Source of the DNA: Candidatus Gastranaerophilales bacterium
GTDB lineage: Bacteria > Cyanobacteriota > Vampirovibrionia > Gastranaerophilales > Gastranaerophilaceae
NCBI GenBank assembly: GCA_944324305.1
Contig: CALUVV010000007.1
Span: 1 to 64,000 of the forward strand
Reading direction: 5' to 3'
Length of the DNA stretch: 64,000 bases
A program made the position numbers and the translations under genes. The notes under the pieces are model-generated. The model was not told the DNA's origin. It searched no databases and saw only the letters and a program-made list of their open reading frames with translations. Positions 1 to 64,000 of this stretch are shown here, piece after piece. The first letter of the stretch is position 1, and each line of letters begins with the position of its first letter.

Positions 1-617
1 GAAAAAATTTCTGTAAATTATTTGAACGTCACGCCAATATCATGAGCGGCAGTGATGTATGCAGCGGCAGTGTAATCTCTACTGGTACAACTGATTTTTC
101 AAATAAGTCTCCAGATATTACATTACGAAACGGCTTGCGTGTTTATAATATGCATAGCGATGCGGGTGCAATCTCCATGTTAGCCAATAATACTCAAGGC
201 GGAGTCTATGACGGTGTGCCTAATACGAATTCCTACGGTTATACTGTTTATGTAGATATCGACGGTGCCAAAGGTGATTCTCAATTGTGGAGTGATGTTT
301 ATCCATTCTACATCACCTTATCGGGTAAAATCATTCCGGCCTACGATACATCTAATTTAAATCAAAGCGGGGGCGACAGTGCTCGTCATTTGCAGGTGAG
401 CGTAGAGAATGAAAATTATGCTAACGGCAAACGTAGTATTAAATGGCTAGCTAAGAGTGTTCCCTTTAAAGAAGGTGCTTGTATCTCGGGTTACGTGGGT
501 GACGCAACTCCTTATTGCAAAAACGGGACATCCTTTACTAAGGCAAGTGAATGTACGACAAATTACAATTCGATGTGCCGTGTCAAACAGATACAGCCTG
601 TAAAGTTTTTCTTCTAA
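1..617 (+). CDS. Cys-rich pilin-like protein, C-terminal part (5' end outside window)
   Basis: The frame is open from base 3, before the first ATG at 42, so this is the end of a longer gene cut by the window edge. The visible 205 residues match the C-terminus of the prepilin-like protein at 34421-36603: by eye about 178 of 191 residues from the ATG at 42 are identical, and both end in the same KQIQPVKFFF. The domain contains paired cysteines (FC, VC, AC, YC, EC, MC) and a VYVDIDGAKGDSQLW segment of the kind common in pseudopilin-like C-terminal domains (VDxNGxxGPN). It is probably secreted or pilus-associated. Function is unknown; whether the missing 5' part has a G run like its paralogue cannot be seen. 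Confidence 0.8.
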   Translation, partial: KNFCKLFERHANIMSGSDVCSGSVISTGTTDFSNKSPDITLRNGLRVYNMHSDAGAISMLANNTQGGVYDGVPNTNSYGYTVYVDIDGAKGDSQLWSDVYPFYITLSGKIIPAYDTSNLNQSGGDSARHLQVSVENENYANGKRSIKWLAKSVPFKEGACISGYVGDATPYCKNGTSFTKASECTTNYNSMCRVKQIQPVKFFF

Positions 618-635
618 CTCATTAATTATATAATA

Positions 636-668
636 AAGCCGCCTGCAAAAACAGTGCGGCTTTTTTTT
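636..668 (+). terminator. Rho-independent terminator after partial pilin-like gene
   Basis: Stem GCCGC (638-642)/GCGGC (656-660), extended by CTG/CAG, followed by a run of eight T. Confidence 0.85.
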
Positions 669-715
669 ATTAGAATTTACTTTACCAAATCTAATTATTA
701 GTTTATAATTATCGT

Positions 716-1438
716 ATGGAAAGAAATACTGTAAAACTTCAAGGCTTAAATATTGATACTTTTACTTTTGAACAAGCCGTAAACTATGCCAAATCAACTT
801 CAGGGCAGGTGGTTACCATAAATCCCGAAATGATTAATAATGCTGTAAAAAATTCTCAATTTGCAGATATTATAAATTCTGCGGAACTTGTAATTCCTGA
901 CGGGATTGGAGTTGAAATAGGCTTGAAAATTTTAGGGCATAAAGTCAGAAGGATTGCGGGAATTGAATTTGCTCACAGGATAGTTGAAGAATGTGCAAAA
1001 GACAGATTATCTGTTGCTCTCATAGGGGCTAAACCTGAAATCGTTCAAAAAGCAAAAGAAAATCTTATGAAAGAATGTTCTGATTTATATATAACCTATG
1101 TTCAAGACGGTTATTTTAAAGATGACGAAAAAATATTTAATGAGCTAAAAATAAGACAGCCGCGTCTTGTATTGTGCGCCTTGGGATCTCCTAAGCAGGA
1201 AGAATTTATATTTAAAGCTAAAAATTTATTACCCGAGGCTTTATTCATCGGTGTCGGCGGAAGTTTTGATGTTTGGTCAGGTGCGGTAAAGCGTGCTCCC
1301 GTTATTTATCAAAAATTAGGGCTTGAGTGGCTTTACAGAACAGTTAAGGAACCCAAAAGATTTAAAAGAATTTTTCCGACGTTACCTTTGTTCGTCTTAA
1401 AAGTTCTGAGAGAAAAATTTATACCAAAAGGAGTATAG
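716..1438 (+). CDS. WecG/TagA/CpsF family glycosyltransferase
   Basis: The 240-residue protein has the full length and pattern of the WecG/TagA/CpsF (GT26) family, which transfers N-acetylmannosamine or a related sugar to an undecaprenyl-diphosphate-linked GlcNAc at the membrane. Visible family marks are TINPEMI near residue 34, IPDGIGVEIG with the conserved Asp near 63, GAKPE, CALGSPKQEEFI and GVGGSFDVWSGAVKRAP, plus the C-terminal GLEWLYRTVKEPKRFKR. It lies 4 bases before the half-transketolase gene, so the two are probably cotranscribed. The exact sugar is not predictable. Family is well supported; role in surface polysaccharide or wall polymer synthesis is inferred. Confidence 0.9.
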   Translation: MERNTVKLQGLNIDTFTFEQAVNYAKSTSGQVVTINPEMINNAVKNSQFADIINSAELVIPDGIGVEIGLKILGHKVRRIAGIEFAHRIVEECAKDRLSVALIGAKPEIVQKAKENLMKECSDLYITYVQDGYFKDDEKIFNELKIRQPRLVLCALGSPKQEEFIFKAKNLLPEALFIGVGGSFDVWSGAVKRAPVIYQKLGLEWLYRTVKEPKRFKRIFPTLPLFVLKVLREKFIPKGV

Positions 1439-1442
1439 TTCT

Positions 1443-2267
1443 ATGTTACGTGATAATGATATCAAAGATTTAGAAAATCTGTGTAAAGAAAACAGAAAGA
1501 ATATTTTGAAAATGGTTTATAATGCTCAATCGGGGCATATAGGCGGTGCTATGTCAGCCGTAGAACTATTAACCGTACTTTATCATAAGTGTATGAATAT
1601 TTGCCCTAAATGGACTAAAGATGAAAATTTTGCTAAACGTGACAGATTTGTGCTGTCTAAAGGTCATGCTTCTTCTGTATTATATTCGGTTTTATCACAG
1701 CTTGGATATTTTCCAAAAGAAGAACTTATGACATTCAGATTGTTCGGTTCGCGTCTTCAGGGGCATCCTGTTCCTATTTGTCCCGGAATTGATGTTGCAA
1801 CAGGCTCTTTGGGGCAGGGATTATCTGTTGCCTGCGGTATGGCAATGGGTTTAAAACTTGATAAAAATCCCGCAAAAGTCTTTTGCCTTATGGGCGACGG
1901 CGAGCTGCAGGAAGGCAGTGTTTGGGAAGCTTTTATGCACTGCACTCATCAAAAACTTGATAATATCATTGCTATTATAGACAGAAACAGACTGCAAATA
2001 GACGGATGTACAGAAAATGTGAAATCATTAGATGCTCTTGATGCTAAATTAAAAGCATTTAACTGGGATGTAATTGAAATTGGCGGTCATGATATTCAAG
2101 CTGTTTATGACGCAATAGAAAAAGCAAAAAAAGCTGACAGGCCTGTTGCAATTCTTGCAGACACAGTTAAAGGCAAGGGAATAAGCTTTATGGAAAATAA
2201 TGCGGGCTGGCACGGCAAGGCGCCGAATAAAGAAGATTTTGAGCGTGCTATGGCTGAATTGGAGTAA
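1443..2267 (+). CDS. Transketolase, N-terminal (TPP-binding) subunit
   Basis: 274 residues covering only the thiamine-diphosphate-binding N-terminal half of transketolase. Seen: SGHIGGAMSAVELLTVLY, RFVLSKGHASSVLYSVL, GSLGQGLSVACGMA, and the TPP motif GDGELQEGSVWEAF...IIDRNRLQIDG. Split transketolases normally have a partner gene for the pyrimidine-binding and C-terminal domains directly downstream; here the next gene, two bases on, is a YhcH-like protein and no C-terminal half exists in this window. The partner may be elsewhere, or the protein may act on a special substrate with the WecG-like enzyme upstream. The half-transketolase assignment is secure; the pathway is not. Confidence 0.92.
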   Translation: MLRDNDIKDLENLCKENRKNILKMVYNAQSGHIGGAMSAVELLTVLYHKCMNICPKWTKDENFAKRDRFVLSKGHASSVLYSVLSQLGYFPKEELMTFRLFGSRLQGHPVPICPGIDVATGSLGQGLSVACGMAMGLKLDKNPAKVFCLMGDGELQEGSVWEAFMHCTHQKLDNIIAIIDRNRLQIDGCTENVKSLDALDAKLKAFNWDVIEIGGHDIQAVYDAIEKAKKADRPVAILADTVKGKGISFMENNAGWHGKAPNKEDFERAMAELE

Positions 2268-2269
2268 TT

Positions 2270-2716
2270 ATGATTATTGATAATCTAAAAAATATTTCAA
2301 ATTATAATTTTATTTCACAAAATGTTATAGATTTTTTAACGGGTTTAAATTCACAAACGGAAACCGGACATTATGAGATAGATGAACATTCATATGCAAA
2401 TGTTGATATTTATGATACAAAAAATTCGTGCATCTGCAAATTTGAGGCTCATAAAAAATACATTGATATACAAATGCTTCTTTCGGGGAAAGAAGAACTT
2501 GATTTTATGCCCGCAGAAGGATTAATTGTTTGCGAAGAATATGACGATAAACGGGATATTATGTTTTTTGAAAACCCCGATAAAATTTCCGACAGGGTAA
2601 TTCTTGAACCGGGTAAGTTTGCTTTAATTTTTCCGCATGAAGCTCATAAGCCTCAAATGAATATTTGCGGCAATTCCGAACAAGTTAAGAAAGTTGTGGT
2701 AAAAATATTAGTTTGA
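2270..2716 (+). CDS. YhcH/YjgK/YiaL family protein
   Basis: 148 residues with the pattern of the YhcH/YjgK/YiaL (DUF386) cupin-like family: CKFEAHKKYIDIQMLLSGKEELDF near the middle and PGKFALIFPHEAHKPQM near the C-terminus, whose His residues and Glu are the usual metal-site candidates. Members occur in sialic-acid and other sugar catabolic operons, but their reaction is not settled. Begins two bases after the transketolase stop, so translation is probably coupled. The stop overlaps by nine bases with the convergent gene on the other strand. Confidence 0.85.
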   Translation: MIIDNLKNISNYNFISQNVIDFLTGLNSQTETGHYEIDEHSYANVDIYDTKNSCICKFEAHKKYIDIQMLLSGKEELDFMPAEGLIVCEEYDDKRDIMFFENPDKISDRVILEPGKFALIFPHEAHKPQMNICGNSEQVKKVVVKILV

Positions 2717-3715
2717 TTTTTCCGTTTTATTATTTTTATTCTTGCCTGTAAATGCAGGTTTTACAACTTTTTTAATTACAAAATGTTCAACAAAATTATC
2801 AATGGGTTTAATAGCAATACCAAGAGCAATAAAACCGCCTATGGTTTTTAATATTTTTGCATTCATAATTTTGCTTTTTTGATATTTTTTAATAATATCT
2901 TCTGATGCATCTCTTAAGAATGTGGCTTTATAATCAGGATCTTTTGCATATTTATCCTTAAGTTTTCCGAATTTTTTCCACAATTTTGATGAGAATTCTG
3001 CAGGTTTTCTGTCATTTTTCAAATCATCATAAATTTTAAACATATTATCAATATGAGTGTCAGCATACTTGAGAACTCTGTCTTTTTGAGACATTGCAAG
3101 CGATTCCGGATGTCTGCGTCCGAATATGGCATCTCCTAAAAATTTTAACGGATTTTTTATTTTGTTTTCTCTGATTAATTTTTCACGTTTTGTAATTAAC
3201 GATTCTCTGAAATGTTCCTTGAAGCTTGAAATATCGTTTGCGTAGTTATCAATATGGCGTCTGCTTGTAAACTCTTGCAGAAAGTTAATAACTTCTTCTC
3301 TTGATTGTAGTGACAAGCCTGTTTTATCCATAACTCCCATGGCGGAAGCTGTTTTTTGACCTGCGATTACTGCTCCTGTCGGAAGTATTACACTTGCAAG
3401 AAGCTGGAATATAGCTTGTTCCGTACCTCTTTTTCCGTCAGGATTGTAAGAGTTCTTTTCATTTTTATACTTATCATAGATATCAGCGCCAAAATACAGC
3501 ATTGCAGGAAACCATAATAATGTTCCGAGTTTTGGAGCAACTTCGCTTATTGCGGCTCCGAGCTCGTTAGAATATGCTAAACCTCTTGCAGGCCATTGCA
3601 TAAGAGGATCGGAATATGTTTGCTGTTTTTTGACATTCTTATCTGTTTTTTCTTTATTGCCGAATACAGGTGCATTACTTTTACGAGTAATGTTATGAGG
3701 GGTGATTGTAATCAA
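2708..3715 (-). CDS. Uncharacterised membrane-associated protein
   Basis: 335 residues, not recognised. Start is TTG at 3715, with TAGGAG placed about 8 bases upstream. Hydrophobic stretches are visible at LGTLLWFPAMLYFGADIY, QLLASVILPTGAVIAG and near the C-terminus (IGGFIALGIAIKPI), separated by a long basic, helical region (about residues 140-280). There is no obvious signal peptide; the first 45 residues are polar and low in complexity. Its organisation (short polar N-terminus, hydrophobic patches, Lys-rich helices) resembles the proteins at 4040-5254 and 12782-14116, suggesting a loose lineage-specific family. Function unknown. Confidence 0.65.
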   Translation of the reverse strand: MITITPHNITRKSNAPVFGNKEKTDKNVKKQQTYSDPLMQWPARGLAYSNELGAAISEVAPKLGTLLWFPAMLYFGADIYDKYKNEKNSYNPDGKRGTEQAIFQLLASVILPTGAVIAGQKTASAMGVMDKTGLSLQSREEVINFLQEFTSRRHIDNYANDISSFKEHFRESLITKREKLIRENKIKNPLKFLGDAIFGRRHPESLAMSQKDRVLKYADTHIDNMFKIYDDLKNDRKPAEFSSKLWKKFGKLKDKYAKDPDYKATFLRDASEDIIKKYQKSKIMNAKILKTIGGFIALGIAIKPIDNFVEHFVIKKVVKPAFTGKNKNNKTEKSN

Positions 3716-3834
3716 ATTTCTGTCTCCTACCGGTCCGTAAATCTTCCAACATGTATATAATACCTGAAAAATTTATCTTTTGCCAGTATTCGGGCGTTTG
3801 TAAAAATTTTGTAACCTTTTATCTTGCTTTTTTT

Positions 3835-3855
3835 CTTATGTCGTGATAGCATAAG
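3835..3855. promoter_or_regulatory. Inverted repeat upstream of the Trp leader
   Basis: CTTATG (3835-3840) and CATAAG (3850-3855) form a 6-bp inverted repeat with a 9-base gap just upstream of the leader peptide's ribosome-binding site. It could be an operator or part of the promoter region; no clear -35/-10 pair was found. Confidence 0.3.
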
Positions 3856-3876
3856 TTCAAAAGGAAAAGTAATTTT

Positions 3877-3951
3877 ATGCCAAACTTAAATTTAAACACT
3901 CAACCTTGGTGGCACCTGTTTAACGGAACAGGTCTTTTAAGCTGGCAATAA
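3877..3951 (+). CDS. Trp-codon-containing leader peptide
   Basis: A 24-codon reading frame with ribosome-binding site AAGGAAAAG 7-8 bases upstream. It encodes a peptide with tandem Trp codons at 3907-3912 (QPWWH) and a third Trp two codons before the stop (SWQ). Three Trp in 24 residues is extreme, and it sits directly before a hairpin set of attenuator type (next entry). By analogy with trpL-type leaders, the peptide is a sensor of charged tRNA-Trp rather than a functional protein. The downstream protein itself contains no Trp. Confidence 0.75.
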   Translation: MPNLNLNTQPWWHLFNGTGLLSWQ

Positions 3952-4011
3952 GCTGATAATAATTTTTATATTATAAAAATGACCTGTTCTTTATTAGCGG
4001 GTCATTTTTTT
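3914..4011 (+). promoter_or_regulatory. Tryptophan-type transcription attenuator
   Basis: Four segments are visible. Segment 1 ACCTGTT (3914-3920) pairs with segment 2 AACAGGT (3927-3933). Segment 2, as GAACAGGTC (3926-3934), is a perfect 9-base complement of segment 3 GACCTGTTC (3981-3989). Segment 3 as AAAAATGACC (3975-3984) pairs with segment 4 GGTCATTTTT (4000-4009), which ends in a T run, giving a terminator. A ribosome stalled at the tandem Trp codons (3907-3912) would cover segment 1, free segment 2 to hold segment 3, and prevent the terminator. This is the classical trp-operon mechanism, here ahead of an unrecognised membrane protein. Confidence 0.8.
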
Positions 4012-4039
4012 GTTGTCAGTTTATATAAAGGAATTACTA

Positions 4040-5254
4040 ATGAAAACAAATAACATAAATAATATATCATTTACCAATGCGGGAAATATCGGAACAGGAT
4101 TAAAAGCGGCAAGCAAAATTATCGGAATTCAGGAAGGAGGAGCAGGCCTTTCAAATATCAGATTTATTCAGGACAGTGCAACAGGACTTATTCCGAAAGC
4201 TGTATTTGCCCGCAGTAAAGCTGATCTTGGAGAAAATACTTTTTTGGAATTATCAGAATCTGTGCTTGTTTATTATTTTCCTGCAATTTTAGGAGAAGGG
4301 ATTTTCAGAAAAATTTATTCAAAAAAGCTTCCGAATGAATTAAAAAAACAGGTTGCAGCACCTGCAGCAGATTTGTTGAAATCTAATAATACAGCTGCCG
4401 CTAAAAAGTTATTGCCCGTAAAAGCAGCACTTGCTCTAAGTGCTTTTGCAATTCCTCTTGTTGAATATACTCTTAATTACTTTAAAAACTTAATGACATT
4501 AAAGGTATTTAAGCAGGCAGATTTTGAGAATATTGCAAATTTAAACAAAAACAAAGCCGAAAATAAGGAACAGGCGCAAAAAGTTGAAAAGAGTGCAAAA
4601 AAACATATTAAGCTTGCGGGAGGAATTTATGCGGGATGCCTCGCTTTAAGTGCATTGCTTTTTAAACACGGAGAAAACTCTAAGTTTTTGCGCGGTTTAT
4701 CCGAAGCAATTCTTGCACCCGGTAGTAAGTTCTTTAAAAATAATAAAAAGAAAGCAGATTTTTTCAATAAATATTTAAGTCTTGATTTTGCCGATAACAA
4801 CGGTAAGCTCGCTTTAAGCAGAGGACAGCTTACATCATGTGTTCTTGTCGGCGGAGCCGGATATTTCGGGGCTTCGAAAGACAGAGGAAAACAAAATTTC
4901 CTTGAAACATTATTCAGATATCCGCTTGTAGGTTTTTATATTATCTGCGGCAATGAACTTTTGGAAAAAGGTTTCAGAAAACTTCTTTATAAAAACGGAA
5001 AATGCAGAGAACTTATTAACGAAAAATTGGAAGTTCCTCAGTTAAAAGATTTAAGAAAGATTGCCGAAAAACACGGAGGAGATGTTGATGCGGTTTATAA
5101 AAGATTATTAAAACAAAAAGTTCTTATTGCAGGGCTTCCGCTTTTGTTTGGTATCGGTGTAATGGGATTTTTCATAGCAGGAACATCCAACTTATTCACA
5201 AAGTTCAGATACAACAGGGAAGCAAAAATTAAAGAACAGGGAAAAAATAATTAA
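4040..5254 (+). CDS. Uncharacterised multi-pass membrane protein under attenuator control
   Basis: The ATG at 4040 has AAAGGA 8-10 bases upstream and lies past the attenuator terminator; an ATG-less extension to 4010 would run through the terminator and is unlikely. 404 residues, no Trp. Hydrophobic segments: VLVYYFPAILGEGIF, VKAALALSAFAIPLVEYTL, LAGGIYAGCLALSALLF, YPLVGFYIICGNELL and VLIAGLPLLFGIGVMGFFIAG. Basic helical linkers lie between them. The segment FLELSESVLVYYFPAILGE resembles FLDEFGTQAIWLFGIPVYKK of the protein at 12782-14116, so the two are probably distant paralogues. No known family recognised. The Trp-sensing leader would fit a role in amino-acid supply or uptake, but nothing in the protein shows this. 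Confidence 0.75.
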   Translation: MKTNNINNISFTNAGNIGTGLKAASKIIGIQEGGAGLSNIRFIQDSATGLIPKAVFARSKADLGENTFLELSESVLVYYFPAILGEGIFRKIYSKKLPNELKKQVAAPAADLLKSNNTAAAKKLLPVKAALALSAFAIPLVEYTLNYFKNLMTLKVFKQADFENIANLNKNKAENKEQAQKVEKSAKKHIKLAGGIYAGCLALSALLFKHGENSKFLRGLSEAILAPGSKFFKNNKKKADFFNKYLSLDFADNNGKLALSRGQLTSCVLVGGAGYFGASKDRGKQNFLETLFRYPLVGFYIICGNELLEKGFRKLLYKNGKCRELINEKLEVPQLKDLRKIAEKHGGDVDAVYKRLLKQKVLIAGLPLLFGIGVMGFFIAGTSNLFTKFRYNREAKIKEQGKNN

Positions 5255-6111
5255 AAATAAATTTCTTTCACAAGCATAAGTATTTGGTTTATAAATTTCC
5301 TGTAAGCTGCTCTGTCGGCTTCGCCTGAAAGTATAATGTCCGCTTTTGCGGCTGTCGGATGAATGTGTGTTTTAGCTTTGTTTGAAGCATTTTCGTAAAC
5401 TTCATCGGCAGAATCTCCTAAATCTCTTTCAGCAGCACGTTTATAAAATCTTTCTTTTTGAATATTATGAGAAACATCCACATAAATCTTGAAATCAAAA
5501 GCATCAACTACTTTGTCTGTTAAAGTAAACAAACCTTCTGAAATAATAATTTTTGAAGGATACGCAGGTTTAACGTTATCACGTCTTACAGCCGTTCCTG
5601 ACATGTCATATTCCGGCAGGAGAACGGTATTACCGAATAAAAGAGCTTTTATATGTTTTTTCATAAGCTCAAGTTCAAGAGCTTCGGGAACATCGAGGTC
5701 ATAATGTTTGGCAAATTCCGCAAAACTTCCGGCCTTTTTAACCATTTCCGAACGGTCATAATAGTAATCATCCGTATTAATTCTCGTTATGGCATTATTA
5801 ATGCAGTATTCTTCCGCAAAACTCCGGATAGTATTTATTATATCAAGTGCAATCGTTGACTTTCCGCTTGCCGTTTCTCCAGCAATCCCGACCGAGCAGG
5901 ATCTTGTTATGTTATTTGATAAAAATAAAGCCATTTTATGAATGGCAGAATTTTTAACTTTACGAAATATTGAATTGTCAGAACTCATTTCGTTAAAGAA
6001 AATTTGATTTAATCTTTTTTCTATATAAAAAAGATTTTTGCCGTTATCAGAATGAAGAAAACTTTGTTTGTTTTTTGTTTCGGTAAAATTTTTAGTTATA
6101 ATGTTTTGCAA
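5251..6111 (-). CDS. Uridine kinase-like P-loop protein
   Basis: 286 residues from a TTG start at 6111 with AAGGA about 9 bases upstream; the first in-frame ATG would remove about 40 N-terminal residues but spare the kinase domain. Contains a Walker A motif GETASGKST (about 78-86), NTDDYYYDRSEM and a LPEYDMSGTAVRRDN region in the order seen in the uridine kinase/phosphoribulokinase family, and ISEGLF at the position of the family's EG. These enzymes phosphorylate nucleosides or other small substrates with ATP in the cytoplasm. The N-terminal 70 residues have no recognised match. Substrate uncertain; uridine is a guess by family. Its end overlaps the convergent membrane protein gene by four bases. 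Confidence 0.8.
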   Translation of the reverse strand: MQNIITKNFTETKNKQSFLHSDNGKNLFYIEKRLNQIFFNEMSSDNSIFRKVKNSAIHKMALFLSNNITRSCSVGIAGETASGKSTIALDIINTIRSFAEEYCINNAITRINTDDYYYDRSEMVKKAGSFAEFAKHYDLDVPEALELELMKKHIKALLFGNTVLLPEYDMSGTAVRRDNVKPAYPSKIIISEGLFTLTDKVVDAFDFKIYVDVSHNIQKERFYKRAAERDLGDSADEVYENASNKAKTHIHPTAAKADIILSGEADRAAYRKFINQILMLVKEIYF

Positions 6112-6272
6112 TGTATAAATCCTTATTTCTTATCACGTATAAAAAGTGAACAAAAAAAAATTTGCCAACTGCTTTTTTTATATGTTATCAAAAATAAAAC
6201 AAAAAAGAGCAAATTATGTATAAATGTTAATTTAATTCTTTTATATTCCGATAACGGGTAATGAAATCATAC

Positions 6273-6288
6273 TGTTTAACGTCAAACA
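6273..6288. promoter_or_regulatory. Near-perfect palindrome before ferritin-like gene
   Basis: TGTTTAACGTCAAACA pairs at 7 of 8 positions per arm and lies 31 bases before the ATG of the ferritin-like gene, with the ribosome-binding site AAAGGAGG between. Its placement suggests a repressor site (for example for a metal or peroxide sensor), but no known box is matched with confidence. Confidence 0.35.
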
Positions 6289-6318
6289 TGTTTTTAATAT
6301 AAAAAAGGAGGTTTTGTA

Positions 6319-6630
6319 ATGCCTGAATTCGGTACACCTTTTAAAGGTAACAAATGCGACAGAAAATTAACCAAAGAAGAATTAATCAGAGCCGTAAGAT
6401 TTAGTCTTGCCTCGGAATACGAAGCCATTCAGTTTTATGAACAGCTTCAGGAATCAATTGATAATGAAGATGCAAAGAAATTATTGCATGAAATTGCAGG
6501 AGATGAAAAAGTTCATGTAGGGAATTTTTTGCATTTGCTTGAATTAATTTCACCTGAGGAAGAAGCTTCTTATAAAAAGGGGCGTGAAGAAGCAATTAAA
6601 GTTATTAACGGCGAAGGTGACGATGATTAA
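6319..6630 (+). CDS. Small ferritin-like (rubrerythrin-type) protein
   Basis: 103 residues with a strong AAGGAGG ribosome-binding site. The core LTKEELIRAVRFSLASEYEAIQFYEQL...ANED-type helix followed by AGDEKVHVGNFLHLLEL shows the E-x(6)-Y and E-x-x-H ligands of a single diiron helical hairpin. This resembles the short ferritin-like proteins that dimerise to complete a diiron site and are linked to iron storage, peroxide handling or encapsulins. There is no C-terminal rubredoxin domain and no encapsulin gene in the window. C-terminus is acidic (GEGDDD). A strong bidirectional terminator follows. Confidence 0.85.
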   Translation: MPEFGTPFKGNKCDRKLTKEELIRAVRFSLASEYEAIQFYEQLQESIDNEDAKKLLHEIAGDEKVHVGNFLHLLELISPEEEASYKKGREEAIKVINGEGDDD

Positions 6631-6636
6631 CTAAAA

Positions 6637-6665
6637 AAAACTCCCCTGATAACGGGAGTTTTTTT
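6637..6665. terminator. Bidirectional Rho-independent terminator
   Basis: AACTCCC (6639-6645)/GGGAGTT (6654-6660) with A run on one side and T run on the other; serves the ferritin-like gene (+) and the convergent CheR-like gene (-). Confidence 0.85.
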
Positions 6666-7425
6666 ATAACTTTTGATAAACATGTTTGAAAACATACATA
6701 AATTTGTTTTCTTTCAGATATCTGTCTATAAATGAATTTGTCGTATCGTGTTCTCCTATGATAAATAAGCTTCCCTGTTTTAATTTATTTGATACAATTT
6801 TTACAAATTTTTCAACTCTGTCATTTTCGAAATATCCAAGTACATTTCTGCACATTAAAACTGTATCGGAATTATCATTTAAGTTTGCAAGTATATTGTA
6901 CATATCGGCTCTTTCGAAATGTACTCTGTTTTTAAGAATATTTGAAGCCTTTAATGTCTTTTGATTTTGTAATTTCACATCTCCTTTGATATTAAGTATT
7001 TCTTTGGTATCTGTAAAATATTTGCTGTAATCATACGAGTTTACCTGCAGGTTAATTCTGTCCAGTAAACAGGTGTTTATATAACCGCTCCTTGCAGCAT
7101 TTACTATTTCTTCGTCTATGTCGTAAGCTTTTATCGGGAAAAATTTTTCTGCATTTTTTTGAGGGAAGTTTTCCAATAACGAAATAATCGTTGTATATGC
7201 TTCCGAACCGTCTGATGATGCAAACTGGATTATATTAACTCTGTTTTTATTACAAAAATGATTTTTTTCATATCTCGCAAGCGTCTTCCACTCTATATCA
7301 TCTCGGAAAAGCCAGCTGTTTGTCCCGAATTCGTCACCGTTTTCACTTTTGTAGTATCTTCCCGTAGTGCCGAATGAGATTTTATTGTAAAGAATAGGTG
7401 AATAGTTAAATTTATTTATTTTCAT
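6664..7425 (-). CDS. CheR-like SAM-dependent methyltransferase
   Basis: Start taken at the ATG at 7425 (MKINKFNYSP). The open frame extends to 7578, but that part crosses a tRNA-Leu gene and its terminator, so it cannot be the real start. 253 residues. Seen are CheR-type marks: TNSWLFRDDIEWKTL (compare T-x-FFRD), a SAM-site region VNIIQFASSDGSEAYT, KAYDIDEEIVNAARSGYI, and CRNVLGYFENDRV (compare CRNVLIYF). CheR enzymes methylate glutamates of chemoreceptors, but no chemotaxis gene is near, and the all-helical N-terminal CheR domain is missing or very short. It may be a stand-alone methyltransferase of unknown target. Confidence 0.75.
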   Translation of the reverse strand: MKINKFNYSPILYNKISFGTTGRYYKSENGDEFGTNSWLFRDDIEWKTLARYEKNHFCNKNRVNIIQFASSDGSEAYTTIISLLENFPQKNAEKFFPIKAYDIDEEIVNAARSGYINTCLLDRINLQVNSYDYSKYFTDTKEILNIKGDVKLQNQKTLKASNILKNRVHFERADMYNILANLNDNSDTVLMCRNVLGYFENDRVEKFVKIVSNKLKQGSLFIIGEHDTTNSFIDRYLKENKFMYVFKHVYQKL

Positions 7426-7466
7426 ATATTTGTGAAAACGCAGAAATAAAATTATTTGCCATAAAT

Positions 7467-7497
7467 AAAAAAGATACCTCAGTGAGATATCTTTTTT
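7467..7497 (-). terminator. Terminator after tRNA-Leu
   Basis: On the minus strand AAAAAAGATA.../...TATCTTTTTT stem just downstream of the tRNA-Leu gene, ending in a T run. It separates the tRNA from the CheR-like gene. Confidence 0.75.
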
Positions 7498-7501
7498 ATA
7501 T

Positions 7502-7584
7502 GCCGAAGGCCGGACTCGAACCGGCACGTGGTTGCCCACACAAGATTTTGAGTCTAGCACGTCTACCAATTTCATCACTTCGGC
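7502..7584 (-). tRNA. tRNA-Leu (CAA)
   Basis: Minus-strand cloverleaf of 83 bases: acceptor GCCGAAG/CTTCGGC, a D-arm with TTGGTAGAC, anticodon loop CTCAAAA giving anticodon CAA, a variable arm of class II type (TTGTGTGGGCAACCACGT region) and T-loop GGTTCGAGTCC. No encoded CCA. Confidence 0.95.
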
Positions 7585-7743
7585 TTAAATTAAATTGTCA
7601 TATATTTATGATAACAGAAAAATTTCAAATTTCAAATAAAATTTTTAAAATTTTTCTAATTAATATATTTTTTTTATTCAGATTGATTAAATTATATTTT
7701 TTAATATTTAAAATGAACATATAAATCAGGGAAAAGAGGGTTT

Positions 7744-8526
7744 ATGAAACAAATTCCGATTAGTTTGCTTTTACTTGCGATATGCTCTTTATCAGTAAAT
7801 GCCGCTGTTATGGAAGGCGGAGTATCAAAGACAGGCATGGGAAATTCCAGCATAATTGTTGATAACGCTACAAATATGCCTGTTTCGGGTGCAAAGGTAA
7901 GTATTCCTAAGAATAATTACACAACATATTCTGATGAGCAAGGTGCATTTAATCTTAATGCCGATATAAAAAATCCGACCATAATGTCTGTTGAAAAAGA
8001 CGGTTACAGACCTTTTTCACTAACCATAGACCAAAAAATTGCCGCTAAACCGATTATTGTAGGTATTGAAAAAAGTAATGTTCAGGATGTGATTATTTCA
8101 TCGGAAATGTTTCATCTGGGGGATGATAACTTCTCTGCTGCTTCGGCAAATTCAAATGAATTTAAAGCTAAATCAATAGGCCCTTTCTATTCGAAATCAT
8201 TTAAAATCGCTGCTAATGCTTTATCTAAAAAGAATTATCTGGTAATAGGCTCCATAATAGGCATTGATACATTAATGGCAAGATCAATGAAACAAAATTC
8301 AATAGTTAATTCCTTTGCAAGTCCCCCCGAAGTTTATTTTAACGGTTCAAAAATAGCGGAAATTCAATTAAACGGAGACGGACAGAGAATTAGAATTCCG
8401 AATAATCTTTTACGGCCGGGGCAGATGAACGAAATTACAATAAGAACAGGCCGAAATTTGAAACAGACTGCATATATAGATTACGATGATATTGAATTTA
8501 TGAATTTAAGTATTCAATCAGAATAA
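7744..8526 (+). CDS. Secreted protein with carboxypeptidase-regulatory-like domain
   Basis: 260 residues with a clear signal peptide (MKQIPISLLLLAICSLSVNA, cleaved near 21). Residues 35-95 (SIIVDNATNMPVSGAKVSIP...YSDEQGAFNL...VEKDGYRPF) match a carboxypeptidase-regulatory-like beta-sandwich. The C-terminal third (FNGSKIAEIQLNGDG...PGQMNEITIRTG...YIDYDDIEFMNL) looks like a carbohydrate-binding-type jelly-roll edge. Preceded by AAAAGAGGG as ribosome-binding site. It is probably exported to the periplasm or surface. No enzyme motif seen; function unknown. Confidence 0.75.
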   Translation: MKQIPISLLLLAICSLSVNAAVMEGGVSKTGMGNSSIIVDNATNMPVSGAKVSIPKNNYTTYSDEQGAFNLNADIKNPTIMSVEKDGYRPFSLTIDQKIAAKPIIVGIEKSNVQDVIISSEMFHLGDDNFSAASANSNEFKAKSIGPFYSKSFKIAANALSKKNYLVIGSIIGIDTLMARSMKQNSIVNSFASPPEVYFNGSKIAEIQLNGDGQRIRIPNNLLRPGQMNEITIRTGRNLKQTAYIDYDDIEFMNLSIQSE

Positions 8527-8528
8527 TA

Positions 8529-8556
8529 AAAAACGACTTTCGGGAAAAAAGTCGTA
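8529..8556 (-). terminator. Terminator between convergent genes
   Basis: ACGACTTT (8533-8540)/AAAGTCGT (8548-8555). The T run lies on the minus-strand side, so it best serves the gene at 8666-9724; it may also end the plus-strand gene. Confidence 0.7.
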
Positions 8557-8601
8557 AATTAAGGAAACAAAATATAGAAAATTTATTTAAGCTGCAAGCA
8601 T

Positions 8602-8620
8602 TGAACTTTGGCAAAGTTCA
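8602..8620. repeat. Perfect 19-bp palindrome
   Basis: TGAACTTTG-G-CAAAGTTCA: nine perfectly paired bases on each side of one central base, 45 bases after the stop of the minus-strand gene at 8666. A hairpin with so small a loop is poor, so a protein site is more likely than an RNA stem. Role unknown. Confidence 0.5.
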
Positions 8621-8665
8621 TTACCTGTATAAAAATTTTTATTGCGGTTTGGACTGCTCTTATCC

Positions 8666-9724
8666 TTAACCGAAAGTTTTGAATGTAGATTCGGTATTTT
8701 TTTCGATTACCTTTTGTACCGCATCCATTTCTGTTTGAATTGCATTTTGTTCTGTGTCTAACTGTTTTAATCTTAATTCTAAGTTTTTATCTTCAGCTTG
8801 AACAATTTCAATTTTAGCATTGATATTTTGAATTGATTGATCATATTCATACTTATCGTATTCATATTGATTCATAGCATCGTCATAGGCTGCCTGATCG
8901 GTAACGGTGTTTGTTGAAACCGCATAAGTAACTTCATTGTCTTCTCCGGGATTTAAGGTGATGTTAATTATACGACCTGTTGCATCTTGTTCTAAACGCG
9001 CTGTAACACCTTTAATTTCTTCGGTTTCTTTTGCTGAACCTACAGTATAGGTCGGAATGTAACTTTGAGAAGCACCATTTTCATTATAAACAGTATTATC
9101 TGATTCTAATACGTCTTTTTTTACGAAATACGGAGACCAGGTTCCGGTAGATGTATTTTGAACATATCTGACCATCCAATCAGCTTCACCGTATTTGCTG
9201 TTTAGTTGTTCAATATATTCTTTTTCTTCTTCCTGTAATTTTTTTATTTGATCTGCTGATAATGTTCTTAAATACGGATCATTGCCTGTATATTTTCCTT
9301 CGCCGTCAACAGGAATTTCTGAACCTAAATCTCTTAATTCCTGACCGCCTACATAATATGTGTAAGCAGGATCTTCGGCAGTTCCGGTGTTTACTCTTGT
9401 ATAAATAGACGGAGAAGCGGATACTACGGCAAAGTTATTTGTCCAGGTTGAAGTGTAGCTTACTAAATAAGTTCCGTCTTGCTGTGCAATAAGTGAGCTT
9501 ATTGAATTGCTTAAAGAACCGTCTGTGAATGTATAAGTTGTTTTTGTGTAATCAGAAACAGAAGGAGGAACAGGAACAGTCATACCGAGCAGCTGGTTAT
9601 AGTAGTTAGCAGATTGGTTGGACAAAGTTGTTCTTTGCTGGTTAATCTGTTGACCTTCATATTCAGTATTAGATTTTCTGGCGGTAAGACCTAAAAATCT
9701 TGCCTGAGATGCTGCCATTCCCAT
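8666..9724 (-). CDS. Protein with conserved MGMAAxQAR start and coiled-coil end, variable middle
   Basis: 352 residues, not a recognised family. The first 25 residues (MGMAASQARFLGLTARKSN) and the last 35 (LELRLKQLDTEQNAIQTEMD...IEKNTESTFKTFG) match those of the 652-residue protein at 60669-62627, while the middles differ. Both ends are helical with heptad-like spacing; the middle is rich in Tyr, Thr and Ser and predicted beta. There is no signal peptide. Conserved helical ends around a variable centre is the layout of flagellin-like and other self-assembling secreted proteins, but no sequence match to these is claimed. AAAGGAAAAA precedes the ATG. Its upstream region shares TTGTTACGAAAT with the paralogue. 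Confidence 0.75.
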   Translation of the reverse strand: MGMAASQARFLGLTARKSNTEYEGQQINQQRTTLSNQSANYYNQLLGMTVPVPPSVSDYTKTTYTFTDGSLSNSISSLIAQQDGTYLVSYTSTWTNNFAVVSASPSIYTRVNTGTAEDPAYTYYVGGQELRDLGSEIPVDGEGKYTGNDPYLRTLSADQIKKLQEEEKEYIEQLNSKYGEADWMVRYVQNTSTGTWSPYFVKKDVLESDNTVYNENGASQSYIPTYTVGSAKETEEIKGVTARLEQDATGRIINITLNPGEDNEVTYAVSTNTVTDQAAYDDAMNQYEYDKYEYDQSIQNINAKIEIVQAEDKNLELRLKQLDTEQNAIQTEMDAVQKVIEKNTESTFKTFG

Positions 9725-9870
9725 GACATTTTTCCTTTCGCTTTGTTTCCTTATTATCAGTTACGGCATTAAAGCTAAAATTCTTTAATAATTATATCAA
9801 AAAACTTAATATTTCGTAACAAAAATCATCTAAATATATTAGGAAATACTGCGATAATCATCAAATATAT

Positions 9871-11112
9871 TTACTTAATGATGCTTTTAAGCTCGTTTAT
9901 AACGTATTCCATAGCACCTTGCTGGAATTCAAAAACCGTTTTGCAATCATTGCAGCTTTGAATATAAAATTCTTTGTCGGCAAGGAGTTTATGCATATAA
10001 TCCGTTAATTCCTGCGGAGTTTTTACGATTTTCCCTGCTTTTGTACGTGATAAAATCCAATAAATATCCCTAAAGTTATGAATTGAAGGTCCTGAAATTG
10101 CAGGTTTATTATAAACAACGGCTTCAAGCGGATTATGTCCGCCTGTCTTGTTAAAACTTCCTCCGATGAAGGCAAAATCGCATATTTGATACATTTTACT
10201 TAATTCACCGAGGGTATCAAGTATGATTATTTCGTTATTGTCGAATGTATTTTGTTTTGACCTGAAACCGTATGTAAATCCTGTATTTTTGACTAAATCT
10301 TCTACATCGTTTACTCTCGTAAGATGTCTGGGGGCAAGAAGTAATTTTATATCCGTAAATTCCTGCTTCAAATTTTTAAATGACGATAAGATTATTTCAT
10401 CTTCGCCTTTGTGAGTACTTCCTGCAATTATTATTCTGCTTGTGCCTTTTCCGATTTGAATATCCGCATCAATTCTTTTAACATCAAATTTAAGATTTTT
10501 CATAACCAGTGTTTTTTCAGCAGGAGCCCCTATTTTTATAAACTTTTCTTTATCTTCTTCACTCTGGGTTAAAATTTCAGTGTAATTTTTGAAAATTTCT
10601 TTAAAAAATCCTTTTATCAAACTGTAACTTTTAAATGTAGAATCAGATATTCTTCCGTTAATTACAAAAAGCGGTATGTTTTTTTTACGGCAATACGCTG
10701 CAAATGTCGGCCATAATTCTGTTTCTGCTATTAATACAATGCTCGGATTTATCTTTTTTAAGAAAAGCTCAACGCAGATTGTTATGTCAAACGGAAAATA
10801 TGTAATGAAATCAGCGGTATTATCAAATTTTTTGTGTGCTATTTCCTGTCCTGTTTTAGTTCCGGTTGTTACGACTATTTTATAATCGGGAAAAGTTTCT
10901 TTTGTCTTTTTAATAAGGTTTTCAAGAGCAATTACCTCTCCGACGGAGACCCCGTGAAACATAATTACTTTATCTCCCAATTCGGGATTATGAAAGTTTC
11001 CGAGTTTTTCTTTCCAACCCGGTAAGTATTTCCCGCGGCAGGCTCTGACCGCCGCATAAAACGGGAGTGAAACAAGAAATAAAATTGTAGATAATATTCG
11101 ATAAATAATCAT
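9871..11112 (-). CDS. waaA: 3-deoxy-D-manno-octulosonic acid (Kdo) transferase
   Basis: 413 residues, the usual length of WaaA/KdtA. It transfers Kdo from CMP-Kdo to lipid A precursor at the inner membrane. An N-terminal membrane anchor (IIYRILSTILFLVSLPFYAAV) is followed by GYLPGWKEKLG-type, MFHGVSVGEVIAL with the catalytic Glu of the family, TTGTKTG, ETELWPTF, NGRISD, GSTHKGEDEIIL, APRHLTRV and GGHNPLEAV of the GT-B donor-binding domain. Presence implies an outer membrane with LPS or at least a Kdo-lipid A core. It stands alone; no other LPS gene is adjacent. Confidence 0.93.
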   Translation of the reverse strand: MIIYRILSTILFLVSLPFYAAVRACRGKYLPGWKEKLGNFHNPELGDKVIMFHGVSVGEVIALENLIKKTKETFPDYKIVVTTGTKTGQEIAHKKFDNTADFITYFPFDITICVELFLKKINPSIVLIAETELWPTFAAYCRKKNIPLFVINGRISDSTFKSYSLIKGFFKEIFKNYTEILTQSEEDKEKFIKIGAPAEKTLVMKNLKFDVKRIDADIQIGKGTSRIIIAGSTHKGEDEIILSSFKNLKQEFTDIKLLLAPRHLTRVNDVEDLVKNTGFTYGFRSKQNTFDNNEIIILDTLGELSKMYQICDFAFIGGSFNKTGGHNPLEAVVYNKPAISGPSIHNFRDIYWILSRTKAGKIVKTPQELTDYMHKLLADKEFYIQSCNDCKTVFEFQQGAMEYVINELKSIIK

Positions 11113-11202
11113 ACTTCCACTTGATTATATAATAAAAAAATGTGCTGTACAAATTTAACTTTTATATTGACATAGTAAGTTAAAAATCCTAAAATAGTGT
11201 AT

Positions 11203-11709
11203 ATGGCAATAGTATATTTAAGCTTAGGTTCAAATTTCGGCGACCGTATCGGTTATGTACAGCAGGCAACAGGTTTGTTGAATGCTGCTGAAGGAATTAC
11301 CCTTATTCGGACATCTGCTTTTTATGAAACAGAGCCCTGGGGAATGGATTCCGAAAGCTGGTTTGTGAATGCTGTTGTCGAGGTTAAAACAAGTCTTTCT
11401 CCGCAGGAACTTTTGGAAGAATGCAAACGTATTGAATTGCAGCTCGGACGGAAAAGATCCGGCGAAAAAGGTTATTCTGACAGAACGATTGACATTGATA
11501 TTTTGTTTTATAACAAAGAAATTATTAATGAAGAAAATCTTGTTATTCCGCATAAATTTGTTCACTTGCGGGCTTTTACGCTTGTTCCTCTTTTGGAATT
11601 AATTCCGAATTTCGAGCATCCTGTTTTGCATAAAACCGTAACAGAGCTGCATAATGATTTAGAAAATCCCGAGATGGTATTTTTATATGGCACACGAGTT
11701 GAAATCTAA
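11203..11709 (+). CDS. folK: 2-amino-4-hydroxy-6-hydroxymethyldihydropteridine pyrophosphokinase
   Basis: 168 residues. Start chosen at ATG 11203 (MAIVYLSLGSNFGDR), which matches the family N-terminus; a GTG two codons upstream (11197) is possible. Family motifs: LSLGSNFGDR, FYETEPWG, NAVVEVKT, and DRTIDIDILFY with the two Mg-binding aspartates. Transfers pyrophosphate from ATP to 6-hydroxymethyldihydropterin in folate synthesis. Overlaps the next gene by 23 bases. folC of the same pathway is at 49149. Confidence 0.93.
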   Translation: MAIVYLSLGSNFGDRIGYVQQATGLLNAAEGITLIRTSAFYETEPWGMDSESWFVNAVVEVKTSLSPQELLEECKRIELQLGRKRSGEKGYSDRTIDIDILFYNKEIINEENLVIPHKFVHLRAFTLVPLLELIPNFEHPVLHKTVTELHNDLENPEMVFLYGTRVEI

Positions 11710-12805
11710 AGTTGCGATTATAGGCGGCGGACCTGCAGGCTGTATTTGCGCATATTTTTTGCAGAATAATTTTGAAGTGACAGTTTTTGACAAAAGCACT
11801 CCTTTAAAAACAATATTGCCTACCGGCGGCGGGAAATGCAATCTTTGCCATGCCGAATTTGATTTTAAAGAGCTTGCTTCAAATTATCCGCGCGGTGAAA
11901 AATTTCTTTACTCTGCGTTTTCAAAATTCTGTACTGCCGAAACACTCAATTTTTTTGAAAATATAGGAATAAAGACTTATATCCGTGATGATATGAGAGT
12001 TTTTCCCGTTTCAAACAGCTCGGCAGACGTCAGAGAAAAATTTCTTAATGCATTGAAAAAGGTTAAATTTATAAAAGAAGAGGCATTAAGAATTAATGAA
12101 GGGTTTTCGGTTGTAACGAATATGGGTGCCTATAAGGCGGATTATGTTGTTATTGCTGTCGGCGGGCATGCGTCTTACGATCTAATCAAAATGCTGGGAC
12201 ATAAAATTATTCAGCCTAAACCTGCACTTGTCGGATTAAAAACACAGGAAGATTTTTCTTCATTAAGCGGTGTTTCTATAAACGGCATTCTGTTTACGCA
12301 TAAGGGGATTTCAGGGCCTGAAGTTTACAAAATATCATCACTGAGAGCAAGGGATAATTTTCCTTATAAATTAACCTTTGATTTTATCGGCGATATTGAC
12401 CTTCAGGCTGAATTGAATAAAAATCCTCATAAAAGCATTAAAAATTTACTGGGTGAGCATGTCCCGAAATCGTTTTCCGAATTCTGCCTGTGTGAATTGA
12501 ATATTATTCCTGACGAGAAATGTCATTCTATTGACGGAAAAACACGTGACAAAATTCTGAATAAACTCCGGCATTTTGAACTAACCGTTATCGGAACGGC
12601 ACCTGACGGCGAAGTTGTAACATGCGGCGGTGTTGATTTAAAAGAAATTAACCCTAAAACCATGGAATCCAAACTTGTTCCGAAAATATATTTTTGCGGT
12701 GAAGTTATGGATATTGACGGTTTTTGCGGCGGGTTTAATCTTCAAAACTGCTGGTCAACAGGATTTGCAGCAGCTCAAAGCTTAAATTTTACCCTTGGCG
12801 GCTAA
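11687..12805 (+). CDS. BaiN/HI0933-like flavoprotein (NAD(P)/FAD-dependent oxidoreductase)
   Basis: 372 residues. N-terminal Rossmann fold VAIIGGGPAGCICAYFL and the family-specific LPTGGGKCNLC; later VVIAVGGHASYDL, FTHKGISGPEVYKIS, and C-terminal VTCGGVDLKEINPKTMESK...YFCGEVMDIDGFCGGFNLQNCWSTGFAA. This is the HI0933/BaiN/RdsA family of FAD proteins, about 400 residues, whose natural substrates are mostly unknown (BaiN acts on bile-acid intermediates). It starts inside folK and is likely translationally coupled to it. The end overlaps the convergent gene by 24 bases. Confidence 0.88.
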   Translation: MAHELKSKVAIIGGGPAGCICAYFLQNNFEVTVFDKSTPLKTILPTGGGKCNLCHAEFDFKELASNYPRGEKFLYSAFSKFCTAETLNFFENIGIKTYIRDDMRVFPVSNSSADVREKFLNALKKVKFIKEEALRINEGFSVVTNMGAYKADYVVIAVGGHASYDLIKMLGHKIIQPKPALVGLKTQEDFSSLSGVSINGILFTHKGISGPEVYKISSLRARDNFPYKLTFDFIGDIDLQAELNKNPHKSIKNLLGEHVPKSFSEFCLCELNIIPDEKCHSIDGKTRDKILNKLRHFELTVIGTAPDGEVVTCGGVDLKEINPKTMESKLVPKIYFCGEVMDIDGFCGGFNLQNCWSTGFAAAQSLNFTLGG

Positions 12806-14116
12806 TTCTTTTTTCAGATCTTCTTTAACCTGAAAAGCATTATTGTCCTTGTCAAGTTTTCTGAAAGCAATCATAAGTGCAGGGGCAAGTATACCAAGTG
12901 CACCGATACATGCTCCCATATTTTTCAGAATTGATCTTCTTTTCAGTTTTTTTACATTGTCGAGGAAGGCTTCAAGTGTCTTTTCTTTTACGTCAGCATT
13001 TTTGAATTCTTCGAATTTGTTTTGAAGTTTAGTTAATTTTTCAGCCACACCTCTGAATTCGTCATAATCTATGAATTTTCTGTAATCAACGTTATCAGCC
13101 TGTTTTGCATTTTTAAGAACAGGCAGTACATCTGATTTTTTAGCCATTTGAACAACAAAATCATCAGGGTTATTGTGAATAAAACCAAGCAGTTCTTCAT
13201 GAGTTCTGAGAGCTAAAACTTTGTTGCTGCTTTCTGTCAGTTTTCCGTTTTCAAAAGCCTCTTTAAGTTCTTTGCTTTCTATAACTCTTGCATCCAAATC
13301 GATTGACGCGGGGTTCTTTTTGTTCTTTTCTGCTGCCTGTTCGAGGAATTTTTGAATAGGTTTGCTTGCAAAGTACATAAACAGCCACACAGAACCTTCT
13401 TTAATTGTATACCCTAATAATTCTTGTTTGTTTCTTGATTCTGCAAGTCTTTCAGCAGTTATTGCTCCGTCTAAAATCATAAGGTTTTTAACGGGGTTGT
13501 ACATAAATTCCTGTATGCTTCCCGTAAAGGTAGTTTGTTTCTTAAATTTAACATTATTAAAGGCGGAGGATGTGGGGGCTGTGTAGGCAAAAGTGTCTTT
13601 GTTTTTCTTTTCTGCTGCCATTTCTGCAATAATTTCTTTTTCTGCGTCTTTTCTGGTCTTGTAGTGTCTGTATTTTGTTAATCCCGCATAAGACGCGATG
13701 GTTAGTGCAGTGGATACCACAAATTTTGTCATGGCAAGATTTTTGGTGTATTTAGGGTTTTTACTTGCCTTAATAATGCTTTCTTTTATTGACGTATCAG
13801 CATATTCTATTGATTTTTCAAGTAATTTGCTTCTCTTATTTGAAAGGTTTCTTACATCAAAATCTGGGTCAATTTTTAAAGCTTTATACATGGTGTAATC
13901 CATAAGCTTTTTGTAAACAGGAATTCCGAAAAGCCATATGGCTTGCGTTCCGAATTCGTCAAGAAATCTGTCTTTCCCTTCGAGCTTATCTCCCGTAATA
14001 TATGAACCTGCGGTTAAACCTGCGCTGTTAGCTACATCTTTAATAGCCATCGGTACAAGCGAGTTATTGTTTCCTAATGTTGAATATATTTTTCCAGCAG
14101 TAATTGCCTGTAACAT
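12782..14116 (-). CDS. Uncharacterised membrane protein, lineage family
   Basis: Start set at ATG 14116 (MLQAITAGKIYST), with GGAAAGGG 6 bases upstream; the frame is open to 14137 but without a better start. 444 residues. Membrane segments are likely at FGTQAIWLFGIPVYKKLM, TKFVVSTALTIASYAGLT, EGSVWLFMYFASKPI and MGACIGALGILAPALMIAF, separated by long Lys/Glu-rich helical stretches. FLDEFGTQAIWLFGIP recalls FLELSESVLVYYFPAI of the protein at 4040-5254. No known domain recognised. A short transcript unit with its own promoter, mini-ORF and terminator lies upstream (14325-14487). Confidence 0.7.
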   Translation of the reverse strand: MLQAITAGKIYSTLGNNNSLVPMAIKDVANSAGLTAGSYITGDKLEGKDRFLDEFGTQAIWLFGIPVYKKLMDYTMYKALKIDPDFDVRNLSNKRSKLLEKSIEYADTSIKESIIKASKNPKYTKNLAMTKFVVSTALTIASYAGLTKYRHYKTRKDAEKEIIAEMAAEKKNKDTFAYTAPTSSAFNNVKFKKQTTFTGSIQEFMYNPVKNLMILDGAITAERLAESRNKQELLGYTIKEGSVWLFMYFASKPIQKFLEQAAEKNKKNPASIDLDARVIESKELKEAFENGKLTESSNKVLALRTHEELLGFIHNNPDDFVVQMAKKSDVLPVLKNAKQADNVDYRKFIDYDEFRGVAEKLTKLQNKFEEFKNADVKEKTLEAFLDNVKKLKRRSILKNMGACIGALGILAPALMIAFRKLDKDNNAFQVKEDLKKELAAKGKI

Positions 14117-14160
14117 TTTTCCCTTTCCTTTGCACAAAAAGTGCTTCTCAAAAACCTAAA

Positions 14161-14244
14161 CTACAGCCCCCATATTAAGTTCATCAGCTTGACGATTGGG
14201 GAATTCGTCATGGTTATTGAGTTTCGTCGGATAAATTTTGTCAT
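14161..14244 (-). CDS. Possible 27-residue upstream ORF
   Basis: ATG at 14244 with AAAGGTAG 6-9 bases upstream, ending in TAG 45 bases before the start of the membrane protein gene. The peptide is basic then hydrophobic and ends IWGL. It may be a leader or a small protein; length alone makes it uncertain. Confidence 0.3.
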   Translation of the reverse strand: MTKFIRRNSITMTNSPIVKLMNLIWGL

Positions 14245-14324
14245 GTAACTACCTTTCACTTTTTTTATAAATACACTGAATAATTTTTCTTGCCTTAAAT
14301 CGGCTTAATTTTAACGATTATTAA

Positions 14325-14353
14325 CAAAAAAAGACCTTTCGGGGGGAAAGGTC
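14325..14353 (-). terminator. Strong hairpin terminator upstream of membrane protein gene
   Basis: On the minus strand GACCTTT (14353-14347)-CCCCCCG-AAAGGTC (14339-14333) followed by seven T. It lies about 210 bases before the start of the gene at 14116 and after a promoter-like sequence at 14460-14487, so it could be an attenuator or the end of a small RNA. Confidence 0.65.
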
Positions 14354-14399
14354 AAGTAATAAAAAATCTTTTTTACGACAAAAGTAAGTGCCTTATTTT

Positions 14400-14487
14400 T
14401 TACAACAAGCCTTTCATAATACTTACAATTCGTCGGATTTCGTTTTTAATCATATTAATATTATACATAGTCAAAAATTTTTGTAAA
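14400..14487 (-). promoter_or_regulatory. Promoter-like sequence with 17-residue mini-ORF
   Basis: Minus strand: TTTACA (14487-14482), 16-base spacer, TATAAT (14465-14460), then an ATG at 14453 opening a 17-codon frame that ends at 14400. The terminator at 14325-14353 follows. Together they predict a transcript of about 130 bases from this otherwise empty stretch. Confidence 0.4.
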
Positions 14488-14499
14488 GTTCTTAAAAAA

Positions 14500-14524
14500 T
14501 TAAAAAAGCGGTAAAAACCGCTTA
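14500..14524 (-). terminator. Terminator after tRNA-Glu
   Basis: AAGCGGT (14506-14512)/ACCGCTT (14517-14523) with T run on the minus strand, directly after the tRNA. Confidence 0.8.
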
Positions 14525-14534
14525 TCTTTTTAAA

Positions 14535-14610
14535 TGGTACCCCCAAGCGAATTCGAATCGCTGTCTACACCGTGAAAGGGTGTTGTCCTAGGCCTCTAGA
14601 CGATGGGGGC
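14535..14610 (-). tRNA. tRNA-Glu (TTC)
   Basis: Minus-strand 76-base tRNA: acceptor GCCCCCA/TGGGGGT, D-arm TCGTCTAGAGGCCTAGGAC, anticodon loop CTTTCAC within stem ACACC/GGTGT, giving TTC; T-loop ATTCGAATT. A CCA end is encoded (14537-14535). Confidence 0.95.
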
Positions 14611-14670
14611 TTATTTCTTTTGACAAGTTCAATTGTACATGAAGAAAAATTAAATGTCAACTACTTTTTT

Positions 14671-15437
14671 TTATTTTATAAAATCTTTCCAGTAACTTTT
14701 TGTTTTATCTTCAGGGTTAATATCCGTTACAGCCCAGTAGGCGCAGCCCATCCCGTTAAAATTCGATGTACCTGTTTTTGAACATTCCGTAAATGATGAA
14801 CTTCCGTTAGCTGTATCATTTACGGTTGAAGGATTGCCTAACGGAATTACTTTTCCGTTTTCCGTCGGTCTGAATGCGAACATGTCTACACCAAGCTGGT
14901 TTGGCCGTTTATGATAACCGTTTATGTCAACGGTTATTATAGGACATTTTCTTCTGCTTGTCTCTCCGTATTCAAAGTAAAATGTACGTTTTTGTAAATC
15001 TGCCACCGAGCCGTCATCAAAATAAGATGTATGTGCATTCCCGCCGGATACGGTTTTTATGTTGTCAATTCCTAAATTATTAATATATTCACCGTTTCCC
15101 TGATAATATTTAATAAATTTTCTTGATAATTCTTTTGATGCATCCATAACTTCAAGTCCGGAATCTACAAGCATCCAGTCATATTCACACATGTTCATTT
15201 CTTCATCATTGATGAAACTTAAATTAACCTGCTGCAATTCACTGTAAGCCTTTTTTAATTCGGTTTTAAGAACTTCTTTTCTGTGATTTGCTATTAAAGA
15301 CGGCATAGTAAGTGATGCAACAACCCCGATTATCCCTAATGTAATTAATACTTCCGCCAGAGTAAATCCGCATCTCCCTTCATTTACAGGTGTATTTTCG
15401 GGGGGGGGGCAATTCTTTCTGCTTCTTGATTGAACAT
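14671..15437 (-). CDS. Prepilin-like protein, out of frame at a C10 (G10) run in its leader
   Basis: The ATG at 15437 has GGAGG 7 bases upstream and starts a leader that runs into ten C on the coding strand (15409-15400). As written, translation ends at a TAA soon after the run. With one extra C the frame continues through GFTLAEVLITLGIIGVV, a typical type IV prepilin site with Glu at +5, to a 255-residue protein whose body is open from 15306 to 14671. The C-terminal domain has VDINGYHKRPNQLGVDMFAF and ends near YWKDFIK, close to the pilin-like gene at 20937-21657. Expected to be processed by prepilin peptidase and incorporated in, or secreted by, a type IV pilus-like machine. Exact role unknown. 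Confidence 0.8.
15400..15409. repeat. G10 homopolymer in prepilin leader (gene on minus strand)
   Basis: Ten G on the plus strand (C on the coding strand), flanked by C on both sides. One-base gain or two-base loss restores the prepilin frame of the gene at 14671-15437. Confidence 0.85.
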
Positions 15438-15566
15438 ATTTAACCTCCGTTTTTTATTAATTATATAAGATTTTAATATAATTTTCAAGTACACTTGCCG
15501 CCACTTGAAAGTTTTTTATGTTTTATGTAAAATATATATATAATTTGAGAGAGATAGGAGTAATAA

Positions 15567-18062
15567 ATGTTCGAACGTTTTACGGAGAAAGCTATAAAAG
15601 TTATAATGTTAGCTCAGGAAGAAGCGCGCAGGCTCGGGCATAATTTTGTCGGAACAGAGCAGGTTCTTTTAGGGCTTATCGGTGAAGGCACAGGTGTTGC
15701 CGCTAAGACTTTAAAGTCTATGGGGGTAACTCTTAAAGATGCCAGAGCAGAAGTTGAAAAAATTATAGGAAGAGGTTCAGGTTTTGTTGCGGTTGAAATT
15801 CCGTTTACACCCAGAGCCAAAAGAGTGCTTGAATTATCGTGGGATGAAGCGAGACAGCTCGGACATAATTATATCGGAACAGAACATCTTTTACTGGGAT
15901 TGATTAGAGAGGGAGAAGGTGTTGCTGCCAGAGTTCTGGAAAATCTCGGAATTGATTTAAATAAAATCAGAAGCAATGTAGTAAAAATGCTTGGTGAATC
16001 CAAACCGCAAACAGTATCTTCGGGTTCATCAGGTTCGTCTTCATCTTCCGGCGGAAAAACTAAAACTCCGAGCCTTGATGAATTCGGCAGGGATTTAACC
16101 CTTGCTGCTCAGGAGTTAAGACTTGACCCTGTTGTCGGCAGAGAAAAAGAAATTGAGCGTGTTATTCAAATACTTGCAAGACGTACAAAAAATAACCCTG
16201 TGCTTATCGGTGAACCCGGTGTTGGTAAAACCGCAGTTGCGGAAGGGCTTGCCACAAGAATTGTTAATGCCGAAGTCCCTGATATTCTTGACGGGAAAAA
16301 AGTTATTCAGCTTGATATGGGGCTTCTTGTTGCAGGTACTAAATACCGTGGTGAATTTGAAGAACGTTTAAAGAAAATTATGGATGAAATTCGTCAGGCA
16401 GGTAATATTATTCTTGTTATTGATGAAATGCACACTCTTATAGGTGCAGGTGCCGCAGAAGGTGCTATTGATGCCGCTAATATTTTAAAACCCGCTTTAT
16501 CAAGAGGTGAAATTCAGGTTATCGGTGCTACAACCCTTGATGAGTACAGAAAATATGTTGAAAAAGATTCCGCTCTAGAACGTCGTTTCCAATCGGTTAT
16601 TATTGATGAACCGACCGAAGATGAATCTATTGAAATTATTAAGGGCCTGAAACCTAAATATGAAGAACACCATAAATTGATTATTTCAGATGATGCTATT
16701 GTTTCAGCAGTTAAGTTGTCTAATAAATATATAACTGACAGATTTTTGCCTGATAAAGCGATTGATGTTATTGATGAAGCTTCTTCAAAAGTCCGCTTAA
16801 AGGTTTCTAACCTTTCTCCGGAAGGCAAAGAGCTGGAAAAAGAATTAAGAAACTTAATCAAAGAAAAAGAAGATGCTATCAGAAATCAGGAATTTGAAAA
16901 GGCTTCACAATTACGTGATGATGAAGCTGAATTGAAAGACAGAATTCGTGAAATGGCTCAGAAATATAAAGAAGAACATGAAGCTAATAAACCTACCGTT
17001 ACCGCTGAAAATGTTGCGGAAGTTATTGCTACAATGACGGGTGTTCCCGTTACCAAGCTTACGGAAGGCGAAAGCGAAAGACTTCTTAAACTTGAAGATA
17101 CTCTTCATGAAAGAGTTATCGGACAGCACGATGCTGTTGTCGCAATTTCAAAAGCTATCAGACGTGCTCGTGTCGGTTTGAAAAGCCCTAACAGACCTAT
17201 CGGAAGCTTTATCTTCTGCGGTCCTACAGGCGTAGGTAAAACCGAACTTGCAAAAGCTTTAGCCGAAGCCGTATTCGGCTCCGAAGATAACATGATAAGA
17301 GTTGATATGTCTGAATTTATGGAAAAACATTCAACTGCTAAACTTATCGGTTCTCCTCCGGGGTATGTAGGCTATGATGACGGCGGCCACTTGACAGAGC
17401 TTGTTCGTAAGAAACCTTACAGCGTAATCCTTTTTGATGAAATTGAAAAAGCTCATCCGGATGTATTTAACATTATGCTTCAAATACTTGATGACGGCCG
17501 TTTAACCGATGCAAAAGGACGTCATATTAACTTTAAAAACACTATTATTATTATGACTTCCAATGTAGGTGCAAGCATGATTACAACTACATCACGATTA
17601 GGCTTCTCAACAAGCGATGATGAATCCAAAGACAAATACGAAAAACTCAAAGAAACAGTTACCGAAGAAATGAAAAAAGCATTCAGACCTGAATTCTTGA
17701 ACCGTATTGATGAAACAATCGTATTCGCTCATCTGTCTCAGGAAGAAATCAGACAAATTGTAGACTTAATGCTCAAAGATTTATTTAAACGTCTTGCGGA
17801 AAGAGAATTATCCGTTGAAGTAACCGATGAGGTTAAAGATCATCTTGCTAAAAACGGTTATTCGGAAGCTTACGGTGCAAGACCTTTGAGAAGATTAATC
17901 CAGAGAAAAATTGAGGACATGCTGGCAGAAGAAATTCTTTCGGGTAAATACGCTCAAGGTGATACAATTGTTATCAAACTTGCCGATGATAAAATCGCTT
18001 TCGAAAAGAAATGCAAAAGAGCAAGGAAAGAACAAAATGAAACTTCCGAAGTCGCTCAATAA
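15567..18062 (+). CDS. clpC: ATP-dependent Clp protease ATP-binding subunit ClpC
   Basis: 831 residues, standard ClpC length. Two Clp N repeats (1-145), a Ser-rich linker (about 151-162), AAA module 1 with Walker A GEPGVGKT (215-222) and [12 protein letters not shown], a middle region with a UVR-like [17 protein letters not shown] coiled coil, AAA module 2 with GPTGVGKT (about 552) and [13 protein letters not shown], and the C-terminal ClpB-small domain. Unfolds substrates for ClpP in the cytoplasm. AGAGAGATAGGAG precedes the ATG. ClpC with the UVR-containing M-domain is typical of Firmicutes and cyanobacteria/plastids, informative about lineage here because the genome also has LPS genes. A strong terminator follows. 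Confidence 0.97.
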
Positions 18063-18074
18063 AAAATAAATTTG

Positions 18075-18104
18075 AAATCCCGTCAGAGATGACGGGATTT
18101 TTTT
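18075..18104 (+). terminator. clpC terminator
   Basis: AAATCCCGTC (18075-18084)/GACGGGATTT (18091-18100) followed by further T. Confidence 0.9.
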
Positions 18105-18153
18105 GCTTGCTATTTTAGTAAAAATAGTTTAAATTATATATTGGAAGTTGGTT

Positions 18154-19395
18154 ATGGCAAAATATTTGTACAGTGCTTTAAAAAGTAACAATCAAATTGT
18201 AAAAGGTGAGATTGAGGCATCTACCCCGAGAGATGCACGTGAAAAAATCAGGGAATTAGGCTTTATTCCTACAAAAGTATATACAGAGACTTCTTTTGCA
18301 GAGCCGATACAGCAGGAACACAGCAGTAATGCCGGGCCGGAACCCCGTAAAGTTACTCATTTAAGCCTTCAGGAAAAAATTATGTTTACTTCCGAACTTG
18401 AAGTTCTTTTATCATCGGGAATTCCTATTCTGGAAGCACTGCAGTCGATAGAACTCAATTCTCCTAAATGGAAATTAAAAGAAATTTGTATAAGATTAAG
18501 AAACGGTATTATGTCGGGGATGACATTTGCACAGGCACTAAATTCTTTTTACGGAAAAGTATTCGGACCTGTGTATACAGGCTTAATCAAGACCGGTGAA
18601 GATGCGGGAGAACTTGAAGCCACTCTTGAAAGAATGCTTGTTCTGTTACGTAAACAGGACAGAATTAAAGGTAAAATTATCAGTGCATCCATATATCCTG
18701 CTGTTTTAATATTGATGATGCTCGGCTTGCTGATTTTGTTTTCAAAATTTGTATTCCCTGCATTTATGGGCGTATTTGCATTTAACGGTGCTTCGCTGCC
18801 GCCATTGGCCTCTTTGCTTGTCGGAATTTGTTCTTTTGCAGGAAATTTCTGGTGGTTTCTTATAATATGTTTTGGTGCTGCATGCACAGCATTGGTTTCA
18901 TTATTTAAAAATCCGCAATTTAAAAGTAAGTGGGATGCTTTCATTCTTGAAATTCCTGTAGTATCGGATTTTATAAAGTATATAAATCTTTCAAACTTTA
19001 TGACTGTACTTCATATTTCTTACGATGCAGGTCTGCCTATAATGTCAGGTTTGGAGCTTTCAAATAAAACTGTAGGGAATTACACTATAAAGAAGAAGAT
19101 TTTTGATGCTGTTAATCTTGTGAGAAACGGAAAAACTCTATCGGAAGCTTTTCAAAGAACAGGTGCAATTCCGGGTGCTTTAATGACAATGATTGCAACA
19201 GGCGAAAAGTCCGGAACTCTCGGAAAAATGTTTCATGACGCTGCCGATGTTATTGATAAAAAGGTTGATATGGCCCTTGATGCAATGACAAAACTTTTTG
19301 AACCCGCATTAATAGTAATAATGGGCGGAGTTGTTCTTTTTATTGCCGCGGCGTTCTACCAGATGTATTTCGGAATGCTCAATACACTTTTTTAG
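18154..19395 (+). CDS. Type IV pilus/type II secretion inner-membrane platform protein (PilC/GspF)
   Basis: Start at ATG 18154 (MAKYLYSALKSNNQ), with GGAAG 6 bases upstream; a TTG at 18148 is less likely. 413 residues, usual for PilC/GspF. Two T2SSF repeats: the first from about residue 75 (EKIMFTSELEVLLSSGIPILEAL...KTGEDAGELEATLERM) and the second from about 285 (FMTVLHISYDAGLPIMSGLEL...TGEKSGTLGKMFHDAADV), each followed by a hydrophobic segment, with the last near the C-terminus. It anchors the assembly ATPase and handles pilins in the inner membrane. The only clear core component of a pilus machine here; likely partner for the many prepilins around it. Confidence 0.92.
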   Translation: MAKYLYSALKSNNQIVKGEIEASTPRDAREKIRELGFIPTKVYTETSFAEPIQQEHSSNAGPEPRKVTHLSLQEKIMFTSELEVLLSSGIPILEALQSIELNSPKWKLKEICIRLRNGIMSGMTFAQALNSFYGKVFGPVYTGLIKTGEDAGELEATLERMLVLLRKQDRIKGKIISASIYPAVLILMMLGLLILFSKFVFPAFMGVFAFNGASLPPLASLLVGICSFAGNFWWFLIICFGAACTALVSLFKNPQFKSKWDAFILEIPVVSDFIKYINLSNFMTVLHISYDAGLPIMSGLELSNKTVGNYTIKKKIFDAVNLVRNGKTLSEAFQRTGAIPGALMTMIATGEKSGTLGKMFHDAADVIDKKVDMALDAMTKLFEPALIVIMGGVVLFIAAAFYQMYFGMLNTLF

Positions 19396-20792
19396 TTTTT
19401 AGCGAACCATTTCATTATTTTATCAATGAAGCCTTCTTCATCGTGCATTTCCGTGTTATTAAGCTTTTCCAGTTTATGTTGAATTTTTGCATAATCAGGA
19501 TTTCCCTTACCGATTTCCAGATATTTTTCGTAACATTCAACCGCTGCAGGCTTGTTGCGTAATTTTTCGTATGCTTCTCCGAGTTTTCTGACAGTTGCTG
19601 CATTTCTTTTATCAAGATGATAGAGCTTAAGCAGATAATCTGCCTGAGATTTGTAATCACCTATGCTTTCTCTGAATTCCGCTAATTTTTCAAGTGACTT
19701 TTTATCTTTTTCATCAAGTTGTGAAATTTTTTCATAAAATTCCATTGCATGATTTCTGTCGCCGGATTCTTCAAGAAGCACTGCAAGTGTATTTAAAAGA
19801 TTAATATCATTGCTGTTCACCTGATATGCGTTTAAAAATTCATTAACGGCAATATCTTTATTTCCCCTTACCAGATTGTATTTGCCCCAGTTTAAGTATG
19901 CATTGTAATCGTCATTTTTTTCTTCATAAATAAGCGCTCTCATCTGATAAGTAAGAGGTGAGTTCTTTTCAAAATTATCAAATTCTTCAACGCATTCAAG
20001 AGCCCTGTCAAATTCTTTATTCATGTAATAGTACTGGGCTTTTAAAGAATAAAATTGAGAAATATGGTTATACTGGCCTTCCATTTTTTGAAGTTTTTCA
20101 AAGGCTTCGGATTTTTTATCCATATCCAGAAGGCATTTTACTTTTGTTAATTCATCGGAAGTTACTTCATATGCCTTTTCGGGATTTCCGTTTTTCAAGT
20201 ATAAATCCGAAAGCCGTTCTTTAATATTTAAGGTGTCAAAACCTGATTTTCTCGCTCTTTCCAGTACCTCAACAGCGCTTGATACTGCATCTTCTTTTAC
20301 ATACAAATTTGAAAGCCTTACATAAACATCTTCATGGGTATCATCATGATCAATAACTTTTAAATATTCGTCAATAGCTTTTAAATTATTTCCTTCCTGC
20401 TCATACAGGGTTCCGAGGACAAATCTGGCAGAGAGCATGTCCTTGTCTTCCTGCGCGCAGTTAACGGCTTTTCTGTAATCATTAATTGCATGTTCAAGTT
20501 TGTGTTCAACCGAGTGCATATTACCTCTGTAAATATAATATTTATATTTGTCTGTTGTAACATAAATGTCCATTAACTGTTCATAAGCGAGAACATTTGT
20601 CGCATCGGCTTCAAGAATTTTTGAATAATATTCTGCTGCTTCTTCCTTATTGTCCAGAAGCATTGCAAGGTGCCCTAATCTTTCAAGCAGACTTAAATCT
20701 TTTGGATTTCTTTCATAAAGTTTTTTGTATTCTTCAAAAGCTTGTGTGTATTGCTCGTTTTCTTCGAATTGTTCTGCTGTTTGTAAACTCAT
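19392..20792 (-). CDS. Tetratricopeptide repeat protein
   Basis: 466 residues made almost wholly of TPR units: for example NPKDLSLLERLGHLAMLLDNKEEAAEYYSKIL-type repeats at the start and NAATVRKLGEAYEKLRNKPAAVECYEKYLEIG near the end, roughly 11-12 copies. No signal peptide, no enzymatic domain. Such proteins serve as scaffolds; a role with the neighbouring PilC-like protein is possible but unproven. AAAGGAGCC precedes the ATG. Its stop overlaps the convergent pilC-like stop by four bases. Confidence 0.85.
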   Translation of the reverse strand: MSLQTAEQFEENEQYTQAFEEYKKLYERNPKDLSLLERLGHLAMLLDNKEEAAEYYSKILEADATNVLAYEQLMDIYVTTDKYKYYIYRGNMHSVEHKLEHAINDYRKAVNCAQEDKDMLSARFVLGTLYEQEGNNLKAIDEYLKVIDHDDTHEDVYVRLSNLYVKEDAVSSAVEVLERARKSGFDTLNIKERLSDLYLKNGNPEKAYEVTSDELTKVKCLLDMDKKSEAFEKLQKMEGQYNHISQFYSLKAQYYYMNKEFDRALECVEEFDNFEKNSPLTYQMRALIYEEKNDDYNAYLNWGKYNLVRGNKDIAVNEFLNAYQVNSNDINLLNTLAVLLEESGDRNHAMEFYEKISQLDEKDKKSLEKLAEFRESIGDYKSQADYLLKLYHLDKRNAATVRKLGEAYEKLRNKPAAVECYEKYLEIGKGNPDYAKIQHKLEKLNNTEMHDEEGFIDKIMKWFAKN

Positions 20793-20878
20793 TTCAGGCT
20801 CCTTTGTTATTACTATTAGTTTAATTATATATGAAACATGAATATAATAATAACCATGAAGCTAGAAATCGGTATATA

Positions 20879-20907
20879 TTGAATTAACGTATAAAATATG
20901 TTAAACT
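20879..20907 (+). promoter_or_regulatory. Sigma-70-type promoter of prepilin-like gene
   Basis: TTGAAT (20879-20884), 17-base spacer, TAAACT (20902-20907), 30 bases before the ATG at 20937. Confidence 0.5.
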
Positions 20908-20936
20908 GAATTTGAAAGTATGAGAAAGGAGCAAGA

Positions 20937-21657
20937 ATGAAAAATCTATTAAAAACTGTCGGGGGGGGGGCAATTCTGTAGCTCCCAAACCTGCATTTAC
21001 ATTAGCAGAGGTTTTAATTACTCTTGGAATTATTGGAATTATTGCGGCTTTAACCTTCCTGCGGTTATAAATAACACTCAAAAGAAAGAGCGCAGAGAGG
21101 CTTTAAAAAAGGCGTATTCCGTTTTACAGCAGGCATTGCTGATGTATCAAAAAGATACAGGTGAAGATATAACACTTACTACTTTTAATACAGAAACTGA
21201 AGCCTTAAAAAAAGCTATTTTACCGTATTTTAACGGCGCGATTGATTGCGGCAAAGGCACAGAAAATACCGCGTGCCTATATAGCGGCATTGAAACTAAT
21301 AAATATAAAAATTATAATAATACTAACGGAGCCCCGAAAGCGTATCTTGATGACGGGCAATACGTTGCTATAGACGGAATGATGTACTTTTTTGAAAATT
21401 ATGGCACTTCCTCTGAGGGAGCTACAGGGCGTGTATTTATATTTGTTGACGTTAACGGCTTTAACCGAAAACCTAATCAATTAGGCAGAGATTTATTTGC
21501 TTTTCAGTTAGTTGAAAACGGAAAGATGTTACCTGTCGGAGCAGATAAAACTTATTATGACGAAAATGTATACTGCTCAAAAACATCAGCAAGTTCTTAT
21601 AACGGTATTGCATGCACAAACAGAGCACTGTATGACAGCAGCTTTTGGAAAGATTAA
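20937..21657 (+). pseudogene. Prepilin-like gene with G10 run and a second frameshift
   Basis: ATG at 20937 (AAAGGAGCAAGA upstream) begins MKNLLKTV, then ten G (20961-20970); as written it stops four codons later. With one extra G the frame gives ...PAFTLAEVLITLGIIGIIAALT, a normal prepilin start, but a second one-base loss near 21053-21060 (around ACCTTCCTG, expected to encode a Pro-Ala-Val segment) breaks it again. The remaining body is open from before 21136 to 21657 and ends SFWKD. Repairing both gives 240 residues. The C-terminal domain (VDVNGFNRKPNQLGRDLFAF) matches the gene at 14671-15437. It may be a true pseudogene or carry a sequence error at the second site. Confidence 0.7.
20961..20970. 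repeat. G10 homopolymer in prepilin leader
   Basis: Ten G flanked by C on both sides, eight codons after the ATG at 20937. Confidence 0.85.
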
Positions 21658-22199
21658 TTATATTGATTTTGTGCTTTTTGAATTCCGTTTTTAAGATAGA
21701 ATTCAATGGCTTCATCAGCACGTATAAGAACTTTTTTCAAATCGTCAAGCTGTTCCTTCGGGAAGTTTTGTAAAACATAGTTTTCCGAAGGAATATTCGG
21801 CTGAGGTCCTATTCCTATTTTTAACCTGTCAAAATCCTTAGTTCCTGCATGTTTTATAATGGATTTAATTCCGTTATGACCGCCGTCAGAGCCGTTTGCT
21901 CTAAATCTTATTCTCCCTAAATCAAGCGCAATATCATCATACACAATCAAAATATCTTTCACATCAATTTTATAATAATCCATAACCGCCCTTACCGCTT
22001 CACCTGATAAATTCATAAATGTTGTCGGTTTTATAAGAATATTTTCGCCCATTTTTGCAATAAAACATTTAAGTTTTTTTTCTTCCTTAAACGATATGCT
22101 GTTGTCTGCAGCCCATTTATCGAGCACCATAAACCCCGCATTATGTCTCGTAAAATAATATTTTTCTCCTATGTTTCCAAGCCCTGCTATTAACTTCAT
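21654..22199 (-). CDS. pth: Peptidyl-tRNA hydrolase
   Basis: 181 residues, typical Pth length. Family marks: LIAGLGNIGEKYYFTRHNAGFMVLD with the catalytic His and neighbouring Asn, KPTTFMNLSGEAV, VYDDIALDLGRIR and GSDGGHNGIKSI, then KIGIGPQP. Releases tRNA from prematurely dropped peptidyl-tRNA in the cytoplasm. The 3' end overlaps the convergent prepilin-like gene by four bases. Confidence 0.95.
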   Translation of the reverse strand: MKLIAGLGNIGEKYYFTRHNAGFMVLDKWAADNSISFKEEKKLKCFIAKMGENILIKPTTFMNLSGEAVRAVMDYYKIDVKDILIVYDDIALDLGRIRFRANGSDGGHNGIKSIIKHAGTKDFDRLKIGIGPQPNIPSENYVLQNFPKEQLDDLKKVLIRADEAIEFYLKNGIQKAQNQYN

Positions 22200-22327
22200 T
22201 TTTCCTGCCCTTTTATATTTCTTATTTTAACTTAAATAAATATTACCACACCTGTTTACCATATTTACTCTTAACAAAAAGATAAAAAACTTTTATTTTG
22301 AGAATGCTAAAAGATGAGGATATTGCC

Positions 22328-22891
22328 ATGAAAAATAAACCTATAATTCAAGAAAAAAGTTCTGAAAAAGTCGCAAAGTTTTTGGAAAAAAACTCTTTGC
22401 ATAAGAAAGATTTTGCGGAAATGATTGGAGTAACGCTTTCATACGTATACAATCTGATAGACAATTCAATCCCTTTTTCAACACGCGGAACAACTTTAGA
22501 ACGTATAGCCACTGTCATGGAAATTGAACCTGAAGAATTTGAAGAATATAAAATTCCCCAGGAACCTGTATTAATAGATGATTCCGTGGAGTTTTTCAAA
22601 GACGTCATGAAGGAAAAAGGCATGACTACAATTAATTTTTTAAAAGCTTTTCCGCGCAAAAAACGTCTTGATATTGTCGATATGTTAAGGGGAACTCTTC
22701 CTATTCCTATAGATTTTAAAGAACTGACCATGATTGCACAGGTACTTGATTTAAATAAGGATGATATATATTCGATGTGGGAAAAAAGAATGAAACAGGT
22801 TTTAGAAACCAACGGCATGAATATATATTCAAATGCAGCTCTGGTAAATTCAATGTTTGACTGTGCCAAAAAGTATATTCACCTTAAATAA
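22328..22891 (+). CDS. Helix-turn-helix (XRE-like) regulator with two HTH-like halves
   Basis: Start at ATG 22328 with GAGGA 9 bases upstream; upstream in-frame starts at 22298 and 22304 lack a ribosome-binding site. 187 residues. The N-terminal half EKVAKFLEKNSLHKKDFAEMIGVTLSYVYNLIDNSIPFSTRGTTLERIATVMEI is an XRE/Cro-type HTH with the expected recognition helix. The second half (VEFFKDVMKEKGMTTINFLKAFP...LPIPIDFKELTMIAQVLDLNKDDIYSMW) looks like a degenerate copy of the same fold. Probably a transcription regulator; target unknown. It lies directly before the tRNA-Lys/island junction but outside the element. Confidence 0.8.
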   Translation: MKNKPIIQEKSSEKVAKFLEKNSLHKKDFAEMIGVTLSYVYNLIDNSIPFSTRGTTLERIATVMEIEPEEFEEYKIPQEPVLIDDSVEFFKDVMKEKGMTTINFLKAFPRKKRLDIVDMLRGTLPIPIDFKELTMIAQVLDLNKDDIYSMWEKRMKQVLETNGMNIYSNAALVNSMFDCAKKYIHLK

Positions 22892-22897
22892 GCAGAT

Positions 22898-22933
22898 AAA
22901 ATTACGATCTTTAAAAAGGTCGTAATTTTTTTT
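22898..22933 (+). terminator. Terminator of the HTH regulator gene
   Basis: AAATTACGA...TCGTAATTT stem with an eight-T tail. Confidence 0.85.
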
Positions 22934-22943
22934 GATAAACCTG

Positions 22944-22972
22944 TTGACATTAAAAATTGTTCTTGCTAATAT
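22944..22972 (+). promoter_or_regulatory. Promoter of tRNA-Lys
   Basis: TTGACA (22944-22949), 17-base spacer, TAATAT (22967-22972), about 37 bases before the tRNA. Confidence 0.7.
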
Positions 22973-23008
22973 AATCTTACTGACGAAATGAATAGCATTA
23001 AATAATTT

Positions 23009-23081
23009 GCGCTTGTAGCTCAGCAGGTAGAGCACTCCCCTTTTAAGGGATAGGTCGCGCGTTCGAATCGCGCCAAGCGCA
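23009..23081 (+). tRNA. tRNA-Lys (TTT)
   Basis: 73-base cloverleaf: acceptor GCGCTTG/CAAGCGC, D-arm GCTCAGCAGGTAGAGC, anticodon loop CTTTTAA giving TTT, T-arm GCGCGTTCGAATCGCGC. No encoded CCA. The 3' half from the anticodon loop is repeated at 34300-34340, marking it as the integration site of the island. Confidence 0.95.
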
Positions 23082-23088
23082 ATTTTTT
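23041..23088 (+). repeat. attL: 48-bp direct repeat
   Basis: From the TTTTAAGGGATAGG in the anticodon arm of tRNA-Lys through the T run after the tRNA; identical base for base to 34300-34347. Confidence 0.95.
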
Positions 23089-23093
23089 ATTAC

Positions 23094-23117
23094 AAGAGGG
23101 TTTGAGCCCTCTTTTGT
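23094..23117 (+). terminator. Terminator after tRNA-Lys
   Basis: AGAGGG (23095-23100)/CCCTCT (23107-23112) followed by TTTTG. It lies inside the element, so the inserted DNA supplies the tRNA's terminator. Confidence 0.7.
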
Positions 23118-23144
23118 TTTGTAAAAAATGACAAAAAAACAGGG

Positions 23145-23164
23145 TTTTGTGTATATTTTGTGTA
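23145..23164 (+). repeat. Two TTTTGTGTA repeats near attL
   Basis: TTTTGTGTA at 23145-23153 and 23156-23164, 11 bases apart. The same motif occurs three times near attR. Candidate integrase arm-type binding sites. Confidence 0.55.
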
Positions 23165-23203
23165 GTGCCCTGTAAATCCTTTATTTATAATGCTTTTAGC
23201 TGC

Positions 23204-24220
23204 TTAATAGTTGCTTAGCCGTTCTATGGCTTCACGTTTACGTTCTTGTTTAATATGATTATAAACTTCAAGTGTGATGTTAATATTTGAGTGGCGCATA
23301 ATATCTTTAACAACATCAAGCGGCACGTCAAGTTCTATAAGTCGAGTGCAGGCTGTATGACGTAAACCATGAAATGTAAAATTTTTCAGACCGGCACGCT
23401 TGAATACTTTTTGTATGCTGTAACGAATATTTACGTACGGCGCATTTGTCAACGGATTAACAAACACATATTTTGAGGACTTTTGTAATTTTAGTTTTTT
23501 AAACTCAAGCAGTAACGGTTTTGAAATTGGTATTTCCGACTTTTTACCGTTTTTTTGAGTAAGGATAGTAATAAGTTGCTGTTCAAGGTCAACATTTTCC
23601 CACTCTAGCTGTAAAATTTCACTTTTACGCATACCTGTGTGTAAAGCACATAAAAATATTGGTTTTAAAAATGCGCATTCGTTATAACAGCACTTTAACA
23701 AGACTTCAACTTCTTTTTTGTCAAGTATTTTTATTTTTTTATTTTCAACCTTAAGCGGTTTAATATAACGTTTTTTAGCAGGGTTATTGTCAATCCAGCC
23801 GTAATTTTCTGCCATTGTCAACATACGTCTTAAAACACCAACTTCACGGTTTATTGTAGCCCCTTTCATACCTAGTTTTTTACGGTGTTGACGGTACTGT
23901 TCAATAATAAATGGGGCAAATTCTTTTAACTTTTTATCGCCGAAGAAATTTTTTAACTTTCTTAACGCAGAAAGGTCATTTATATAGCCTTTGCAGTTTG
24001 TTTTAACGTATTGTTCAAATCTTTCACCAAGTACAAAAAATGTTTCTTGCTTTTTATAATCAACCAAATCATAACGCCCGCCAAGCAGTTCGGCTTTTAT
24101 TTTAGCCTCTGCCTGTTCAGCCATTTTCTTTGTAGTAGCTTCAGGCACGGCACGATGATAACGCTTGCCGCGAATTTGAAAATTAAAATACCACCTGTTA
24201 TTTTTTTTGTAAACTGACAT
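23204..24220 (-). CDS. Tyrosine recombinase/integrase of the island
   Basis: Start taken at ATG 24220 (MSVYKKNNRWYFNFQIRGKRYHRAVP), which fits the N-terminal arm-binding domain of phage-type integrases; a TTG at 24256 is an alternative, as no clear ribosome-binding site precedes either. 338 residues. Arm-binding domain (1-50), SAM-like core-binding domain, and catalytic domain with HTGMRKSEIL (Arg), FHGLRHTACT (His-x-x-Arg) and MRHSNINITLEVYNH (His and Tyr nucleophile). It reads towards the tRNA and lies 115 bases from attL, the usual place for the integrase acting on this site. Confidence 0.92.
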   Translation of the reverse strand: MSVYKKNNRWYFNFQIRGKRYHRAVPEATTKKMAEQAEAKIKAELLGGRYDLVDYKKQETFFVLGERFEQYVKTNCKGYINDLSALRKLKNFFGDKKLKEFAPFIIEQYRQHRKKLGMKGATINREVGVLRRMLTMAENYGWIDNNPAKKRYIKPLKVENKKIKILDKKEVEVLLKCCYNECAFLKPIFLCALHTGMRKSEILQLEWENVDLEQQLITILTQKNGKKSEIPISKPLLLEFKKLKLQKSSKYVFVNPLTNAPYVNIRYSIQKVFKRAGLKNFTFHGLRHTACTRLIELDVPLDVVKDIMRHSNINITLEVYNHIKQERKREAIERLSNY

Positions 24221-24600
24221 ATTTTTGTTTCTAACGAAATAAGATTTTAATGTCAAGTAAAATCCCCCAAAACTTTACCAGTACTATGATTTAACCCTAT
24301 TTTTAGTAAACTAAAGAAAGACAAATCAAACTAAAAAAAACTATACGAAACATTTAATGAAAATTTACAAAAATACTGGCTTATTTTAAGTTTCTGGTTC
24401 AAGTTTTGCGGTATAATAATATTTTGTGCAAATTTAAGGTTAGTTATATAAAAATTGCGCAAAAAGAGGAAAAGCCAGACAAGAAGCCTGTTGAACGGTC
24501 TTTTGAAAAAAAGCGGTATAATATATATGAGTGCAAATTTTTAAGGAAAGCTGAAAATTTGAGACAAAAGTAAAACAAGACAAGGGAAAGGAGATATAAA
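24221..24600. promoter_or_regulatory. Intergenic control region between integrase and excisionase genes
   Basis: 380 bases without a gene. It holds a bipartite motif repeated twice in the same layout: GCGGTATAAT then, 18 bases on from its start, GTGCAAATTT, at 24408-24435 and 24513-24540 (105 bases apart). Each contains a TATAAT-like -10 box, so these could be two promoters for the downstream operon or binding sites for the element's own regulator. The excisionase-like gene has an AAAGGAGAT ribosome-binding site. Nothing else recognised. Confidence 0.5.
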
Positions 24601-24789
24601 ATGGGACTACAAACGATGACAGTAAAAGAATTTGCCGATTTTGTAGGGGTTAAGATTGGTACAGTTTACAAATGGAAATGCTTAAAAAAGATGCCTGACA
24701 ATCTGTATAGAAAAGTCGGAAAACGAAAATTAATCTTTATCAAAAATGAGGTTGATGAGTGGTTGAATTCAGGTGCAATGTTAATTTAG
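24601..24789 (+). CDS. Excisionase-like HTH protein
   Basis: 62 residues with AAAGGAGATATAAA upstream. MTVKEFADFVGVKIGTVYKWKCLKKMPDNLYRKVGKRKLIFIKNEVDEWL is a MerR/AlpA-type winged HTH (helix-turn-helix family 17), the fold of recombination directionality factors. Located just behind the integrase in opposite orientation; a role as excisionase or as activator of the element is likely. It is followed 9 bases later by another HTH gene. Confidence 0.8.
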   Translation: MGLQTMTVKEFADFVGVKIGTVYKWKCLKKMPDNLYRKVGKRKLIFIKNEVDEWLNSGAMLI

Positions 24790-24798
24790 GAGAAGTAT

Positions 24799-25221
24799 AT
24801 GAGTAAAAAATACGATGCTAGGAAATTTAATGATTATGATTTTTACGACGTAAATGAAGTTGCAGAGATACTGTCTGTAAACCCTAAAACTGTCAGAAAA
24901 TGGGAGCTTGAAGGTCTAAAAATGGACAGACAAAAAAGACCGATTTATATTCATGGTAAAGACATCAAGGCTTTTTTAAAACAAAAAAAGCTAAAAAGAC
25001 GTTGTAAACTAGGTATTAAAGAATTTTACTGTAGCAAATGTCGTGCTGCTGTTGAAATTGAGCCAAACAGCTTCGAATATACATTTACTGAAAAATGCCT
25101 TGGTGCAAAAAATAATAGGCAAGTTATTACTAAAGGAAAATGCAAAAATTGTGGGACTAAAGTTGCACGCTTTTGGTCAGAGCAGAAAATAAATATTTTG
25201 GAAAAACTTTTTAAAACATAA
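24799..25221 (+). CDS. HTH protein with zinc-ribbon-like C-terminal part
   Basis: 140 residues. Residues 12-55 (YDVNEVAEILSVNPKTVRKWELEGL) form a MerR/excisionase-type HTH like the preceding gene. The C-terminal half has CSKC (about 76-79) and CKNC (about 115-118), with one more Cys between them, as in a small zinc ribbon. Same operon as the excisionase-like gene. Probably DNA-binding; it may control copy state or transcription of the element. Not assigned to a named family. Confidence 0.7.
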   Translation: MSKKYDARKFNDYDFYDVNEVAEILSVNPKTVRKWELEGLKMDRQKRPIYIHGKDIKAFLKQKKLKRRCKLGIKEFYCSKCRAAVEIEPNSFEYTFTEKCLGAKNNRQVITKGKCKNCGTKVARFWSEQKINILEKLFKT

Positions 25222-25307
25222 ATTATACAAGTATTAATTAATACTAAAATTTACTTTGTGTAAGTGTAATTTACAAAAAAATAATTTTTTATAAAGGAGA
25301 AAAATTT

Positions 25308-26348
25308 TTGAGACAGACGTTAAATAGAAGGAATGAGAAATTGCGCAGAGATTATAAAGAATATTTGCGCGAGTGCCTTGGTAAATCGCAAAAAACTATA
25401 AACATGTTTATGAAAGTGTTACACCGTTTTAACGAATTTACGAATAACGCAGATTTTACTACTATCAGTAAAGATATTATAATTGAGTTTAAGAAAGGTT
25501 TAGAACAGGATAATAACCTTGGAGCAAGGTCTGTTGTTTCTTATATTCTACAACTGAAAAAGTTTTTTGATTGGTTAGGCGAACAAGCAGTGCCATGCCG
25601 GCAAAAGATAAAGCAGGCAGCTCAGTATTTAACAATTAGCAAGGATATTAGAAAGTCAGCAGAGCAACCAACGGAAAAAGAAGTTCCTGATTTTGATGAT
25701 TTAAAACAACTTTTTAACAGCATAAGCGTTGAAACCGAAATTGATAGACGAGATAGAGCCATAATTGCATTTTTGTTATTAAGCGGTATTCGGGTAAACG
25801 CTCTTATAACCTTACCAGTAAAATCGATTGATATTGAAAAAGGTTGCGTAAAACAATTCCCCTCACTTGGTGTTAAAACTAAATTTAGTAAGCCGATAGA
25901 AACCTTTTTGTTTAAGTTTGATGAAAATATGTATGCTGAAATTATTGATTGGGTAAGGTATTTAAAGGATTTAAAAGGCTTTGAAGATGGTATGCCCCTG
26001 TTCCCACGAAATAAGTTACTAGCAACTAATAATACTAGTTTTATTGATGATAAACCTTGGGCGGGTGAAAGCAGCGTTATTAAGATGTTAAAAAAGCGTT
26101 TTTCGCAATGTGGTGTTAAGTATTACTCTCCTCACCGATTTAGAGATTTAACAGTAAAGCTCGGTTTGTTAGCTTCTGAAAATGCACTACAGGTTAAGGC
26201 TGTAAGCCAAAATCTTGGACATGAACATGTTGCAACTACACTTTGCCAGTATAGTACATTACGGTCAAACCAATTAAAAAAAACTATACAAAACTTGAAC
26301 TATAAAAATATTACAGACGATTTTAACAAATGGTCAGAGTATTTTTAG
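25308..26348 (+). CDS. Tyrosine recombinase
   Basis: Start at TTG 25308 with AAAGGAG 9 bases upstream. 346 residues: an N-terminal SAM-like domain (KEYLRECLGKSQKTINMFMKVLHRFNEF...SVVSYILQLKKFFDWL), then a catalytic domain with LSGIRVNALITLP (Arg), HRFRDLTVKLG (His-x-x-Arg), LGHEHVATTLCQY (His, Tyr). It lacks the arm-binding domain of the integrase at 23204. May be a transposase-like or resolution recombinase of the island. Complete catalytic set is visible. Confidence 0.85.
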   Translation: MRQTLNRRNEKLRRDYKEYLRECLGKSQKTINMFMKVLHRFNEFTNNADFTTISKDIIIEFKKGLEQDNNLGARSVVSYILQLKKFFDWLGEQAVPCRQKIKQAAQYLTISKDIRKSAEQPTEKEVPDFDDLKQLFNSISVETEIDRRDRAIIAFLLLSGIRVNALITLPVKSIDIEKGCVKQFPSLGVKTKFSKPIETFLFKFDENMYAEIIDWVRYLKDLKGFEDGMPLFPRNKLLATNNTSFIDDKPWAGESSVIKMLKKRFSQCGVKYYSPHRFRDLTVKLGLLASENALQVKAVSQNLGHEHVATTLCQYSTLRSNQLKKTIQNLNYKNITDDFNKWSEYF

Positions 26349-26404
26349 AATATATTGCGCTTGTGATTTTACACCCACCTTAGCGTTAAAGCGTTGCGAG
26401 TATG

Positions 26405-27004
26405 CTAAATGAGTGCTGAATTTTTAATAAAGCTGTAAAGATTAACCGCAGAAGTGTTGTAAGTCCTTGCTATAACTGTTTTAGGTACACCGCAGTCTAA
26501 CAGTTTTTTAATATCTTTGGCATATTCATCAAGTTTGGATTTTCCCTTGCCTTTTGGACGACCGAGTTTTAAACCTGCTGCCTGTTTTGCGTGTAGAGCT
26601 TCTTTAGTTCTAAGGCTGATTAATTCCCTTTCAATTTGTGCAACAAGAGCAAAAATTGTAGATGTTACAATTGCTGTAATTGTTTTATCAGCAGTACAAA
26701 AATTTTCTTTTAATGAACACAGTGTAAAACCTTTTTGTTGCGACAAATCAATTATTTCAAAAATTTGTACAACAGAACGTGCAAGACGTGAAAGCTCCGG
26801 AACAATCAAAATATCACCTTGTTTAATTTCATTGAGGATTTTTCCGATAAGCCTTTGTTTGTAATGTTTTTTGCTAGTAATATGTTCTTCGACAAACTCA
26901 ACATTACCGAGTTTGTGTAAATTTGCAAACTTTAAAATTTCAAGTTTGTTTTTATCTGTATCTTGCAAAACTGTGCTTACTCTTAAATATGCATAAACAG
27001 TCAT
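26405..27004 (-). CDS. Serine recombinase (resolvase/invertase family)
   Basis: 199 residues. MTVYAYLRVST with the catalytic Ser at 10, then VEEHITSKKHYKQR, GDILIVPELSRLARSVVQIFEI with the conserved Arg pair, and FALVAQIERELISLRTKEAL with the long E-helix; the C-terminal part (GLKLGRPKGKGKSKLD...KTVIARTYNTSAVNLYSFI) is a Hin-type HTH. GGAGGC precedes the ATG. Members resolve cointegrates or invert DNA segments. No inverted crossover sites were found beside it. Confidence 0.88.
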   Translation of the reverse strand: MTVYAYLRVSTVLQDTDKNKLEILKFANLHKLGNVEFVEEHITSKKHYKQRLIGKILNEIKQGDILIVPELSRLARSVVQIFEIIDLSQQKGFTLCSLKENFCTADKTITAIVTSTIFALVAQIERELISLRTKEALHAKQAAGLKLGRPKGKGKSKLDEYAKDIKKLLDCGVPKTVIARTYNTSAVNLYSFIKNSALI

Positions 27005-27093
27005 AAAATGCCTCCTGTAAACTAAAAACGCATAATCCGTACTTATATTTTACACATTTATCAATCAAAACTTGACCCTTTTCTGTTTATAGA

Positions 27094-27116
27094 TTTACCA
27101 ACGGTAAATGACCGTT
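27094..27116. promoter_or_regulatory. Two overlapping palindromes between resolvase and toxin genes
   Basis: TTTACC-AAC-GGTAAA (27094-27108) and AACGGT-AAATG-ACCGTT (27100-27116), both perfect and sharing bases. They lie in the divergent promoter region of the resolvase and the toxin-antitoxin operon, so they may bind either product. Confidence 0.45.
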
Positions 27117-27137
27117 TTTGATTAATATAAAAAACAC

Positions 27138-27166
27138 TTGATTTATTTGTAGGTTTAACCTATAAT
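27138..27166 (+). promoter_or_regulatory. Promoter and operator of toxin-antitoxin operon
   Basis: TTGATT (27138-27143), 17-base spacer, TATAAT (27161-27166). A perfect palindrome TAGGTT-T-AACCTA (27150-27162) covers the start of the -10 box, as expected of an autorepressor site for the antitoxin. Confidence 0.65.
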
Positions 27167-27185
27167 ATAAATAAGGAACTTTTTA

Positions 27186-27530
27186 ATGGAAAAAGAAATA
27201 AAATACTACTACACAACAGACGGAAAATGTCCGTATGCAGAATGGTTTGACAGTTTAGATCCATCTATGCAAATAAGAGTTGCCAAAAGAGTAGATAAGC
27301 TGAAAGACGGTTTGTACGGAGACCACAAGCAATTGCAAAAGTCTAGATTATCCGAATTGCGTATGGATTTTGGAAAAGGTTACAGAATTTATTATTATGA
27401 CCTGGAAACTACACTCGTTTTGTTTCTGGCAGGTAGTGAAAAGAAAGACCAGAAAAAAGTTATACAACAAGCCAATAAATATTTTTCAGATTATATTGAA
27501 AGGACGGCAGAAGATGACATTAACGCCTAA
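27186..27530 (+). CDS. RelE/HigB-type toxin
   Basis: 114 residues. CPYAEWFDSLDPSMQIRVAKRVDKLKDGLYGDHKQL...LSELRMDFGKGYRIYYYDLETTLVLFLAGSEKKDQKKVIQQANKYF is the RelE/HigB (phage Gp49-like) mRNA interferase pattern, with the basic GKGYRIYY strand. The antitoxin begins inside its 3' end, 17 bases before the stop. The toxin-first gene order is that of higBA systems. Expected to cleave mRNA on the ribosome when the antitoxin is lost, stabilising the island. Confidence 0.85.
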   Translation: MEKEIKYYYTTDGKCPYAEWFDSLDPSMQIRVAKRVDKLKDGLYGDHKQLQKSRLSELRMDFGKGYRIYYYDLETTLVLFLAGSEKKDQKKVIQQANKYFSDYIERTAEDDINA

Positions 27531-27870
27531 ACAAAAAGAATATATAAATAACGCACCAAATTTTGATGACGATATGATAGAACGCTTGCAAGATCCTGAA
27601 TTTCAGAAAGGATGGTTAGAGCTTACGCTTGAAGAATTTTTGCAAGACGGTAACGTAAATGAATTTACAAGATGTCTTACTTATGTAGTCAAGGCTAGGG
27701 TGAAAAACGCAAATCGCGGTGAAATTTCAAGGCTTGCCAAAGAATTAAACCTTGACCGAAGTAACTTATCTGAAATCGTAAACGGAAATAAACAGCCTCG
27801 TTTGGAAACAGCTTTTAAACTTCTGAACGGTTTAGGCTACAAATACGATATAAAATTAAAATTAGCTTAG
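27514..27870 (+). CDS. HigA-like antitoxin with HTH
   Basis: 118 residues from ATG 27514, with AAGGACGGCAG upstream within the toxin gene; the frame is open further 5' but inside the toxin. The C-terminal half (RGEISRLAKELNLDRSNLSEIVNGNKQPRLETAFKLLNGLGYKYDIKL) is an XRE-type HTH of the HigA/addiction-module antidote kind. It would bind the toxin and repress the promoter at 27138-27166. Confidence 0.82.
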   Translation: MTLTPKQKEYINNAPNFDDDMIERLQDPEFQKGWLELTLEEFLQDGNVNEFTRCLTYVVKARVKNANRGEISRLAKELNLDRSNLSEIVNGNKQPRLETAFKLLNGLGYKYDIKLKLA

Positions 27871-27884
27871 AGTTTATTAATTAA

Positions 27885-27961
27885 CGGTAGTGATAAATCA
27901 ACGCAAAGAAAGATATTGAAAAAGCAAAAAATATACTTCAAGAATGGAGAATGTTACAATG
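27885..27961 (+). pseudogene. Remnant of a RelE/HigB toxin C-terminus
   Basis: The bases before the second antitoxin encode NGSDKSTQ in one frame, then KKDIEKAKNILQEW in another, which together match the conserved C-terminal end of HigB/Gp49 toxins (GDKSTQKKDIEKAK). One base is missing at the join (CAAAGAAAG), and everything upstream is lost. The old stop TGA overlaps the antitoxin ATG (ATGA at 27959-27962), as in intact pairs. Confidence 0.65.
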
Positions 27962-28264
27962 AAAGAATTAAAACATACAATAGATTTAGAAAATTATCTT
28001 GTTAATGACTTAAAATTAGATGAAGATATTAAGCTATATTTGAATGCAAGTCTGAAAGATTACTTAGAAGACGATGATTTTAATTCTTTTTATCGAGCAT
28101 TAGAAATTGTAATAAAAGCCAAAGATACAGCTTCAGGCTTTGCAAAAAAGGTTGGGATGTCAAGAAGCCATTTATACAGCTTGTTTAAAAGTGAAAAAGA
28201 ACCAAAATTCTCGACTATAGCAAAAATATTTCAAGAATTAGGCTATGAACTGGAAGTGGCTTAA
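27959..28264 (+). CDS. Orphan antitoxin-like HTH protein
   Basis: Start at ATG 27959 with GGAGA 9 bases upstream; an ATG at 27944 is possible. 101 residues. SGFAKKVGMSRSHLYSLFKSEKEPKFSTIAKIFQELGYELEV is the HTH of addiction-module antidote proteins, related to the HigA-like protein just upstream. Its toxin has decayed to a fragment, so it may now serve only as a repressor or as an anti-addiction protein. Confidence 0.75.
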   Translation: MKELKHTIDLENYLVNDLKLDEDIKLYLNASLKDYLEDDDFNSFYRALEIVIKAKDTASGFAKKVGMSRSHLYSLFKSEKEPKFSTIAKIFQELGYELEVA

Positions 28265-28282
28265 GGTTAACATTTAATTTTA

Positions 28283-28645
28283 TTAAATAAGTTTTGCAAA
28301 ATCACCTATAGTGGGATTTTTAAATGGTAAATCTTTTTCAATATTTTCAGTTGAACTACCCATAATAGCTATATAAGGATGGATCGTTTTTTGTATGATT
28401 TTTTTTGAAATGCATTCTATTGTCGTTAAATGTTCTTGAACATGTATTGCTCTACCTTTACCTTTTACTAGCTCTAGAGTCCCTAATGATTTTTTTGTAT
28501 CTGGGTCAAATAATTCTTCACCGAGAGAATATACTAGAAATAAATCTCCACTATATATACCATCTTTTGCACCTTTATTGATTACAACTTTATATTGATC
28601 AATAATATTAACAACTTTAGCGGTGATATTTTTTTTATTAGCCAT
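28283..28645 (-). CDS. Uncharacterised 120-residue protein
   Basis: ATG at 28645 with AAGGAGA 5-6 bases upstream; starts inside the end of the upstream gene, so coupled. KVVNIIDQYKVVINKGAKDGIYSGDLFLVYSLGEELFDPDTKKSLGTLELVKGKGRAIHVQEHLTTIE looks like a small beta-barrel domain with an NKG-x-x-DG-x-x-GD turn as in FlgT-like C-terminal and related domains. No signal peptide. Function unknown; operon partner of a membrane protein. Confidence 0.6.
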   Translation of the reverse strand: MANKKNITAKVVNIIDQYKVVINKGAKDGIYSGDLFLVYSLGEELFDPDTKKSLGTLELVKGKGRAIHVQEHLTTIECISKKIIQKTIHPYIAIMGSSTENIEKDLPFKNPTIGDFAKLI

Positions 28646-29168
28646 CAACAGTCTCCTTACAAATATAAAATTTTTGTTCTATATTACAAGGAACAGAAGG
28701 TTTTAGAAATATATTCACTTTGTTTTTTAGACAGAAATCATTATCAATATTTTCCCCTTGAAATTCTATTATTTTAACTTGTAAATTATTTGTATTAGAT
28801 ATTACAGTTTCAATTATTCCATACCCAATAAATTTTTCTAAATTATTACTACAATAATATAATGAGACGTACATTTGTGGAGAATATAACTCGCATGGTT
28901 CAAAAATGTAATAGTTATCTTTGATTAATTTCAATTTTGGCAATATTATTTTTTGCTTTTCAATAATCATTATTGTATTAAAAAAAAGTTTAATTAAATA
29001 AATTATCATAGTAGTAAGTGTAAAGATAAAAACTATGTAAAATTTTTCCTTTAACTCAATTTGCGGTAACCCGAAAAAGGTTATACAAATTGGAATAATT
29101 ACAGAGAAAAATAATATTATCCAGTCAATAACATGATTAAACGTAATTTTTAATATATCTTTAAACAT
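28638..29168 (-). CDS. Small membrane protein with two N-terminal TM segments
   Basis: 176 residues. Two hydrophobic helices (HVIDWIILFFSVIIPICITFFGL and FYIVFIFTLTTMIIYLIKLFF), followed by a soluble domain of about 100 residues (PKLKLIKDNYYIFEPCELYSPQMYVSLYYC...). Very AT-rich. Not recognised. Cotranscribed with the gene at 28283, with overlapping ends; the two may work as a pair, for example in exclusion or defence, but nothing shows this. Confidence 0.65.
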   Translation of the reverse strand: MFKDILKITFNHVIDWIILFFSVIIPICITFFGLPQIELKEKFYIVFIFTLTTMIIYLIKLFFNTIMIIEKQKIILPKLKLIKDNYYIFEPCELYSPQMYVSLYYCSNNLEKFIGYGIIETVISNTNNLQVKIIEFQGENIDNDFCLKNKVNIFLKPSVPCNIEQKFYICKETVDG

Positions 29169-29274
29169 AGATACACCTATATGATAAGTATATCATAATT
29201 TTTATTTTTTACTTTTTTATTACTAAATATTAAGTAAAAATGTATATTTATTATTTAAAATAAAGGGGTAAAAT

Positions 29275-29469
29275 ATGCAAAATTCAGAGTTAGAAGCAAT
29301 TGGCCGCCAGATATCAAGTGAAAACGACAGACACAGAAATCGAGTTGAACAGTTACGCAGACAAAAACAAAGGATTAAAGACGTACAGGTTAAAAAGCGT
29401 GAACAAGAAAAGTTACGAAAAACTTACAAAGAATGTATCAATGAACTTTTAGCCATACTTGTAAACTGA
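29275..29469 (+). CDS. Small basic coiled-coil protein
   Basis: 64 residues with AAAGGGG upstream; nearly all helix, rich in Arg, Lys, Gln and Glu (NRVEQLRRQKQRIKDVQVKKREQEKLRK). It precedes a recombinase gene by 66 bases. Could be a DNA-bending accessory or structural protein. Not recognised. Confidence 0.5.
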   Translation: MQNSELEAIGRQISSENDRHRNRVEQLRRQKQRIKDVQVKKREQEKLRKTYKECINELLAILVN

Positions 29470-29535
29470 TACATTCTGCCTTTTTTATTAAACAGACACT
29501 CAAATAAAGTGAATGTTGTAAGAAAGGCAGGAACA

Positions 29536-30081
29536 ATGAAGCAAACAGTAGAGCCGATAAGGAACAAACAGCAAATAAAGCAGGTAGAAGAATATTTAAC
29601 AAAGAAAAATCCTCGTAACAGACTGCTTTTTGTATTAGGCACAAACAGCGGTTTACGGGTTTCGGACATTTTAAACTTAAACATTTCAGATGTACGTAAC
29701 AAAACTCACATTGAAATAAAAGAACAAAAAACAGGTAAATTCAAGAAATTTCCGATAAACAATAAACTTAAGATTTTAATAAAAGAGTTTATACAGGACA
29801 AAGACGACACAGAACCGTTATTTTTAAGCCAAAAACGAAAACGACTTGACCGTTCACAGGTTTACAGAATGTTAAATGAAGCCTGCAAAGCCGTCGGAAT
29901 AACGGTAAATGTCGGAACGCACACAATGCGTAAGAGCTTTGGGTACCACCATTACAAACAATTTAAAGATGTTGCAATGTTGCAGATGATTTTTAACCAC
30001 TCAAATCCTAAAATTACGTTGCGTTATATAGGTATTGAACAAGATGAAATTGACAACAGTTACAGGCAATTTGAGTTATAA
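29536..30081 (+). CDS. Short tyrosine recombinase (catalytic domain only)
   Basis: Start at ATG 29536 with AGGCAGGA upstream; the open frame begins at 29509. 181 residues containing only the catalytic domain: TNSGLRVSDILNL (Arg), HTMRKSFGYH (His-x-x-Arg), FNHSNPKITLRYIG (His, Tyr). Lacks a core-binding domain, as in short XerC-like or Fim-type recombinases, some of which invert promoters of surface genes. It lies 200 bases before the autotransporter gene and in the same direction, which is suggestive. Confidence 0.85.
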   Translation: MKQTVEPIRNKQQIKQVEEYLTKKNPRNRLLFVLGTNSGLRVSDILNLNISDVRNKTHIEIKEQKTGKFKKFPINNKLKILIKEFIQDKDDTEPLFLSQKRKRLDRSQVYRMLNEACKAVGITVNVGTHTMRKSFGYHHYKQFKDVAMLQMIFNHSNPKITLRYIGIEQDEIDNSYRQFEL

Positions 30082-30095
30082 ATACACTAAAAAAT

Positions 30096-30200
30096 AAATC
30101 CAACAAAATAAATATTCTGATGTAATTTTATATTATTTACTACTTATAGCATATTTTTACGGATAGGGCAATAAAAATCTTTAATACTTTTGTTGGATTT
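30096..30200. repeat. 13-bp perfect inverted repeat between recombinase and autotransporter
   Basis: AAATCCAACAAAA (30096-30108) and TTTTGTTGGATTT (30188-30200) face each other across 79 bases. The interval includes no ORF. It could be a terminator with a large loop, or the borders of an invertible promoter segment upstream of the autotransporter. Confidence 0.5.
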
Positions 30201-30310
30201 TTGAGAAATGTAAATAATAATTTGCACGTTAAATCCTTGTATAATGTGCCCTTTCACAATAATACACTGTTTTATTTATTTTGATGTGTTTTGAAAGGAT
30301 TAGTGAAGAG

Positions 30311-33300
30311 ATGAGAAGTGGTAAAAGATTTTTAACTGGATTAATGATTGCGGTGGTATTGTCGTCGGTTAATATTGTTTCTGCTACAGAGAGGACTACT
30401 GTTAATGAAAATGAAACTCTTAACATACATGAATTGTTATTTGAAAATATAAACTACGACGGCGACGGCGGAGTAATAGAAAATAAAGGTACAATTTCAG
30501 TTGATGAGAGTAATTTTTATAATAACTCTGCTAACGACGGTGGCGCTATATGGAATGACGGAATTGTTACGGAATTTGAAGGCAATACTTTCAACAATAA
30601 CACTGCCAGTCAGTTGCATGTAGAAAATATTGAAAATGCAAATACTACAATTACTCAATATAGTGGACTTGGTGGTGCTATTTATACAAATAAAGATTTA
30701 ACTGTTGATAACAGTGAATTTACAGAAAATAATGCTGCAACCGGCGGCGGAGCAATCTACAATAATTACAATATTGTAGATTCAAATTTAACAGTGAAAA
30801 ATTCTAAATTTACCAATAATACAGCAAAGTCAGTTATTGAAACCACAACACAAACAACAGACCGTAACGGTCAACCTGTAACTAACACGAGAACGGAAAT
30901 TCTGGGTGTTGGCGGTGCGATTGACACAAATGGAAACTTATTTGTTGAAAACAGTCAATTTGACGGTAATTTAGCGGGGAGTAGCGGTGGAGCTATAAGT
31001 AGCACAGGGCGGAATGTAAATATAAAAAATAGCAGCTTCAACGGTAATATTGCAGAAGATAAATATATCGGCGGCGGTGCTATTTATTCAATAAATAATG
31101 GTACTGTAAATATTGAAAATTCCACATTTACCTCAAATGAAGCAAAAGCAAACGGTGGTGCTTTATATGTTGAGGGTGGCACAACGCAAATTACAGATAC
31201 AAATTTCATAAATAACAAGGCAGATAAAAAAGGTGGTGCTATTGCTGTTGGTAATGTATACGCAGCAGAAGATGAATATTCTGAAACAACAACCCTGAAT
31301 ATTACTGCAAAAGATAAAGATGTTACTTTTAAGGGTAATGAAGCAGCAGTAGGGAAAGATATAAATTTAACAAAAAGTATTTTAAATTTGAATGCAAATG
31401 AAGGCAAAAATATTATTTTTAACGGAGGCATTTCAGGTAAGGCATCTGTTATTAATATCAACGATAAGGCGGTTAATCCTGATATAGCTTCAACCGGAAC
31501 TATCAATATAAATAACTATGTCTCCCCCGAAGAAACCTCTACCCTTTCAGTCAACCTAAAAGCCGGCACTCTTGCTTTAACCAAAGACAATTACCTGAAC
31601 GGCACGGACTTAACCCTTGAAAAAGGTTCACTGCTTGACTTAGCAAACAATAATGTTGGCGAAATGAACTTAAACAGCTTAACCTCCAACAACGCAAACC
31701 TCAAAATAGACATGAACCTTGCAAGTTCCAACCAAATCTTCGACACAATCAAAGCAAACACAGCAACAGGTATTTTAAACCTCCAAAACGTAAATATTAC
31801 CTCAGACTTCGCAGATACAACCAAAAACGAATACACAGCCTCAATCACTCCAGACGGTATGGAATTAAAAACTCCTGAAAACGGAATTAACGTGCTGACA
31901 AACGATTACGTTTATACAATAACAGCCAAAGACAACAATCTTACCGTAAACCGCCATGCAGATGAAAACGGCGAAGCCCTTAAAACCGACGGCTTCACAG
32001 TTGCCGTAAACCAGACAGATAAAGTCGGCGGTGTGGATGTAACTTTGTCCGATGACAGAATTTATTCAGCCAACAGCGATATTAAAATAACCGCAACAAA
32101 CTCGGAAACCGGCTGGACAGGAAACCTCGGCGGAAAATCCTTAACCGTAAACGGCAACGGTTACACCCTCGACGGTGAAGATAACATCGGATTTGCAATA
32201 AATAACAACCAAACCATAACCTTTAACGACACAAACATTAAAGGTTTTGCCCCAACTCCGGAAAGAAAAGCCGCCCTGACAATCAATGACGGCGGAGCTG
32301 TAAACATTAACGCCTCAAACAGCGATGTTTCAATCGGCAGCAATTCAAATACTGACGTAATCTATCTTGACGGAACATCTTCAAAAGCATCCCTGACAAC
32401 AGAAAATAACAAATCAATTACGGTTGATGACAAAATAAGTTCCGCAAACTCTTCAAACGAACTTAATCTAAACGGCAACGGCAAAATAACCTTTGCAGGC
32501 ATTGCCCAAAAACTTACCCTTAATAACAATAACTCAAACACAGTCCATAACACATACGTTGACGGCGTAAACTACAATCTCAACAGCGGAATGGTAACTT
32601 TCGCAAAAGATGAATACTTAAACGGTCAGGGAAATAAAAATACTCTGAACCTTAACGGCGGAACCCTGAACCTCGCTAACAATTCTGTAGGAACAATCGA
32701 CCTTGCCGCTATAAACATTAACTCAAATTCAAATATTATGCTTGACGCAGATTTGGCACAAGAAACAATGGATAAAATTACTGCCGACAGTGCAACCGCA
32801 AACAAAGACGCAATCCTGAACGTAAGCGAAATAAATCTTTTGAGCGACGCAACAAAAGATAAAGTAGAAATTAACGCAGTTGACCCTGCAATTACACTCC
32901 ATGAAAACGATACCCTCGCAAATCATATTGCAACATGTGTAACCGAAGTCGCCTACTCCCCAATCTACAAATACGGCGTCGGCTACGACCCGACAACCGG
33001 TAATTTCTCTTTCACACGCGGTTCAAGTCAAAACTACAACAACGTAAACCCGTCCGTAATGGTTGGTCCCGTTGCGGCACAACTTGGCGGGTACATGGGA
33101 ATGCTCGACACTTACAACAACGCGTTCAACAACATGGACATGCGTATGTTAAACCCTGCAAGTGTCAGAATGGCTCAAAAACAAGCTAACAGATACGCAA
33201 TAACCGAAGAAGCCGACGGCGTAACCTACAAAGTTAACGAAACAAATTCAGGCGGCACCTGGGTAAGACCGTTTGCCGCATACGACAGCGTAGGACTTAG

Positions 33301-34045
33301 TAACGGACCAAAAGTAAGCAACATGTCTTACGGAACCTTCATAGGCGGCGATAGTGCAATTCACCAGTTCAAAAACGGTGGAGAAGGAGTTCTAAGTGCT
33401 CACGTATCCTATCTTGGAAGCCACCAATCCTTCAACGGCAACAGCATTTACCAGAACGGCGGCAACTTAGGCTTAACAGGAACTTACTACAAAGGCAATT
33501 TCTTCAGCGGTTTAACTGTAAACGCAGGTGCAAGCGTAGCCGATGCAAGTACACGTTACGGCAACGAAGATTTCCCGATGTTAACAGCCGGTATTGCAAA
33601 CAAAACAGGTTACAACTTTGAATTCAAAGATGGTAAATTCATAATCCAGCCAAGCCTGCTCTTAAGCTACACATTCGTAAACACCTTTGACTACACAAAC
33701 GCAGCCGGTGTAAGCATAAACGGTGACCCGCTTCACGCGTTTCAAATTTCACCGAATGTAAGATTTGCCCTGAACACCAAAAACAACTGGCAGCCATATT
33801 TTACAGTCGGAATGAACTGGAACATTATGAATGATTCGGAATTTACTGCAAACATGGCGACATTACCTGATTTAAGCATAAAACCTTATGTTCAATACGG
33901 CTTAGGCATTCAAAAAACGATAAATGACAACTTCACCGCTTACGGTCAAGTCCTGTTACGCCACGGAGGCAGAAACGGTATAGCCGCGAATGCCGGGTTA
34001 AGGTATATCTTTGGACATGAGAGTAAGCCGAATGAAAATATTTAA
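30311..34045 (+). CDS. Autotransporter with Pmp-like GGAI/FxxN repeats
   Basis: Start taken at ATG 30311, giving a signal peptide RSGKRFLTGLMIAVVLSSVNIVSA; the frame is open to 30281. 1244 residues. The passenger starts with parallel beta-helix repeats carrying GGAI and FxxN marks (for example GLGGAIYTN, GGGAIYNN, GSSGGAISS, GGGAIYS, NGGALYVE, KGGAIAV), as in chlamydial polymorphic membrane proteins. After about residue 400 the repeats change to Asn-rich beta-helix without GGAI. The C-terminal 270 residues (GGTWVRPFAAYDS...) are an autotransporter beta-barrel ending in LRYIF before a short hydrophilic tail. Secreted through the outer membrane; probable adhesin. DNA from about 31500 is richer in C and in AAC/GCC codons than the 5' part, suggesting a mosaic gene. 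Confidence 0.88.
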   Translation: MRSGKRFLTGLMIAVVLSSVNIVSATERTTVNENETLNIHELLFENINYDGDGGVIENKGTISVDESNFYNNSANDGGAIWNDGIVTEFEGNTFNNNTASQLHVENIENANTTITQYSGLGGAIYTNKDLTVDNSEFTENNAATGGGAIYNNYNIVDSNLTVKNSKFTNNTAKSVIETTTQTTDRNGQPVTNTRTEILGVGGAIDTNGNLFVENSQFDGNLAGSSGGAISSTGRNVNIKNSSFNGNIAEDKYIGGGAIYSINNGTVNIENSTFTSNEAKANGGALYVEGGTTQITDTNFINNKADKKGGAIAVGNVYAAEDEYSETTTLNITAKDKDVTFKGNEAAVGKDINLTKSILNLNANEGKNIIFNGGISGKASVININDKAVNPDIASTGTININNYVSPEETSTLSVNLKAGTLALTKDNYLNGTDLTLEKGSLLDLANNNVGEMNLNSLTSNNANLKIDMNLASSNQIFDTIKANTATGILNLQNVNITSDFADTTKNEYTASITPDGMELKTPENGINVLTNDYVYTITAKDNNLTVNRHADENGEALKTDGFTVAVNQTDKVGGVDVTLSDDRIYSANSDIKITATNSETGWTGNLGGKSLTVNGNGYTLDGEDNIGFAINNNQTITFNDTNIKGFAPTPERKAALTINDGGAVNINASNSDVSIGSNSNTDVIYLDGTSSKASLTTENNKSITVDDKISSANSSNELNLNGNGKITFAGIAQKLTLNNNNSNTVHNTYVDGVNYNLNSGMVTFAKDEYLNGQGNKNTLNLNGGTLNLANNSVGTIDLAAININSNSNIMLDADLAQETMDKITADSATANKDAILNVSEINLLSDATKDKVEINAVDPAITLHENDTLANHIATCVTEVAYSPIYKYGVGYDPTTGNFSFTRGSSQNYNNVNPSVMVGPVAAQLGGYMGMLDTYNNAFNNMDMRMLNPASVRMAQKQANRYAITEEADGVTYKVNETNSGGTWVRPFAAYDSVGLSNGPKVSNMSYGTFIGGDSAIHQFKNGGEGVLSAHVSYLGSHQSFNGNSIYQNGGNLGLTGTYYKGNFFSGLTVNAGASVADASTRYGNEDFPMLTAGIANKTGYNFEFKDGKFIIQPSLLLSYTFVNTFDYTNAAGVSINGDPLHAFQISPNVRFALNTKNNWQPYFTVGMNWNIMNDSEFTANMATLPDLSIKPYVQYGLGIQKTINDNFTAYGQVLLRHGGRNGIAANAGLRYIFGHESKPNENI

Positions 34046-34064
34046 ACGCATAAATTAGTTTTAA

Positions 34065-34119
34065 GTTGCAGGAAAATGTAAACCCGATAATTTATATGGA
34101 AATTTACATTACCTGCAGC
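34065..34119 (+). terminator. Hairpin after autotransporter gene
   Basis: GTTGCAGGAAAATGTAAA (34065-34082) pairs with TTTACATTACCTGCAGC (34103-34119) apart from one mismatch and one bulge; followed by TTTTA. Confidence 0.6.
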
Positions 34120-34171
34120 TTTTACATGGTTTAATCGGCTTAGGTTGGATTTTACAGTCGTTTGAAATATA

Positions 34172-34199
34172 TTTGTGTACATTTTGTGTAATTTGTGTA
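34172..34199 (+). repeat. Three TTTGTGTA repeats near attR
   Basis: At 34172-34179, 34183-34190 and 34192-34199, spaced 9-11 bases apart. Same motif as near attL. Confidence 0.55.
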
Positions 34200-34299
34200 T
34201 TTTTGATTAAATTTTATAGAACTTTATAAAATTGTACAAGCTAGTAATAATAAGTATTTCAGGAATATAAATAAAATTATATAAAAGTAGTTATTAACA

Positions 34300-34347
34300 T
34301 TTTAAGGGATAGGTCGCGCGTTCGAATCGCGCCAAGCGCAATTTTTT
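34300..34347 (+). repeat. attR: 48-bp direct repeat
   Basis: Identical to 23041-23088. Contains the last 41 bases of tRNA-Lys but no 5' half, so it is not a tRNA gene. Confidence 0.95.
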
Positions 34348-34420
34348 CATGTCTTATAGACAAATTTTCAATTATATGTTAAAATTATAATGGCAAAGTC
34401 AAGAAGTTAAGGAGCAATTT

Positions 34421-36603
34421 ATGGAAAAGATTAATTTAGAAAAATCTTTTACAGTCCTATTACATTATCGTAATAGACTGGCCGGCATGTTCGGGGGGGG
34501 GGCAGCCTAAAAGCTCCAAAGACAAGTGTTTCGGGTTATACACTTGCAGAAATTATTATAGTAATGCTGATTATTGCGGTGGTTGTTGCTGTAACAATCG
34601 GTATAACCAAAGCTAAGCTTAATAATATTGTTTCGTACACTTATTATTCAGCTTATTCGACATTACGTTCTATTTCTACAGAAATGCTTGCGGATTGGGA
34701 CCCGAAAGATCCTGAATATAAGCAGGCTCTTGTAAAAAAGGATTTATTTGCAATGTTTTCAGAGAACGTTCATGCGGCATTTTATCCTGATGTTACCTGT
34801 CATATTGATAACTATTGTACCGTGGCAGGAACCTTTTTTCAACCAAGCTTCTGTGAAGGTGCAGGCTTTCATTGGTGTAATGAAAATGAACACCGTCAAG
34901 GTAGTGGTTGTTTTACCTGTTGTACGCCGAAATGTACCAAGACCTGTCAGTATGGAGAACATCAGTTAGACAAATGTGATTGCTTTTGTAAATACCCTTG
35001 TTGGGATGGCAGCTTCGCAAACAGTGAAAGAGAAGCAGATTGTCCTGTATATAAATGTTGGGATGGTTCTTCCACCGTAAAAGGTCCTGCAGGATGTCCG
35101 ATAAAATATACTTGCTGGGACGGCAGCTATGTAACGGATAAGTCTAAATGTCCACCTCAAGACGGCGGCAATAGCTGTAATAAGAGCTGCGGCAGCGGTT
35201 ATACCTTGGACAAGAGCAGCTGCAGTTGTAAATGTACGCGCAGCTGCGGGAGTGGTTATAAGTTAAACAGTTCCGGCTGCACATGCGAGAAGTTACCTTG
35301 TACCAATAAACCCTCAACAATCCCTTGCGGTCAGAGCTGGAACGAAAGCACTTGCAGTTTAACTGGCACGGCCAAGACCTGTTCCGACGGATACAGCTTA
35401 GATAGCAGTTGTAATTGTGTTTGTAGCCGAAGTTGCAGCAGCGGTTATACTCTTGACAGTAAAACCTGCAGTTGTGTAAAAGATAAAGTAAGCTGCTGGG
35501 ACGGGAGTACAGCAGATAATTCCTCAGACTGTCCCCCTAAGATAAGTTGTTGGGATGGCAGTTACGCTACCAGTTCATCCAATTGTCCCACAAAAGTCAC
35601 CTGTTGGGACGGAAGTGAAGTCCATAATGAATCGGAATGCAGTTCTTATGTTACCTGCTGGGATGGCAGCAAAGCATCAAATCAATCATCTTGCCCTGCA
35701 TGTACTAATAAACCTTCAAAGATCCCCTGCGGTCAAAGCTGGGATGATGTTGCCTGTAAGTTAACAGGCACAGCAAAAACTTGTCCTTCGGGCCAGCACT
35801 TAAACAGTTCTTGTAATTGTGTAAATGACTGTCCTAGCAATTTATCACCGTGTAATATCTGCAGCAATGAAACAGGTGTAGTATCTAAAAATCCGGCAAT
35901 AAACCGCACCTGCAGTGATGAGACCTATGAATGGAGTGAGGAACAATGTAAATGCATTCCTTCTCCTCGTACCCTGCCTCGTAAAGGCATGAATTTCTGT
36001 AAACTATTTGAACGCCATGCGAATATCATGAGCGGTAGCGGTGTATGCAGCGGCAGTGTAATCAGTAATGGTACAACCGACTTTTCCGGCAAAACACCTG
36101 ATATCACTCTGCGTAACGGTCTGCGCATTTATAATATGCATAACGACGCAGGTGCTATCTCTATGCTAGCAAATAATACTCAGGGCGGTGTCTATGACGG
36201 TGTGCCTAATACGAATTCATATGGTTATACCGTTTATGTAGATATTGACGGAGCCAAAGGTGATTCTCAATTGTGGAGTGATGTTTATCCCTTCTACATA
36301 ACTTTATCGGGTAAAATCATACCCGCCTACGATACATCTAATTTAAATCAAAGCGGTGGTGACAGTTCTCGTCATTTGCAAGTCAGCGTGGAGAACGAGA
36401 ATTACTCTGGCGGCAAGCGTGCGACAAAATGGCTTGCTAAGAGTGTTCCCTTTAAAGAAGGTGCTTGTATCTCTGGTTACGTAGGTGACGCAACCCCTTA
36501 TTGCAAAAACGGAACATCCTATACTAAGGCAGGAGAATGTACAACAAATTACAATTCGATGTGCCGTGTCAAACAGATACAGCCTGTAAAGTTTTTCTTC
36601 TAG
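34421..36603 (+). CDS. Large Cys-rich prepilin-like protein, out of frame at a G10 run
   Basis: ATG at 34421 with AAGGAG 8 bases upstream. A 24-codon leader reaches ten G (34493-34502); as written it stops two codons later. One extra G continues through SGYTLAEIIIVMLIIAVVVAVTIG (prepilin site, Glu +5) to a 727-residue protein whose body is open from 34564. After the helix come about 350 residues of Cys-rich repeats: seven CWDGS units (for example KCWDGSS, TCWDGSY, SCWDGST), CGSGYTLDKSSCSC units, and CTNKPSxIPCGQSW twice. The C-terminal 200 residues match the partial gene at 1-617 at about 93%. It may be a disulfide-rich pilus tip or adhesin. Preceded immediately by the island's attR. Confidence 0.8.
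34493..34502. repeat. G10 homopolymer in prepilin leader
   Basis: Ten G flanked by C on both sides, between ATG 34421 and the GYTLAE cleavage site. Confidence 0.85.
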
Positions 36604-36647
36604 CTCAAAGCTCTATAGTATCACAATAAATTAATGAGTTAGAATGC

Positions 36648-36675
36648 GGTGTCGAAGTATTTCGGCACCTTTTTC
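36648..36675 (+). terminator. Terminator of Cys-rich prepilin gene
   Basis: GGTGTCGAA (36648-36656)/TTCGGCACC (36661-36669), with one G-T pair, followed by TTTTT. Confidence 0.8.
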
Positions 36676-36755
36676 CTTAAATTTATAACTCCTTTACATT
36701 GTACTTTCATAAGTTATAATAAGAGTACAGTATAATTGAAGAATAAGGGTATAGT

Positions 36756-38801
36756 ATGAGTAAATATTTATTAGAAGTAGGATGTGAAGAATTACCTTAT
36801 AAGTTTATCCCGTCAGCTATTCAGCAGCTTAAAACAGGTTTTGAAAACTTTTTAAATTCAAATAAAGTTGAATTTGAAGATGTTAAAGTATATGCAACTC
36901 CAAGACGTCTGGCAGTTATTGTGTCAGGCTTGGAAAAAGAAAGTAAGGATGAAGTTAAAGTTGTTAAAGGTCCTATTAAAAAAGTTGCTTACGATGAAAG
37001 CGGAAATTTAACAAAAGCCGGTGAAGGTTTTTGCAGAAAAAACGGTGTAAATCCTGAAGATTTATATATCGAAGATGATTATCTTCATGCAAAAATTACA
37101 ATAAAAGGCAAATCTATTTTTGAACTTATAAAAGAAAATGTTCCGTCAATTGTTCTGAAACTTCAAGGCTCGCATTTTATGCGCTGGGCTGATAACGAAG
37201 AAAAATTTTCCCGTCCCATAAGATGGATTGTTTCCATACTTGACAGGGAAGAAGTTAAGATAAAAATTATTGATAAAGAAAGCTCAAATGTTACCCGCGG
37301 CCACAGATTTGCCCAGCAAAACGTATATATTAATAACCCTGACGATTATGTTGAAATTATGCGTAATTGCTGTGTAATTGTTGATCAGGAAGAGAGAAAA
37401 CAAAGAATTATTGACAGAGCAAAAGAAGAAGCCGCAAAATTAGGTGCTGTACCTTATTATACTGATGATTTATTGGAAGAAGTTACTTTTATTACGGAAT
37501 ATCCCGTTCCTGCGGTTTGCGAATTTAATCCTGATTATTTAAGACTGCCTGAGGAACTTGTCGTTACGGTTATGGCAGTTCATCAAAGGTATTTTGCTTT
37601 GTATAAGGACGGAAAACTTATTAATAAATTTATTACAATGACAAACTATCTCGGTGATGAATTTGAAAATATTAAAGCGGGAAATGTTCGTGTAATTAAA
37701 GCCCGTCTTGATGATGCGGTATTCTTCTTTAATGAAGATACTAAAAAGCCGCTTGCCGGTTATGTTGAAGACTTAAAAGGCATTACTTTCCAAAAAGGTA
37801 TGGGCTCAATGTATGATAAAGCTCAACGACTTATTAAATTGTGCAGATTAATGGTTGGCAATAATCCTTCAGTTGAAAGAACTGCACTTCTTGCCAAAGC
37901 TGATTTGACAACTAATCTGGTATTTGAGTTTACTGAACTTCAAGGTTTTATCGGAGCTGATTATGCAAGAGTATCGGGTGAATCCGAAAATGTTTGTGAA
38001 GGTATAAAAGAGCATTATTTCCCGCTGAATGCTGACGGAGAGATTGCCGTAACGCAGGAAGGTCAAATTGTCGGTATTGCCGATAAAATTGATACTATTT
38101 GCGCGGTATTTGCGGAAGGTAAAAAACCGACAGGTTCATCTGACCCGCTGGGAGTACGCCGTGCTGCTTTAGGGATTATAAGAACAATTCTTGCAAATAA
38201 TTTAAAAATTGATTTAACTACTTTGATTACTGAAACATTGCTTCTGCTGCCTGTTTCTACGGAAGGTGAAAATCTTGCAGACAAATTTAAAAAGGCTGCG
38301 GGTTCGTGTATAAGCCGTGTTTCAGGAAAAGTTACCGATGAAATTCATGAATTCTTTATTCAAAGATTAATTATCTTTTTGTCGGAAAAATATGCGAAAA
38401 ATGTTTTGGAAGCCTGCGCTGCCAATAAAAATCCTCTTACTGATTTAACAGATTATATTAAACGCGTGGAAGCTGTTTCCAAATTGAATTCGGAAGCAGT
38501 TCTTGAAAGTGCTAACAGAGTTCTGCGAATTCTTAAAGAAGATTCCAAAAAATCCGTTAATAAGAATTTGTTTAAAGAACCTGCCGAAAACATGCTTCTC
38601 AGTCAAATTGAAACTGTATCGGATGATTTGGATTATGAAGCATACTTGAAGCGGTTAGAAGAAATTAACCCGTCTGTAGAAAAATTCTTTAACGATGTTC
38701 TTGTCATGGATAAAGATGAAAATGTTAAGGAAAACAGATTGGCTTTACTTACTCTGCTGAAGAAGAAATACAGCCGTCTTGCTGATTTCAGCAAATTATA
38801 A
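36756..38801 (+). CDS. glyS: Glycyl-tRNA synthetase beta subunit
   Basis: 681 residues, full length for the tetrameric bacterial-type GlyRS beta chain. Motifs: LLEVGCEELPYKFIPSAIQQL at the N-terminus, ATPRRLAVIVSGL, HFMRWADNEEKFSRPIRWIVSI, ITEYPVPAVCEF, VTVMAVHQRYFAL, RVIKARLDDAVFFFNEDTKKPL, and PTGSSDPLGVRRAALGIIR with the C-terminal anticodon-binding DALR-like domain. Works with GlyQ, which is not in this window, so the two subunit genes are apparently unlinked here. Confidence 0.96.
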   Translation: MSKYLLEVGCEELPYKFIPSAIQQLKTGFENFLNSNKVEFEDVKVYATPRRLAVIVSGLEKESKDEVKVVKGPIKKVAYDESGNLTKAGEGFCRKNGVNPEDLYIEDDYLHAKITIKGKSIFELIKENVPSIVLKLQGSHFMRWADNEEKFSRPIRWIVSILDREEVKIKIIDKESSNVTRGHRFAQQNVYINNPDDYVEIMRNCCVIVDQEERKQRIIDRAKEEAAKLGAVPYYTDDLLEEVTFITEYPVPAVCEFNPDYLRLPEELVVTVMAVHQRYFALYKDGKLINKFITMTNYLGDEFENIKAGNVRVIKARLDDAVFFFNEDTKKPLAGYVEDLKGITFQKGMGSMYDKAQRLIKLCRLMVGNNPSVERTALLAKADLTTNLVFEFTELQGFIGADYARVSGESENVCEGIKEHYFPLNADGEIAVTQEGQIVGIADKIDTICAVFAEGKKPTGSSDPLGVRRAALGIIRTILANNLKIDLTTLITETLLLLPVSTEGENLADKFKKAAGSCISRVSGKVTDEIHEFFIQRLIIFLSEKYAKNVLEACAANKNPLTDLTDYIKRVEAVSKLNSEAVLESANRVLRILKEDSKKSVNKNLFKEPAENMLLSQIETVSDDLDYEAYLKRLEEINPSVEKFFNDVLVMDKDENVKENRLALLTLLKKKYSRLADFSKL

Positions 38802-38913
38802 AGAATTGTAAACAATCATTGTAAAAAAGTAAATTATTTTTTTCAGGATACTTTACAATAGTACGAAGAAGGTAAAGCAAAATTTTTAAACAATATATGG
38901 TAGGAGTCAACTT

Positions 38914-39225
38914 ATGCTAAACCGATTGAAAAATTTAAAAGTCGTTAAGACATTAGGCAGACAAATCAGTCCGAAATTACGCTGGCTGAATTTTATGAAA
39001 CGTAATGCCGATAAAACATCTCCTGATTATATCAGAATGATTAGCGGAGTTGACGAACTAAAATCAAGTTCTGACGAACGAAAGCTGGAAGCAATGGTCA
39101 GAGAACAACTCAAAGAAGAATTCCCGAATATCGAGAATATGAAATCTTATGAGCTTCTTGTAGATGCAGTAATTCATAACTACAAGAAAAAACAGCTTCA
39201 AGCTATGGATGAGATCGAAAAATAA
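38914..39225 (+). CDS. Uncharacterised small protein
   Basis: 103 residues, ATG with TAGGAG 9 bases upstream. Mostly helical and basic at the N-terminus (MLNRLKNLKVVKTLGRQISPKLRWLNFMKRNA), then an acidic/basic helical part (DERKLEAMVREQLKEEFPNIENMKSYELLVDAVIHNYKKKQL). No recognised family. A hairpin terminator follows. Conserved reading frame and good start make it a likely gene. Confidence 0.65.
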   Translation: MLNRLKNLKVVKTLGRQISPKLRWLNFMKRNADKTSPDYIRMISGVDELKSSSDERKLEAMVREQLKEEFPNIENMKSYELLVDAVIHNYKKKQLQAMDEIEK

Positions 39226-39254
39226 ATAATTAATACTCATCAGAATTAATAACT

Positions 39255-39282
39255 ATAACATCCCTCAGGGGATGTTATTTTT
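39255..39282 (+). terminator. Terminator
   Basis: ATAACATCCC (39255-39264)/GGGATGTTAT (39269-39278) followed by TTTTTG. Confidence 0.85.
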
Positions 39283-39322
39283 GTATATTTTTTATTTATT
39301 ATTTGTAAAAAAGGAGAGAAAA

Positions 39323-39562
39323 ATGACAACAACAATTATCGGTGTAACTTTGGAAAATCGTGTTGAAACTGCCGTTGAATTTCAGAAACTTATTACTAAA
39401 TTCGGCTGTGAAATAAGAACCCGTATAGGGCTGCATCCTTCCCGCGAAGATATTTGCCTTAATCGCGGAATTGTTTTATTAGAGGTTAACGGTGAAGCGG
39501 AATTGTTAAGAGAAGAACTTTCAAAACAGTGGGATATTCAAACAATGGAATTTGAATTATAA
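39323..39562 (+). CDS. Small ACT-like protein (TM1266/hydrogenase-regulator-like)
   Basis: Start at ATG 39323 with AAGGAGAG 6-8 bases upstream; the longer open frame from 39272 crosses the previous terminator. 79 residues: TIIGVTLENRVETAVEFQKLITKFGCEIRTRIGLHPSRE...NRGIVLLEVNGEAELLREEL has the beta-alpha-beta pattern of the TM1266 / iron-only hydrogenase system regulator family, related to the NikR C-terminal domain. The match is by overall pattern only. No hydrogenase gene is near. Confidence 0.6.
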   Translation: MTTTIIGVTLENRVETAVEFQKLITKFGCEIRTRIGLHPSREDICLNRGIVLLEVNGEAELLREELSKQWDIQTMEFEL

Positions 39563-39638
39563 CTTTTGTAAACCTTTTATTTTTAATGTAGCAAAAAATA
39601 TTTTTCAGGGTGTTTAATGCTAAAGGGAATTAGACCAG

Positions 39639-41183
39639 ATGATAACGCCCGTAAATGCTTCACAATCTACCATTTTATATAAGGCGCTTCCAAAAAAATC
39701 GCCGAACGGTAGAACAGAAGCTGATAAACCGGACAGGACAAGCATCTTTTATATTAATGATTTCCACGGTAAATCTATAAATATGGAAAGAACAATTACT
39801 GCATCAAATGCTTTTGACCGTTTTGTTCCGTCTTCTCCTACAGATAAGTTAAAGCTTTCCTCGGGAGATATTCAGCTCGGGGAACCTGTTGCTGCAAATA
39901 AGGTAATGGTTGAAGCTCAGAATATTATGGGTATTATGGCTTCGGCTATGGGAAACCATGAATACGATATGCCTAAACATATTGCCGAACTTATCCCGCA
40001 TATGGGTTATAAAATGCTTGCCTGCAATATAAATATTAAACCGGATAATCCGCTTTATGATAAAGTTGAAAAATCTTATATTCAAGAGGTTAACGGTAAT
40101 AAATACGGAATTATCGGAGTTACCCCGGTTGATTTGTTTTCAAGACTTAAATACGGAAAGCTGTTCGAAGAACTTCAAATTGACGGAATTGACAGTACAA
40201 TTAAAGATGTTCAGAAAGAAGTTAATAAATTAAAAGAGCAAGGTGTTGACAGAATTATTCTTCTGTCACACGTCGGCTTCGGCTATGACCAAAAAATTGC
40301 ACGCGAAACAGAAGGTATTGACATTATTCTCGGCGGGCACTCCCATAATCTTGTTACGGATGTTAAACCGGGAGTTAACCTGTTTAATTCTAAATCAGGC
40401 GAGCCTGTTGTTATTACACAGGCAGGACGGGACGGTAATTATTTCGGGGTATTAAACGTTGAATGGAATAATAAAGGTGTGATGACAAAAGTTCAAAATA
40501 ATGTCACCAGCACCCGCGGTTTTAAACGTAACCCCGTTGTAAGGCATATATTCGAACAAATTCTCGGTAAACCAAAAGTTGTCGGTGTAATTAATTCTGC
40601 ACCTCCTCCGCTAAATAATGCTTCAATTGAACCGAGCGGACATGCCAATTTCCTTTGTGACTGTATGAAAGAAGAATTGGGGACAGATATTGCACTGTTT
40701 GGTTCAGCTACAATAAGAGGTTTCTTTGAAGCGGGTAAATTAGATACAAGGTGGCTCGAAGATATTTCGCCTTTCAAAAATAAAATGGTTGTAGCTAATT
40801 ATTCCGAAAAGGAAATTGTTGATATGCTGCGTGTTTCTTCGAAATCTCTTGTCAATACAAACAATAAACCCGGTATAGTCCATGTTTCAGGATTAAAATA
40901 TAAAATTTCTAAAAACGGAGAACTAAAATCTGCTTCATTTATTGATAAAAGCGGTAAAGAAACTCCTATTGATATTAATAATCCGAGAACAGATAAAATT
41001 TATAAAACAGCATTAACTGATTATTATGCGCAAGGTCATGACGGTTTTACAATGCTTAAAAAATATGATCAAGCTGAAAAAATTTATGATTTTGATGTTT
41101 GCAAATGCATAGAAGATTATATGCATAAACACCCTGAACCTGTTGACATTATTGATGACGGCAGAATTCAAGTGGTTGATTAA
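39639..41183 (+). CDS. 5'-nucleotidase/UshA-type metallophosphatase
   Basis: 514 residues. Metallophosphoesterase motifs in order: YINDFHG (about 32-38), SSGDIQLG, MGNHEYDMP, LLSHVGFGYDQ, and LGGHSH; then the C-terminal 5'-nucleotidase domain with GHANFLCDCMKEELGTDIALFGSATIRGFFEAG and YYAQGHDGFTMLK. UshA-like enzymes hydrolyse nucleotides or UDP-sugars, usually outside the cytoplasm. Here no signal peptide is visible at the N-terminus (MITPVNASQSTILYKALPKK), so location is uncertain. No clear ribosome-binding site precedes the ATG at 39639. Confidence 0.85.
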   Translation: MITPVNASQSTILYKALPKKSPNGRTEADKPDRTSIFYINDFHGKSINMERTITASNAFDRFVPSSPTDKLKLSSGDIQLGEPVAANKVMVEAQNIMGIMASAMGNHEYDMPKHIAELIPHMGYKMLACNINIKPDNPLYDKVEKSYIQEVNGNKYGIIGVTPVDLFSRLKYGKLFEELQIDGIDSTIKDVQKEVNKLKEQGVDRIILLSHVGFGYDQKIARETEGIDIILGGHSHNLVTDVKPGVNLFNSKSGEPVVITQAGRDGNYFGVLNVEWNNKGVMTKVQNNVTSTRGFKRNPVVRHIFEQILGKPKVVGVINSAPPPLNNASIEPSGHANFLCDCMKEELGTDIALFGSATIRGFFEAGKLDTRWLEDISPFKNKMVVANYSEKEIVDMLRVSSKSLVNTNNKPGIVHVSGLKYKISKNGELKSASFIDKSGKETPIDINNPRTDKIYKTALTDYYAQGHDGFTMLKKYDQAEKIYDFDVCKCIEDYMHKHPEPVDIIDDGRIQVVD

Positions 41184-41184
41184 G

Positions 41185-41213
41185 TTGAAATTTTGCTCCT
41201 GATTTGTTATACT
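41185..41213 (+). promoter_or_regulatory. Sigma-70-type promoter of prepilin-like gene
   Basis: TTGAAA (41185-41190), 17-base spacer, TATACT (41208-41213), 28 bases before ATG 41242. The -10 region through the leader is near-identical to that at 55275 onward. Confidence 0.7.
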
Positions 41214-41241
41214 TAAAAATGTAAGTATGAAAGGAGCGATT

Positions 41242-41936
41242 ATGAAAAACTTATTAAATTATGTAATTCGGGGGGGGGGCGTAATCTAAGCTCTGCTCAC
41301 GCTTTTACTTTGGCTGAGGTTCTTGTTACATTAGGTATTATTGGCGTAGTATCCGCCATGACCGTTCCGTCTTTGATGCAAAATCATCAGCGAAAAACTT
41401 ATGTAACCCAATTGCATAAAGTTTATAATGAACTATCTCAGGCTCTCTTGCAATATCAGACTGATAAAAATGCCGTTAATCTAAAAGAAGCAGGATTAAC
41501 TTCACAGGCTGCTGTAAATGAATTTATAACAAATTATTTTAAAATTGTGCAAAGCTGTGAAAAGACAGCTCCTTGTTTAGCATCTGATTATAAGCATATC
41601 GCAGGGCAGGCAGGTGTATTTGAAAAGACAAATTCTTATGTATTGAGCAGTGGAGCATCTGTCAGACCGAGATATTATCCGGAAGGTAATCTTTTATTGT
41701 CGTTTGTCGTTGATACCAATGGACAGAAGGGACCGAATATAATAGGTCGAGATTTAATTGTTATGTATGTATATAGCAATGGGCTGATAGATGATTATTT
41801 ATCAGACAATATGCCTCCTTTTACAGAAGAGATAAGAGAAACTCTTTTTGCACAAGCTTGTAATTCTTCTTCGTCTACCAGTGTATATGGCTGTTTCGGA
41901 AAAATACTCAATGATAATTGGGAAATGACGTATTAA
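41242..41936 (+). CDS. Prepilin-like protein, out of frame at a G10 run
   Basis: ATG 41242 (GAAAGGAGCG upstream) starts MKNLLNYVIR, then ten G (41270-41279), and as written stops after GVI. One extra G gives RNLSSAHAFTLAEVLVTLGIIGVV, a prepilin site cleaved before Phe with Glu +5, and a 231-residue protein; the body alone is open from a TTG at 41310, which lacks a ribosome-binding site and would remove the leader. Residues after the helix (MQNHQRKTYVTQLHKVYNELSQALLQYQ) and the end (YGCFGKILNDNWEMTY) are shared with the genes at 51959 and 55308; the middle differs. Exported pilin-like protein, role unknown. Confidence 0.82.
41270..41279. repeat. G10 homopolymer in prepilin leader
   Basis: Ten G flanked by C on both sides, nine codons after ATG 41242. 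Confidence 0.85.
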
Positions 41937-41938
41937 AA

Positions 41939-41968
41939 AAAGCTCCCTGTTTTTAGGGAGCTTTTTTA
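41939..41968. terminator. Bidirectional terminator
   Basis: AGCTCCCT (41941-41948)/AGGGAGCT (41955-41962) with A and T runs; serves the prepilin gene and the convergent rpmA. Confidence 0.85.
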
Positions 41969-41981
41969 TTTGATAATTTAA

Positions 41982-42236
41982 TTACACAGCGTAAACACTT
42001 ACTTGTTTTCTGTCACGTCTGTGCGGTTCAAATTTTACTTGACCGTCAATCAATGCGTATAAAGTATCATCAGAACCTATACCTACATTGTTACCCGGAT
42101 GAACTTTAGTTCCCCTTTGACGAACAAGGATATTACCGGCTTTAACGATTTCTCCGCCGAATTTTTTAACGCCTAATCGCTTCGCTTCCGAATCGCGGCC
42201 GTTACGGGTAGATCCCATACCTTTCTTATGTGCCAT
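41982..42236 (-). CDS. rpmA: 50S ribosomal protein L27
   Basis: 84 residues. [29 protein letters not shown]...[36 protein letters not shown] is a full L27. The N-terminus starts directly with the mature AHKKG, so it has no cleavable Firmicutes-type extension. Downstream of rplU in the usual order; the roughly 200 bases between them hold no gene. Confidence 0.97.
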
Positions 42237-42442
42237 TTTTATATTCTCCTATGTACTACGTACGTAGCTATAACTTACAATTATTTAAGTATCGCCTGTC
42301 ATACGATTTTTGTGCTACTTTTCCCGATTTCTTTGTTATCGGCTTTAATTTTGTCAATGCACTCGAGGTATTATTCAAAAATTTTTAATAAGATATTTTT
42401 AAATTTTTCCTCTCGCATCTGTTTTGTTTATAAGTTTTTTAA

Positions 42443-42793
42443 TTAAGCTTCTTCAGTTGTTTCAGCTGCTTTTTTCTGAGCAGAAGTTCTGATTTTAGAA
42501 ATCATAACTCTTGTGAAGCCTTGTCTGTGACCTTGTTTTTTTCTGTATCCTTTTTTAGGTCTTTGTTTGTAAACTATGATTTTCTTTTCTTTGTCATGTT
42601 TAACGATAGTACCTTCAGCAGAAGCTCCAGCAACGTAGGGTTGTCCTACTTTAGATTTTTTACCGTTAACAATCATAACGACTTTATCAAAAATGATTTT
42701 TGAATCTTTTTCGCCGTCTAATAATTCAACATCAAGGTATCTTCCTTCTTCAACCTGATATTGTTTTCCGCCTGTTTCTACAATTGCGTACAT
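42443..42793 (-). CDS. rplU: 50S ribosomal protein L21
   Basis: Start at ATG 42793 (MYAIVETGGKQYQVEEG) with GAAAGGA 7 bases upstream; the frame is open to 42835 without good start. 116 residues, slightly longer than usual because of an Ala/Glu-rich tail (AQKKAAETTEEA). Core YKQRPKKGYRKKQGHRQGFTRVMI is the L21 signature. Binds 23S rRNA with L20. Operon rplU-rpmA as in most bacteria. Confidence 0.97.
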   Translation of the reverse strand: MYAIVETGGKQYQVEEGRYLDVELLDGEKDSKIIFDKVVMIVNGKKSKVGQPYVAGASAEGTIVKHDKEKKIIVYKQRPKKGYRKKQGHRQGFTRVMISKIRTSAQKKAAETTEEA

Positions 42794-42987
42794 TTTTCTG
42801 TCCTTTCTGGTATCGTAATCTTTGCGATAATACAACTTTGGGCAAAGATATTTATTAACGAGTTACCGCATACTAATACACAGATATTATGACCCGCTCA
42901 AAACCCCTTGTCAAGCACTATTAACATTTGTTTACGTTACGTTTGCAGCGGTTTGTTTGGGGTAAAATTATTGGAGAGGGAGAATAG

Positions 42988-44307
42988 TTGAGAAAAATGA
43001 GATTTTTGGTTGATGATTTGAAAAGAGCAACTAATGCAGAAGTTAAAGGAAGCTTAGACGGTGATTACGAGATTTCTACAGATACCAGAACCATTAAAAA
43101 AGGTGATTTGTATTTGCCTTTGAAAGGTGCAAACTTTGACGGAGAAAATTTCTGTGATAAAGCAATTGAGGCAGGTGCTGCAGGTTGTTTTTGCACAAAA
43201 GATGATTGTACGGCTGACTTTACATTGAAGGTTCCCGATACATTAACCGCTTATTTGCAGATAGCAAATTTTGCACGGCGTAAATATAATCCTAAAGTTA
43301 TCGGGATTACTGGCAGTTCGGGCAAGACTACAACAAAAGAGATGGTATATTCAGTTATTTCCGAAAAATTTAAAACTCATAAAACTTTTTCAAATCATAA
43401 TAATGAAATAGGATTTTGTCAGACAGTTCTTTCAATGCCTGAGGATACCGAAGTTTTGATTGTGGAAATGGGAATGCGCGGTTTGGGTGAAATTGAACTT
43501 ATTACCAGATATTCGGAACCTGATTATGCGATTATTACAAATGCCGGTTCAGCACACATAGGCCGTCTGGGAAGCCTTGATAATATTGCGAAGGCTAAAT
43601 GCGAGATTACGAAATATTTGAAAAATACGTTAATCGCAAATGACTGTGAAAGAATTAGAAAATTTGCCGGCTTTGAGGGCGAAAAGATTTTTTATTCTTT
43701 AAATGATGTTAATATTTTGGAGAAAAGAAGCGGGTATTCTAAATTCGTATATAAAAATAAAGAATATGAACTTAATGTCGAAGGTGATTATAATATAGAA
43801 AATTCACTATCTGCAATTGAAATCGCTTATAAGCTCGGCATGTCTTACGAAGAAATTAAGCGCGGGCTGTTAAATTACCATCCTATTGAAAAGCGGTGGG
43901 AACTTGAAAACGCAGGCGGATTTAATGTTATTAACGACAGCTATAATGCTAATCCCGAGTCAATGAAGGCGTCAGTTTCAGCATTTTTGGAACTTTACAA
44001 AAATCCTGTTGTAATCCTAGGCAATATGGGAGAACTCGGCGAAAATGAAATTGATTTTCATCGCGAAGTCGGAAAATATTTGGGCGGAAAATTCAGAGGT
44101 AATAATGCAGTTTTCCTTACTGTAGGTGAACTTGCTTATTATATCGGAGAAGAACTTTCTAAATACGGGTTTGAGGTTAAGCATTTTGATAACAACATTG
44201 AAACATCTCGTTACATTCTTGATAATTTACATGGCGGTATTACAATATTCTTAAAGGCTTCACGAGCTATGAAGTTTGAAGAAATAATTGAAAATTTGAA
44301 GAGATAA
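42988..44307 (+). CDS. murF: UDP-N-acetylmuramoyl-tripeptide:D-alanyl-D-alanine ligase
   Basis: Start at TTG 42988 with GGGAG 7 bases upstream; ATG 42997 is also possible. 439 residues. N-terminal substrate domain with STDTRTIKKGDLYLPLKGANFDGENF, ATP-binding GITGSSGKTTTKEM (about 109), HNNEIGFCQTVLS, EMGMRGLGEI, NAGSAHIGRLGS, and C-terminal NDSYNANPESMKAS. Joins D-Ala-D-Ala to UDP-MurNAc-tripeptide in the cytoplasm. First gene of the wall and division cluster. Confidence 0.95.
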   Translation: MRKMRFLVDDLKRATNAEVKGSLDGDYEISTDTRTIKKGDLYLPLKGANFDGENFCDKAIEAGAAGCFCTKDDCTADFTLKVPDTLTAYLQIANFARRKYNPKVIGITGSSGKTTTKEMVYSVISEKFKTHKTFSNHNNEIGFCQTVLSMPEDTEVLIVEMGMRGLGEIELITRYSEPDYAIITNAGSAHIGRLGSLDNIAKAKCEITKYLKNTLIANDCERIRKFAGFEGEKIFYSLNDVNILEKRSGYSKFVYKNKEYELNVEGDYNIENSLSAIEIAYKLGMSYEEIKRGLLNYHPIEKRWELENAGGFNVINDSYNANPESMKASVSAFLELYKNPVVILGNMGELGENEIDFHREVGKYLGGKFRGNNAVFLTVGELAYYIGEELSKYGFEVKHFDNNIETSRYILDNLHGGITIFLKASRAMKFEEIIENLKR

Positions 44308-44317
44308 TAAGAATAAA

Positions 44318-44551
44318 GGGGCACGAAGTGCCTGACGAATATAAAAAAGACTAAACGAAAGTTGATGGAAAGGGTATAAAAGGGAGCAAGCGCATATAAT
44401 ATATTAAGATAATTGTTAAAAAGGTTATAGCGCAGCGACTGACGATAACAAATAAGTGTTAAACGTGAATTGACGGAAAGGGTAAAAAGGGGCACAAAGT
44501 GCCTGACGATAATAAAAAAAGACTAAACGAAAGTTGATGGAAAGGGTAAAA
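44318..44551 (+). repeat. Three copies of a 60-65 base intergenic repeat before mraY
   Basis: Copy 1 (44318-44381) and copy 3 (44489-44551) share GGGGCAC-[G/A]-AAGTGCCTGACGA, then ACTAAACGAAAGTTGATGG and AAAGGGTA with few changes. Copy 2 (about 44429-44487) is diverged: GCGACTGACGATAACAAA...GTTAAACGTGAATTGACGGAAAGGGTA. No ORF fits. GGCAC...GTGCC in copies 1 and 3 can form a short hairpin. The last copy supplies the ribosome-binding site (GGAAAGGG) of mraY. Purpose unknown. Confidence 0.75.
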
Positions 44552-44553
44552 AA

Positions 44554-45534
44554 ATGATAATGCTTGCAGTTGCATTTTTACTTGGAATGATATTATGTTT
44601 GCTTTTCGGAGTGCCATATATTGATTTTTTAAAGAAACACATGATAGGCCAATACGTTAAAGACTGTGCGCCTGAAGCTCATGCAAAAAAACAGGGAACT
44701 CCGACTACAGGCGGAATTTTTATAATTCTTGCGGTAATGCTGGGTTCCGTAATTACCCTTGCAATGGCACAAAGACTTAATACAGAAGCTTTTATAATCC
44801 TGTTAACTTTACTGTTTTATACTTTCGCAGGCTTTCAGGATGATTATATAAAGCTTAAAGGTAAAGGGAATGACGGATTAACACCGCGCGGAAAACTTCT
44901 GAGACAAATAGCAATTGCAATGCTTCCTGTTTTGTATCTGATGATGTCAAAGTCAGGTGCGGGTGATGTTGCAATAGGGCATTATATTTTACATTTAGGC
45001 TGGTTTTACCCTGTATTTGCCGTGTTTGTTATTACAGGAGCTTCAAATGCTTATAACTTAACTGACGGGCTTGACGGGCTTGCTGCTTCGACAGGAATAT
45101 TTTCATTTTTAGCCTGTTCTTTAATTTGTTTATTCTCGGGATATCCTGAAGCCGCAATTATATCAGCAGCAGTTGCAGGTGCTCTTGCAGGCTTTTTAAA
45201 ATATAACAAACCTAAAGCAGAAGTTTTTATGGGTGATACAGGTTCGCTTGCAATCGGCGGATTGCTTGGGACTGTTGCTGTTATGGGTAAATTTGAAATT
45301 CTCCTCGTTTTAATAGCAGGTGTTTTTGTTATGGAAACTCTATCTGTAATAATTCAGGTTATAAGCTTTAAAACAACAGGTAAAAGAGTGTTTAAAATGT
45401 CGCCGATACATCACCATTTTGAGTTATGCGAATGGAGTGAAAAGAAAGTTGTCTTTGTTTTTGCTCTTGTTTCTGCAATTCTTTCTGCAGCTGCAATTGT
45501 ACTTTACATCTTGTTAAACAGAGGAATTATATAA
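44554..45534 (+). CDS. mraY: Phospho-N-acetylmuramoyl-pentapeptide transferase
   Basis: 326 residues, about ten membrane segments. MraY motifs: AHAKKQGTPTTGGIF, FQDDYIKLKGKGNDGLTPRGKLL with the Asp pair, GASNAYNLTDGLDGLAAS, VFMGDTGSLAIGG and SPIHHHFELCEW. Transfers phospho-MurNAc-pentapeptide to undecaprenyl phosphate to form lipid I at the inner membrane. Follows murF after a repeat-filled 246-base gap and is two bases from murD. Confidence 0.96.
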   Translation: MIMLAVAFLLGMILCLLFGVPYIDFLKKHMIGQYVKDCAPEAHAKKQGTPTTGGIFIILAVMLGSVITLAMAQRLNTEAFIILLTLLFYTFAGFQDDYIKLKGKGNDGLTPRGKLLRQIAIAMLPVLYLMMSKSGAGDVAIGHYILHLGWFYPVFAVFVITGASNAYNLTDGLDGLAASTGIFSFLACSLICLFSGYPEAAIISAAVAGALAGFLKYNKPKAEVFMGDTGSLAIGGLLGTVAVMGKFEILLVLIAGVFVMETLSVIIQVISFKTTGKRVFKMSPIHHHFELCEWSEKKVVFVFALVSAILSAAAIVLYILLNRGII

Positions 45535-45535
45535 A

Positions 45536-46909
45536 ATGAAATCATTATGCCCTAATTTGAAATTTACAGATAAAAAAGTTCTTGTACTCGGTTTTTCAAA
45601 AAGCGGAATTTCTGCCGCTAAATATTTAAATAAAGCGGGTGCGGATGTATATATAACTGAAGCAAGAGATCAGAAGCCAGAAGATGCGGAAAAACTGCAG
45701 GAACTCAAAGAGCTTGGTATAAATATCGAGATGGGCGGACACAGTGATGAATTTATTAAAGATGCTTATATTGCCGTTACAAGCCCGGGAATTCCTCCGC
45801 GTGCGGATATTATGCAAAAGTTAAAAGAAAATAAAATAAAAGTTATTTCGGAAATTGAGCTTGCAGCGTCGCAAACGGGGGCTCCGTTTATTGCGATAAC
45901 GGGAACTAACGGAAAAACAACAACTACAGCTTTGACTGCCCATATTTTATCAAGTGAATATAAAGCTGAACCTTGCGGGAATTACGGCGTTCCACCCTGC
46001 GATTTGCTTGATAAGGACATTGATTTTATGGTGTGTGAGTGTAGTTCTTTTCAGCTTGAGTACAGTAATTCGTTCCAGCCTCAAATTTCTGTTTTTACTA
46101 ATTTTACACCCGACCATATTGACTGGCATGAAGGACTTGAAAATTATTTTAATGCTAAAGCTAAGATTTTTAAATCTCCTCAAGCTCCCGCATTTTCGGT
46201 TCTGAATGCAAAAGATGAAAGACTTTTGGAGTTTTCTAAAGAATGCGGCGGCACTGTATTTTTATTTGATGCTGAAATCGGTGAAAACTGTTCATACATA
46301 AAAGATGAAGCTATTTATTTTAAGCGTGACGGAAAAGAAGAAAAAATTATAGATTTGAATGATTGTCCTTTAATCGGAAATCACAATTACCAAAATGTTA
46401 TGTGTTCCCTAATTGCTGCAAAACTTGAAGGAATTTCAAATGAGAATATAAAATCTTCAATAATGTCATTTAAAGTTCCGGAACACAGGCTTGAAAAATT
46501 TGCACAAATCGGAAAAACCGTATTTTATAATGATTCTAAGGCTACAAATCCTGAGGCAAGCCTTGTTGCGATTAACTCCTTTAATAATTGCAATGTTGTT
46601 TTAATTGCAGGCGGGCGCGATAAAAATACGGATTTAACAGAGTTCTGCGATGCAATTAAAAAGCATATTAAGACCGTAATTCTTATCGGCGAGGCAGCAG
46701 ACAGATTTGAAGAAAATTTGAGAAAAAAAGGTGTTGATAACATAATAAGAGAAGACACAATGCAGTCCGCAATTGATAAATCAATCGATTTGACGCCTGA
46801 TGTGGTGCTTTTGTCGCCTGCTTGTGCAAGTTTTGATATGTTTAGCGGATATGAGGAAAGAGGAAAGGTTTTCAAAGAATATGTCTTATCAAAGATCAAT
46901 GAGGCGTGA
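45536..46909 (+). CDS. murD: UDP-N-acetylmuramoylalanine-D-glutamate ligase
   Basis: 457 residues. N-terminal Rossmann-like VLVLGFSKSGISAAKYL, SPGIPPRADIM, ATP loop AITGTNGKTTTTAL (about 121), ECSSFQLEYS, NFTPDHIDWHEGLENYFNAKAKIF, FKVPEHRLE, and C-terminal YNDSKATNPEAS and LLSPACASFDMFSGYEERGKVF, which is the MurD hallmark. Adds D-Glu to UDP-MurNAc-L-Ala in the cytoplasm. The end overlaps the ftsW start by 29 bases. Confidence 0.96.
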   Translation: MKSLCPNLKFTDKKVLVLGFSKSGISAAKYLNKAGADVYITEARDQKPEDAEKLQELKELGINIEMGGHSDEFIKDAYIAVTSPGIPPRADIMQKLKENKIKVISEIELAASQTGAPFIAITGTNGKTTTTALTAHILSSEYKAEPCGNYGVPPCDLLDKDIDFMVCECSSFQLEYSNSFQPQISVFTNFTPDHIDWHEGLENYFNAKAKIFKSPQAPAFSVLNAKDERLLEFSKECGGTVFLFDAEIGENCSYIKDEAIYFKRDGKEEKIIDLNDCPLIGNHNYQNVMCSLIAAKLEGISNENIKSSIMSFKVPEHRLEKFAQIGKTVFYNDSKATNPEASLVAINSFNNCNVVLIAGGRDKNTDLTEFCDAIKKHIKTVILIGEAADRFEENLRKKGVDNIIREDTMQSAIDKSIDLTPDVVLLSPACASFDMFSGYEERGKVFKEYVLSKINEA

Positions 46910-48059
46910 TCCCCGTGATAATAACAATCAATCTCAAATTCAGAGTGTTATAATATCTTCACCGGATAAGACACTTTTAATTGTTGTTGCTTTTCTTGTT
47001 ATAATAGGATTTCTGGCTATTTTTTCCGCTACAGCTCCGAAATGTCTTGACGAAGGCGGAAATCCCGCACAATTTTTAATAAAACAATTAATTTGTTTTG
47101 TTGCAGGATTTTTCGGTTTGAAGTTCTTTATGAATTATGATTATAAAAAGCTTGCCGGCTGGAATGTTATAATAATGTCCGCAATTTTGCTTTCATTATT
47201 TCTGGTTGATTTTACACCTCTTGGTGTTGTCGTAAACGGTGCAAAAAGATGGATTAATATTGCCGGATTTCAATTGCAGCCTTCGGAATTTGCAAAACCT
47301 GCCGTTGTTCTTCTGCTGGCAAATGCATTCCGTAAGGACGCGAATTTATTTGACCAGAATAAGTGGGTTTGGGCATTTTTCCCGATAATTGCGATGGCGG
47401 GTTTAATTTTTATTCAGCCAAACTTATCAATGGTTATTCTGCTCGGCATGACGACAGTCGTAATGTATATGGCTGCAGGCGGCTCTATGAAGCTGTTTTT
47501 AAGCTGCTTGGGAACGTTGGTTGCAACGGTTGTAATCGGGCTTACCACAATTATTAAACCATATCAGCTGCAGCGTCTAAAAACCTGGCGGCACCCCGAA
47601 TCCGATCCCTTAGGTGCAGGGTATAATATTATTCAATCTCTTATTGCCTTTGCATCAGGCGGGTTCAGCGGAGTAGGCTACGGCGGTTCTATTCAAAAAC
47701 TTTCTTACCTGCCGGAATGTCATACAGATTTTATATTTGCTATTATTGCCGAAGAACTCGGATTTGTCGGATGTGTTCTGGTAATTGGTTTATTTTTCAC
47801 ATTTATGCAGCGGGGTTTTGTTATTGCGGCGAGATGTCCTGATATGTACGGCAAATTACTTGCTGTCGGAATTACTTTTTCTATAGTTTTTCAGGCGTTT
47901 ATGAATATGAGTGTTGCAAGTTCATTCCTGCCTACGACAGGGGTTCCGCTTCCTTTTATAAGTTACGGCGGTTCTTCTCTGATTGTTTCAATGATTATGG
48001 TGGGAATACTTTTAAATATTTCTAAAAAACGGATTAAAAAGATAAGGAACAGATTTTAA
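46881..48059 (+). CDS. ftsW: FtsW/RodA-type peptidoglycan glycosyltransferase (SEDS)
   Basis: Start at ATG 46881 (MSYQRSMRRDPRDN), inside the end of murD; the open frame from 46800 lacks a suitable start. 392 residues, ten or so membrane segments. SEDS motifs: GAKRWINIAGFQLQPSEFAKPAVVLLLA, PNLSMVILLGM, GAGYNIIQSLIAFASGGFSGVGYGGSIQKLSYLPECHTDFIFAIIAEELGFVG and LPTTGVPLPFISYGGSSLIVSM. Position between murD and murG supports FtsW over RodA. Polymerises lipid II at the division septum. Confidence 0.94.
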   Translation: MSYQRSMRRDPRDNNNQSQIQSVIISSPDKTLLIVVAFLVIIGFLAIFSATAPKCLDEGGNPAQFLIKQLICFVAGFFGLKFFMNYDYKKLAGWNVIIMSAILLSLFLVDFTPLGVVVNGAKRWINIAGFQLQPSEFAKPAVVLLLANAFRKDANLFDQNKWVWAFFPIIAMAGLIFIQPNLSMVILLGMTTVVMYMAAGGSMKLFLSCLGTLVATVVIGLTTIIKPYQLQRLKTWRHPESDPLGAGYNIIQSLIAFASGGFSGVGYGGSIQKLSYLPECHTDFIFAIIAEELGFVGCVLVIGLFFTFMQRGFVIAARCPDMYGKLLAVGITFSIVFQAFMNMSVASSFLPTTGVPLPFISYGGSSLIVSMIMVGILLNISKKRIKKIRNRF

Positions 48060-49159
48060 TGAGCAGATTTTTTATAACAGGCGGGGGAACGGGCGGACAT
48101 ATTTATCCTGCTGTTGCAGTGGCTGAGAGTTTAAAAGACGAAGAAATTTATTATATAGGTAACCCTAAAAATCTTGAATACGATATTGTTACTAAAAAAG
48201 GTTATAATTTTTTAGGCGTTAATGTTCACGGAATGCCCAGAAAAGCTGGTTTGGAACTTGTAAAATGGGGATTTCAGTTAAGTTTTGCGGTTTTAAAATG
48301 CTGTTGTTATATTATAAAATATAAACCCGATGCGGTTTTTGGCACAGGCGGATATGTTTCGGCACCTGCGCTTATGGCCGCGAGGATAATGAATGTTCCT
48401 TATATGATGCACGACTGTGACGCACAGCCCGGACTTGTTACAAGGAAGTTAGCAAAAGGGGCAAAATGTGTTTCCACAGCTTTTGAATGTGCTTGTAACT
48501 TTATTAAAAACAAAAACTGCAAGGTAAACGGAAATCCTATCCGCGCAGCTTTTAAGACTTTGTCTAAACAAGATGCACGCAAATCATTGGGGCTTCAGGA
48601 TAAATTAACGCTTTGTATAATGGGCGGCTCGCAGGGTGCGCGTTCGATTAACGATGCGGCTGTGGAAGTTTTAAAAACTTTTTCTAAAGATTATGATTTA
48701 CAGATAATTTTTCAAACCGGTAAAAAGAATTACGAAAGAGTACTCGAACAACTTATAAGAATTTATCCTGAATATGAAGCTGATAAGAATATAACGGTTA
48801 AACCGTATTTTGAAGATATGGTAACTGTCTTAAAAGCATCTGATATTGCTGTGTCACGCTCGGGCTCTTTAAGTATATCCGAAATTTGCGCATCGGGAAT
48901 TGCTCCGATTTTTGTTCCGTATCCTCATGCAGCAGCCGACCACCAGCGTAAAAATGCGCGCTTTATGGTTGAAAAGGGCGCAGGGTTATATATTGAAGAT
49001 AATGACATAAATGAAAAAACTTTATATGAAACTGTTTTTTCGCTGATAAACGATAAACAGAAATTAGAAGAACTGCAGAACAATTCATCGGCTCTGGCAA
49101 GAACAGACAGTACCGAAAAAATTGTCGAACAATTGAAAGAAATTGTAGATGGAAAATAA
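48059..49159 (+). CDS. murG: UDP-N-acetylglucosamine-N-acetylmuramyl-pentapeptide GlcNAc transferase
   Basis: 366 residues; ATG overlaps the ftsW stop (TAATG). GT-B fold with FITGGGTGGHIYPAVAVAESL at the N-terminus, GTGGYVSAPALMAA, MMHDCDAQPGLVTRKLAK (usually HEQN in place of HDCDAQ), IMGGSQGARSIND and SRSGSLSISEICASGIAPIFVPYPHAAADHQRKNARF. Makes lipid II from lipid I on the inner face of the membrane. The HDCDAQPG variant of the HEQNA-PG motif is worth noting. Confidence 0.96.
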   Translation: MSRFFITGGGTGGHIYPAVAVAESLKDEEIYYIGNPKNLEYDIVTKKGYNFLGVNVHGMPRKAGLELVKWGFQLSFAVLKCCCYIIKYKPDAVFGTGGYVSAPALMAARIMNVPYMMHDCDAQPGLVTRKLAKGAKCVSTAFECACNFIKNKNCKVNGNPIRAAFKTLSKQDARKSLGLQDKLTLCIMGGSQGARSINDAAVEVLKTFSKDYDLQIIFQTGKKNYERVLEQLIRIYPEYEADKNITVKPYFEDMVTVLKASDIAVSRSGSLSISEICASGIAPIFVPYPHAAADHQRKNARFMVEKGAGLYIEDNDINEKTLYETVFSLINDKQKLEELQNNSSALARTDSTEKIVEQLKEIVDGK

Positions 49160-50333
49160 TTATAATAATGCAATAAAGCTTTTGACTTCACAGGGAAAAT
49201 TTTATATTAATCTGGGGCTGGAGAGGATTTCTGCGGTTTTGAAACTTCTCGGAAACCCGCAGGATAAATTAAAGTGCATTCATGTTGCCGGTACAAACGG
49301 AAAAGGTTCTGTCTGTGCGATTATTGCTTCAATTTTGCAGAAAGCGGGAATGAAAACAGGACTTTATACAAGCCCGCATATTTTTGAATATACCGAAAGA
49401 ATTAAGATTAATGATGTCGATATAGATAAAGATGATTTTGCAAAATATGTTTTTGAAATTTGTGAAATTGCGGATAAAAATAATATTCACTTAACGGAAT
49501 TTGAAATATTGACCGCAATTATGTTTAAATATTTTGCCGATAACGACGTTGATGTTGTTGTTCTTGAAACGGGCTTAGGCGGAAGATTTGATGCCACAAA
49601 TGTTATAAAAAGCAATTTATGTTCAATAATAACTCATATTGATTTAGACCATACCGAGCGTTTGGGAAACACAAAGTCAAAAATTGCATTTGAAAAAGCA
49701 GGTATTATAAAACCTGATTGCCCTGTATTTACCTGTGAAGGTTATGAGGAAATAAAAGATAAAGCAGATGAATGCAATTCTTTATTTGTCATGGTAACAC
49801 CTTTTGAAGATACGACTAATCTTTCATTAAAGGGAACATGTCAGCAGGAAAACTTATCGCTGGCGCTTGCAGCAGTAAGGCATATTTTCCCTTGGATTGC
49901 CGAAGATGTAATTCAGGATGGGATAAAAGATGTTAAACATCCCTGCCGTTTCCAAATATGTAAAGAAGATTTGATTATTGACGGTTCTCATAACCCCAAC
50001 GGTGCGGTGGCACTGCGCGAAAGTTTGGATTTTTATTATCCTGATAAACAGAGATGTTTTGTGTTTGGTTGTTTAAGAAATAAAGATTACAAAAAAATGA
50101 TGGAAATTCTTTTTTCTAAAGGCGATGAAATTTATTTTTATCACTTCGACAACAAAAATTCCTGTTCCGTAGAAGAATTACGGGAAACCTGCGAATTCCC
50201 TTCAAAAATATTTAAATCTCTTGACGAATTACCGCAAAACAGCTTAAAAATAATATGCGGGTCATTTTATATGCTGAATGAAATTATTCCTCAATCCCTT
50301 GTTCGTCAGCCATTTCCTCAAGCAGATTTGTAA
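49149..50333 (+). CDS. folC: Folylpolyglutamate/dihydrofolate synthase
   Basis: 394 residues starting 11 bases inside murG. VAGTNGKGSVCAIIASIL (about 46), GLYTSPHIFEYTERIKIN, FEILTAIMFKYFADNDVDVVVLETGLGGRFDATNV, ITHIDLDHTERLGNT and DGSHNPNGAVALRESL are FolC signatures (Mur ligase superfamily). Adds glutamate to dihydropteroate or folates. Cotranscribed with the wall genes, unusual but compatible with its Mur-ligase relationship. The 3' end overlaps a convergent glycosyltransferase gene by 50 bases. Confidence 0.94.
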   Translation: MENNYNNAIKLLTSQGKFYINLGLERISAVLKLLGNPQDKLKCIHVAGTNGKGSVCAIIASILQKAGMKTGLYTSPHIFEYTERIKINDVDIDKDDFAKYVFEICEIADKNNIHLTEFEILTAIMFKYFADNDVDVVVLETGLGGRFDATNVIKSNLCSIITHIDLDHTERLGNTKSKIAFEKAGIIKPDCPVFTCEGYEEIKDKADECNSLFVMVTPFEDTTNLSLKGTCQQENLSLALAAVRHIFPWIAEDVIQDGIKDVKHPCRFQICKEDLIIDGSHNPNGAVALRESLDFYYPDKQRCFVFGCLRNKDYKKMMEILFSKGDEIYFYHFDNKNSCSVEELRETCEFPSKIFKSLDELPQNSLKIICGSFYMLNEIIPQSLVRQPFPQADL

Positions 50334-51849
50334 CCTTTGCGGGTTCAAAATCAGTGCAGGAATTCCAGATTAATGTCGGTTTTTTCCCGTTAATTGACGG
50401 GCTCGGGTAATCGCTGTTACAAAAGCCTTTTAACATATTTGTTGAACCGTCCACATTTGATGTGAAATATTTACAGCAGCTGCATATTTTAAGTACAAAA
50501 CCGTAATCATATAATTTCTGTCTTATTTCCTGTAAAGCATCAATCATTCTAAGGTGTCTGCCTGTCACAAATTTCTTGTTTTTGTACATGAATTTTATTT
50601 TGGCAAGACCTGATTCCGAAATAAATTCAAGTTTGCAAGGAAGCTCTCTGCCTGCATTATTCATAACAAATGCTTCTATTTCAAGCTTTTCGGTGCCTTC
50701 TGGAAGTTCTTCGCGCTGTGTAATTTTTGCTCTGATTACTCTAATCGGCGGAAGGTTTTTAATAATGTGGCACAATGAATAAATCGGATACAGGCACAAT
50801 AAGACTATTTCTCTAAATCTTAATTTTGAATTTATCAGGCTTATTCCAAAACCTGCTAACAGAATTAAGAATGTGAAAAGAACGATTTTAAAATCTACAA
50901 AGAAATAATATCTGTATGAATGTTTCATCACCGCAGCATAAATAATCAATATCATCCAGATATTAGGATTTAACAATGAAAATGTGTGTTCCGCAAATAT
51001 AAAGTTTTTAGACCAAATCTGCGTAAAACAGTTTTTAAACAAATCAAGTCTTGCGGAAAGTCTTGGTTTTCTGAACTCGTAATTTGCCGTATCAACATAA
51101 GTTTGAATATTAGGATTATATGTGCAGGGACATTTAATTTTTGATAAAAGCATACTGTATTTAAGCTCGGCATTAATGTCTTTGAAGTCAACCGAACCTA
51201 TTTCGTCAACAATATCTTTTTTTATAACAAAAACGCCAGAATCGGCACTTGCCGCAAGCCCGAAAAGAGAACGCGCCTTTCTCATAAAGTTCATGTGATA
51301 TTTCTGGTAAGCTGCTTTAATTTTATCAACAGGTCCGAGATTGTCGGTTATTATAAGAGTTTCTCCGCTTAATGCACTGTTATTAATTAAAGCTGAATTC
51401 ACCGTGGTTAAAAAGTTTGCCGGAATACTTCTGTCAGCGTCTATGAAAACATAGGAATCAATTGTCTGATCTTTAGACAGCCTTTCAATAAGCATTGAAA
51501 CAGCCTGATCTTTACCTACCGTTCCTACGCCTGTTATGTTTATTAAATTAACAAAACTTTCATTAACAAAAAGTTGTTCGGAACCGTCAGAGCAGTTGTC
51601 GAGAATTACAAACACTCTGAAATTATTAATCGGATAGTCCTGCATCTTTAATTCTTTAATAAGATTTTCAAGAGTAATCTTATTGTTTCTTGCGTAGATT
51701 ACAACTGCAAGATTATCTTTTTCTTCATATTGAGAATATCTTCTTTCTATCTTAAACGGCCTGTCATTAAGGTTTCTGATTGCCAGTGCCAGAAAATACA
51801 AAGAGTACACCGCTACATAGATATATAAAATGTCTAAAATTAATTCCAT
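50284..51849 (-). CDS. Membrane glycosyltransferase family 2 protein with Cys-rich C-terminal domain
   Basis: 521 residues with AAAGGAT upstream. One N-terminal membrane helix (LILDILYIYVAVYSLYFLALAI), then a GT2 domain with LAVVIYARNNKITLENLIKEL, FVILDNCSDGS and the DxD-like FIDADRSIP (about 138), ADSGVFVIKK, then further membrane segments (NIWMILIIYAAVMKH, IVLFTFLILLAGFGISLI). Unusual is the C-terminal 150 residues: a beta-rich part (ELPCKLEFISESGLAKIKFMYKNKKF) and a domain with CSCCKYFTS, GFC and NSC spaced as for metal or disulfide binding. Probably makes a surface polysaccharide or modifies a lipid carrier; substrate unknown. Confidence 0.82.
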   Translation of the reverse strand: MELILDILYIYVAVYSLYFLALAIRNLNDRPFKIERRYSQYEEKDNLAVVIYARNNKITLENLIKELKMQDYPINNFRVFVILDNCSDGSEQLFVNESFVNLINITGVGTVGKDQAVSMLIERLSKDQTIDSYVFIDADRSIPANFLTTVNSALINNSALSGETLIITDNLGPVDKIKAAYQKYHMNFMRKARSLFGLAASADSGVFVIKKDIVDEIGSVDFKDINAELKYSMLLSKIKCPCTYNPNIQTYVDTANYEFRKPRLSARLDLFKNCFTQIWSKNFIFAEHTFSLLNPNIWMILIIYAAVMKHSYRYYFFVDFKIVLFTFLILLAGFGISLINSKLRFREIVLLCLYPIYSLCHIIKNLPPIRVIRAKITQREELPEGTEKLEIEAFVMNNAGRELPCKLEFISESGLAKIKFMYKNKKFVTGRHLRMIDALQEIRQKLYDYGFVLKICSCCKYFTSNVDGSTNMLKGFCNSDYPSPSINGKKPTLIWNSCTDFEPAKVTNLLEEMADEQGIEE

Positions 51850-51927
51850 AATAATCCTTTCACAATAATATTTTATTTAAAAGGATATTAAAAATCCATT
51901 ACATGTTAATAAATGTAATTAATATGG

Positions 51928-51933
51928 TATAAT
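51928..51933 (+). promoter_or_regulatory. -10 element of prepilin-like gene
   Basis: TATAAT at 51928-51933, 26 bases before ATG 51959; no good -35 at the expected place. Confidence 0.45.
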
Positions 51934-51958
51934 AATAAAAAAAAGAAAGGAGATAAAA

Positions 51959-52656
51959 ATGAACAATTTTATTAGGTTTGCAACTCGGGGGGGGGGCATT
52001 TCTTAGCTCCTTCTAAGGGTTTTACGTTAGCAGAAGTCTTGGTCACTTTGGGTATAATAGGTGTAGTCTCTGCAATGACCGTACCTGCATTGATGCAAAA
52101 TCACCAGAGAAAGACTTATGTAACCCAATTACATAAAGTTTATAATGAACTTAATCAAGTTTTAATGCAATATCAGAACGATAAAAATGCCTTAAATTTA
52201 ATGGAAGCCGGTTTAACATCAACAGCGGCAGTTCAAAATATTATCACCACTTACATGAAAGTAGTATCTACTTGTGATAATGCTTCAGCACCTTGTTTTT
52301 CTGATAAATATAAATATATAAACGGAACGGATGTTTCTACAGGTTCATTTACCAGTACGTCAAAATCTTTCGTTCTATCAAGCGGTGTTGCTATAAGGCC
52401 AATATACAGTAAACCATCAACGTTTAAAATAGCCAATTTTATGGTGGATATAAACGGACAAAAAGGGCCTAATGTCGCAGGCAGGGATTTATTCTTTTTA
52501 TATTTATATTCTAACGGAGTTATAGATGACGGTCCTGATAATGCAGCATATAATGCTCCATTAACAAAAGAACAGAGAGAAGCTATGAATTGCGAAGCAT
52601 CTCTAAACGGTTGTTTCGGCCGGTTGCTTAATGATAATTGGGAAATGAATTATTGA
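51959..52656 (+). CDS. Prepilin-like protein, out of frame at a G10 run
   Basis: ATG 51959 with GAAAGGAGAT upstream starts MNNFIRFATR, then ten G (51987-51996); as written it ends two codons after (TAG). One extra G gives HFLAPSKGFTLAEVLVTLGIIGVV, with G-F cleavage and Glu +5, and a 232-residue protein; the body is open from 52039. MQNHQRKTYVTQLHKVYNELNQVLMQYQNDKNALNL and the end GCFGRLLNDNWEMNY are shared with the 41242 and 55308 genes; VDINGQKGPNVAGRDLF is the family's calcium-loop-like segment. A terminator follows. Confidence 0.82.
51987..51996. repeat. G10 homopolymer in prepilin leader
   Basis: Ten G flanked by C on both sides, nine codons after ATG 51959. Confidence 0.85.
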
Positions 52657-52661
52657 CGCAT

Positions 52662-52690
52662 AAAGCTCTCTTAAAAAGAGAGCTTTTTTA
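52662..52690 (+). terminator. Terminator of prepilin-like gene
   Basis: AAAGCTCTC (52662-52670)/GAGAGCTTT (52678-52686) followed by further T. Confidence 0.85.
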
Positions 52691-52795
52691 ATATATTTAT
52701 AATTGTAATAAATTTAATAATGCCCTTATAAAAATTTTTAAGTATAATGAACAATTCGGGGAATAGTGGATAATAATAATAAAAAGGGGAGTAAT

Positions 52796-53500
52796 ATGCT
52801 TAAAAGAATTGTTTTATATCTGACCTTTGTTATATTGACGTTATTGCCTGTATCAGCGCAGAATTTTGCACCTGATGAACTAATAAATATAAGTGTTTAC
52901 GAAAAAATTAATCCTGCTATAGTAGCAATTGATGCAAATTTAAGCGACGGCTTTTCGGCAGGTACAGGCTGTGTTATTCGTTCTGACGGTGTTATACTTA
53001 CAGGCTCGCATGTTATTGAAGGGGCTAAAGATATTGATGTAACCACTTATGACGGAAAAGTTTATAAGGCATCAATTCTTGCGAAAATGGGTAAAAATAA
53101 AGATTTAGCTCTTTTAAAGATTGATGCTAAAAAGAACTTAAAAACAATATCATTCGGGGATTCTTCCGATGTAAAAGTAGGGCAGAAAGTTCTGGCAATC
53201 GGGAACCCGTTCGGGTTTTCGGGTACTCTTACATCTGGCATTGTATCAAGAATTGATTATGCAAAAGGAAGAATTCAAACCGACGCAGCTATTAACCCCG
53301 GTTGTTCCGGAGGTCCTCTTTTAAATTCTCAGGGAGAAGTTATAGGAATTTCACAGTCTATATATAATCCTGATAATAATATTTCAAATATCGGTATAGG
53401 TTTTGCAATTCCCGTAAATGATGCTAAAAAATTCATCGAAACTGCAAACCTCGGAAATTCTCATCTTACTAATAAAAAACGGTTTGCTTTTAAAGAATAA
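52796..53500 (+). CDS. HtrA/DegP-like trypsin-type serine protease without PDZ domain
   Basis: Start at ATG 52796 with AAGGGGAG upstream. 234 residues: signal peptide (MLKRIVLYLTFVILTLLPVSAQ), then a trypsin-like domain with His 72 (TGSHVIEG), Asp 103 (KDLALLKID) and Ser 171 (NPGCSGGPLL). The residue before the catalytic Ser is Cys instead of the usual Asn (GNSGGP). The protein ends after the protease domain, with no PDZ. The loop GNPFGFSGTLTSGIVSRI is typical of HtrA. Expected in the periplasm, degrading or checking misfolded exported proteins, perhaps the nearby pilin-like ones. Confidence 0.88.
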   Translation: MLKRIVLYLTFVILTLLPVSAQNFAPDELINISVYEKINPAIVAIDANLSDGFSAGTGCVIRSDGVILTGSHVIEGAKDIDVTTYDGKVYKASILAKMGKNKDLALLKIDAKKNLKTISFGDSSDVKVGQKVLAIGNPFGFSGTLTSGIVSRIDYAKGRIQTDAAINPGCSGGPLLNSQGEVIGISQSIYNPDNNISNIGIGFAIPVNDAKKFIETANLGNSHLTNKKRFAFKE

Positions 53501-53577
53501 GTTAAGATTTTATAATCACATAACTCTGTTTTTTCTCTTTCATGGTATAGTAATTTATATAAAACTAAGGAGGGATT

Positions 53578-54492
53578 ATGACAGAGTTTTATTTTATGAA
53601 CGGTGAATACGTAGATGCGTCTAAAGCAATGATTCCCGTTCGTACACATGCTTTCCTTTACGGAACTGCCGTATTTGAAGGTATTAGAGCATACTGGAAT
53701 GAAGAAGAAAAACAATTATATGCTTTCAGAGTTCCCGAACATTATGAAAGACTTCAGAGAAGTGCAAAAATTATGTGTATGGAAAGTCCTTACACTGTTG
53801 AAGAATACTGTGAAATTACTAAAAAATTACTTGCAAAAAATAATTACAAAGAAGATTGCTATATGCGTCCGACATTATACAAATCAGCTCAAAAAGTCGG
53901 ACCCGGATTATATGACAATGAAGATTCTTTCCTTATTATCTCAAATAAAATGGGAGATTACATTGATACATCAAAAGGTTTGAAAGTTTGTGTATCAAGC
54001 TGGAGAAGAAACAGCGATAATGCTATTCCTCCGCGTGCTAAAGTTGCAGGCTCTTATGCCAATGCTGCTTTAATTAAAACAGATGCCCACAATATGGGAT
54101 TTGATGATGCAATTGTTCTTGATGAAGAAGGACAGGTTACGGAAGGATCCGCAATGAACCTTTTCCTTGTCCAAAACGGTAAACTTATTACCACAACAAA
54201 AACAGATAATATTCTTGTAGGTGTTACAAGGAATACTATTATGGAACTTGCAAGAGATGTTCTCGGTATTGAAACGGAAGAACGTGCAATAGACAGAACT
54301 GAATTATATATTTCCGATGAAGCATTCTATTGCGGAACAGGTGCTCAGGTCAGCCCGATTGTAAGTGTCGATAACAGAAAACTCGGTGACGGAAATGTCG
54401 GAGAAATTTCTAAATCACTGCAAAAACTTTACTTTGATGTTGTTAAAGGAAAAGTTGCAAAATACAAAAAATGGTGTATGCCTGTTTACTAA
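53578..54492 (+). CDS. ilvE: Branched-chain amino acid aminotransferase
   Basis: 304 residues with AAGGAGGG upstream. FMNGEYVDASKAMIPVRTHAFLYGTAVFEGIRAY is the class IV PLP aminotransferase start; catalytic Lys 155 lies in PPRAKVAGSYANAAL; EGSAMNLFLV and GVTRNTIMELARDVLG bind the phosphate; the length is right for IlvE. Transfers amino groups to branched-chain 2-oxo acids. Followed by a strong terminator; alone, not in an ilv operon. Confidence 0.93.
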   Translation: MTEFYFMNGEYVDASKAMIPVRTHAFLYGTAVFEGIRAYWNEEEKQLYAFRVPEHYERLQRSAKIMCMESPYTVEEYCEITKKLLAKNNYKEDCYMRPTLYKSAQKVGPGLYDNEDSFLIISNKMGDYIDTSKGLKVCVSSWRRNSDNAIPPRAKVAGSYANAALIKTDAHNMGFDDAIVLDEEGQVTEGSAMNLFLVQNGKLITTTKTDNILVGVTRNTIMELARDVLGIETEERAIDRTELYISDEAFYCGTGAQVSPIVSVDNRKLGDGNVGEISKSLQKLYFDVVKGKVAKYKKWCMPVY

Positions 54493-54497
54493 ATTAT

Positions 54498-54530
54498 TAT
54501 TCCCCTCTCTTATGAGAGAGGGGAATATTT
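54498..54530 (+). terminator. ilvE terminator
   Basis: TATTCCCCTCTC (54498-54509)/GAGAGGGGAATA (54516-54527), then TTTT. Confidence 0.85.
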
Positions 54531-54542
54531 TATAAGAGAAAA

Positions 54543-55271
54543 ATGATTGAATTTTTAGGTCTGTGCGTTCAAAATTTAATAAGGAGTATAAAGTATCTGT
54601 TTCAGGTACGATTTTCAAGTGTTTTGGCGCAGGCTGCGGCAATAAGTTACGACTCGCTTCCAATATCTTTAATAATTGCATTTATAGCAGCTGCAGTTAT
54701 AACAATTCAGGTTTCAAAGCAGTTTCTTATGAGCGGGGCGGAAGCCTATATTGGCGGAACGATTGCCGTTGTAATGATTAGAGAAATCGCGCCCGGCTTT
54801 GCTGCGCTTGCTATAGGTGCACGCGCGGGAACAGCTATATCCGCAGAAATTGCAAATATGCAGGTTACAAGTCAGGTTGATGCAATGAAAACTTTAAAAG
54901 TTGACCCTGTAGGATATTATTTTACTCCAAGAATTATTGCAGGCATGTTAACTGTTCCGATGGTTGTTCTTTTAGCGGAATTCATTGGTATTGCAGGCGG
55001 AATGCTTGTTTCACAGGCAGCTATTGATTTACATCCGGCACGATATATGAATTCCGCATGGCTCTGGATTTCGACAAGAGATATTTATATTAGCCTTTTA
55101 AAAGGTGCAATATTCGGAGGGTTGATTGCTCTTGTGTGCGCCACACAGGGATACAGCACAAAAGGCGGAGCAAAAGAAGTCGGAACTTCTACGACACAGG
55201 CTGCAATTCTTTCAACAATTTATATGCTTATTGCAGATTTTCTGATTAATCTTGTTTTTTATATAATATAG
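54543..55271 (+). CDS. MlaE-family ABC transporter permease
   Basis: 242 residues. Five or six membrane segments; ISLIIAFIAAAVITIQVSKQFLMSGAEAYIGG, VMIREIAPGFAALAIGARAGTAISAEIANMQVTSQVDAMKTLKVDP and YYFTPRIIAGMLTVPMVVLLAEFIGI are MlaE/TGD1 permease (DUF140) signatures. Moves lipids between inner and outer membrane together with an MlaF-type ATPase and an MlaD-type (MCE) protein, neither of which is in this window. Supports a diderm envelope; a plastid TGD1 link is suggestive of cyanobacterial kinship only. Confidence 0.92.
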   Translation: MIEFLGLCVQNLIRSIKYLFQVRFSSVLAQAAAISYDSLPISLIIAFIAAAVITIQVSKQFLMSGAEAYIGGTIAVVMIREIAPGFAALAIGARAGTAISAEIANMQVTSQVDAMKTLKVDPVGYYFTPRIIAGMLTVPMVVLLAEFIGIAGGMLVSQAAIDLHPARYMNSAWLWISTRDIYISLLKGAIFGGLIALVCATQGYSTKGGAKEVGTSTTQAAILSTIYMLIADFLINLVFYII

Positions 55272-55280
55272 AGTTATACT
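55252..55280 (+). promoter_or_regulatory. Promoter of prepilin-like gene
   Basis: TTGTTT (55252-55257), 17-base spacer, TATACT (55275-55280), overlapping the end of the permease gene; 27 bases before ATG 55308. Confidence 0.6.
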
Positions 55281-55307
55281 TAGAATGTAAGTATGAAAGG
55301 AGCGATT

Positions 55308-56041
55308 ATGAAAAACTTATTAAATTATGTAATTCGGGGGGGGGGCGTAATCTAAGCTCTGCTCACGCTTTTACTTTGGCTGAGGTTCTTGTTACATTAG
55401 GTATTATTGGCGTTGTATCTGCCATGACCGTTCCGTCTTTGATGCAAAATCATCAGCGTAAAACTTATGTAACCCAATTACATAAAGTTTATAATGAATT
55501 ACAGCAGGCTATGATGCAGTATCAAAATGACAAAAACGCATTGAATTTAAAAGAAGCAGGCTTGACGAGTAGAGAGTGTGTAAAAACGTTTCTAAACGAA
55601 TATTTAAAGATTATACAGGGTTGTGATGGAATTGTTGCTCCGTGTTTTGCCTCATCGTATAAAAATATAAATAGCGGAGCTGTCTCTGTAAGTTCTGTTT
55701 GGAACGGTTATTGTGTGACAATGGCAAGCGGTTCTTCTTTTTGTATGGATTACCCGACTTTGTATGACGGTTCCTGGGGATACGTATTTATAGATATAAA
55801 CGGAACACAAGGTCCTAATATTCTCGGACGTGATGCATTTTATCTTGCAGTTTTTACTGATGGTGTTTTAGATGTTACGGGTGCGGATATTAACTGCAGA
55901 ACAAACGGTATTTGCGGAGCAGAAGGTGCTTCTCTAAAAGACGTAAGAGGAACGGCAGATGCTTGTAAAGCAGGAACTGGCAGTTCCGCACAGAGTTGTT
56001 TCGGCCAAATACTCAACGATAACTGGGAGATGAATTATTAA
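55308..56041 (+). CDS. Prepilin-like protein, out of frame at a G10 run
   Basis: The first 100 bases from ATG 55308 are almost identical to those at 41242, including the ten G (55336-55345) and the stop shortly after. One extra G gives a 244-residue prepilin with HAFTLAEVLVTLGIIGVV; the body is open from 55376. N-terminal MQNHQRKTYVTQLHKVYNELQQAMMQYQNDKNALNL and C-terminal CFGQILNDNWEMNY are shared, while the middle (VDINGTQGPNILGRDAFYLAVF...) and several extra Cys are its own. The stop overlaps the convergent PilB-like gene by four bases. Confidence 0.82.
55336..55345. repeat. G10 homopolymer in prepilin leader
   Basis: Ten G flanked by C on both sides, nine codons after ATG 55308. Confidence 0.85.
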
Positions 56042-57420
56042 GCCAGATATTTTTGAACTGTTTCTCTAGTAAACACTTCTATACTGTCTTGAGAATGTAT
56101 GAAAATCATACAGCTTATAAGGGATTTAAGTGTTTCAAAGTCAGAAAAAGACAATTTATATCTCAAATCTTCCATATTATTTGCCAGAAATTCCATAATA
56201 ATTGTCTTGTCGTCAAAAACAAGATTTGCAAAATAATCAAAAGATTCTTTAGATTTAATCCCTTCAAGATAAATAATATCGGGAGATTGAAACTCTATAA
56301 AGCGTGAGGCTTTATCCATATTAAAGCCCACGTTTTCATTTAATTCGCATTGATGAACATTCTGAAGATTATATTTTGCAATACTTTCAAGCGTCATAAT
56401 ATTTTTATTTTTATCGGCAGCTTCCAGAAGCAGCGAATAAATAATATGAGTTTTCCCGCTTAGAGGAGAGCCGCAAACTATAATAATACCGGGATTATTA
56501 AGTGCAGATTTTATCACGTTCAGATTATTTTCGGATTTGATAATATTATTTAAAGGTTTCGGCGGCTTGTAAATTTTAAGAAAAATTCTTTCCCCCATAA
56601 TTGTAGGGAACGTTGAAATACTTGCAATAACGCTTATATCATCCACTTTAAAACTCAATTTCCCCAGCTGCGGAACTTCTGAAACGGAAGCGTCAAGTTC
56701 TGCAAGGGTTTTCAATTTCGCAACAAAAGATGCCGTTAATACTGACGGAATATTTCCTTTATTTAAAACTTCTCCGTTTTTCTTGAAGTTAACCCCGAAA
56801 CCGCTGTCTTCCCGCTGAAATGTAACTTCATGAACACCTTCCAAAATAGCTTGTTTTAAAATTGCCCTTATAATTTTTTGAATATGGTTGTCTGATAAGT
56901 CTTCGCTGTGAAGTTCGTCGCGCCAATCGTATTCAACAGCGTCACGAGTAAATATTTCTCCTACCGATACATCTGATTTGTAATACTCGTCAATTTTTTT
57001 TCTTATGGCGGCTTCTGATGAAATTACGGGTTCTATCGAGCATTCTGCTGTTTCTATAATCTTATCAATTGCAAATAAATCCAAAGGATCAGCCATTGCA
57101 ACGGTTAACGTATCCTCAATTTTGAAAAGAGGAATAATCCTGTATTTTTTAGCATCGGAAATACTTATATATTTTAAACATTTAGGGTCAAGTGTGTAAT
57201 CATCAAGATTAACATAAGGAATATGCAGTTTAGCTTCCAGAAATTTTAAAATCGTGTCTTCCGTAATCACACCTGAATTAATAAGTGCCTGACCTATGTT
57301 AATATTTTGAGCATTGGCAATTTCTTCAGCCTGTTCGATTGTTTCATAAGGCACAAGGCCGGCTCTTACAAGATCATATTTTAATTTTTCAAGAGTTTTA
57401 TTTGTAACTGATGTTTCCAT
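56038..57420 (-). CDS. Degenerate PilB/GspE-like protein with MshEN domain
   Basis: Start at ATG 57420, right after the response-regulator stop; a TTG at 57441 is possible. 460 residues. N-terminal MshEN-type domain (GLVPYETIEQAEEIANAQNINIGQALINSGVITEDTILKFLEAKLHIPYVNL), known for c-di-GMP binding in related ATPases, then a GspE-like ATPase region. The Walker A is altered to CGSPLSGKTH (about 316; usually GPTGSGKTT), the Walker B/Asp-box region reads DIIYLEGIKSKESF rather than DPDI-x-x-VGEIRDxET, and the tetracysteine zinc motif is missing. Probably a regulatory or reduced-activity relative of a pilus ATPase. Operon with a response regulator. Confidence 0.8.
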   Translation of the reverse strand: METSVTNKTLEKLKYDLVRAGLVPYETIEQAEEIANAQNINIGQALINSGVITEDTILKFLEAKLHIPYVNLDDYTLDPKCLKYISISDAKKYRIIPLFKIEDTLTVAMADPLDLFAIDKIIETAECSIEPVISSEAAIRKKIDEYYKSDVSVGEIFTRDAVEYDWRDELHSEDLSDNHIQKIIRAILKQAILEGVHEVTFQREDSGFGVNFKKNGEVLNKGNIPSVLTASFVAKLKTLAELDASVSEVPQLGKLSFKVDDISVIASISTFPTIMGERIFLKIYKPPKPLNNIIKSENNLNVIKSALNNPGIIIVCGSPLSGKTHIIYSLLLEAADKNKNIMTLESIAKYNLQNVHQCELNENVGFNMDKASRFIEFQSPDIIYLEGIKSKESFDYFANLVFDDKTIIMEFLANNMEDLRYKLSFSDFETLKSLISCMIFIHSQDSIEVFTRETVQKYLA

Positions 57421-57421
57421 A

Positions 57422-57784
57422 TTATTTAAGATATTCTTCAACTTTTTTAACTACTTCATCCAACTCAAAGGGTTTTGTAATATATTCATCCGCTCCTGTT
57501 TCTTCTCCGATAAGTTTGTCTTCTTCCTGAGAGCGAGCTGTAACCATTAAAATCGGAATATTTTTATATTTCGCATCATATTTCAAAAGTCTGCTAATCT
57601 TGTAACCGTTAATTTTCGGCATCATAACGTCAAGAATTATTAAATCGGGAATAATTTCTTTTGCAAGTCTGAGGCCGTCCTCTCCGTTATAAGCACAATA
57701 ACAGATAAAGTCTGCCGCTTCGAGTACAAATTTTAAGCTTTCAACAATATCCTGTTCATCGTCAACAATAAGAATTTTTTTCAT
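57422..57784 (-). CDS. Single-domain response regulator
   Basis: Start at ATG 57784 (MKKILIVDDEQDIVESLKF), with GGGGAAA upstream. 120 residues, receiver domain only: acidic pair DD (8-9), phospho-acceptor in LIILDVMMPKING (about Asp 52), Thr in MVTARS, and KPF with the conserved Lys. Resembles CheY/PilG-type output proteins. Directly upstream of the degenerate PilB-like gene, suggesting control of a pilus-like motor, perhaps by the histidine kinase at 58719. Confidence 0.92.
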   Translation of the reverse strand: MKKILIVDDEQDIVESLKFVLEAADFICYCAYNGEDGLRLAKEIIPDLIILDVMMPKINGYKISRLLKYDAKYKNIPILMVTARSQEEDKLIGEETGADEYITKPFELDEVVKKVEEYLK

Positions 57785-57916
57785 ACTTTCCCCTATCAAG
57801 TCTTATAAGAGTATTATAACATATCAAAAATCTTCTTCTATTTTGTTAAATTTTGTAAAAGGTTAACAAAAATTTTTATTCAGCAGTCTTTAAACGGAAA
57901 AAGAAAGGTTATAATC

Positions 57917-58732
57917 ATGGTTTCAATAAATAAGATTACAAGCAGCAGAATAATGCAGCCTGTTAAAAGGTTACAGTCACAAGGATGGGCTGTTGTTTTC
58001 CCGCCGCAAAGACAAAAAGATACAAGGACTGTTTCCGAACTGGTTAATACAATTCAGGCCTGGGCTTTAAAAGATGATAATGTTAAAGCTTTTCTGCCTT
58101 CATTAAATAAGGTTAAACCTGAACACTACGGAGTTGTTGCCGATACGATAGAACTTGCGCATGATACCAATGCCCTTTCAGCGTCATACATTAAGAAACC
58201 TATATCAGGAGAAGTTCTCGGAAAATTGTTGGGAAAATATTCAGAAAGCTCTCACTCTAATCCCAATCTTTTCGGGTTAATTGAAGAAGTTATAAATAAT
58301 ACCGATAATACAACATCACGTTGTTTTTTGCATAATCTTCTGGAACATGACGCTTTTTCTCATCCCGAGTATTTTGAAAATGCCGAACTTGTAAAACCGC
58401 TTGTTAAAACTTTTGCAAAAGATACTCTTACGGGTTTCCCTGATCCGTACTATAAAAACCAGCAAATGTTTAATAAACTTATAGAGTATGTTTCTGTGCC
58501 CGAGGCTGATCCGGAAAAAATAAAAATTCTTGATAAAGTAACAGAACAAATATCCGCATTGCCGTCCGAAACTAAAGGAATTGATGTTGCGGATTTTGTA
58601 CAGAATAAAGTGCCTGTTTCTAAAATTGAAGATAATCTTAAAACAATGCATGAAACAAGTGCTATGTTTGCCAGGAACGGTAAAGTCTTTGATGCGGTAA
58701 AATATCTGCTTAATAATTCTAATTTATATTAG
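57917..58732 (+). CDS. Uncharacterised helical protein
   Basis: 271 residues, ATG with GAAAGG upstream. Soluble and mostly helical by composition; no signal peptide, no membrane segment and no Walker or metal motif recognised. Starts MVSINKITSSRIMQPVKRLQ, a style (polar start rich in Ser/Ile/Thr) similar to other unknown proteins in this window. It lies between the two-component genes but in the opposite direction; its end overlaps the kinase end by 14 bases. Function unknown. Confidence 0.65.
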   Translation: MVSINKITSSRIMQPVKRLQSQGWAVVFPPQRQKDTRTVSELVNTIQAWALKDDNVKAFLPSLNKVKPEHYGVVADTIELAHDTNALSASYIKKPISGEVLGKLLGKYSESSHSNPNLFGLIEEVINNTDNTTSRCFLHNLLEHDAFSHPEYFENAELVKPLVKTFAKDTLTGFPDPYYKNQQMFNKLIEYVSVPEADPEKIKILDKVTEQISALPSETKGIDVADFVQNKVPVSKIEDNLKTMHETSAMFARNGKVFDAVKYLLNNSNLY

Positions 58733-60410
58733 CTGCTTCTCTGACTAACGGAATTACGAAGCAGAATTTAGAACCTTTATTAAGTTCGCTGTCACACCAA
58801 ATTGCTCCTTTGTGAGCCTCTAAAAGCTGCTTTGCAATAGGAAGCCCCAATCCTGTTCCGCCTGCTTTTCTTGATAAAGAATTCTCTATTTGTGCAAATT
58901 TATCAAAAGCATGCAGCAAATCTTTTGATGCAATCCCTATTCCTTCATCTTCAACACAAACCTGTATATAATCACCTTCGGGAAGTTTTATTGTATCTCT
59001 GAAATACTCGTTAATTTTTATATCTTTGTAACTTATGATTGAAGATGATATCTTAATTGTTTTATTTTCGGGAGTAAATTTTATGGCGTTTGATACAAGG
59101 TTTGTAAGAACCTGTTCAAGCCTTTGCGCGTCAGCATTAATAACGGGCAGATTTTCCGTTTCTTCCGTTAAAAGATTTAATCCCTTGGATTTTGCAACCT
59201 CTGATAATGCGGATTTTACATAACCTATGACTGTATTTATGTTTGTAGGAGCAAAATTGAAATCCATTTTTCCGGCTTCAATTTTTGATAAATCAAGCAG
59301 GTCGTTTATAATCCCTGAAAGCCTTTGTACATTTCTCATAGCCATGGAAAGAAACTTGTCAGCCGAAGGGGTTATTTCTCCGCATCTTCCGCTCATCATA
59401 ATATCAAGAGAGTTTTTTATGGATGTAAGAGGTGTACGCAATTCATGCGAAACAATTGAAATAAATTCGGATTTAAGTCTTTCCAGTTTTTCTAATTTTG
59501 CATTTGTTTCAATAATTTCCTGATAAAGAGTTGCGCTCTTTAAGGGTAATGAAACCTGCTGTGCAATTGTTTGGAAACAGGTTGCATCTTCAGGTGTAAA
59601 AGATGTTTCTTTAAATATTTCAATGCATCCGAAAAAGTTATCTCCAAGGCTAATCGGTGCAAACATATTATCATATTGGAAAAGTGTAAAAGTAAACCTG
59701 CTTGCGGGATATTTAATATGTTTTATAACTTTTAAATTTTCCGCGTCTATTTTAATCGGAACTTCTTTGCCTTCAAATACGGAATTATAATTTAGCACTG
59801 TTCGTAATTTTATAGCTGTTATCAGTTCATCAGATAATTCATACAAAGAATTTAAGATTAAAACAGGTTCGTCTTCCGTACATAAAGACAATGTACAGGT
59901 TAAAGAAAAACTTAAAGCCTTATCCATTCCCTCAATCATATATTGAATAAGCTTAGACTTCTCCAGAGTGCCCGCAAACTGTGAACTTGTACTGTAAAGT
60001 GCATTTAAACGATATAAGCTGTCTGCGAGGTCTTTGTTTGAGTTTGAAAGCATATCAAGAGAATTTTTCATTCTTAAATTAACATTAATTGTCGAAAGTA
60101 TTAAATCTTCCGGCATTTCTCCGTTAATAAAAGCGTTAGCGTATTTAATGAGTTCTTTATCAACTCTGTCAGCAGAAATTATAAAGATTATAATTGTATT
60201 CTCGCAAAGTGATTTAACTTTTTTATTTAAACTTTTTATATTGGGAATTTCCGCATCAACAATGATAATGTCAGGCGGATCAACGCTTATAATATCGCAG
60301 ATTAATGTTTCATCCGTCATAACGGAGAATTCATATCCGTTTTTGTCAAAAATTTTATTAAACTTTTTCGTATTGTTGTTATTTTCAGATACCAGCAAAA
60401 TCTTAATCAT
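58719..60410 (-). CDS. Hybrid-type sensor histidine kinase with N-terminal receiver and GAF domain
   Basis: Start at ATG 60410 (MIKILLVSENNNNTKKF); the open frame reaches 60485. 563 residues. A REC-like domain (1-110) with Asp 52 in IVDAEIPN; a GAF-like middle (about 140-290, ending FTPEDATCFQTIAQQVSLPLKSA); a coiled linker; then HisKA with His 322 in SHELRTPLTS and an HATPase domain with LTNLVSNAIKF, DEGIGIA and GTGLGLPIAKQL. No membrane segment, so a cytoplasmic sensor. The receiver is weak (only part of the acidic pocket, VSEN in place of VDDD), so it may not be phosphorylated. Likely partner of the single-domain regulator at 57422. Confidence 0.9.
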   Translation of the reverse strand: MIKILLVSENNNNTKKFNKIFDKNGYEFSVMTDETLICDIISVDPPDIIIVDAEIPNIKSLNKKVKSLCENTIIIFIISADRVDKELIKYANAFINGEMPEDLILSTINVNLRMKNSLDMLSNSNKDLADSLYRLNALYSTSSQFAGTLEKSKLIQYMIEGMDKALSFSLTCTLSLCTEDEPVLILNSLYELSDELITAIKLRTVLNYNSVFEGKEVPIKIDAENLKVIKHIKYPASRFTFTLFQYDNMFAPISLGDNFFGCIEIFKETSFTPEDATCFQTIAQQVSLPLKSATLYQEIIETNAKLEKLERLKSEFISIVSHELRTPLTSIKNSLDIMMSGRCGEITPSADKFLSMAMRNVQRLSGIINDLLDLSKIEAGKMDFNFAPTNINTVIGYVKSALSEVAKSKGLNLLTEETENLPVINADAQRLEQVLTNLVSNAIKFTPENKTIKISSSIISYKDIKINEYFRDTIKLPEGDYIQVCVEDEGIGIASKDLLHAFDKFAQIENSLSRKAGGTGLGLPIAKQLLEAHKGAIWCDSELNKGSKFCFVIPLVREAANIN

Positions 60411-60561
60411 ACTATTAATTTTAGCAGGATTACGGCATATAGCAAATTGATTAATTTTTGCAAAGTCTATGAATGTGCTTAACAAAACTTAATTAAAAGT
60501 GAAGTTTAAAATCACTTGTTACGAAATGTAAATAATATTTTCAAATAGGCTGAAATTCAGT

Positions 60562-60594
60562 TATAATCCCTCATAGGATAGGATAGGATAGGAT
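60562..60594 (+). promoter_or_regulatory. -10 box and TAGGA pentanucleotide repeat
   Basis: TATAAT (60562-60567), then at the likely transcription start four TAGGA units (60574-60593) plus T, followed by GCGGTGCGGT. About 75 bases before the ATG at 60669. Repeat-number changes would alter the 5' end of the transcript. Confidence 0.55.
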
Positions 60595-60668
60595 GCGGTG
60601 CGGTCGTATAAAGTTTTCTCGTAAAATTCCCGACTTCTTTTTCAGAAGCAATTGAAAGGGAAACACTT

Positions 60669-62627
60669 ATGGGAATGGCAGCAGGACAAGCAAGATTGTT
60701 AAGTATAACGGCAAGACTTACCGATAATGAATTACGTTCTCAAACCATAACAAATTCCAAATTGCGTCTGGCTGATAAATCAACCGAAGCCAGCCAGGAG
60801 TACATGGATGCTTTAAACTCAACACAATTAATGTATGGTGCATATGATGGTAATGGCAATTTGAGCTATCAAGAATTGACCGCAAATTCTCTTTTAAGTT
60901 ACGGAGAACTGAAAAATCAATATTCTCTTGTAAATTCAAACGGTCAAATAATGTTAAACGGTTCAGATATCAAAAAATATGAAGCCTCAAACAGTTTGGC
61001 AGAATTTTTATACAGCTACGGTATCCCCGAAGTTGAAAACCCAAAATGGGTAGAAGCATTACAAGGTATCTACGGAACGACTACAAATACTGACGGCTCA
61101 TATGTATATGAAACATTATATGATGAAACAAATCCGAGCCAATGGAATGACTATTTTTCTGCAATGACCGATAGTGATATTGCAAATTTGCAAAATATTG
61201 TGACAAAAGATCCTACTCAGGTTACTGCGTCTGATGCACAAAAAGTTACAGATGCAGTAAATAGTTGGAAGTCTCAGGTAACTGGTAATACCCTATTGCA
61301 AGATTATGCCAATATGGGCGGTTCTTTTGGCGCATATGTCAATGAGTTATTAAATCCGCCTGCTGTTCCGTTCCCGAACGAAAATGACTATCGTTCAGAA
61401 GAAGGTACTGAATTGGCTCACAAATTTGAAATAGCATCTTACCCTTGTTATAATAACGCGATGAATAGTTCTTCTAGTACAACCTGTTACGTTCACGTTT
61501 TGACACACCTATTAGATTTAAAATCCACAGATATAACTGATACCGCATACAATGGAAAACCGACTGTACCATCATCTTGGGGAAACACATATACAACAAC
61601 AGCAGGCGGTTACACTGTAACAACTTCTGAAAATGATATTACTGGTTCTGCTATACAGGGAGCGCGCGAAGACAAAGACCATAACCCTGTAAACGGATTG
61701 ACTAATTCTATGGCATCAGTATCAGAATATCTTTGCAAAGATGAAGATGGTGATGGACAGGCGGATGTTCTTGCTCCTGCTACAGGTCCAACTATTACTG
61801 CAAGCTCCCCTTTAGTAGATAAATTGTTAAGTAATTATAAAATAGATGCATCAGGTCAAATGGTTCAGAAAACTTTTAAGGAAAAAACGATTGATCTTTT
61901 ATATGTTATTCAACATTTTAATGATGCAGATATGAAAAAAGCTGACGGTACAAATTATACTTATAACGAGCTGAAAGTTTATCTTCAAAACTTCCAGACA
62001 GACATGATGACAACTCTTAACCGTGTAACAGAAGAGTACTATGAAGCAATAAGAGATTGGCAGACAGAAATCGGCAGATGGTTAAAACAAGTCGGAGATT
62101 TAAAAGCCCAATATGTCGAAGATTTGGAAAATATACCTGATAAGACCATTCCAGATGAAAACGATGCACGTTATCAGTGGTATGTTAACCTTTACTACAG
62201 AATGGGCGGAGGTGCTGAAAACGCTGACGGTACCAAAAATAATAACAATTATAAAGAATTGGAAGAAAATTTAATAAACAATTCAGAATGGCTTCAATTT
62301 GCACTGGAACATGGTATTTTGACAATGGAACAGGCATCATACAATGAAAACGGTTCTGAAAAATACCCTGAAATTGGTACTTATGACTGGACTTCCATTA
62401 TTTACACAAATGCAGCTGATATAAAATCTCAAGAAGATGATGTTAAAATCGCAGCAGCAGAAGTTAAGTATAAAAAAGCATTAACTGAAATTGAAAATCA
62501 GGATAAAAAATTCGATCAGGATTTGAAAAAACTTGACACTGAACACAATGCTTTGCAAACAGAATATGAATCTTTGAAAAGCACTATAGATAAAAACGTT
62601 GAAAGATCATTTAAAGTATTTTCATAG
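60669..62627 (+). CDS. Large protein with conserved MGMAAxQAR start and coiled-coil end
   Basis: 652 residues with GAAAGGGAAA upstream. Starts MGMAAGQARLLSITARLTDNELRSQ and ends LKKLDTEHNALQTEYESLKSTIDKNVERSFKVFS, matching both ends of the protein at 8666-9724; the 550-residue centre is unrelated and longer. The centre is rich in Asn, Asp, Tyr and Thr, with two helical parts (about 410-480 and 570-620). It has no signal peptide or membrane segment. Paralogues with fixed ends and varied centres suggest self-assembly through the ends with an exposed centre. Its family and export route are unknown. Confidence 0.75.
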   Translation: MGMAAGQARLLSITARLTDNELRSQTITNSKLRLADKSTEASQEYMDALNSTQLMYGAYDGNGNLSYQELTANSLLSYGELKNQYSLVNSNGQIMLNGSDIKKYEASNSLAEFLYSYGIPEVENPKWVEALQGIYGTTTNTDGSYVYETLYDETNPSQWNDYFSAMTDSDIANLQNIVTKDPTQVTASDAQKVTDAVNSWKSQVTGNTLLQDYANMGGSFGAYVNELLNPPAVPFPNENDYRSEEGTELAHKFEIASYPCYNNAMNSSSSTTCYVHVLTHLLDLKSTDITDTAYNGKPTVPSSWGNTYTTTAGGYTVTTSENDITGSAIQGAREDKDHNPVNGLTNSMASVSEYLCKDEDGDGQADVLAPATGPTITASSPLVDKLLSNYKIDASGQMVQKTFKEKTIDLLYVIQHFNDADMKKADGTNYTYNELKVYLQNFQTDMMTTLNRVTEEYYEAIRDWQTEIGRWLKQVGDLKAQYVEDLENIPDKTIPDENDARYQWYVNLYYRMGGGAENADGTKNNNNYKELEENLINNSEWLQFALEHGILTMEQASYNENGSEKYPEIGTYDWTSIIYTNAADIKSQEDDVKIAAAEVKYKKALTEIENQDKKFDQDLKKLDTEHNALQTEYESLKSTIDKNVERSFKVFS

Positions 62628-62631
62628 AAAT

Positions 62632-64000
62632 TTATCGGGAGCTTTTTTTCTTAAGATTTTTATTATGTCTGGGTTTTCCGTTATTCCTTTTTGGCAAATT
62701 CGGTGTTGAATATGATGTTTGAATACGTTTTACACTGTAAACATCAGGTATTGCCTGAATGCTTAAAATAACTTTCTTTAACGTATCAATATTATCGAGT
62801 TCTATACCAAGTTCAATAATCCCGATTTTGCCGCTTTTGGATTTCACATTTGCATAATTGATATTGGTGCCGTTATCTGATACCGCAGCTATAATGTCTT
62901 TTAGCAGCCCTTGTTTTTCTGCTGTTTCAACTCTAATTGTAGTGTTATATGTTTTGTTAACATTATCGCCTGACCATTTTATATCCATTAATCTTTCGGG
63001 TTCAATGTGTTCAAGCATCTGGCAGTCCATTCTGTGAACGGTTACCCCTTTAGCTCGCGTAACCACACCTACAATCGGTTCCCCGGGAATGGGTGAACAG
63101 CATTTTGCTATTGAATATAATAATCCCTCAAGACCGATAATATCTTTTTCCGATTTTTTTCTGTAAGTCCCGTGAAATGATGTTTCAGGCGGTTTTTGCG
63201 GCTCAGGTTTTTTGAGCTTATTAATTATTTTGTTTAAAGTTGTTTCACCGTATCCGAGTGCCGCGAATAAGTCATCTGCGGAAAGATAATTCATTTGTTT
63301 TGCGACTTTGTCAAACTCGCCTGATTTCATGTAATCGTCAAATACGGCTTTTGTAAGCTCATGTTCAAGGTTAGTTCTGCCGACTTCAATATGTTCTTCT
63401 CTGTTATTTTTCTTAAACCACTGCTTAATCTTTGAGGAAGCCTGTTTGGTTACAACAAAATTAAGCCAGTCAAGGCGCGGTGCAGGAGTTTTTGATGTTA
63501 AAATCTCGACTATATCACCGTTATGCAATTTGGTGTCAAGCTGTGCAATTCTTCCGTTTATAAGTGCTCCTACGGTTTTGTTGCCTACTTCCGAGTGAAT
63601 TCTGTATGCAAAATCAACGGGGGTTGCATTTACAGGTAAATCAAAAACATCTCCGTTAGGTGTGAACGCAAAAACCTGATCAGAGAATAAATCCAACTTA
63701 ACCGAGTTAACATAATCTTCGGCAGATGCCATGTCTTTATCATATTCGACGAGTTTTCTCATCCATGAAAACTGCATATCAGTAGGATTGTTTGCTTTTT
63801 GCGACCCTTTTTCTTTATATCTCCAGTGTGCGGCAATCCCGTATTCGGCAACTTCATGCATTTCCCATGTTCTGATTTGAACTTCAAGCGGTTTTGAGCG
63901 CGGACCTATAACGGAAGTGTGCAAAGACTGATACATATTGCCTTTAGGCATTGCAATATAATCCTTAAACCTTCCCGGAATTGGTTTAAATTGGGAGTGT
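62632..64000 (-). CDS. RelA/SpoT-type (p)ppGpp synthetase/hydrolase, C-terminal part
   Basis: The frame stays open to the window edge (HSQFKPIPGRFKDYIAMPKGNMYQSLHTSV), so the 5' end is outside. Seen: the end of the synthetase domain with EVQIRTWEMHEVAEYGIAAHWRYKE, a TGS domain (DQVFAFTPNGDVFDLPVNATPVDFAYRIHSEVG...), the helical and zinc-finger-like region (SIAKCCSPIPGEPIVGVVTRAKGVTVHRMDC), and a C-terminal ACT domain, then a Lys/Asn-rich tail. Bifunctional Rsh is likely because only one such gene is typical in this type of bacterium, but the hydrolase part cannot be seen. Controls the stringent response. Confidence 0.95.
   Translation of the reverse strand, partial: HSQFKPIPGRFKDYIAMPKGNMYQSLHTSVIGPRSKPLEVQIRTWEMHEVAEYGIAAHWRYKEKGSQKANNPTDMQFSWMRKLVEYDKDMASAEDYVNSVKLDLFSDQVFAFTPNGDVFDLPVNATPVDFAYRIHSEVGNKTVGALINGRIAQLDTKLHNGDIVEILTSKTPAPRLDWLNFVVTKQASSKIKQWFKKNNREEHIEVGRTNLEHELTKAVFDDYMKSGEFDKVAKQMNYLSADDLFAALGYGETTLNKIINKLKKPEPQKPPETSFHGTYRKKSEKDIIGLEGLLYSIAKCCSPIPGEPIVGVVTRAKGVTVHRMDCQMLEHIEPERLMDIKWSGDNVNKTYNTTIRVETAEKQGLLKDIIAAVSDNGTNINYANVKSKSGKIGIIELGIELDNIDTLKKVILSIQAIPDVYSVKRIQTSYSTPNLPKRNNGKPRHNKNLKKKSSR

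Follow-up and report, generated by a model that had tools for sequence, protein, structure and literature searches.

What does a complete trp-type attenuator control when the gene behind it belongs to no recognised family? This question arose at one locus of a Candidatus Gastranaerophilales genome, within a stretch of 64,000 nucleotides that was analysed as a whole (hereafter the window), and the features described below lie on its forward strand except where the minus strand is indicated.

Leader, alternative helices and controlled gene

The leader peptide ORF of 24 codons with WW and a further W that had been proposed in the initial annotation was present at 3877-3951 (MPNLNLNTQPWWHLFNGTGLLSWQ, then a stop). 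An SD-like sequence, AAGGAAAAG, could be read in front of it (3861-3869), and the nearest relatives have the same GGAAAAGTAATTTTATG in this region. The tandem Trp codons at 3907-3912, invariant in an alignment of 36 leaders, are the control codons. The third Trp codon (3943-3945) is the second-last sense codon and was retained in the 24-codon leader class; a ribosome stalled there would mask segment 2 and favour termination, and the explanation preferred below does not account for this codon.

Segment 1, ACCTGTTT (3914-3921), begins 7 nt past position 3907, where the WW codons start, and is the partner of segment 2, GGAACAGGTC (3925-3934), which can pair instead with segment 3, GACCTGTTCT (3981-3990). 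Segment 3 is at once the antiterminator partner of segment 2 and the 5' arm of the terminator hairpin 3:4 (AAAAATGACCTGTT-CTTTATT-AGCGGGTCATTTTT, followed by T's; 3975-4009), which was supported by folding, covariation and a terminator scan. Pairings 1:2 and 3:4 were thus found where they had been placed, while the supposedly perfect 9-base antiterminator exists with a different length, 10 bp, made of nine Watson-Crick pairs and a terminal G-U. The duplex energies of 2:3 and 3:4 are -15.2 and -16.3 kcal/mol, respectively. The fold of the leader RNA reached a z-score of -5.9, not equalled by any shuffle, and one intrinsic terminator was found vs 0.2 expected.

Covariation was analysed in the window-type class, comprising 46 leaders in which the stop nearly always follows the first Trp codon at a distance of 42 nt; 36 of these leaders were aligned. 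Helices 1:2, 2:3 and 3:4 were formed in 91, 87 and 94% of the cells, vs about 19-44% when the segments were slid, and two-sided changes affected four, six and six pairs, respectively. The covariation score of each helix exceeded those of all 500 shuffles; related sequences can beat shuffles in the absence of structure, but the slid versions came nowhere near. Alignment column 22 partners column 13 or column 95 and varies with both. Segment 2 pairs with 1 and 3, and segment 3 with 2 and 4, and this is therefore the mark of alternative pairing. A further covarying helix encloses the terminator, joining the stretch after the leader stop (5' arm GCTGATAATAA, 3952-3962) to that just upstream of the ribosome-binding site (RBS) of the target (3' arm TTGTTGTCAGT, 4010-4020), and may add translational control.

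The controlled gene (4040-5254) encodes a membrane protein of 404 amino acids without a single Trp, as had been claimed, from a family undescribed in Pfam and NCBIfam. All matches in these two databases were under the cut-offs, none of the known amino-acid transporter families was recognised, and no PDB relative was found by sequence. Only three 19-residue windows of the protein are strongly hydrophobic. The AlphaFold (AF2) model of a Trp-group protein was all-helical and confident (pLDDT 89.7), and its comparison with PDB and BFVD (viral) structures gave no convincing fold match (best Foldseek E 0.13; VIA Z 5.2).

Conservation of the leader across the order

A first search detected homologues of the target in 19 of 58 relatives; extended to the order, it detected them in 207 of 383 genomes, the carriers in the named genome collection being mostly Candidatus Gastranaerophilales, plus Candidatus Scatousia and Avigastranaerophilus. 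The upstream DNA of 137 family members was inspected. A WW leader ORF was present in all 119 order members of the Trp subfamily with usable upstream DNA, 17 members carried an MMM leader and none carried both; the remaining member lies on a broken contig, with a Met leader on its other half. One Trp and one Met locus were counted twice, which leaves 118 and 16 distinct loci. Dinucleotide shuffles of the upstream regions yielded WW in 14 of 685 cases (about 2%) and MMM in none, and the reverse strand yielded no leaders. In the protein tree the leader type follows the branching, with the Met group forming one side of a fully supported branch.

The antiterminator was conserved as well. With Trp and Met types pooled, helix 2:3 was stronger than the median obtained with shuffled segment 2 in 117 of 121 loci, and it beat all 30 shuffles in 81 of them. 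Hits of a covariance model of the leader with E <1e-5 occurred only in front of family members. Hence, both features whose loss in relatives the initial annotation had named as decisive, the Trp codons and the 2:3 complementarity, are conserved, and its claim of a complete trp-type attenuator is well supported. The leader, its control codons, the alternative pairings and the terminator, along with their conservation, are in this way demonstrated by comparison of sequences. Nine relatives have retained trpA, and no WW leader was seen in the stretches inspected at their trp-gene loci; a WW ORF near the trp genes in L201 was discarded as an unrelated chance ORF.

The output of the switch may differ between clades. 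Other clades have shorter leaders, ending in WWRL or WWRGLV. The U-run intrinsic terminator of the window locus does not occur in every clade, and a considerable share of the Trp group (with leaders ending, e.g., in NWWRGLV) has no obvious one. Some of the short-leader clades without a U-run show a helix that takes in the RBS and may act in place of the terminator; the output step may therefore have moved to translation. Additionally, two remote relatives of the family (L025 and L027, about 28-31% identity) have no evident leader.

Met and His counterparts and avoidance of the trigger amino acid

The sister clade with Met leaders shows the pattern MMMxMMM in 17 of 17 intact members (e.g., MNNITNAMMMNMMMMQ...RM, then a stop), and one copy is present in this genome (contig C11). 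A second membrane-protein family, reached through the window gene 12785-14116, had a His leader at every one of the 30 loci read. One of its genes lies on contig C7 at 65955-67410 (66133), about 2 kb past the right end of the window, with the leader MIKFNSLKLHHTHHHSGLGRL (then a stop) and a His-free membrane protein of 424 amino acids (L193, L262); its leader and RBS region look pairable, which suggests translational control. The profile comparison between the Trp/Met and the His families was not significant, and the two may be unrelated. The helix order is similar in both, and the N-terminus of L025 and L027 resembles both and may bridge them. The model of the His family gave no convincing fold match in the PDB.

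The gene 12785-14116 itself, on the minus strand, is a His-family paralogue preceded by two conserved short ORFs (the whole arrangement spanning 12785-14453). The first, MIKNEIRRIVSIMKGLL (about 14453-14400), is followed by a terminator (about 14353-14334) and the second, MTKFIRRNSITMTNSPIVKLMNLIWGL, lies at about 14244-14161; each closes with a stop, and CCGACGAA (CGA CGA) is common to them. Both were found again in most of the approximately 25 relatives inspected. Arg is not depleted in the paralogue, and these short ORFs may therefore belong to a different type of RNA or leader switch.

A scan of 858 kb (the window and pieces of its genome) for leaders with amino-acid runs recovered the His and Trp leaders. 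Most of its other hits were rejected as leaders, corresponding to G- or C-tract starts of pilins. In these type IV prepilin-like genes, runs of about ten G (or C, on the coding strand) lie in the first codons, with the pilin start out of frame, at 20961-20970, 41270-41279, 51987-51996 and 55336-55345 and, on the minus strand, at 15400-15409; several dozen similar cases occur in the 858 kb, and they look like phase-variable pilins.

The composition of the proteins mirrors their leaders. Trp amounts to 0.1 per 1000 residues in the Trp group, vs 7.1 in the Met, 8.5 in the His and 4.6 in the RR group and 6.6 in the ORFs of the window; His to 0.2 in the His group vs 6.3-14.5 in the others; and Met to 8.1 in the Met group, the lowest value, vs 13.8-24.9. 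Trp is entirely missing from 115 of 119 proteins of the Trp group and His from 28 of 30 of the His group. These sequences are related and their counts not independent, so that p-values computed from them are not to be read literally; nevertheless, the pattern recurs in three groups, and the avoidance, demonstrated like the leaders by comparison, points to proteins that are produced during starvation. A target without Trp can be synthesised while Trp is missing. A low cognate amino-acid bias has been described for biosynthetic enzymes, such as a Trp-free tryptophan synthase alpha (PMC4209129), and these share with the present case that a protein required in starvation is poor in the amino acid then lacking. 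Unlike those enzymes, the present proteins are membrane proteins without a known biosynthetic role, and the avoidance is near-complete. Extreme cognate avoidance is thus seen here outside biosynthesis.

The host probably depends on an external supply of all three amino acids. In a genome that is 99.98% complete, searches for TrpA, IGPS, HisD (histidinol dehydrogenase), MetE and the B12 domain of MetH found none of them; from these absences of key genes, auxotrophy for Trp, His and Met is probable. A trpE candidate was rejected, since the sole Chorismate_bind gene looks like a PabBC fusion beside a pabA-like gene. Across the order, a rough tally by eye did not link the presence of the family strongly to the absence of TrpA.

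The Trp case of the initial annotation does not stand alone: the parallel systems number at least three. We consider it very probable that the locus is a trp-type ribosome-mediated attenuator sensing charged tRNA-Trp, and that it belongs with the Met and His leaders of Candidatus Gastranaerophilales, distributed over two membrane-protein families, to a set that induces trigger-avoiding membrane proteins on starvation; the response to charged tRNA is what we infer from the arrangement of codons and helices. With ample Trp, the ribosome would pass WW, reach the stop and mask segment 2, the 3:4 hairpin would form and transcription would end before the gene. When charged Trp-tRNA is scarce, the ribosome would stall at WW and mask segment 1, segment 2 would be free to pair with segment 3, and the RNA polymerase would read into the gene. 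The product induced would be a Trp-free membrane protein that can be made during the shortage.

Function of the controlled proteins and rival readings

We infer that the proteins take part in the answer to starvation, most likely by contributing to the acquisition of the amino acid in short supply. Regulation of this type is classically found on transporters. With the same attenuator, the proteins could therefore be amino-acid-specific uptake systems or parts of them, a novel class of permeases for Trp, Met and His that are derepressed when their substrate runs short. This plausible though tentative reading agrees with the likely auxotrophy of the host for the three amino acids, with one gene group per amino acid and with the hydrophobic helices of the proteins, but no likeness to any transporter was found in Pfam, NCBIfam, PDB sequences or Foldseek, and three strongly hydrophobic windows in 404 amino acids are few for it. 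The suggestion of a new Trp transporter made in the initial annotation is to this extent compatible with the data, while no family or fold match speaks for it. Its variant, a transporter of a Trp precursor, is unlikely in this genome, because without TrpA and IGPS a precursor such as anthranilate cannot be converted to Trp by the usual route. Its other suggestion, a Trp-starvation response protein, is strongly favoured by the order-wide avoidance of Trp and the avoidance of Met and His in the sister groups.

Such a response need not be uptake. Under the same attenuator, the proteins might be general starvation effectors (e.g., in arrest, in remodelling of the envelope or in freeing nutrients from neighbours), kept in separate copies so that any missing amino acid acts as a trigger. 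Avoidance of the trigger implies merely synthesis during starvation, leaders occur on two families, and the His family goes together with a paralogue in whose leader no amino-acid sensor is evident, all of which fits this slightly less probable reading; against it, no effector domain was found, and dedicated groups for particular amino acids are explained less well than by uptake. Judged by regulation and composition, obtaining the missing amino acid is favoured and a general effector is nearly as likely.

A different switch would be one in which the leader peptide is arrested by free Trp in the ribosome, so that the gene is induced, for catabolism or efflux. TnaC is a leader of 24 codons with Trp codons, and the present leader shares this length and has Trp codons too. 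However, nothing in the peptide is strictly kept except the tandem WW; the peptides end in WQ/WR or RL with no terminal Pro, and the TnaC-type combination of a single essential Trp and a terminal Pro was not found in them. Moreover, an intrinsic terminator and a 2:3 antiterminator exist, the target avoids Trp, and the Met and His counterparts carry other residues, so that Trp-dependent stalling as on TnaC (PMC8429421) is very improbable here. Finally, the probability is practically negligible that ORF and hairpin are coincidental or close a transcription unit that lies upstream: short ORFs are frequent in AT-rich DNA and the unit of the nearest gene upstream (2708-3715) has its end elsewhere, but that gene points away from the leader, so that the terminator at 3975-4009 is not the tail of its unit, order-wide conservation and covariation contradict chance, and sigma70-like elements in front of the leader starts outscore shuffles (the window's own copy is weak).

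The preferred attenuator resembles the Enterobacteriaceae trp leader (Rfam Trp_leader, Yanofsky-type) in its short peptide, the tandem Trp codons by segment 1, and the mutually exclusive pairings 1:2, 2:3 and 3:4 with an intrinsic terminator before the gene. It differs in its target, an unrecognised membrane protein instead of trp genes, in the extra enclosing helix and in its occurrence in an order close to Cyanobacteria; the window leader did not match Rfam Trp_leader at the gathering score or at E up to 1. The His group shares the runs of His codons in a short ORF with his leader attenuators, including the hisS/hisZ leaders of bacilli (PMC2965389), but its target is a His-free membrane protein and its mechanism looks like RBS sequestration. 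Amino-acid transporters under T-box or leader control may follow a common logic, in which uptake is derepressed by uncharged tRNA, but no Rfam T-box match was obtained (other Rfam near-matches were far below their gathering scores) and no similarity to a known transporter was found.

According to a study of 2016, reliable data for attenuation were lacking in cyanobacteria (PMC4833913), and nothing specific to the present bacterial group was found in the open-licence literature. As far as this literature shows, leader-peptide attenuators are known as a kind, while these targets, this taxonomic place and the parallel amino-acid-specific set have not been described. Ribosome-mediated attenuation is thereby extended to an order near Cyanobacteria and to targets not recognised as amino-acid synthesis genes. 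Leader codons, covarying RNA and composition provide three types of clue to the role of unannotated families in common gut bacteria. Tentatively, the starvation system of Gastranaerophilales could be modular, built from membrane proteins not yet described that fall into distinct Trp, Met and His groups, each under its own attenuator and purged of its trigger, and serving as a new type of machinery for acquiring amino acids by which auxotrophs sustain themselves in the gut. Should these proteins prove to be transporters, the way in which such probable auxotrophs compete for the three amino acids would be explained.
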